A stretch of 27,693 nt of DNA, from IMG/VR virus record IMGVR_UViG_3300030104_005724, positions 1-27,693 of that record; one strand, written 5' to 3'. The notes under the pieces are model-generated. The model was not told the DNA's origin. It did no database searches and saw only the letters and a program-made list of their open reading frames with translations. The DNA is from a virus. A program made the position numbers and the translations under genes. Positions 1-27,693 of this stretch are shown here, in pieces. How positions within the stretch are numbered: position 1 is the first letter of the stretch; each line of letters begins with the position of its first letter.

Positions 1-36
1 GCCTTGAAACGCGTTGCCGGAAATTTTAATAGCCAT
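1..36 (-). CDS. 5' end of an unidentified phage gene, cut by the window edge
   Basis: Only the first 12 codons are present; the protein begins MAIKISGNAFQG and runs off the left edge. The start at 36 is chosen because GGAG lies 7 bases upstream. An in-frame ATG at 48 has no ribosome binding site of its own and supplies part of that GGAG. The gene is the last one visible in the minus-strand DNA-processing operon. Proteins encoded next to Sak4-like recombinases are often single-strand DNA-binding proteins, and a short N-terminus of this kind would fit, but that is only a guess from context. Confidence 0.55.
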   Translation of the reverse strand, partial: MAIKISGNAFQG

Positions 37-86
37 TGTTGGCTCCATTGTTTGGGTTGTTGGTCAGAATGACCGGGGGTTGAAAG

Positions 87-287
87 TTATTTAGTCGTCG
101 AGTCAGACATCAAATCTTCGTGTGCGATTGTTGTCGGACCCTGAATAAGCTCAACAAAGCGCCATTGCTTTGCGATGTTGGGCGAGTAAGCGACCTCAAG
201 TAAGGCGCTGGTTTCCCATTCGCGGGGATCGAAATCGTCGTCTTCGTCAGTAAGATGATAGGTTAGTTGTATTGCCCAAGTTTTCAT
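87..287 (-). CDS. 66-residue acidic hypothetical protein
   Basis: A small soluble protein beginning MKTWAIQLTYHL, followed by an acidic stretch (DEDDDFDPRE). I do not recognise the family. The frame stays open upstream to 506, but that part overlaps the Sak4-like gene, so the start is set at 287, where GGAGACGAAA precedes the ATG. It lies 16 bases downstream of the Sak4-like gene and 50 bases before the next gene, so it is almost certainly co-transcribed with the recombination module. It has no membrane segment or cysteine cluster. Its function is unknown. Confidence 0.7.
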   Translation of the reverse strand: MKTWAIQLTYHLTDEDDDFDPREWETSALLEVAYSPNIAKQWRFVELIQGPTTIAHEDLMSDSTTK

Positions 288-303
288 TTTCGTCTCCGTA
301 GGA

Positions 304-1284
304 TTACTTCGATGGTGGTGGTGGCGGAAGACTTGGCGAGTTGTTCGTGCTCTGTTCCTTCTCTTGAAACTCAAACAGTGAACGCTTCGCTTGTTGCAAA
401 AGAACGCCACGAGCGATGCCATCTTGGCATGCCCAACGTAAGTGCAATGGGTTGTCAGTCCGACCTGACACCGCTGACTGGATTGCATCCTGAACAGCAG
501 TTCCACTCAACATATCTTGAGCTACAGACTCTGCAACCTCATCTTGCCACTCTAGCCCAGAAAGTCGGGTCAAATGATAGTTGCTCTCACTCGCACGTAA
601 GATCTCCCGTAAGTTACCCGGAGTCTTTTTTGTGCATACACCAGTGCGATCACCTGTCACCCACTCGGGGTCTGTTGGGTCGCAGTAGTAAATACTTGGG
701 AACCATGGGTCAGGGTAGTTCGGGTCAACCATTGCGCGCACATTTATGTCGCACCATGATGGTAGTGTCTCAATCTGATTGCGAGAAGGAACATCAGGAC
801 CACCGGGGCAAAACCGACCATCGGCATTTGTACCCGGCGTACGCTCGTGAAAGTTCATGATGAGATGAACACCTAAATGACGCGCCGCGTGGGCAATCTC
901 CAGTAACCTCTGATTGAGTTGCTGATAGGGGTAGAAGCGATCCTTCTTCCCGCTGCGCCCCGTAGGTGCCTCCTCAACCCACTCCAACATCGATTGCTGA
1001 CAAAGGTGACTGAAGTCATCAATTACAACAGCGCCATAGTGTGTGGCTTTATTTGATTGACCCAATGACTGCAGTAGATTGGTAAGCCCCGTTAAATTTT
1101 TCGGCGAGTCAGGATGAACCGTCGGAGTGAATCCCAATTCATTTTGAGCCACAAGAGTAATAGCTGACGGCACACCACAGAACAATGCCGTAGGAAAGGC
1201 GGCCAGCGCGTCACTCGTTTTCTTTTGTTTCGGCTTGCCGTAAACCGTAATCATAACGGACGGAAGCTCAGTTTCTTCGGACAT
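304..1284 (-). CDS. Sak4-like RecA-fold ATPase (putative phage single-strand annealing/recombination protein)
   Basis: A 326-residue ATPase-like protein. Sak4-type proteins are short RecA-core ATPases of phages that promote single-strand annealing and recombination, often with an SSB. Residues 12-24 match a P-loop position (VYGKPKQKKTS), but the glycine before Lys-Thr is replaced by lysine, so the Walker A is degenerate. Walker B is clear at 86-90 (VVIDD), followed by FSHL. Further on come a histidine/asparagine-containing strand (LIMNFHE) and a GDRTGV segment that could supply nucleotide-contacting residues. The start is set at 1284 (MSEETE), with GGAG 6 bases upstream; the in-frame ATG at 1296 lacks a site. 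The C-terminus is a proline-rich tail (PSLPPPPPSK). It follows the Fe-S nuclease gene. The RecA-like fold is fairly sure; the Sak4 assignment is an inference from size, motifs and context. Confidence 0.68.
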   Translation of the reverse strand: MSEETELPSVMITVYGKPKQKKTSDALAAFPTALFCGVPSAITLVAQNELGFTPTVHPDSPKNLTGLTNLLQSLGQSNKATHYGAVVIDDFSHLCQQSMLEWVEEAPTGRSGKKDRFYPYQQLNQRLLEIAHAARHLGVHLIMNFHERTPGTNADGRFCPGGPDVPSRNQIETLPSWCDINVRAMVDPNYPDPWFPSIYYCDPTDPEWVTGDRTGVCTKKTPGNLREILRASESNYHLTRLSGLEWQDEVAESVAQDMLSGTAVQDAIQSAVSGRTDNPLHLRWACQDGIARGVLLQQAKRSLFEFQEKEQSTNNSPSLPPPPPSK

Positions 1285-1348
1285 AAAATTCTCCATATTG
1301 GTTAGCTTTGGGGTTTGAATACTATCAGACTCAGAAAGTACGAGCCGG

Positions 1349-2335
1349 TCAAATTGTGGCCGCTTCACCGTAGAAGCACATCTTGATGGCGGGACACGCG
1401 CCGTACCGACCGACACAAGAAGTCTCGTGCTGGACCTTCGGCCAGTCCCAGTACTCTGGTAGCTCAAGGTCCAATCTCGCAAGGCTGTGCTCTGCACGCC
1501 ACAACATGTCTGCGAAGTGCCTGTCACGATGCGGAGTGGCAGGAACCATGGGGCGCGCAACCTTCCAAGGCTGTTGAGTCTGTATGAGGTTCAAAGCAAC
1601 ACCGCCGAACTCGCTGCCGTAGAGTTGTCTACCCATAATGCGGAACGCCGCAAACCCACCGTCAACAGCATATCCATCGACACTTCCGTTCACGGAGACT
1701 CTGGCTTGATGCTTGTGATCCCAAATAAATATTTTCCCTGAGCGGTCTCGGATTACGAGGTCAAGGCGTCGGGTCAACACGATGGCAGCGCCACAGTCTG
1801 GATGACCCGAACAGTTTAGTGGGGTAGGAATAATCTTCCCCCCATCAAATGCCTTTACTGATGCCGCACGACGATCAAAGTGCTGGTCCTCTGGGTGTAC
1901 AACCCACAACCCCCACTCATTATCCTTCGTACCTAAGACTGCTGTGATTGGATACTCCACAGCAATCACGTCACCAGGACACTCAGGATAATTGTCCATG
2001 TACTGATGAAACGTTTCAACCATGCGATCAAGGTGCTCATGCCCACCATTGGTGTCGCACCACATCTGTACGGCTTCTTCAGGACGGAGAAATACAGCGG
2101 GGTCGTCATACCATGTTTCGTCGACCCAAACTCCGCTGGGTGTTCGTGCCCCCCAGATTGCGTGCTGATGCGCTTGAATGACGTGACCCATGCTTCCACG
2201 AGTCAGAGCATCCGCAGGGATTAAACTCATGTTCAGTCGATTCTGATAAGCAAACAACTGAGGACAACGAAAGAACGATCCAATCCGAGACCAACCACGA
2301 GATGACCGACCAGCGTCGATAAGGACTTTACTCAT
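1349..2335 (-). CDS. PD-(D/E)XK exonuclease of the RecB/Cas4 type with probable 4Fe-4S cluster
   Basis: A 328-residue protein of the PDDEXK_1 kind. Near the N-terminus is the family signature SRIGSFFRCPQLFAY (residues 16-30), containing Cys24. The nuclease core shows a glutamate in an AVEYP strand (about residue 126), Asp192 in RRLDLVI, and Asp206-His-Lys208 in IWDHKHQ; Asp192, Asp206 and Lys208 are the expected metal-binding and catalytic residues. Cys307, Cys314 and Cys320 at the extreme C-terminus, with Cys24, make the four-cysteine set that holds a 4Fe-4S cluster in AddB, Cas4 and related nucleases. These enzymes resect DNA ends. The ATG at 2335 overlaps the stop of the 56-residue gene (TAATG). 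Its likely partners are the helicase and the Sak4-like protein of the same operon. The superfamily call is strong; polarity and exact role are not known. Confidence 0.87.
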   Translation of the reverse strand: MSKVLIDAGRSSRGWSRIGSFFRCPQLFAYQNRLNMSLIPADALTRGSMGHVIQAHQHAIWGARTPSGVWVDETWYDDPAVFLRPEEAVQMWCDTNGGHEHLDRMVETFHQYMDNYPECPGDVIAVEYPITAVLGTKDNEWGLWVVHPEDQHFDRRAASVKAFDGGKIIPTPLNCSGHPDCGAAIVLTRRLDLVIRDRSGKIFIWDHKHQARVSVNGSVDGYAVDGGFAAFRIMGRQLYGSEFGGVALNLIQTQQPWKVARPMVPATPHRDRHFADMLWRAEHSLARLDLELPEYWDWPKVQHETSCVGRYGACPAIKMCFYGEAATI

Positions 2336-2505
2336 TAATTTTTGTCTCTATTCTGGTTTCGAATCCTTTGTTCTGCGCTTGCTGCAAGTTTCCACAAACC
2401 TTGATTCTGTGCAGCCAACAAGACTTGCTTCGGTTCGTACCCATCTTTAGTCAAAGTCCGCCAAGGTACACGTGTGCGGTGAAATCTCTCATCACTCAAA
2501 TCCAT
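2335..2505 (-). CDS. 56-residue basic hypothetical protein between helicase and nuclease
   Basis: A short gene filling what would otherwise be a 170-base gap. The protein begins MDLSDERFHRTRVPW and ends RIRNQNRDKN; it is rich in Arg, Lys, Gln and Asn. Its ATG (2505-2503) overlaps the helicase stop as TAATG. A near-perfect GGAGGT ribosome binding site lies 9 bases upstream, and its own stop overlaps the nuclease start as TAATG. This exact tiling is strong evidence that it is translated. No family is recognised. Its position suggests a small accessory or bridging subunit for the helicase or nuclease, but this is inference only. Confidence 0.75.
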   Translation of the reverse strand: MDLSDERFHRTRVPWRTLTKDGYEPKQVLLAAQNQGLWKLAASAEQRIRNQNRDKN

Positions 2506-4427
2506 TATACGACCTCCAGTTTGCTGATAATGCTGCTTACAAGTGCTTCTTCGTCTTCCATGCCCAATAGTTTGTCGCCTAAACCTTCAAGCTCATCGGC
2601 TTTCAAGAAAGATTCAATCGGACCAAACTTTTCTACAAGGATCTCGACGACTCTTTCGTCGTAAGTTCCCTGCGCCACAGCAACTTTAAGTAGTGTAGGA
2701 CTTCCGCCCAGTCGATCAAACCTACCCTTCCACTGTACAAAGTCTCCGGGTTTCCAAGGAAGCATCGCGAAAATGGCGAGGTCCGCAGTCTGCATGCCGT
2801 CGACACCTGTCCCAACGCTTTGACCTGTTGCAATTAAGCAACAAGGACCGCTGGCTTCCCTGAAGGCATCGATCATCCTATCCCGCTCAGACTCGGACAC
2901 ACCCCCGTGTGCCATCCAAACTGGAACCTCGCCTAAGGCTTCATCTCCGCGTTTAAGGGCTCGACGCAGATCATGCTCCCACAGTTCTGTTTCGCGCCTC
3001 CGGGCAGTAAAGATAACAACCTTACCCCCACCTTTTAAACCTTCAATAGCCTCACTCACAACATATTTTCGTTTACGACTACAAGCTTCAGCTAAACGAG
3101 CCTCGACGACACGCTCTCTCGCTGTAGGATTCGAGCGTGCTTCACGCATAAATCCTCTCATTGCTTGACCAAATGTCTCGTCGTCACTCCACCTTTCGGC
3201 ACGGTTCAATTCTGTAGAACTCAGGTATACGACTTGAACTCGGGTATCAGGTAACGCCGCATGAGATTCTGAATATGGAACTTCGTGGACTAGAAATGAG
3301 CACCGCGCCTTTAGTTCCAGTAGATTGCTCGCACCAGTGTCATCAAGTCCCCCGTATTGGCCGGGTCGAGCAGCACAGTAGCGGTGAGCAAAGTTCGAAT
3401 AGCTGTGCGAAAACCCACCTGGAGCTAAGAGATCAAGCTGAGACCACAAACGTCGAGGACGACCGTCATCCAGCGGTGTGGCTGTCAGGCCAATGCGCAG
3501 ATTAAGACTTTTGAGTCGACTTAAATCCATCGCAGCCACGGCACGATTCTCTCTATCTACAGCCGAATTGGCCCGGTTGCTGGCCGCAGTTTTGCGACGC
3601 TCAAAAGAAATGCTACCGTCGGATTCATGGATGGCGGTCCAACGTTTGCGGCTGCCATGTGTATGAATCTCATCAAGGATCAAAACGCTGGGCTTTAAGT
3701 CTCGCGCAATTGATATGTTATCCGCAAGGGACTCGGAGCCAATGACAACAAAAGGACGTTGAAGTGTGTTCCGACATTCTTCCATGTAGTCATGGAATGT
3801 TTGATCTTTTTTCCTTTGCTCAGATACAGGGCGAACTCGAAATGGTTTGATGTGCGTGTACTCTTGAATCTGGCTCCACCAAACGTGACGGGCTTTAGCA
3901 GGACAAACAACCAGTATCGGCCCTGTACGTCCCAAAGAAGCCATAATAGCGCCCAAAGTTTTACCTGAACCGCACGCCCACACGTTCATTGACCAAGGTC
4001 GAGTACGTGCCCATTCGACTCCCATAAACTGATATGGGGTCGCAATATCGAGAACATGCTCTCTTAACTCACCCATACGAATTAAACGGCGGGCCGTTCG
4101 AGTACCGCTAACCTTCAGTCGATTTAGCTCTTCGGGATCGTTTGACCAACCATTGATGCCCGTAATGTCCGTAGCCGAGTAGCTGTAGTCCAACACGTTT
4201 CGAGCGAGTAATCCCTCGACTAACCATGCGGCGTGCAGCGGTGCGTATATTTCGCATCGAACAATATCTTCTCGTTGTTCATCAGAGGCATTCTTTAGTC
4301 TATACCTACGACCATATGACCTGCGACCGTAAACGAGTGACCCCGGAACCAGACCTTCGATACTTTCCATGAGGTTAAGATCTACGGGGATGTTCACGTA
4401 ATAGGTGAGATGTGGTTGTCCGTGCAT
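2505..4427 (-). CDS. SNF2-like superfamily 2 DNA helicase/translocase
   Basis: A 640-residue protein with both RecA-like lobes of an SF2 enzyme. Residues 151-157 are Walker A (ACGSGKT), 252-255 are DEIH (motif II), 315-318 are TATP (motif III), and residues 565-573 contain motif VI (QWKGRFDRL). VVCPAKA near 175 is motif Ia-like. The first ~130 residues form an N-terminal domain I do not recognise. SNF2-like phage helicases act in replication, recombination or fork remodelling. The ATG at 4427 has no ribosome binding site but lies 6 bases after the -10 of a good promoter, so the message is probably leaderless. It heads the minus-strand DNA-processing operon and is divergent from the XRE gene. 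A later start at Met20 is possible but has no ribosome binding site either. Direct substrate evidence is absent. Confidence 0.88.
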   Translation of the reverse strand: MHGQPHLTYYVNIPVDLNLMESIEGLVPGSLVYGRRSYGRRYRLKNASDEQREDIVRCEIYAPLHAAWLVEGLLARNVLDYSYSATDITGINGWSNDPEELNRLKVSGTRTARRLIRMGELREHVLDIATPYQFMGVEWARTRPWSMNVWACGSGKTLGAIMASLGRTGPILVVCPAKARHVWWSQIQEYTHIKPFRVRPVSEQRKKDQTFHDYMEECRNTLQRPFVVIGSESLADNISIARDLKPSVLILDEIHTHGSRKRWTAIHESDGSISFERRKTAASNRANSAVDRENRAVAAMDLSRLKSLNLRIGLTATPLDDGRPRRLWSQLDLLAPGGFSHSYSNFAHRYCAARPGQYGGLDDTGASNLLELKARCSFLVHEVPYSESHAALPDTRVQVVYLSSTELNRAERWSDDETFGQAMRGFMREARSNPTARERVVEARLAEACSRKRKYVVSEAIEGLKGGGKVVIFTARRRETELWEHDLRRALKRGDEALGEVPVWMAHGGVSESERDRMIDAFREASGPCCLIATGQSVGTGVDGMQTADLAIFAMLPWKPGDFVQWKGRFDRLGGSPTLLKVAVAQGTYDERVVEILVEKFGPIESFLKADELEGLGDKLLGMEDEEALVSSIISKLEVV

Positions 4428-4433
4428 GAATCG

Positions 4434-4462
4434 ACTTTATGTCAGCCGTGACAGGGTGTCAA
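4434..4462 (-). promoter_or_regulatory. sigma70-like promoter for the helicase operon (leaderless)
   Basis: On the minus strand, TTGACA (4462-4457, a perfect -35) is separated by exactly 17 bases from TAAAGT (4439-4434, 4 of 6 matches to the -10). Transcription starting about 7 bases on falls at the A of the helicase ATG (4427). The -35 overlaps a TGTCA operator half-site, so repressor binding there would block it. Confidence 0.62.
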
Positions 4463-4476
4463 GGGGTAAAGTTGAC
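4440..4476. promoter_or_regulatory. Operator-like cluster of TGTCA/TGACA half-sites
   Basis: Alternating inverted half-sites are seen: TGTCA at 4440-4444, TGACA at 4449-4453, TGTCA at 4457-4461 and TTGAC at 4472-4476. TGACAGGGTGTCA (4449-4461) is a perfect 5-bp-arm palindrome, and GTCAA (4458-4462) pairs with TTGAC (4472-4476). The cluster overlaps the -35 elements of both divergent promoters and lies next to a gene for an XRE-family protein. It is therefore the natural binding site for that protein; this is inferred from arrangement, not demonstrated. Confidence 0.5.
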
Positions 4477-4500
4477 GTAGTGCTCTTTATGGGCTACCGT
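4472..4500 (+). promoter_or_regulatory. sigma70-like promoter for the XRE repressor gene
   Basis: TTGACG at 4472-4477 matches the -35 in 5 of 6 positions. After a 17-base spacer comes TACCGT at 4495-4500, which matches the -10 only in 3 of 6. The expected start near 4507 leaves a ~15-base leader holding the GGAG site (4513-4516) of the gene at 4522. The weak -10 suggests low or activated expression. The -35 overlaps a half-site of the operator-like cluster, so autoregulation is plausible. Confidence 0.42.
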
Positions 4501-4521
4501 TGTGGTTCAACTGGAGTTCAT

Positions 4522-4821
4522 ATGCCCGAAAGCGCCTTTGCAAGATTTATGAGGAAATCGAGAGAGTCACGGTTGTGGACCCTTGCTGATCTGTCTCGAG
4601 CCGCAGGGCTGAGTCAATCTGAAGTGAGTCGAATTGAGTCCGGAATACGATTACCCACAATGCGCCATGTAAAAGGTTTGGCGGAAGCATTCTCTTCTTC
4701 CCCAAAAAAGGGAAAGAATGAGCCCATAAGGTACGAAAGTTGGGTGGCTCACTTAGTGGACTTGGGAGAACGCGCTAGAATTGATGCTCGTAGCGGACCT
4801 GGTAGGTGGTCTCGGCGATGA
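4522..4821 (+). CDS. XRE/Cro-CI-family helix-turn-helix regulator
   Basis: A 99-residue DNA-binding protein. Residues 10-57 form a typical HTH_3 domain: an RKSRE helix, LTLADLSRAAGLSQSEVSRIESG-like turn and recognition helices, then RLPTMRHVKGLAEAF. The tail (60-99) is basic and lacks the CI-type oligomerisation or cleavage domain, so the protein is Cro-like in size. The start at 4522 follows GGAG at 4513-4516; in-frame ATGs further upstream lie in or before the promoter. The gene is divergent from the helicase operon, with TGTCA/TGACA half-sites between them, which suggests it represses that operon and perhaps itself. Its stop overlaps the next ATG (ATGA). The family is certain from the motif; target and role in lysis or lysogeny are inferred. 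No integrase is present in the window. Confidence 0.9.
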   Translation: MPESAFARFMRKSRESRLWTLADLSRAAGLSQSEVSRIESGIRLPTMRHVKGLAEAFSSSPKKGKNEPIRYESWVAHLVDLGERARIDARSGPGRWSRR

Positions 4822-5078
4822 TATATGTGAGACGTATGGATACAACTGAACTATTAGCGTCACTATATGTTGTGTCAGAAAACATCAGCCAACTTCTGCA
4901 CGCACTTGATGACTTTGGTTACCAAGGGTTGGATGTACGCAAGATTGATGGTGGCTATGGACTGTTTCTTGATGACACCCTACTAGCTGCAGGAATCGAT
5001 GACAACGAAGTAGAGGCCACAGAAATTCTGCTCGACCGTGCTGCCGACTTGTTTTACCACGACATCCCAGAAGTGTAA
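4818..5078 (+). CDS. 86-residue acidic protein co-transcribed with the XRE regulator
   Basis: A small acidic protein with no recognised family. A helical N-terminal half (TTELLASLYVVSENISQLLHAL) is followed by a short strand-like segment (GLDVRKIDGGYGLFLDDTLLAAG) and an acidic helix ending LFYHDIPEV. The ATG at 4818 overlaps the XRE stop (ATGA) and has AGGTGG upstream; the in-frame ATG at 4836 has only a weak site. Its high Asp/Glu content and tight coupling to a repressor gene would suit a partner that modulates the repressor or mimics DNA, but nothing in the sequence proves this. It ends 18 bases before the converging minus-strand gene, with no clear terminator hairpin between. Confidence 0.72.
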   Translation: MIYVRRMDTTELLASLYVVSENISQLLHALDDFGYQGLDVRKIDGGYGLFLDDTLLAAGIDDNEVEATEILLDRAADLFYHDIPEV

Positions 5079-5096
5079 GTAAGCGCAGCCTCTACG

Positions 5097-5480
5097 TCAC
5101 GGTTCAGCTAATTCATTTTCGATTGTTTCGACGATTTGAATATCAACCATACCTTTGTCCGCGCAGTCCTTTACCTCAAACAAAGTTTCAGTTGGTAGAC
5201 CTTCAACTTGATTTAGGTAATCAACACTGGCTGCCCTTAAACGCTTTTCTGATCCCTCGTCAGAACACTCAGGCACTACTATGACAACAGTCTTTTTTGT
5301 CGACTTTAGTCTTGCCACAAGGATCGGTTCAGGCTCAGGCAGGGGCTCTTCAATTACTGGCTCTTCCACGACAGGCGCTGCTTTCTTTTTTCGATCACGA
5401 CCATCACCGTCTACCGCAAAACTCAATCCTGCAGGAAGAACGACAAACGTCCCGAAAAAAATCAGAGCAAGTTCAATCAT
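5097..5480 (-). CDS. 127-residue single-span membrane or exported protein with Pro/Glu linker
   Basis: Residues 4-22 are strongly hydrophobic (LALIFFGTFVVLPAGLSFA), a membrane anchor or uncleaved signal. A basic patch (RDRKKK, 28-33) follows, then a Pro/Glu-rich linker (about 35-52) and a small C-terminal domain with two cysteines (72 and 106) that could form a disulphide. No positive charge precedes the hydrophobic segment, so the topology rule predicts N-out/C-in, and the C-terminus may be cytoplasmic. The start overlaps the preceding stop (ATGA). It is the last gene of the lysis-type cassette. The family is unknown; a lysis accessory or spanin-like role is possible. Confidence 0.72.
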   Translation of the reverse strand: MIELALIFFGTFVVLPAGLSFAVDGDGRDRKKKAAPVVEEPVIEEPLPEPEPILVARLKSTKKTVVIVVPECSDEGSEKRLRAASVDYLNQVEGLPTETLFEVKDCADKGMVDIQIVETIENELAEP

Positions 5481-6115
5481 TTTTGATCAGTAATCTCAAA
5501 CAACTCATCGATACGCTTCTTCATACGCTTGATTTGACGCTCTACGTCTTCGCCGTCAAAGTCAGCAGAGATCATAGATGTTTTCTTTTCAACTGCACTG
5601 AGCTTAGACTTCAATGCATCTACCTCTGCCTGCATCTTTGTGTTTGCGGCCTGACAAGGTGGAGGCTGTTGCCCGTCCATTCCTTGTGATTGAGCTTCCA
5701 TCTTGAGCTTCTGCATTTCTTGTTCATGCTTTTGCTCTGCGCGATCCCGGTAATAGCTCCAGGCTTTTGAACCACCAGCCACAGCCATTCCCGCAAGGGC
5801 AAGAGCAACCATGGGTGCGTAGTCTCCGCCCAGTGATTTGGCTGCATCTGCTGCTGCTGTGATGTCTTGGGATACGCCCACCGACTCTACGAGTTCTGGT
5901 ACAGCCGGTGCAGCAACAGTCTCGACAGGTGCGGGCGCTGGTTCAGGCGCTGGCGTAGGTGCGGGTGCTGGCTCTGGCGCAGGGGCTGCGTCTTCTACTT
6001 TGGTTTCTTGTGACACGGGTTTGGTCTCCTTTTTAGCAGGCTTTTCGTCATATATTCTTATAGGTGAACCCAACGATAGCTTACAATCAGATCCTTCTTT
6101 AACAACACACTCCAT
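5477..6115 (-). CDS. 212-residue protein with Pro/Ala linker, one membrane segment and coiled coil
   Basis: The order of parts is unusual. A short N-terminal region with Cys3 and Cys11 is followed by a long Ala-Pro-Glu low-complexity linker (about 42-70), recalling the TonB periplasm-spanning stretch. A single hydrophobic segment lies at about 100-118 (APMVALALAGMAVAGG), then a charged Gln-rich coiled coil to the C-terminus (about 125-212), interrupted by QQPPPC. The start at 6115 has AGTAGG upstream. The gene overlaps the next one by 4 bases (ATGA). A Pro-rich rod on one side of a membrane and a coiled coil on the other would suit an envelope-spanning lysis protein. No homologous family is recognised, so the function is open. 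Confidence 0.72.
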   Translation of the reverse strand: MECVVKEGSDCKLSLGSPIRIYDEKPAKKETKPVSQETKVEDAAPAPEPAPAPTPAPEPAPAPVETVAAPAVPELVESVGVSQDITAAADAAKSLGGDYAPMVALALAGMAVAGGSKAWSYYRDRAEQKHEQEMQKLKMEAQSQGMDGQQPPPCQAANTKMQAEVDALKSKLSAVEKKTSMISADFDGEDVERQIKRMKKRIDELFEITDQK

Positions 6116-6121
6116 ACAAAC

Positions 6122-6430
6122 CTACTTGTCTCGATCTAAAATACGATCGAGTTTAGATACGATGTCATTGTGTACTTTTGTGCGGGTAATCAAAAAGTCT
6201 TTCGATTGGTCATCTTCACGATTTCGATACTCTTGAATTACCCTGTCGTATCGCTCACGCATTTTTTCTGACCGCTCAGTGTACTCTTTGCGCATTGTCT
6301 CAAGCTGTTCTTGAAAGCCAGCAACAAGCTTGTCCAAGCGCTTTTGCATTGCAATAAACTGAAAGACAAGAAAAGCCGCAAAAACCCCAAGGTGACCGTC
6401 GGCCAATAGCGAATCGACCAACGCCTCCAC
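6122..6430 (-). CDS. 102-residue membrane-anchored coiled-coil protein, holin or lysis accessory candidate
   Basis: An N-terminal hydrophobic segment (about 13-28, HLGVFAAFLVFQFIAM) is followed by an uninterrupted charged helix to the end. This layout resembles the BhlA/UviB group of small holin-like proteins, although here the helix is longer. The start codon is GTG at 6430, directly after the TAG of the preceding gene, with GGAG 6 bases upstream inside that gene. It follows immediately after the putative cell-wall enzyme, which supports a lysis role. Whether it forms holes, and whether it or the gene at 8467 is the true holin, cannot be told from sequence. Confidence 0.72.
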   Translation of the reverse strand: MEALVDSLLADGHLGVFAAFLVFQFIAMQKRLDKLVAGFQEQLETMRKEYTERSEKMRERYDRVIQEYRNREDDQSKDFLITRTKVHNDIVSKLDRILDRDK

Positions 6431-7006
6431 CTAAAACTCCGGTTCGTCAATCAAAGTGTAGCTAAAGCTATTGCCCCACTTACTCTTCGCCGCGTAACAA
6501 ATAGACATGAACTCTTCAAAGTCTTTGCTATGGCTAAATACTTGGCATCCAGCAGACCACTTGTCTACTTGCGTTGACGCGGATCCAGCCTTGTGGATAT
6601 TGATTCCGTAATAGCCTTCAGTAATAGACTGTACATCAAGGTCAACAACATCGTCTTTATTGCTATCTCTGTAAGTCTTGACTGTGCCGTTTCTCTGGCA
6701 GAGGGCATCGTATTTCCCTTGGTGCTTGTCGATCTTCCAAACAGATCGATACTGACCAGGTACAAGAATAGCAGTCCCGTTTACATTCGTGGGGTGCTCA
6801 AGCCAGTATTTACCCGGCTCTGTCGTGCATTCCCACGTACGCGAAACCCACCCTTGCTCGTCCTTAAAGACCACACAAATACGATCATCAAAGCTATTAG
6901 CCTTATGATCTTTACTTCTGATACCAATAATGTTCAGGTTGTACTCACCTGACTCAAACACAGTGTACCCAAGAGACGCAACGTAATCGAGAATCAACGG
7001 ACGCAT
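6431..7006 (-). CDS. L,D-transpeptidase (YkuD)-like putative cell-wall enzyme / endolysin candidate
   Basis: A 191-residue soluble protein without a signal peptide. Its C-terminal half carries the arrangement typical of the YkuD catalytic fold: His138 in INIHKAG, then Ser151-Ala-Gly-Cys154 in KWSAGCQVF. The spacing suits the family pattern of His followed by S/T-H-G-C with catalytic Cys, though the histidine of SHGC is alanine here. A PGQYRSVWKI strand and GKYDALCQ loop precede it. L,D-transpeptidase-like enzymes act on peptidoglycan peptide stems; in phages, related proteins sit where an endolysin is expected. The start at 7006 lies one base after the preceding TAA and has no strong ribosome binding site, so it probably depends on coupled translation. 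It is flanked by small membrane proteins. The fold is likely; endolysin activity is inferred. Confidence 0.65.
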   Translation of the reverse strand: MRPLILDYVASLGYTVFESGEYNLNIIGIRSKDHKANSFDDRICVVFKDEQGWVSRTWECTTEPGKYWLEHPTNVNGTAILVPGQYRSVWKIDKHQGKYDALCQRNGTVKTYRDSNKDDVVDLDVQSITEGYYGINIHKAGSASTQVDKWSAGCQVFSHSKDFEEFMSICYAAKSKWGNSFSYTLIDEPEF

Positions 7007-7007
7007 T

Positions 7008-7298
7008 TTAGTTGCTACAGTTGGCGTTGGTGGCTTGGCAGATTTGAGCGACGTTAACCGCTTGCTTCTGTTGAATATCCAGCATCTTTTGAACAATATC
7101 TTCCATCTTGTCCAAACGTTGTTCAATCCCCTCGATCTTGACATCAACAACCTCTTGTTTGCTGACATTCGATTCGAGAACAGTCACACGCTTTTCAACA
7201 TCCTCTACATCTTGTGCCGCAGACTCAAAAGAAGCAAAGGCTGCCCCAGCAGCAAAAATGATTGTCAGACTAGGAACAACAAGATCCTTAGCTTCCAT
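7008..7298 (-). CDS. 96-residue membrane-anchored coiled-coil protein with C-terminal cysteines
   Basis: Residues 7-24 are hydrophobic (VVPSLTIIFAAGAAFASF), followed by a long heptad-type helix (about 27-84) and a short tail with Cys87 and Cys94. The start at 7298 is chosen because GGGGGT lies upstream; an in-frame upstream extension overlaps the previous gene. The stop lies one base before the start of the putative cell-wall enzyme. The form resembles an inner-membrane spanin or a coiled-coil lysis accessory. No family is recognised by sequence. Confidence 0.72.
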   Translation of the reverse strand: MEAKDLVVPSLTIIFAAGAAFASFESAAQDVEDVEKRVTVLESNVSKQEVVDVKIEGIEQRLDKMEDIVQKMLDIQQKQAVNVAQICQATNANCSN

Positions 7299-7311
7299 GA
7301 CACACCCCCAC

Positions 7312-7701
7312 TTATTCTGAAGTTTCAGGGCAACTATAAGCACCCAGCAGCTTATCGGTCAACTTAGATGGCTCACATCGTTGCTTGTCTGTTTCACCTG
7401 TTCGGATGCACAAAGCCCACATACACTGCAATGACATAGGATCTCCGCCAACTTCTTTAATGCAGGGCGGCGGCAAGTCCGTCAGTTTGTCCGCAATTGC
7501 AGACTCTCTTTTAGCTTCCTCAACAGCAACCTCCTGTACTTTCTCGACGAGCACTTGGTTGCCGCTATTCATTTCTTTGATGGCTTCTGTTTGAGCTTCA
7601 AGAGCTTTTACGCCTGCATCAGGCTTAAGTCCCCACCCGGCACCAAATCCGACGCCTAAGGCCGCCAGTACCGCAATGGATGTAAGTGTTACTGGTTCCA
7701 T
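7312..7701 (-). CDS. 129-residue single-span cysteine-rich protein, Rz-like spanin candidate
   Basis: Residues 5-23 form one hydrophobic segment (TLTSIAVLAALGVGFGAGW), followed by a helical region (about 30-75) and a C-terminal domain with five cysteines (80, 93, 98, 109, 124). The spacing LQCMWALCIR...KQRCEPSKL resembles the C-terminal part of small Rz-like lysis proteins I recall from phages. The start is set at 7701 (MEPVTL), with AAAGGA 8 bases upstream; the ATG at 7710 lies on top of that site. Placement just before another membrane coil and the putative cell-wall enzyme supports a role in disrupting the envelope. The spanin call is tentative. Confidence 0.6.
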   Translation of the reverse strand: MEPVTLTSIAVLAALGVGFGAGWGLKPDAGVKALEAQTEAIKEMNSGNQVLVEKVQEVAVEEAKRESAIADKLTDLPPPCIKEVGGDPMSLQCMWALCIRTGETDKQRCEPSKLTDKLLGAYSCPETSE

Positions 7702-7718
7702 CTTAAGCATCCTTTACC

Positions 7719-8093
7719 CTATGACGCGATTAAACGCACAATAACTGCGCTAGCAGGAGATGTTGTATCTTCGGCTGTGTTGTTATTAGTACACCACAAA
7801 GTCAAACCAGTAGAGTAAGCCTGACCATCACCTAAAACGTAGGATGCTTTAGCCCCTGGTGGAGCCGAAAATAACCAATGCGGAACAAGAGTTCCCGCAG
7901 AACCGGCAGATTGAGCATCTTTAATTCTCAAGTATGCAGATGTCGATGCGTTAGCTGTATTGTCAACCTCAACTAAATATAGCGTGCCTGAGGTGTTTCC
8001 TGTGACATGCGCTTCAACGGTTGCGTCAGCGTCAAAATCAACGATTAAAATTCCACCTAATTCCGTGATCGCGTCTGTTTTTGTTATCGCCAT
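7719..8093 (-). CDS. 124-residue beta-rich protein, paralogue 1 of a four-copy family
   Basis: A small Ala/Thr/Gly-rich protein with alternating beta-strand pattern, probably a virion surface protein. It shares a plan with the genes at 8101, 8667 and 9090: a GxSGTLYxxxxD strand-turn (here TSGTLYLVEVD), a YLRIKD-like strand, a central Pro-hydrophobic strand, a Gly-x-x-x-Gly loop (LGDGQAYSTG) and a C-terminal strand of alternating Val/Ile. Its ribosome binding site context GAGGTTTC-ATGGCGAT is nearly the same as that of the 8667 gene, which suggests duplication of a whole unit. No catalytic motif is visible. It could be a head decoration or a tail/fibre component. Confidence 0.75.
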   Translation of the reverse strand: MAITKTDAITELGGILIVDFDADATVEAHVTGNTSGTLYLVEVDNTANASTSAYLRIKDAQSAGSAGTLVPHWLFSAPPGAKASYVLGDGQAYSTGLTLWCTNNNTAEDTTSPASAVIVRLIAS

Positions 8094-8100
8094 CGAAACC

Positions 8101-8460
8101 TCAACTACAAACTAAAGTAACAGCTACAGTTCCGTCAAAATCACCTGCGTTATCTTCCGCGCCGCCTACACTGACACGAAAATTAAGCATGTCAAACGCA
8201 AAGCCAGTTGGAATTTGGAGCGTTTTAATCTCTGTCCCAACACCACGGATGGTGATCTCACTATTTGAGGTATCTTTACCATCGAGAATGTGAAGAAAGA
8301 CGTTCGTCGATGTTCCAGACGAGTCCAAATAAGCTGCGTATAGAGTACCCGAACTACCAGAAGCGTTCACAACCACCGTTGCATCTTCAATCGCGGTGCA
8401 TTTGATGACTTTGTAGTCAACGGCATCGTGAAACCCGGTAATTGTGAGTGCTGCCGCCAT
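8101..8460 (-). CDS. 119-residue beta-rich protein, paralogue 2 of a four-copy family
   Basis: A member of the same family as its neighbours. It has the clear GSSGTLYAAYLD motif in its first half, followed by VFLHILDGKD and an IPTGFAFD loop, and ends in alternating beta residues (TVAVTLVCS). It is closest in plan to the gene at 9090, which has GSSGTLYDISLD, and both carry a DYK[VI]hK/T-type strand near residue 15. The ribosome binding site is weak (AAGTAGTG). The gene lies 7 bases upstream of paralogue 1. A virion structural role is likely from composition and context; the exact place in the particle is not known. Confidence 0.75.
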   Translation of the reverse strand: MAAALTITGFHDAVDYKVIKCTAIEDATVVVNASGSSGTLYAAYLDSSGTSTNVFLHILDGKDTSNSEITIRGVGTEIKTLQIPTGFAFDMLNFRVSVGGAEDNAGDFDGTVAVTLVCS

Positions 8461-8466
8461 CGATCA

Positions 8467-8664
8467 CTACTTCTTTGCCAAACCAATGGCGTTCATTACT
8501 TTTTCTGCGCTATCGCCTGCAATATACGCAAGACTAATGTACAACCACTGCTCAGAGTCAAGCAAACCAGCGACAAGAAGGCCGGTACCAAGACACAAAA
8601 CAGCAAGCCGACGCCAAGAGACGCGTTTTTGCGAGCAAAAAAGAGAGTTAATAAGGTCTTTCAT
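8467..8664 (-). CDS. 65-residue small membrane protein, holin candidate
   Basis: A basic N-terminus (SQKRVSWRRL) precedes a hydrophobic helix at 20-35 (LAVLCLGTGLLVAGLL). A second, weaker segment follows at 40-50 (WLYISLAYIAG), then a short helix ending in Lys-Lys. Size, charge layout and the ISLAYIAGDSAEK segment resemble small phage holins. The start has a strong GGAGGA site 9 bases upstream. Oddly, it is placed among the four related beta proteins, about 1.5 kb upstream of the putative cell-wall enzyme rather than next to it. Confidence 0.62.
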   Translation of the reverse strand: MKDLINSLFCSQKRVSWRRLAVLCLGTGLLVAGLLDSEQWLYISLAYIAGDSAEKVMNAIGLAKK

Positions 8665-8666
8665 GA

Positions 8667-9080
8667 CTAAGCTCCTCCGAGAACAGTGACCACAACGCTG
8701 CCTGATGGTGCCGTCTGACTTGCAGCAGAACTCGCAGAGGTTGTAGTAGCAATAAAGCTGATGCCAGTGCTGAATGACTGACCTTCGGGAAAGAGGTAGG
8801 TCACACTAGAATTAGCCGGACAATAAAACCGCCAACTAGGGTGGGTGTTTCCGTCTTGTGTATAAGTCGTCGCTTCTTGGACTTTTACAAAGAAAGCCGC
8901 TGGGCAGTTTGAACCATCGATTTTCCAGCAATAAAATTTCGTAGCGTCTGTTGTACCTGTAAAGATGTTTTCGCCCGACCCAGCATTACCCGCGTTTGAT
9001 CCGGTAGTTGTGTCCGCGTCAGTATCAATAACAAGTGTTTTCGCCAATCGAGCGGGTACGGTAGTGACTTTAATCGCCAT
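8667..9080 (-). CDS. 137-residue beta-rich protein, paralogue 3 of a four-copy family
   Basis: The longest and most diverged family member. It opens MAIKVTTVPARLAKTLVIDTDAD, close in plan to paralogue 1 (an h-I-V/T-D-x-D-A-D strand). It has replaced the GTLY motif with a TKFYCWKIDGSN segment containing extra cysteines. The later part follows the family plan: FFVKVQE, a Pro-Ser-Trp-Arg-Phe strand, LFPEGQSFSTG, and a C-terminal SVVVTVLGG strand. AGAGG precedes the ATG. It is separated by the holin-like gene from paralogues 1 and 2, so that gene was inserted into, or trapped by, the duplication. Confidence 0.75.
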   Translation of the reverse strand: MAIKVTTVPARLAKTLVIDTDADTTTGSNAGNAGSGENIFTGTTDATKFYCWKIDGSNCPAAFFVKVQEATTYTQDGNTHPSWRFYCPANSSVTYLFPEGQSFSTGISFIATTTSASSAASQTAPSGSVVVTVLGGA

Positions 9081-9089
9081 AATAAACCT

Positions 9090-9482
9090 CTAACTGGTAA
9101 CCATTGTAATTTTAATCGTACCACTATTACTGGTAGTTGAATGAGTGTTACTACCGTCCTCAGGACCACTAACCAACGCAGCAGATAGTGCCGTGTATGG
9201 TATTCCACCAGGAAAACTCAAACGCAAGACTTGATTTTTGTCTGCCCGGAAGATTAAATCTGGGACTGTGGTACCTACGGTGACGGTAGCTGTTTGAAGC
9301 CAGAGTTTCAGGTAGTACGTTGCGACTTGAATTCCTGACGATAAATCCAAACTAATATCGTATAGAGTGCCACTCGATCCCGTGACATCTACAATCGGCG
9401 CAAGACCGAGTGCACTGTCAGTAACAATCTTATAGTCAAGTACGCTTCGGTTGAAGCTCGCAATTTTTAGATTTGAACTCAC
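9090..9482 (-). CDS. 130-residue beta-rich protein, paralogue 4 of a four-copy family
   Basis: It has the GSSGTLYDISLD motif and the family succession of strands: YYLKLWLQ, VPDLIFRAD, LSFPGGIPYT and a final GTIKITMVTS strand. The start is GTG at 9482, with GAGAGG 5 bases upstream; no ATG near the N-terminus has a comparable site. It is the first-transcribed member of the array. The gene is 8 bases from the next family member and one base from the preceding stop, so the array forms one translationally linked unit. A structural, particle-surface role is inferred. Confidence 0.75.
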   Translation of the reverse strand: MSSNLKIASFNRSVLDYKIVTDSALGLAPIVDVTGSSGTLYDISLDLSSGIQVATYYLKLWLQTATVTVGTTVPDLIFRADKNQVLRLSFPGGIPYTALSAALVSGPEDGSNTHSTTSNSGTIKITMVTS

Positions 9483-9483
9483 G

Positions 9484-9687
9484 TTAACCTCTCTTAGATT
9501 CTAGCCATTGTACTAACACAAGGGCATCGTCAGCAGATGCCAGGGCAGCATCCCAAATTGTTTTCGTCATACTTGTTTTAATATCTATCCAGTCGACGGA
9601 AACAATTGTGTCACCGTCTGCCGTGCTGTGAACTTCGTTATCAACCTGAGCATTTGATAAGGCGTTTTCAATATCGTCTTGAGTCAT
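9484..9687 (-). CDS. 67-residue acidic hypothetical protein
   Basis: A small soluble acidic protein (MTQDDIENALSNAQVDNE...), probably a helix, two strands (TIVSVDWIDI) and a helix (TIWDAALASADDALVLVQWL). Its ATG at 9687 overlaps the previous stop (ATGA) and a GGGGGC stretch lies upstream. It lies between the two ~290-residue proteins and the four-copy beta family, so it is probably expressed with virion genes. No family is recognised; it could be a small assembly factor or virion component. Confidence 0.68.
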   Translation of the reverse strand: MTQDDIENALSNAQVDNEVHSTADGDTIVSVDWIDIKTSMTKTIWDAALASADDALVLVQWLESKRG

Positions 9688-10544
9688 GCTGCCCCCGTCC
9701 CAGCTTTACCGTCGTGACCATCCACTAAGTATCGGCACCTAACTGTAATTGTTGCTGCGTCATCCGTACCGTTGGCGGTTCTTTCACACCCAACCGCAAG
9801 GTAGACATAAACTTGAGTGTCTACGTCAAACACACCAGCATCAGGATGCATCACTTCGTTATTCATAATAATGGTATTGTTTTTTACGTAGCTGTTTGTC
9901 GCGTTTTTATACACCGTATTTTGAATCGAGACTGTGTTCGTTTCTGCCGCATCGGCACCAATACAAGGCCCGATAAAGTAGTCCGAAACCCACTGACGAA
10001 AATCATTACCGATATCAGCCGTGTCGTTTCCGTAAGTGTGAGCACCCGCACCATTTGTTCTATAGTCTCTTCGACGCCATTTTACCTGACTAGATTCGTA
10101 CCTTTTTCCCACAAAACCCGTGCCGACATAGTGGTTGTCGGCATGATCTACATCGGTACTTTGACCAAGCGCCATAGCGATTACGGGCTGGTAAAAATTG
10201 CCGCTGTGACCAATATCACCAGAATGAGATACGACCTCAATTTGTGTCTTAAAACAAAAAGAGTCTGCAAACGTAACAGGTTTTCCGTCTTTTCTTCGGA
10301 GAGGAAGAGAGTACACATCCATTTCATTAAGGTCGGTGACCCCAGTAGTTGCATCCACCAACGTAAACGCAATACTGCGGTCAGCTTGAGTCACAGCGGT
10401 GTTAATAAAGGCTGGTGATCCAGCACTGGCCCCGTTGTGCAAAACACAATCAGGGTGACCAATATCAAAATCACGCCAACCACCGACAAAGTGTGTGCTT
10501 TTGCCCGTGTCACAACCACGGAATGATCCAATACGGTGCCTCAT
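9684..10544 (-). CDS. 286-residue probable virion protein, paralogue B of a pair
   Basis: A large beta-rich protein without recognised domains, related to the gene just upstream (10544-11431). Shared landmarks in order are: an N-terminal GWR[DR]F motif, a D-x-D-x-x-DN[HE]YVG[TI]G segment, a [IY]F[IY]GP segment, a QVY[VL][YW]xAV strand and a C-terminal [YV]xVxxxxGxxGTxA end. The start is ATG 10544, overlapping the previous stop as TAATG; a possible TTG at 10559 is not needed. These look like jelly-roll or lectin-like outer-particle proteins, possibly for host or glycan binding, but no binding residues can be named. Confidence 0.75.
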   Translation of the reverse strand: MRHRIGSFRGCDTGKSTHFVGGWRDFDIGHPDCVLHNGASAGSPAFINTAVTQADRSIAFTLVDATTGVTDLNEMDVYSLPLRRKDGKPVTFADSFCFKTQIEVVSHSGDIGHSGNFYQPVIAMALGQSTDVDHADNHYVGTGFVGKRYESSQVKWRRRDYRTNGAGAHTYGNDTADIGNDFRQWVSDYFIGPCIGADAAETNTVSIQNTVYKNATNSYVKNNTIIMNNEVMHPDAGVFDVDTQVYVYLAVGCERTANGTDDAATITVRCRYLVDGHDGKAGTGAA

Positions 10545-11431
10545 TATGCAGTACCCCAACCACCAGAAACGTCGGCCTCAACCATATAGCTTAGGCGAAA
10601 CTGAAAAGTACAAGCGTTGCTGCTATTAACCTTGTGGCAATCATGTACTGCAGCCCACAGATAAACTTGACCTGTACCCATATCAGCTTGATGTGTGTTC
10701 AAGTCTGTGTCCTTATTCGATTTTGTAGCAGAGGTTCCGTTGACGGAAAAATCATCTGAACTGTCACCAAATGCCTGGGTGATAATGTTGCAGTTCTTAG
10801 TAAAATCTCCATCAGGACCGTAAAAGATTGAGCCCTCAAAAATAGATACAGAAGCCCCGCTATTGTACTCTTGTGTAGCCTCAGAATGCTGGTCGCTACT
10901 AGCGTGCTTATACAAGCGAAGTCCGACACCATGGTGATCGGCAGCGTCGGATCCTGACGAGTCACATTTCAATCTCCAACCAATGCCAACGTACTCGTTG
11001 TCAGTGTTATCCAAATCACTGCTGGCATTAGTCAAGCCAAAGGCGACTTGAGGCTTTGACAAATTGGCCGTCCCAGACCCCCCTTCCGTACCTGATTGGT
11101 AACCACCAGAAACCGCAATAGCCTCGATACGAAGCTTAATCGTAAACGGTTCGGTCCAAGAAATCTGGCGACCTTCGCCATCAGTTAAAGGGCGAATACG
11201 TGAGTACCCGTTGATGGGAGATTCACCATTTGTCGCAGCGGTTTGGTTGGCAAACACAAATGAGGTCGAGTTGGAGTTCTCAGTTATGCTGCCTAAAACG
11301 ACTCGCGGGTCTTCAGCAGCAAAATTATCTCCGTCATTAAAATTAAAACGTCGCCAACCAGTACGGACAATGTGACGACGATCAGTCATCACATGCGTAA
11401 AGTTTCCTGGTTTTCGGCTCGTTCTAATCAT
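10544..11431 (-). CDS. 295-residue probable virion protein, paralogue A of a pair
   Basis: It begins MIRTSRKPGNFTHVMTDRRH, followed by VRTGWRRFNF and DPRVVLGS. It shares the ordered landmarks described for its downstream paralogue, including DNTDNEYVGIGW and QVYLWAAVHDCH, with sequence between them well diverged. It is rich in Ser, Asn, Gly and Asp, with no signal peptide, membrane segment or enzymatic motif. The start at 11431 overlaps the preceding TAA (TAATG), and its stop overlaps paralogue B in the same way, so the pair is translated in step. It probably belongs to the fibre/adhesion region of the particle. The function is not recognised. Confidence 0.75.
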   Translation of the reverse strand: MIRTSRKPGNFTHVMTDRRHIVRTGWRRFNFNDGDNFAAEDPRVVLGSITENSNSTSFVFANQTAATNGESPINGYSRIRPLTDGEGRQISWTEPFTIKLRIEAIAVSGGYQSGTEGGSGTANLSKPQVAFGLTNASSDLDNTDNEYVGIGWRLKCDSSGSDAADHHGVGLRLYKHASSDQHSEATQEYNSGASVSIFEGSIFYGPDGDFTKNCNIITQAFGDSSDDFSVNGTSATKSNKDTDLNTHQADMGTGQVYLWAAVHDCHKVNSSNACTFQFRLSYMVEADVSGGWGTA

Positions 11432-11796
11432 TAGGCTGCGTCGATCCTGTTGACATGTCCGATAATTGAGACTTTGTTTGCTGTGGTAGAAAACGCTCTA
11501 ACGATCAAAGCAGTTGAGGCGTTACCCTGAAGTATCCAACCAGGCGCAACAAGAACTGTTTCATTCGGCTGAATTACGGCCTTGATATGGTCATCAGTTG
11601 ATGTCGTACCGCCCCACTCTAACGTGAGCGTTTCGGCTGACGTGTTGTGATTACATGCCCACAGCCAAATCTCATCTATATCGTCATTGACACCGGGTCC
11701 AGTGTGTATGGTCGTACCCGCCGTAGCGGTAGCCGCGACTTCAATTGGGCGACCATCTGTAGACGCACTCAGCTTGATTCTTGAAATAGTTGCCAT
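11431..11796 (-). CDS. 121-residue beta-rich probable virion protein
   Basis: It begins MATISRIKLSASTDGRPIEV, then TATAGTTIHTG, an EIWLWACNHNTSAETLTLEWGG strand pair, a PNETVLVAPGW loop and a final VSIIGHV strand. The all-beta succession with a Pro-Gly turn recalls the plan of the four-copy family downstream, but the sequence is too diverged to claim membership. I recall similar short proteins beside fibres in marine phage genomes. TAGGA lies 7 bases upstream of the ATG. It sits directly after the fibre gene. It could be a decoration or fibre-associated protein. Confidence 0.72.
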   Translation of the reverse strand: MATISRIKLSASTDGRPIEVAATATAGTTIHTGPGVNDDIDEIWLWACNHNTSAETLTLEWGGTTSTDDHIKAVIQPNETVLVAPGWILQGNASTALIVRAFSTTANKVSIIGHVNRIDAA

Positions 11797-11805
11797 TGTA
11801 TATTC

Positions 11806-13764
11806 CTATCGAGAAAAGACTTGTTGATGAAGAATGTGATCGGCGTCATCTGCAGGCGAACCGCCTCCGCCCCCACCAATAACTGAGTGATCAGCCGAAA
11901 CATCCATGAACTGAAGAAGATACCAGTTAGTGCCGTCAAAGCACCACTGAGTAACATCACCGTTTGCGGTCACAATGTCAGTGCTGCCACCCTTGAGGTT
12001 GGTGCCTGTGACATCGTATGTAATCGCCGCCGTTGAAATAACCGTGATGACTTGACCGGCAATGCCGTCGTCAAACATCGTGATTGTTTCGGCCGATGCG
12101 TGGTGCTTCCACAAGTTTCCAGTGGCTACAGACGGGGTAGCATCGCCGTCAGAGAAGGTTCCAAACGTTCCTGCTACATTGGCAGCAAAAGCGTCTACAA
12201 CGGAAACCTGAGCGTTTTCATTGATTGAAATCGCAGTCGTTGTTCCAGCAGCATTTCCGACACCAATGACCAAATCGTCTGCGGTGTCATCCAGTGCAAC
12301 GTGGAAATCTTGTGCGTTGCCGTCGAACAACAACATTGTGTCTTCTGCACCGGCATCACCGATCGTAATCTTAGGTGTCGAGCCTGCAACAGTGACTGAA
12401 CCGCCATTTACAAGAATGCTGCCCGCAAACTCAGACTGTTGAGTGTCGTCAATAGTCAATGCGGGTTGCAGTCCAGAATCATTGTTTGTTGAGAAGACAA
12501 GTTTGCCTTTCTCATCATCGGATGAACCAAGGTGAGCACATTCAATCTGGCCCAATGCGTTGTTTCCGTGATCCTCAAAAATTATCCGTGTCTCGCATCC
12601 ACCGTCACTGTTTTCAACCGTTGTGTTCTTAAGTGTCACATATGCGTTTGCGCCTGAAACTTGGAGCATTGTACCCGGAGCAGCGTCACCGATTCCGACA
12701 CTACCATCCGTATGGATACGCATCTGCTCAGAAGCAGCATCTGTACCACTGACCTTAGTAGAGAAAGTCATTACCGATGTGCCGGTACCGTCTCCACCAC
12801 CTGCTTTCAGAAGAAGGTCACCACCGTTCTGGTTGGCACTACCAGTGGGGGCAGACCCCGCAGATACTGTAAGGTCACGACCATCTGTACCAGAACCTGT
12901 ATTGGCTACATTGAGGGTTGCGTCTTGTCCGTTTCCGTAAGATACATCGCCACCCGTAACAGTAAGGTCTGTACCTACAGTAACCGCAGCATTAAACGAT
13001 GCCGCACCAGCATCCGCCATAGAAAGCGTTAAGGCTGTGATGTCGCTACTACTATCAGTGCCTTTGAAAAGAATATTAGCATCGCCCTCTTGAGCATCAA
13101 TCGTAATGTTACCCGCAGTGGTTGCGATAGTAACTGCGGCGTCACCTGCGCTGATGTCATCGGCAGCACTTGATCCAGTAGCGACGGCGTCCCAAACAGC
13201 CTTAGCGCCGTCCCACTTCAAGAACTGACCAGAGCTTGGAGAGTCTTGACCAATCTTTGTGACGTGACCCGACCCATCGAAAGTAATTGCCGCCGTTCCG
13301 CCTGCCTCTTTCAGCGATCCACCATCATCGATAATAATGTCACCAGTGACCTGCAAATCACCAGCAGCCGTTACCTTTTGAGCTTCGCTAATAGTCAACG
13401 CCGTCTGCAAGCCAGAGTCGTTGTTCGTTTTGATGATTAGTTGACCCTTCTCATCATCAGAACTTCCAACGTGACTGACTTCGATTTGACCAAGAGCGTT
13501 GTTGCCATGGTCTTCAAAGATGACTTTGGACTCACAGCCGCCAGCAGTATTTTCTGAAGTATCGTTCTTCAGTGTGATGTAAGGAGCGTTACTTTCAACT
13601 TGAAGTTGGGTGCCGGGAGCCGTAGTGCCCATACCAACGCGGTTGTTGGTCTCATCAATAGACAGTGTTCCACTATCGATCTCGAGATCATCCGCCGTAA
13701 TAGTTGTCGCAGTAATCGTACCGCTAACGACATTCCGACTCCAAATACTACCAGAACCCGCCAT
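11806..13764 (-). CDS. Tail-fibre-like protein with internal duplication
   Basis: A 652-residue Gly/Ala/Thr/Asp-rich protein typical of phage fibres. Its repeated VGMGTTAPGTQLQV-type entry motif is followed by ITLKN, IIFEDHGNNALGQIE and NNDSGLQ elements. One copy spans about residues 45-140 and a second about 357-455. Between and after them are repetitive beta-helix-like strands (TAAGDLQVTGDI, GDITIDAQEGDA-like). The C-terminus ends with a Gly-rich linker (IGGGGGGSP) and HILHQQVFSR. The start at 13764 has a perfect GGAGGT site and overlaps the preceding stop (TAATG); a TTG 12 bases upstream is unnecessary. Fibres recognise the host surface. Trimerisation is expected from the family, not seen directly. 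No chaperone or endosialidase-type domain is apparent at the end. Confidence 0.83.
   Translation of the reverse strand: MAGSGSIWSRNVVSGTITATTITADDLEIDSGTLSIDETNNRVGMGTTAPGTQLQVESNAPYITLKNDTSENTAGGCESKVIFEDHGNNALGQIEVSHVGSSDDEKGQLIIKTNNDSGLQTALTISEAQKVTAAGDLQVTGDIIIDDGGSLKEAGGTAAITFDGSGHVTKIGQDSPSSGQFLKWDGAKAVWDAVATGSSAADDISAGDAAVTIATTAGNITIDAQEGDANILFKGTDSSSDITALTLSMADAGAASFNAAVTVGTDLTVTGGDVSYGNGQDATLNVANTGSGTDGRDLTVSAGSAPTGSANQNGGDLLLKAGGGDGTGTSVMTFSTKVSGTDAASEQMRIHTDGSVGIGDAAPGTMLQVSGANAYVTLKNTTVENSDGGCETRIIFEDHGNNALGQIECAHLGSSDDEKGKLVFSTNNDSGLQPALTIDDTQQSEFAGSILVNGGSVTVAGSTPKITIGDAGAEDTMLLFDGNAQDFHVALDDTADDLVIGVGNAAGTTTAISINENAQVSVVDAFAANVAGTFGTFSDGDATPSVATGNLWKHHASAETITMFDDGIAGQVITVISTAAITYDVTGTNLKGGSTDIVTANGDVTQWCFDGTNWYLLQFMDVSADHSVIGGGGGGSPADDADHILHQQVFSR
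12400..12696 (-). repeat. Second copy of the ~97-residue fibre repeat
   Basis: Encodes residues ~357-455 of the fibre. It matches the first copy at 13336-13632 element by element: APGTMLQV, VTLKN, IIFEDHGNNALGQIE, SSDDEKG, NNDSGLQ and ALTI. The shared FEDHGNNALGQIE block is identical in protein, although synonymous bases differ. Confidence 0.78.
13336..13632 (-). repeat. First copy of the ~97-residue fibre repeat
   Basis: Encodes residues ~45-143 of the fibre, with APGTQLQV, ITLKN, VIFEDHGNNALGQIE, SSDDEKG, NNDSGLQ and ALTI in the same order as the copy at 12400-12696. The two copies lie 312 residues apart with different sequence between them. Confidence 0.78.
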
Positions 13765-14234
13765 TATGACCTCCAAGAAACGCGAATATACCCAACTGCA
13801 TTACCCCCACCGGTCTGCTTGGCAATCACATAAAGTTTGCCCCTTGTTGCGCCTGTAGTCGCAGCAGATGTTGTGCCTCCGTCAAAGTGGTAATCAACCA
13901 AACTCGAAAACGCGACACCACCTTTTGTGGACGTTCCCGCACCATTGGTAATTGTTTCCGTCGCCGGGTTTGTAATTGGAATATCACCCGCAGAATCGCG
14001 AGCCAAATACATCGTCACCGATGTAGCACTGTCTCTAGCGGTAAACTCAAACTCAATTGCCTGAACCTCACAGTCATCAGGAAACGACGAAGAGTTAACT
14101 GAATTTGTAGCATCAACCGTGACTGGAAATGCTTGATAGGAAGTAGTTAGCGCAGTCGGCGCACCTGACGTGCCGCCAGACGACTTAAACGCGCAAGCCG
14201 AATATCCAAAGCTAGTAAACGATCTGATGCCCAT
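13764..14234 (-). CDS. 156-residue beta-rich probable virion protein
   Basis: It begins MGIRSFTSFGYSACAFKSSGG and continues with strands rich in Thr and Val, including EVQAIEFEFTARD, VTMYLARDSAGDIPITNP and a C-terminal GNAVGYIRVSWRS. The composition is like that of the fibre-adjacent proteins. The start at 14234 is set by GGAG 6 bases upstream; an upstream in-frame codon at 14264 has no comparable site. The stop overlaps the fibre ATG (TAATG). It is the first gene after the giant gene, separated from it by an unusually wide gap for this genome. A role as fibre adaptor or virion surface protein is inferred from position only. Confidence 0.74.
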   Translation of the reverse strand: MGIRSFTSFGYSACAFKSSGGTSGAPTALTTSYQAFPVTVDATNSVNSSSFPDDCEVQAIEFEFTARDSATSVTMYLARDSAGDIPITNPATETITNGAGTSTKGGVAFSSLVDYHFDGGTTSAATTGATRGKLYVIAKQTGGGNAVGYIRVSWRS

Positions 14235-14313
14235 TATCAACTCCCGGTGCAGCAGTGGCACCATTGTAACACTAAAAAACTATAAGACATTAACTGAGAC
14301 CAAACAGAAAAAA
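14235..14313 (-). promoter_or_regulatory. 79-base intergenic gap with weak promoter-like A/T-rich sequence
   Basis: This is the widest minus-strand gap inside the structural region. Read on the minus strand it is T/A-rich, with TATAGT (5 of 6 matches to a -10) and, further on, TACAAT, but neither has a good TTGACA-like element at the proper spacing. No hairpin with a T-run is obvious. It may hold a promoter for the fibre/lysis genes, possibly for a phage-specific polymerase. Evidence is thin. Confidence 0.25.
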
Positions 14314-17300
14314 TCATCTCTTCTTTTTCGCTCGCTCAAGAGTCTTGCCCGAAGTACCTGCTTCAGCCCTGAATACTTCAGACGCGGTAGTGCGTTCCCG
14401 AAGAATCTCACGCTGGTCTAAACCACTGATAACTCGCGCCCATTTTTGTAATTCACCGCGAGTACCTGCCGCTTTTTCGGCTGAGCTTTTTTCCGCGCGC
14501 AAAAGAATATCGTTTAATTCACCCAACGGACTATTCGCGAAGAGCAACTGAGCAACACCCGGCATCATGTAATACCGTTTGCCGGGTTTTACTGCGACGC
14601 CTGGTTGCTTGCGCGTAAAATCTTCCGGCTCGAAACCTTCTTCTACCGCAATTTCTTGCTCAATTTGAATCTCAAAAGTGTCATCGTTTTCGTCTAACTC
14701 AAGCAAATCAATCATGTGGTAGTCAAAAAAGTGCACTAACGAAGGCGCGATTTTCTTCGGAATTGTAGCGCCACCCGTACCTAAGCTTGCCTGAACATCG
14801 GATAAAACTGGTGCGCGGGCAGGATTAAGCAACGCATTAAGAGGTGTTAACGGCGTAATTGCGTCTGACCCATCATCTTCATCCGTAAACCAGTTGTCGC
14901 CCATGTCCTCAATCTTTTGCAGAACTAAAAGCTTTGTCGCGAATAAGTAAGAGAAGTGATTGAATGCCGCTGCGTAAGTTGTTTCTGGCATAAAGAACGC
15001 CATGTAAGGTGCTTCAGGCCGATTTTCTCTGTACAAATCGTTCCACAGCTTTGTGCTTTGCTGGAACTCTTCTGGTGGTTCATACGTTACAGGCTCTTCT
15101 TTGTAAGGCTCAGGATAATACGGAAGAGCCACAGAGATTCGGTCCCTGAAGTAGGTTGGCAGACCTGACCGATCAGGACGAGGCATGTAGTATGCCGCCA
15201 ACGTGCGTCGATCCAAACCAACTGTTTCGCCATCCTCACCCTTTAGTGACGCCGCAATGTCCTTAAATCCATCGTAGTAAAGTGACCCCTGCATGACCTT
15301 ACCACCACTAATACCGATCATTGAGTGCGAAACAAACAATCGTATTTCTTCTTGAATCGGTGCAGGAATCTTTCCGTTCTCACCATACTGATCCAAAAGT
15401 TGTTTCTTAAACGCAAAATACGTGTGACGTAACTCTGGTGGCAGTGAATCTGTTGAAATACCGTATTCGTCAACTGAGGCGCTGTAAGTCAGGTAGCTCA
15501 AAAGCTCACTACCCTTGTCATATGCGCGACGCATAACTCCTAAACGATACGCACCTTCAGGGCTGAAGATTGTATCGAATATTTGGCGGTTAGCGTTTTT
15601 CTGGAAAGCCCAAAACGGAAAGAAGATATTCAACAAAAAGTTTCGATCTGCTTTCGACATGCTACCGGCGTAGTCGTACAAGGCTCGAATTGAAATCTTT
15701 GCCGCAGTTCGCGGATCGATGCCAGCCTCCATCAATGTGACCATACAACCAAGCCGCTCACGCTCTGCCCACGCCTCGGCGATATCTTCAGAAGCACCCT
15801 TAATATCACCCAAAATATCTTTACCCATTTGGGTCAATCGACCATTCTTTGCTTGGGTCTGAAGAAAAAGGTTTCCAACATTCTGAATCTTTGTACCCAG
15901 TTGGGTCGTATCGAATGAAGCGAAAAGACCTGCCTCCAAAGCAATTTGCCTAAGTTCATTGTTTTTGTATGGCTTACCGGCAATCATTACAATGCCACCA
16001 GCGCCCTCAAGAATTGGGTTTACGTTGACGTTCCATTTCGAGCCACGGGTAAGTTTTCCGGCCCACTGAGCAGCAGCATCGCCACCGTTCTGAAGTACAC
16101 GTCGAAACGCTTCAACTGAATCACCCTTACCTGTACTTCTCGCGGCAAACACAGCAGCTTGACCAACTGGGTTAGATAAGACGTTTTGAGTAAACAATCT
16201 GGTGGATGAAATAAGAGCAGTTCTAAACCCAGCCTTAGTCGCCACTTGATTGAAATGGTCAAATGTGTTCATCCAAAAATAACGAGACTTCAGAACAAAG
16301 TGACCACGCACCATGCGTGTTTTTAAGTAACGATAAAATAAAGCAAAGCTAAGTGCGGCAGAACTATTTGTTCCCGACCCACCCATAATTTTTTCCGGGA
16401 CCGCTGCGATGGAATTCAGTGCCTCCATCGTGTTCATTCCCTCTAACTTTAGCAACGCCGGATCTTGCGCCTGCGCAAGAGCAGTATCCAGTCGCAGTCT
16501 TGCTGCTTTCGGAACGTAAAGTTTGAGTCCGTCAAGGTTGTAGCCCTCTACCATATTCGGGTTGTACCCTAAAGAATCAAAGGCATTCCGAACACGTACG
16601 ACATCATCAGGATTAATAGCCTCACCAACGATGTACTGCCTCATTGATTTAGCTAAGTCTTCGTCGGCAGCAATCCCCAACTTAACCCAGTTTTTCTTCG
16701 CAGCATCAGCCATACCATGGCCCGCGATCAAAATCGCTATTCGGTTCGCAACTGTCGGATCATCCGCAAAAAACTTATTAATATCTTGGTAAATACCATT
16801 AAACGCATTCTGCGATGTCGAACGAGGGCTTAAGCCTTCCGTAGTTACAGACCAAAGTTTTTGTGTCTCTGGCAACGCAGGATCACCGCGTACAGTCATG
16901 TTGCTGTAATACATAAGTATTTCAAGCAACCCACCAGGGTCCAAACCTTCTGCAGGTTGAGTAAAGAATTTTGGATCAATGCGCTGACCCTTGTAGCCCG
17001 CAGCTTTAAACGCCTCACTAACAAACCGAGATGCCTTGGGTCCGTCAATGATTTCGTGGAAAATCTCAGAAATTTGACCAAGAGTTTTAGCGCCCTCTTC
17101 ACTTTTCACGTACTCAGAAGCAACTTTTGACGTCGATCCTACGTGGCGAATGCGAATCATAAATTGCTGGATCAAGCTCATGTCTGCAGCAGGAATCGAA
17201 CTAAAGTAGCGAGTTAAATTTGCTGAGACTGATGCCATAGAGTCATGGCCAGCACTCATCGCAGAACGCCCACCCTTCGAGAACTGCACATTCGGTACGC

Positions 17301-20300
17301 CCGTGACAAGCCGGGTCAGGTTTACGATGTCTTTTTCTGCGACAAGCGTTACCGCGTCACCAATAGCCTGCTGTACTCGACGCGCTCCAGCCATTACAGC
17401 GTCACGAATAGGTGGCGGCAAAAAACGCATATCATCAAACGCGTCACCGCCAAGGTACATAAACCTTGCTGCCCGTTGAATCGGATTCTGAACTACCCAC
17501 TGGTCAACCAACTCAGACGGGGTCAATTCTTCGATAGCCTCTTCTGGGCCCCGAATACCAAGCTTGCGTGCCCCTTGAAGCTCAAGTTGTTTGGCCGTCT
17601 CAAGGCTCATCTGGTAGTTAGCTAATTCGTCCAGAGTAAACTCACGTTTACCGGTAGCGGCGTTAGCAGTCCAACCCTTAATCGTTACAGGACCAGGCAG
17701 TCGAATGACGGCCTCATCAACACGCCCCGCATTGTAAGCCTTAAGTGCGTTGCTAAATTGATCGCGGAGATCTGCTTTAGAGATCGGCGTCCCCATACGG
17801 AAACTTTCGCGAGCAATCTCTTCGAGAATGTCAACTTCAGTACCGCCCAGATCAGGCTTAATCAACGCATCTTTAGCGATACCAATAATGTTAGGCAGCC
17901 CCACACGCTTGGATGGCACACGCAACAAGCCGTCCAAAGATCGCCTCAAGCTTTCGTCCATGTCTAAGGAAGCGCCATCGACTTCAGCACCTCTCATTGC
18001 TGCATACTTGTCTGCTGTCCACTCTCGAACTTTACTGAGTGGTCCCGCAAGCTCGGGTTTGTCGGCTCTTCCAGACGCCACATAAGCAGCAAATGCTCGC
18101 GCAAACTCCTCTTCCGCACGCTCAATTTCGGTTGCGTCAGCAGCAGTAAACCTTGCACCTTGATACCCGACATTAATGCCCTTGGTTTCAAGCCACGAAA
18201 CCAATGTCTTCATTCCACTTTCGTCTAAGTCTCGACGCGAAATTTGCCCCAGTGCTCGAATAAAATCGTCTACTGATGCGGTCTCACTCATGGCCCGAAT
18301 AATTGCTTGGCCGTTCTCAAGGAACTCAACCATAAGAGGCTCAGATCCGTCTTCAAGTCGACGCATGAAAGCGGCTGATTCATCCATCTCAACTGAAAAC
18401 ATACTGCGACGATTTCTCAATCCATGTTGTCGAGCCAAGTCGTCTAAATCAATTTTCGCCAAGCTTACTGGGTTGAGAAAAAAAGCATCGGCATATTCAC
18501 CAGAAGCAGTTCTTCTCGGTATTTTTTGGAACGGGATACCCATGTCCCCAAGTGATTTGTACACACGTAACGAATCAATACTTGGACCAATGTCACTTAC
18601 AAAACCAACACCAGAATCTTGCGCGTATTTAAGGGCCCTCAAATAAAGGTCGACACCAAAACCGCGATTACGAAATCTAGCTTCAATTTCGGCACTCACG
18701 ATGCGCAAAACAGGGTTTTGCGTTTGTCGGGTAAATGCAATGCCTGGAACAGGTGCCCGCCTAATATCTGCTGCCGCCGAAACGGTCGGATCCAATCCAA
18801 CTGATCCGATTCTGCCAGGTAGTTGTGGTGCGTCCGTACCTCGGGTAGCAAATCGAGTGCCAAGTACATTACCAAGATCGTCAACTACCGCAGTAATCCC
18901 ATTACCCTCAAATCCCTGCAGCTTTGGAGACGTAATAAATACTTCGTTTCGAGCAAAAAGAGCGTCTCCCGTAAACGCATCAATCTGTGACGAAGTTGGA
19001 GGGCCTTCACTGGGAATATTTCGAACAACAGGCTCAGCGTTCGCTGCGGGTCGAGTGTCAAACTTAACCGCTCTCTGGATTACGCGCTCACTCGCAACCA
19101 AAGCCTGAGCCAGCGCATTAGTTTCATTTTCTTTTCGGATACCAAATATCGACGCAACTGTACGAGTAAACTTATTCCAGAGGCTTACTTTTGGTGTGAC
19201 TTCAATCAAGCTCAGTAACCGCTGAAACTTAGGATCCATCAACGTAAACGCTAAGAACTCACTTGGGTTTCCGATATAACTGTCAAAATTTTCTGCGTAA
19301 AGTTTCACGCTTCGCAAAGAAGAAACAGCGTTTTTATCCATCGAAACAGTTTCGATTAGACGGGCAATACCTACGCGGGTTTCTGCAATTAAATCTTGCA
19401 TCGCAAGGACCGACTTATCCGACGGGTTTTTCAGAATAAATTGATGGGTCGCGGCATGAATAAACTCATGAATTAAAACCTCTTCAGTCAGACCTGTTGC
19501 CGGAACAACATCACCAAATCGTGCAGGTTTTACGGCTCCCGTTACCTGAACTCCATGGTCAACGGTCTCGTACAACCCAGAAGCTACCCCTCTAGGACCT
19601 ACAGGACCCGGAACGATCTCAAAACTTGGTGGATCGCGCCGAATAGTCGGTAAAATTCTTTGGGCCAGTAAGCGAGTAGAATCGAGCTTGGCATGATTTG
19701 CTAAAAACTCGACAACCTCATCACCAGACTTCATACCAATCAAATGGTTGTACAAGACTTCAGGCTTCAGCCCCGATGTACTATCTACCCTAAACTGATG
19801 AACCATTGGCTGAGCTTGAGCAGTTTGCGCATCAAGACTCTTCAACGCCTTAAATTCATCTGCTACATCAGGAAGGGGCTTTGCTTTTGGAACACCTGCA
19901 AGTGACCCCCGAAATGCGCCACGAGAGACGTCTGTACCTAACCTCGCGTTCTCCAGTGCTTTACGTATGCCTGGCGGTAGTTTCTTCGCTACTTTTGGGT
20001 CACTGGTAATAACGGACAATAAATCTGGGAGAGGCTCAGGCTCTACCGTTTCAGGTGCTTTTGGTGTGGGGGCATCCGGTGCAGGGGCGTCAGGCGTTGG
20101 TGCCTTTTTCGGTGCAACTTCTTCAACCTCATCTGCGACACGCTTAACTCCAGCAAAACGCTCACGATAATAGTCTTGGACAGTGCGGCCAGCTTTTGAA
20201 TCCGCGAACTTTTTCGCCTCTTGGTCCATAAGCCGTACAATTTTCAGTGCGCCATCACCCTCAAGAGCCGGATAAATATCGACAATTTGGTCCCGAAAAT

Positions 20301-22866
20301 CCAATGCCTCTGGAGATAAACGATCGCGCCCAATTGCTTGGTAGCGATCCGTCAGCTTTACCAACAATGGTTCAGCCGCAACCTTTGCTTGCTCCGCTAC
20401 ACGTTCACGAACAAATGCTGCTGAAGCCGCACGAGATTCAAAGTTCGCTCGAACAGCAGACACCGCTCTTGACGTCGCATTTCGGGCAGACTCAAGCGAA
20501 ATCTTCTGAGTCTCTTTCGCCGCTTTCGCCGCAGCCGAAACAGTTTTAGGGAACTTAGCATCCAATGTCTTTAAAAATTTGACCCCCTGCTCTGGATCCA
20601 CAAACTCAATTGCTCGGGCAAGACGAGAAACTTCTTCGGTCCATTCAGACGGGTTGTCACGCAATAATCGTGTAGCTTTAGGACTTTCCAAGAACCCGAC
20701 AAAATCAAACAAGGACTGACGCTGCGCAACATTTAGACCCTCGTCCGACAAGTTCATGTCGAACTTACCGAGTAGAGCTAAAGCGTCATCAGCGAAAGGT
20801 TTACCCGCAAATTCACGAATTCTGGCTGTAAACGCTTTATCAATGTCACCTGATTTCAAAAGCTCAACGGACTCAATCAAATCGTCTAAGACACCCTCGG
20901 CCCGCATAAGCTCAGGGAATCCTGTTAATTGATCAACAGACTCACCACGAAGCATTACACGGCGGGCACCCATATGAATGTTCTGTGCCGTCTCACCAAA
21001 CGTTCCCGGCACATTTGCTGCCAGTCGTTTACCTTCCGTAAATGTTGTTTCTTTTACCCGCTTACCAATTCGACGAGCAATATCCGCATCTAAGCGATCA
21101 ACTTCGCGGGCAATGTCGACATTTGTTTTTCGTGTCTCACTAAACGCATCATCAGCTTTATTGGCAAAAGCTTTAGCTTCTTCCAAAATATCCAATGCTT
21201 CATCGTAATCGCCGCGAGCAACAGCCTTCTCGGCAGCCTCTAATACGTCTTCTGTTTTAGCGAGATTTGTCGCGCCATCCCCAAGAGACTCGACAAGATT
21301 CGGTGCCATACGGCGGAAGCCAGCAGTTGCCGCAGCAACCTCAGCCACACGCTTAGTGCTACGAGCAACACCAGCAGCACCCATAAATAAATCAGGGGTC
21401 AAAATTGCAGCGACAAGACCCGCAGAGCCCATTGCAACTGACGCAAGACCCCCAGACTCAGCAGCCTCAGACGATAGCGCGGCTTTTAGGAAGTCTCTGC
21501 GGTTTTTGATACCATCGAGAGAGCCCTCACGAATCGCCGTAAGAAGACTCTCATCCTTTGAGTCATCAAGAACACGCTCGGCAGCACCAGCAATCCCCGC
21601 CTGAAAGGTGTCTGCCATTTCAAAGATGTGCCATGTCGGAGAAGTCAGACGATAAACAGGAATCCCTTTCGGGTCAATACCGACAACCTCAATACGGACA
21701 TTAGCGGCGTTCTCCATTGCCTGGGTAATCCACCACTTGTCTTTTGACTCAGGAGCGTTTCTTACATTACCCGGATCAATCTGGTCATACTGAATAAAAC
21801 CAGGAAGATAGTACTTATTTACAGTGCGTAGAAGAGCAACCTCATACAAAGAGTCCCGCTCAGCCTTGGGCTTAAGCTGTTCATACTCTTTTGAACCTAC
21901 GCCGACACCCTCACGCTCCGCCATCTTACCCAGTTTATGGGCCATAATTTCGCTGACTAAGGCTTGGAACTTACGCTCACCCAGAGTGTTCCGAATCATC
22001 GCACCCGTAGTAGGTGGGCCAAGAGCATCAATGTGCCTCTTGTAGATCTCCGCCTGCTCTTTGTCGGTTGCTATTTCTGGGTTGATTAACTGATTTGCAG
22101 CGATCTCCATCTGCGCATACTCAGCCTGCCCCGGCTTCGCAATGGCGTCTTCCGCCTCACCGCTGTCAGAGTCACCCGAAAATATACGCGACTTAAGTCT
22201 TGGATCTTTTCCCGAAAGCAGCTTTATAAGCGTCTCTTTCCTCTCTTTCTCGCTCATTTTCTTTTCGCGTGATGCAACGCGCTTAATACCCTTGACGCGA
22301 ATTTTTTCGCCTCGGGCCATCACTTCGCGTTGTTTCGGCGACAGCGTCCAGATTTGTTCCTGAGTCTTAAACTCATCTACAACTTTCTTCGCGGGACGAC
22401 CCTTATCGCCGATCTCGGAAAATAAATTAGCCAACGGGACGCTTTGAGCTTGAGCGGCTTTCTTGAACTCGTCAAGAGTAATGCCCATGTCTTCGGCATG
22501 CAGTTGCATAACTTCATCAGGGTCAAAAGCAGGCTCACCTTTCGCTACTTTACTCTCTACACCTTTTGGGTCTAACTGACGCTCAGACTCACCACGACTT
22601 GCAATCAACAAGCCTAATCGTGGAATCTTAAGGTCCAACTTTAAGTCATCAAACTTCCCCGGTTCGATATCGATCGATTCGAACTTACCCATTTCAAGTG
22701 ATTCAGGGGCCTCAGTTTTTTCCGGCTCCGCAGTCTTTACCGGCTTCTCTTCAGCTTTTGGTTTTTTAGTTGGAGGGAAATCATCCAAGTCGATGTTCAT
22801 GTCGCCTGGATCACGAGCTTTCAATCGGGCCAAACGATCTCTATTTTCTTTCTGCGTGTCAGCCAC
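14314..22866 (-). CDS. Giant 2850-residue polyvalent/ejection-type virion protein with zincin-like and GNAT-like parts
   Basis: The largest gene of the window. The start is GTG at 22866, with GGAG 6 bases upstream. Visible parts: a charged Lys/Pro/Glu N-terminus (1-60); a hydrophobic Ala/Gly segment (about 470-505); coiled-coil-like Ala/Glu-rich stretches (about 510-900); a Pro/Ala linker (about 910-945); a zincin-like site H1133-E-F-I-H1137 with a possible third ligand Glu1203 in NPSEFLAF; a GNAT-like segment with acetyl-CoA-loop-like RNRGFG at 1399-1404 and a following IDSLRVYKSLGDMG helix; and a C-terminal region with FFPFWAF (2415-2421). Large multi-domain phage proteins of this kind (polyvalent proteins) can be packed in the virion and enter the cell with DNA. 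The upstream genes also look like internal virion proteins. I see no convincing N4-type virion RNA polymerase motifs. Domain calls rest on short motifs. Confidence 0.8.
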   Translation of the reverse strand: MADTQKENRDRLARLKARDPGDMNIDLDDFPPTKKPKAEEKPVKTAEPEKTEAPESLEMGKFESIDIEPGKFDDLKLDLKIPRLGLLIASRGESERQLDPKGVESKVAKGEPAFDPDEVMQLHAEDMGITLDEFKKAAQAQSVPLANLFSEIGDKGRPAKKVVDEFKTQEQIWTLSPKQREVMARGEKIRVKGIKRVASREKKMSEKERKETLIKLLSGKDPRLKSRIFSGDSDSGEAEDAIAKPGQAEYAQMEIAANQLINPEIATDKEQAEIYKRHIDALGPPTTGAMIRNTLGERKFQALVSEIMAHKLGKMAEREGVGVGSKEYEQLKPKAERDSLYEVALLRTVNKYYLPGFIQYDQIDPGNVRNAPESKDKWWITQAMENAANVRIEVVGIDPKGIPVYRLTSPTWHIFEMADTFQAGIAGAAERVLDDSKDESLLTAIREGSLDGIKNRRDFLKAALSSEAAESGGLASVAMGSAGLVAAILTPDLFMGAAGVARSTKRVAEVAAATAGFRRMAPNLVESLGDGATNLAKTEDVLEAAEKAVARGDYDEALDILEEAKAFANKADDAFSETRKTNVDIAREVDRLDADIARRIGKRVKETTFTEGKRLAANVPGTFGETAQNIHMGARRVMLRGESVDQLTGFPELMRAEGVLDDLIESVELLKSGDIDKAFTARIREFAGKPFADDALALLGKFDMNLSDEGLNVAQRQSLFDFVGFLESPKATRLLRDNPSEWTEEVSRLARAIEFVDPEQGVKFLKTLDAKFPKTVSAAAKAAKETQKISLESARNATSRAVSAVRANFESRAASAAFVRERVAEQAKVAAEPLLVKLTDRYQAIGRDRLSPEALDFRDQIVDIYPALEGDGALKIVRLMDQEAKKFADSKAGRTVQDYYRERFAGVKRVADEVEEVAPKKAPTPDAPAPDAPTPKAPETVEPEPLPDLLSVITSDPKVAKKLPPGIRKALENARLGTDVSRGAFRGSLAGVPKAKPLPDVADEFKALKSLDAQTAQAQPMVHQFRVDSTSGLKPEVLYNHLIGMKSGDEVVEFLANHAKLDSTRLLAQRILPTIRRDPPSFEIVPGPVGPRGVASGLYETVDHGVQVTGAVKPARFGDVVPATGLTEEVLIHEFIHAATHQFILKNPSDKSVLAMQDLIAETRVGIARLIETVSMDKNAVSSLRSVKLYAENFDSYIGNPSEFLAFTLMDPKFQRLLSLIEVTPKVSLWNKFTRTVASIFGIRKENETNALAQALVASERVIQRAVKFDTRPAANAEPVVRNIPSEGPPTSSQIDAFTGDALFARNEVFITSPKLQGFEGNGITAVVDDLGNVLGTRFATRGTDAPQLPGRIGSVGLDPTVSAAADIRRAPVPGIAFTRQTQNPVLRIVSAEIEARFRNRGFGVDLYLRALKYAQDSGVGFVSDIGPSIDSLRVYKSLGDMGIPFQKIPRRTASGEYADAFFLNPVSLAKIDLDDLARQHGLRNRRSMFSVEMDESAAFMRRLEDGSEPLMVEFLENGQAIIRAMSETASVDDFIRALGQISRRDLDESGMKTLVSWLETKGINVGYQGARFTAADATEIERAEEEFARAFAAYVASGRADKPELAGPLSKVREWTADKYAAMRGAEVDGASLDMDESLRRSLDGLLRVPSKRVGLPNIIGIAKDALIKPDLGGTEVDILEEIARESFRMGTPISKADLRDQFSNALKAYNAGRVDEAVIRLPGPVTIKGWTANAATGKREFTLDELANYQMSLETAKQLELQGARKLGIRGPEEAIEELTPSELVDQWVVQNPIQRAARFMYLGGDAFDDMRFLPPPIRDAVMAGARRVQQAIGDAVTLVAEKDIVNLTRLVTGVPNVQFSKGGRSAMSAGHDSMASVSANLTRYFSSIPAADMSLIQQFMIRIRHVGSTSKVASEYVKSEEGAKTLGQISEIFHEIIDGPKASRFVSEAFKAAGYKGQRIDPKFFTQPAEGLDPGGLLEILMYYSNMTVRGDPALPETQKLWSVTTEGLSPRSTSQNAFNGIYQDINKFFADDPTVANRIAILIAGHGMADAAKKNWVKLGIAADEDLAKSMRQYIVGEAINPDDVVRVRNAFDSLGYNPNMVEGYNLDGLKLYVPKAARLRLDTALAQAQDPALLKLEGMNTMEALNSIAAVPEKIMGGSGTNSSAALSFALFYRYLKTRMVRGHFVLKSRYFWMNTFDHFNQVATKAGFRTALISSTRLFTQNVLSNPVGQAAVFAARSTGKGDSVEAFRRVLQNGGDAAAQWAGKLTRGSKWNVNVNPILEGAGGIVMIAGKPYKNNELRQIALEAGLFASFDTTQLGTKIQNVGNLFLQTQAKNGRLTQMGKDILGDIKGASEDIAEAWAERERLGCMVTLMEAGIDPRTAAKISIRALYDYAGSMSKADRNFLLNIFFPFWAFQKNANRQIFDTIFSPEGAYRLGVMRRAYDKGSELLSYLTYSASVDEYGISTDSLPPELRHTYFAFKKQLLDQYGENGKIPAPIQEEIRLFVSHSMIGISGGKVMQGSLYYDGFKDIAASLKGEDGETVGLDRRTLAAYYMPRPDRSGLPTYFRDRISVALPYYPEPYKEEPVTYEPPEEFQQSTKLWNDLYRENRPEAPYMAFFMPETTYAAAFNHFSYLFATKLLVLQKIEDMGDNWFTDEDDGSDAITPLTPLNALLNPARAPVLSDVQASLGTGGATIPKKIAPSLVHFFDYHMIDLLELDENDDTFEIQIEQEIAVEEGFEPEDFTRKQPGVAVKPGKRYYMMPGVAQLLFANSPLGELNDILLRAEKSSAEKAAGTRGELQKWARVISGLDQREILRERTTASEVFRAEAGTSGKTLERAKKKR

Positions 22867-22883
22867 GAAAATCTCCGACTAAA

Positions 22884-24212
22884 TTATTCTTCTGGAGGAA
22901 CAATACCAGAACCGGCATACATCCTATCTGATTGTTCTGGATAAGTAACACTCATTACCCGACGCAGTTGAAGTTCCTCTGCCCTAAGTTGTTCAATCGA
23001 ATCTTCGAGAGCAGCTATTTGAGCATAATCATACTTACTTTTTCTCTTCGCAGGATCTTTCAGTTTGTTTATCTGATCTTGGGCACCAAGAATTTGCCTC
23101 GATCGAATAGCAATTTCTGACCGTACTTTTGTAGGATCAACTGTCTGGCCTCTCGGGGCAGTCGGCGCAAACATCCTTCCGCCTTGGCGTGGTGCATCTG
23201 CAAATGGTTTTCGTTGAATTAACTGACTCTCAATAATCCCCTCAGCAGGCTTACCCGTCGCAGGATCGAGATACATACTCGGGTCAAAAGATGTCATTGG
23301 CGGAGCAGCGCCTTCAATTTCAGGATCTGAAGCATACGCTAACCAACGCATTGGTCCGCCAGTAGCTACATCCATTGCGAGAGGAACAGTTCGATCTATA
23401 GCAGTTTCCGCCGCACGATAAAGTCTGCCACCACCAAGAGTCTCTAACCCCACAGATGACTCAATCGGTGTCGACGGTCGACCCATAAGACCGACGGCAC
23501 GCTTCAACTCTTCTCGTTTTCGGCTTGCTGCGTAACGGCGAGGTTCGCCACCCTCAAGCTCAAGCACAGCCTCACGACGACGAGGACCCATTGTCGCGTA
23601 TTCATCGACACCCGGTGCCATACGTTCAGCGGTATAAACTCGACTTTCCGCCTCTCTCAGTTTTTCGTCCGCGCGAGTGCGCCCTCGTGTTGGATAAGTA
23701 GGACCACTTAGATCACCTCGACGCTTTCTTGCCGGACCAATGGGGCCTTCACCCATATCAATCCCCGAAGTGTCTCCAGGAGTACCGCGTCTCGCCGCCT
23801 CTAATGCCTTGACTACGGCAATAAGTTCTTTACGTTTCGCTGTGAGTCGTTCCTGAGTTTCTTCTTTCGACAACTCATCAGCACGACGTTCTTCAATTGT
23901 CGCACGCATTTTTACTGGGGCTCGACCCTTTAGTCTCGACTCCAACTGCCGAACTTCCGTTTCAAGCTCTGAGGCTTGGGCCTCAAGATCATTCGTTTCC
24001 GACACCGGCTCAGGCGGAGAATCTTCCACAACTGGATCAACCACAGGTGGCGCACCCTTACCTGCTCGGGCAACATACGTTGTATCTGCAGGAGGCTTAC
24101 CCGCAGGAGGCTTACCCGCAGGAGGCTTACCCACAGGAGGCTTACCCGCAGTAGGCTTACCCGCAGGAGGCGACGGAGCTTTTTTAGCGCCGGTAATAAC
24201 AAACTTCGGCAT
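22884..24212 (-). CDS. 442-residue probable internal virion protein with PPAGK repeats
   Basis: The N-terminus (about 13-42) is a low-complexity Pro-Ala-Gly-Lys repeat in five-residue steps. Next comes an acidic Pro-rich spacer, then a predicted coiled coil (from about residue 73, ASELETEVRQLESRLKG) and Arg/Glu-rich helices. The C-terminal part is mixed, ends IVPPEE, and contains a second coiled region (QIAALEDSIEQLRAEELQLRR). The start at 24212 has a GGGGGTGA site upstream. It lies 17 bases before the giant gene. It has no enzymatic motif or membrane segment. Position and composition suggest a component ejected or packed with its large neighbours. No family is recognised. Confidence 0.75.
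   Translation of the reverse strand: MPKFVITGAKKAPSPPAGKPTAGKPPVGKPPAGKPPAGKPPADTTYVARAGKGAPPVVDPVVEDSPPEPVSETNDLEAQASELETEVRQLESRLKGRAPVKMRATIEERRADELSKEETQERLTAKRKELIAVVKALEAARRGTPGDTSGIDMGEGPIGPARKRRGDLSGPTYPTRGRTRADEKLREAESRVYTAERMAPGVDEYATMGPRRREAVLELEGGEPRRYAASRKREELKRAVGLMGRPSTPIESSVGLETLGGGRLYRAAETAIDRTVPLAMDVATGGPMRWLAYASDPEIEGAAPPMTSFDPSMYLDPATGKPAEGIIESQLIQRKPFADAPRQGGRMFAPTAPRGQTVDPTKVRSEIAIRSRQILGAQDQINKLKDPAKRKSKYDYAQIAALEDSIEQLRAEELQLRRVMSVTYPEQSDRMYAGSGIVPPEE
24091..24165 (-). repeat. 15-bp tandem repeat, five copies, coding for PPAGK
   Basis: Five contiguous 15-base units (GGAGGCTTACCCGCA on the plus strand) start at 24091, 24106, 24121, 24136 and 24151. The third unit has CCACA for CCGCA and the fifth begins GTAGG. 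They encode the PPAGK/PPVGK/PTAGK repeats. The near-identical units are prone to slipped-strand length change that keeps the frame. Confidence 0.9.
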
Positions 24213-24223
24213 AAGTCACCCCC

Positions 24224-24523
24224 TTAAGCCTTATAAGCCGACGCAATATTTTGATACGCAATCTGCATTGCCGTCGGTTGTTCTGTACCACCTGACGAAG
24301 CCGCAGCAGCCTCGGCCTCTTCAGTCTTCCGCCTTTTCTGACCCTTCGCGACGGCTTGGACGTAAGGTGCAATCTTTTTCAGCTTTGCCCTACGCCTTGC
24401 TTTATCCGCCAACGATGGGCCGGTGTCAGCCGTCTTAACTAACTCTGACTCATCACCCGAAGTCACGTCAGTCGGACCATCACCTTTAAACTGCATCTTA
24501 TCTGGATCAAATTCTTCCGCCAT
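24224..24523 (-). CDS. 99-residue charged hypothetical protein
   Basis: It begins MAEEFDPDKMQFKGDGPTDV, followed by a basic middle (DKARRRAKLKKIAPYVQ...KGQKRRKTEE), an Ala-rich stretch and a helical end (TAMQIAYQNIASAYKA). It is largely disordered in appearance. The start is set at ATG 24523, overlapping the preceding TGA as TGATG; an adjacent GTG at 24526 is also possible. AAAGGA lies upstream. It sits between two large probable virion proteins, so a small assembly or DNA-packing role is possible, but no function can be assigned. Confidence 0.7.
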   Translation of the reverse strand: MAEEFDPDKMQFKGDGPTDVTSGDESELVKTADTGPSLADKARRRAKLKKIAPYVQAVAKGQKRRKTEEAEAAAASSGGTEQPTAMQIAYQNIASAYKA

Positions 24524-27489
24524 CACTTCATTCCTTTCGACTTACCTTGAGTTGTTTCTGCCTCATCGTCACTGGTGGAGTCACGATCCGCTTCAGGGTT
24601 TGCTTGAGGACCCTTCTCGCCAGGAACTTCTGACGAATCCAGAGCAGCGTCGTCTACTTTATCGGGCTCAGGGGGCTTCTTTTTCTTTGCTTTCTTCTTT
24701 TTCTTCAACAAGCCCAAAACCTTGGACATAGCGCCCTTCAATGATGGAGCGGCTACGTCACGAACATCAGTAGGCAGATCACCCGAAGTTGACTCCTCGG
24801 ATGGAATCGTCGTTGCGGGAGCAAGGGCCCTCGGGTCCACTTTCATCGACATTGCACCTGGGTCAGTAAATGAGTCCTGACTCATCGGAACAGATTTAAG
24901 TGACTTCGGAGTTTTATCCCCAACACCGGGACGAGGCTTGCGGACTTTCATCGACATCTCACCCGCATCAGTAAACGAGTCTTGCGAAGTAGATTTACTT
25001 GGGTCCGGTTTTACGGAAGCAGCATCTACTTCAGGAGTAGGCTCGTCAACTTCAGACTCGTCAACTTCAGGCTCGTCAACTTCAGGATCATCCATATCCT
25101 CAGTAAAAATCTCGGGGTCAACCTTACTTTGGTCACGAGGCATAGCAGGTGCGTATTTCGGTTTCGGTAACTTAAACCCAATATCCGAATCGTGCAGGTT
25201 CCCATAAAGTAAGAAATATTGATCACCAAAGTTATCGTTATAAAACTTGGCTAATTTTTCTCTTTGTTCCGGGGTTTTACTCTTGTCGACTAGACTCTCA
25301 ATCATTTCAGGTAAAATAGACGTGTCGATAAAAGGGGATCCAACAACAGCGGGGGCACTAAGGTTAGGATCTACGCCATCTTTTGGCGTCGGCGGTTGTT
25401 CGATCAACTGCTCAGTCTGAGCCTGATCGAGATCTGTAGTGTCCCGAAGCTCATCTGTGTCTGCGATGCCACGGGTATCGTCTGTAGGATCAAGCACCCA
25501 GATGCCTGCCATGTCAGAACCAGGACCGGTCATCGGAGTTGCTGGTACTTCAGGCTCTCGCGTAAACCCAAGACCCTCAGGAGTCAGAGCGTTGATTGTC
25601 GCACCTTCAATTGCTTCAGATTTGTCAGGATCAGTCCGTGGTGTGTATAACTCACCCCTAAATTCTCCTGCGATTAACGCCGAAAGATCTTCTTGAGAGA
25701 GCAAACTGACAACACCATCAACCTCTTTAGCCAAGACATCAAGGCCGCCGTCAGCAGGTAGTTTATCTAATAAAACACCCCGCTGTGTAGCATCGGTAAC
25801 TTCAGAAATACCCTCAGCCGAAACAGCATAAATCTTTGCTGTCGCTGGATCGACGATGTACGAAGCATCATCTATATCAGCAGAGAAAATACGATTGCGT
25901 CGCGCTTGTGACTGCGCCGCCTCAAACTCATCTATGCGAACCGCTCGATTCGTGTTTGGATCAACGATGTAATCCGTACCAACCATGGCGAGATCTTCAA
26001 TGTCCTGCTCGCCAGCAAGAAATCGAGATGTCGCATCAAGGCGCGCATACTTGTTTTTTTCTTGTCGATACTTCCGTTTTGCCCGACGATCGGCTCGACT
26101 CGGCTTATACGCTGGACGCTCAAGAATCTCTGCTTGGCTTGCATCCTCGGGAGTAATCAACCGAGCGCCACCCTCAGTTGCGATCCGAATGGAACCCATC
26201 GGATCTGCCGCATGACGCTTCATTCGTCGACCAGTGACGCTGGTGCCGTCTTTAAGCTCAACCCGCCAGACCTCACCAGACCAAACATTCTTAAGCCCAA
26301 ATTCACCTGGACGACGCATTGACTGATTTTTCCACGCCAACAAGGCGGCAACATCATCACCACCCCGACGGTAGGTCGAAACATCAATGTTCCCTTCTTC
26401 GTCAAAACCAACTGAACCAAGACGATCAAACCCGTGGTCAGCAGCCCAGGCGCGGAAACCAGAGTTACCAATACCCTTAGCTAAACCTTCCCGAATCTCA
26501 TCTTGATCGTCCACAGAAAGCTTTGACTTAGCAAATTCCACTGCGTGCTTCGCATAACGATGAGTCAGCTTACGTTCATGAGCCGCCTGAATGATCGAAT
26601 CAGCGGCCTCGGCACTCATCATTCCGGTGCTTTTCTCAAAGCTAGCTTGATTACCCTCAACCATTTCCATCGCAGCTTCAAGGGCTTGCTCACCAGCCTC
26701 CTTTTTGCCTGCGTTAATTAGTGCTATCGCCTGATTAATTTGCCTCTCGGCAAGATCACCCTGCGTCTGAAGACGATCGTCAATGACACGCTCTTGTCGA
26801 AGAGCACCATTATACTCCTCCAACATATCAAGCATGTTGACTACATCAGGTGAACTCATCGCCCGGCGATGTTTGGAACTTAAAAGGGCCCTTGTACCCT
26901 TAATATCGATAAAGCCGTCGTCACCTATAAGGATAATTTTATTCGGTTTTTGAGAGTCGTTTAACTCGTTAACCATCCCATTTACTGTGACGACAAAACC
27001 AGGGTCATTGACCGTGAGCAGAGGCCCTTTTGTTCCATCTGCTCGTACACCTGTACTATATAATGCGTTACCAAGCGCCGTAATCCCCCCAACGGGATCT
27101 CGACCTCCTTGCCGTATCTTACCCCTTAACGCAAGAATCATTTTCCTATCAGCTACACGAGTTTTCGCGTAATACGCCTTCTGTGCCCCGATATTTGCTA
27201 CATGGATATCCTTAAGGATTTTTGCCCGCGCAATACCCTGCTTTGATGCAAGCTCATTGTACTTAAACTGAAGGTTCGACATGTCAGTTCGATACTCAAT
27301 GACTGACTTCACCTGCTTCAACTGAGTGGTTGAGATACCCTCTTCAGTCTCAAGCATAATCTTAATCGCGTCTAGGTACTGCTCAAACATCTCGGCGTCG
27401 TTAACGCTTTCATCGTCAGAAACAGCACCGCCCCGACTTGCACGAAGAGCCCGAATAACTTGATTTGATACCTTTTCCTGAAACGACAT
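24523..27489 (-). CDS. 988-residue probable internal virion protein
   Basis: The N-terminal third is helical and coiled-coil-like (about 30-330). It is followed by a mixed central region with two related YIVDP elements (DYIVDPNTNRAV and SYIVDPATAKIY, about 500-560). The C-terminal part is low complexity: an acidic EVDE repeat (about 799-824), two copies of SQDSFTD[AP]GxMSMKV (about 835 and 870), and a lysine run (about 927-941) near the end. The start at 27489 overlaps the previous stop (TAATG), with AGGAGT about 9 bases upstream. It has no membrane segment or enzymatic motif. Its size, charge and position beside the giant protein suit an internal or ejected virion protein. The homologous family is not recognised. 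Confidence 0.78.
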   Translation of the reverse strand: MSFQEKVSNQVIRALRASRGGAVSDDESVNDAEMFEQYLDAIKIMLETEEGISTTQLKQVKSVIEYRTDMSNLQFKYNELASKQGIARAKILKDIHVANIGAQKAYYAKTRVADRKMILALRGKIRQGGRDPVGGITALGNALYSTGVRADGTKGPLLTVNDPGFVVTVNGMVNELNDSQKPNKIILIGDDGFIDIKGTRALLSSKHRRAMSSPDVVNMLDMLEEYNGALRQERVIDDRLQTQGDLAERQINQAIALINAGKKEAGEQALEAAMEMVEGNQASFEKSTGMMSAEAADSIIQAAHERKLTHRYAKHAVEFAKSKLSVDDQDEIREGLAKGIGNSGFRAWAADHGFDRLGSVGFDEEGNIDVSTYRRGGDDVAALLAWKNQSMRRPGEFGLKNVWSGEVWRVELKDGTSVTGRRMKRHAADPMGSIRIATEGGARLITPEDASQAEILERPAYKPSRADRRAKRKYRQEKNKYARLDATSRFLAGEQDIEDLAMVGTDYIVDPNTNRAVRIDEFEAAQSQARRNRIFSADIDDASYIVDPATAKIYAVSAEGISEVTDATQRGVLLDKLPADGGLDVLAKEVDGVVSLLSQEDLSALIAGEFRGELYTPRTDPDKSEAIEGATINALTPEGLGFTREPEVPATPMTGPGSDMAGIWVLDPTDDTRGIADTDELRDTTDLDQAQTEQLIEQPPTPKDGVDPNLSAPAVVGSPFIDTSILPEMIESLVDKSKTPEQREKLAKFYNDNFGDQYFLLYGNLHDSDIGFKLPKPKYAPAMPRDQSKVDPEIFTEDMDDPEVDEPEVDESEVDEPTPEVDAASVKPDPSKSTSQDSFTDAGEMSMKVRKPRPGVGDKTPKSLKSVPMSQDSFTDPGAMSMKVDPRALAPATTIPSEESTSGDLPTDVRDVAAPSLKGAMSKVLGLLKKKKKAKKKKPPEPDKVDDAALDSSEVPGEKGPQANPEADRDSTSDDEAETTQGKSKGMK

Positions 27490-27693
27490 TATTGCGGTAC
27501 TCCTGTTGTTGATCCGGGCGGAACCCCTGTCCCAGTCTTTTGCATAAGTTCGTGCACGCCTGATGCGGTAGTCTCTTTCTTCGCTTGTTGGCCAAGACCC
27601 TCAATAGCTAAGTCGCCACCAATAGAAAGAGCGTCTTGGATACCACCCGTAATTGCTTGAGTCTTCTGAATATCTGCCGCAGCAAGCCCCTGC
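27489..27693 (-). CDS. 3' end of a probable internal virion protein gene, cut by the window edge
   Basis: About 67 C-terminal residues are visible, from QGLAAADIQKTQAITGG to the end GSTTGVPQ. The stop (27491-27489) overlaps the next start as TAATG. The part seen is Ala/Gly/Gln-rich and partly helical, and ends in a Gly/Pro/Thr-rich tail. This is the composition of structural or core proteins, and the position upstream of the 988-residue gene fits. The start and most of the gene lie outside the window, so nothing can be said about domains. Confidence 0.68.
   Translation of the reverse strand, partial: QGLAAADIQKTQAITGGIQDALSIGGDLAIEGLGQQAKKETTASGVHELMQKTGTGVPPGSTTGVPQ

Follow-up and report, generated by a model that had tools for sequence, protein, structure and literature searches.

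We read the giant protein encoded in the window (the whole stretch of DNA analysed, 27,693 bases, the first part of a 39,960-base IMG/VR virus record) as the largest internal virion, or ejection, protein of a podovirus-like phage and, at the same time, as a polyvalent protein with a chassis-carried enzyme cassette, and give this reading a probability of about 0.72. The protein, P0001, probably belongs to the contents of the particle and is probably driven into the host cell. Packaging and ejection are the best explanation because the gene sits where those of T7 gp16 and phiKMV gp37 sit, and they are also favoured because a zincin domain is common to P0001 and gp37 and muralytic domains occur in relatives. 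The gene and the parts of its product are as follows.

14314..22866, minus strand: gene of the giant protein P0001, 2850 aa, with a GTG start and a GGAG ribosome site; its chassis is found on 37 other contigs
21934..22866, minus strand: N-terminal part, aa 1-311, where relatives carry Phage_lysozyme2 or M23
20947..21933, minus strand: conserved N-terminal module, aa 312-640, whose own profile matches most relatives (E 1e-6 to 1e-153)
21397..21453, minus strand: conserved hydrophobic Gly/Ala-rich segment, aa 472-490, Kyte-Doolittle peak 1.65, at the same place in most relatives
20023..20112, minus strand: Pro/Ala/Glu-rich linker before the zincin, about aa 919-948, read from the translation
19069..19749, minus strand: cargo domain 1, predicted zincin of gluzincin type, aa 1040-1266, with HEFIH at 1133-1137 and E1203, from homologues and fold prediction
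18442..18762, minus strand: cargo domain 2, predicted short GNAT, aa 1369-1475, with motif A RNRGFG at 1399-1404, from profiles and fold
17767..18354, minus strand: junction domain, aa 1505-1700, second zincin now without HExxH, with RALGQ at aa 1537-1541
14317..17766, minus strand: constant C-terminal chassis, aa 1701-2850, mostly helical as predicted, with a PFWAFQKN signature

Inspection of the translation and of the upstream bases shows that the open reading frame is real, with GGAG a few bases 5' of the start codon. It occupies 31% of the window, close to the one third given in an earlier sequence-only reading, and the motifs singled out there are found in place, namely HEFIH, NPSEFLAF (1200-1207), RNRGFG and FFPFWAF (2415-2421). 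From the alignments, these motifs are not chance occurrences, because the H/E/H/E residues of the zincin, the glycine and helix residues of GNAT motif A, and PFWAFQKN are conserved. P0001 on its own gave no Pfam or PHROGs match above cut-off. Three scans of IMG/VR gathered the relatives that encode the same chassis; the INPHARED phage set returned matches for the zincin region only, and two scans of bacterial and archaeal genomes revealed no relative and no prophage form.

Profiles derived from the family were used to delimit its constant and variable parts. The constant ones are the N-terminal module (P0001 312-640) and a C-terminal part (1505-2850), which measures 1,244-1,372 residues in all proteins but two, one of these being truncated. 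Between them lies a variable cargo of about 400 to 2,400 residues, in which GNAT, zincin (one or two copies, in swapped order in L052), ART-PolyVal (ADP-ribosyltransferase), C5 DNA methylase and PBECR5 (RNase-type) domains are found across the family; Pfam places ART-PolyVal in six scanned segments; the methylase belongs to L054, and one relative has PBECR5. The effector-type enzymes that could be placed lie between the hydrophobic segment and the chassis, and the cell-wall enzymes lie N-terminal to that segment: Phage_lysozyme2 in one clade of relatives, inserted near P0001 aa 217-231 (E 4e-12), and M23 in L052 and L053, near residues 176-181. Neither is present in P0001, in which no muralytic domain was detected. 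The family has a fixed-chassis, variable-cargo design, which had no place in the sequence-only reading. One relative of 4227 aa (L015, 9554-22234) combines ART-PolyVal with an extra HELWH at 2740, and its junction zincin, at 3011, is intact. In the lysozyme clade (L008, L012, L016 and L017), the zincin site is occupied by helical segments with Rho_N matches (E down to 2e-15, in L008), possibly a nucleic-acid-binding part.

The first cargo domain is, by sequence and model, a gluzincin-type metallopeptidase domain with intact catalytic residues. Residues H1133, E1134, H1137 and E1203 (HExxH...E) are invariant in an alignment of 18 sequences, comprising 15 cargo zincins of the family, phiKMV gp37, the virion RNA polymerase of an N4-like Klebsiella phage and a Vibrio phage protein. 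Residues 1040-1266 match gp37 (tblastn E 2e-8, hhalign E 1e-12), the Klebsiella polymerase (hhalign E 1e-7) and the Vibrio protein (hhalign E 1e-11), the last of which carries a genuine LPD38 (E 4e-44). The AlphaFold2 model, with pLDDT mostly 60-90, shows a helix, three strands, the HExxH helix, a Glu-bearing helix and further helices, and this succession has been described for the metallopeptidases (MPTases) of polyvalent proteins (PMC5512222). Among viral models (BFVD), the top Foldseek match is a phiKMV-like internal core protein (E 6e-8). Conservation, homologues and fold prediction bear out the metallopeptidase that had been proposed at about residues 1090-1210 from HEFIH and NPSEFLAF. 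In Klebsiella phage P184, the virion RNA polymerase (L019, 1302-11939) holds the same zincin type near its residue 2238, with HExxH and the later Glu intact. The sequence of the cargo zincin is compatible with cutting of host proteins, with cutting of the giant itself and with a role in assembly, all of them discussed for MPTases (PMC5512222).

The second cargo domain, a GNAT found in 20 of the 33 scored family members, is predicted by AlphaFold2 to run strand-strand-helix-strand-helix-strand-strand, and RNRGFG, which fits (Q/R)xxGx(G/A), opens a helix preceded by a strand. The first glycine of motif A and the helix residues after it are invariant across A3. Pfam GNAT models are matched by 8 of 15 members (best E 4e-6), P0001 not being among them; in the Foldseek comparison with the PDB, the top 50 matches listed are GNAT enzymes, complexes containing them or GNAT-fold relatives, the best with E 0.011 and probability 1.0. 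The acetyltransferase suspected at about residues 1330-1450 from RNRGFG and the following helix is therefore supported as a GNAT domain at 1369-1475 by conservation, the family's Pfam matches and fold comparison. Catalysis is not certain, because the domain is short and the usual N-terminal helices appear to be missing.

A further zincin, not contained in the sequence-only reading, can be recognized at the junction of cargo and chassis (residues 1505-1700). A scan of the family for HExxH located it in 11 relatives, just where the constant C-terminal part begins, and in the aligned junction domains it is followed by AEExFAxAFExY; these domains give weak Pfam matches to zincin families, and those of relatives a weak match to LPD1 (E 0.005). 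In P0001, RALGQ replaces HExxH and the later Glu of AFE is an Ala. The junction zincin is dead in 24 of 35 proteins, and the AFE glutamate is kept in 11 of 11 intact copies versus 4 of 24 dead ones, counts that are not independent, the sequences being related. On a tree of the remaining chassis, HExxH status requires at least four changes. Identity between P0001 and L004 amounts to 70% in the junction domain, 58% in the cargo zincin and 48% in the GNAT. The domain is thus retained and better conserved than the cargo zincin or the GNAT, which suggests that it has a structural role. Cargo and junction zincins display no homology by hhalign and, as far as this test reaches, they appear to represent different zincin lineages and not a duplication. 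A simple rule by which a dead junction accompanies a cargo zincin fails: in L041 and L054 both zincins are intact, and the lysozyme clade, whose junction is dead, lacks HExxH altogether.

The zincins can also be read, with lower probability, as serving assembly only, that is, processing the giant before or during packaging or acting as encapsidation folds, with no delivery of effectors. According to PMC5512222, DdrB of phage P1 is cut before it is packaged, and the N4 virion RNA polymerase needs its MPTase region for encapsidation; the retention of the junction domain through about four losses of HExxH likewise points to a structural role for the junction zincin. The cargo zincin, however, keeps all its catalytic residues in the 18 sequences, yet many relatives that share the chassis lack it, so that it is not needed for packaging in general. 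We consider a role restricted to assembly rather unlikely.

The chassis itself matches no known family, and no Pfam model fits it. The AlphaFold2 model of residues 1700-2850 is mostly helical (mean pLDDT 74.5, pTM 0.73), with no PDB match by sequence and no significant one by fold in Foldseek. Trimmed alignments compared by hhalign gave no sequence match to T7 gp16 (E 0.2), phiKMV gp37 or the LPD38 protein, and the T7 core protein appeared in Foldseek at E 1.6, probability 0.04; the LPD38 expected from FFPFWAF found no match in a profile search whose control was equally silent. Few stretches of the family are as conserved as PFWAFQKN. The membrane-contacting part of the sequence-only reading is partly supported. 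Its hydrophobic segment exists, as the conserved residues 472-490; the FFPFWAF region has no Kyte-Doolittle peak above 1.3, its fold matches nothing solved, and by hydropathy it is not a membrane segment.

The genes described around the giant are read leftwards, with the terminase gene in the opposite direction. From the right end they encode a major head protein (phrog_9953, E 2e-23), a scaffold-like protein, proteins of 633, 183, 806, 857, 311, 289, 988, 100 and 442 aa, the giant, and proteins of 166 and 656 aa; beyond these lie an endolysin-like gene and, after it, genes for a helicase, an exonuclease and an AAA protein. The giant is thus encoded among virion and terminase genes. The 806-aa protein has a weak match to 'internal virion protein'. 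In relatives, the 806-857-311-289-988 and 166 neighbours keep their positions around the giant, and the cassette 806-857-311-289-988-442-giant-166-tail fibre is conserved. The nearest neighbours are the following.

11806..13776, minus strand: 656-aa protein, weakly assigned as tail-fibre-like (weak Phage_depo_C match, below cut-off), which follows the giant as in phiKMV and T7
13764..14264, minus strand: 166-aa protein, encoded next after the giant in most of the relatives examined
22884..24212, minus strand: 442-aa Pro-rich protein, directly upstream of the giant
24523..27489, minus strand: 988-aa protein, a conserved upstream neighbour, gp15-like by position only

The place of the giant equals that of T7 gp16 and phiKMV gp37, being the last large internal-protein gene before the tail fibre, given the weak assignment of the latter. 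It is this fixed location among structural genes, together with the muralytic domains of relatives and the zincin homologue in a phiKMV protein annotated as structural, that renders improbable the idea that the giant stays in the cell as an early or late protein and never enters the particle. The packaging and the delivery at DNA entry considered in the sequence-only reading receive indirect support, from gene position and from the zincin homologue in gp37.

For an ejected protein, we infer packaging, ejection, catalysis and targets along the following lines. The constant N-terminal module and the C-terminal chassis of ~1,350 residues, whose first domain would be the inactivated zincin, would hold the giant inside the particle and take it, along with the DNA, across the envelope. 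The exchangeable enzyme cassette between the constant parts would consist here of an intact gluzincin-type metallopeptidase joined by a flexible linker to a short GNAT acyltransferase. Once in the host, the GNAT would most likely acylate a host (or incoming) protein, and the metallopeptidase might cut a host protein or free the cargo from the chassis.

Comparison with known systems places P0001 close to the polyvalent proteins (Iyer et al. 2017, PMC5512222), a class with at least two different effector-type domains per polypeptide: it is a giant with a zincin and a GNAT, encoded among structural genes, and its relatives bear ART, PBECR, methylase and lysozyme domains. It differs from them in its conserved chassis, unmatched in Pfam, in the cargo set between two constant parts, in the extra junction zincin of its family, dead in the clade of P0001, and in the pairing of GNAT with zincin or lysozyme and not with ART. 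With phiKMV gp37, listed as a gp16-like ejection protein (PMC8954989), it shares the zincin domain (28% identity, all four catalytic residues) and the place before the tail fibre, whereas gp37 has 1337 aa, no GNAT seen and a chassis without detectable homology. Like T7 gp16, it is the biggest of the internal proteins and the last one encoded ahead of the tail fibre, and its relatives have a muralytic domain on the N-terminal side, as gp16 does, but no sequence or fold match to gp16 is detectable and no muralytic domain was found in P0001 itself. We regard it as highly improbable that the giant is an N4-like virion RNA polymerase, diverged and with a zincin tail, in spite of the giant size and zincin type shared with the Klebsiella phage P184 polymerase and of several relatives on contigs of 65-76 kb, the size range of N4-like phages, as P0001 has no PHROGs match, the alignment to that polymerase covers the zincin and not the chassis, the rest being unrelated with no polymerase part detected, and the middle of the giant varies freely among relatives; the RNA_pol model PF00940 was found nowhere, in a search whose control was also silent and which does not bear on the question.

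Zincin, GNAT, ART and lysozyme domains were already known from polyvalent proteins (PMC5512222), and the giant adds a new branch to this class of multi-enzyme proteins that phages inject. Within the reach of the tools, three things are new: the chassis family, the pairing of zincin and GNAT on the chassis, and the junction zincin with its repeated inactivation. More tentatively, and at somewhat less than even odds, the family might constitute a previously undescribed phage protein-delivery chassis, a constant C-terminal carrier of ~1,350 residues for unrelated enzyme cassettes, with a junction zincin originally meant for release and inactivated in several lineages, including that of P0001. If so, one phage chassis would deliver interchangeable enzymes into bacteria, and comparison of relatives would show what a phage brings in just as infection begins. 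The zincin with intact catalytic residues shared with gp37 means that a laboratory phage can answer whether an ejection protein is also a peptidase, and the repeated death of the junction zincin separates the structural from the catalytic role of these domains.

Some observations concern the neighbouring genes. For the 656-aa protein, identity in the best segment is 66-77% in L010, L013, L015, L043 and L050, against only about 28-33% between P0001 and the giants or chassis of these relatives, and this disparity suggests that the tail-fibre gene has been exchanged between lineages. The 442-aa protein opens with a GKPPAGKPP repeat, and the start of the giant lies 17 bases beyond its gene. In the 988-aa protein a motif recurs, as DSFTDAGEMSMKV and DSFTDPGAMSMKV, and a stretch rich in Lys lies close to the C-terminal end.
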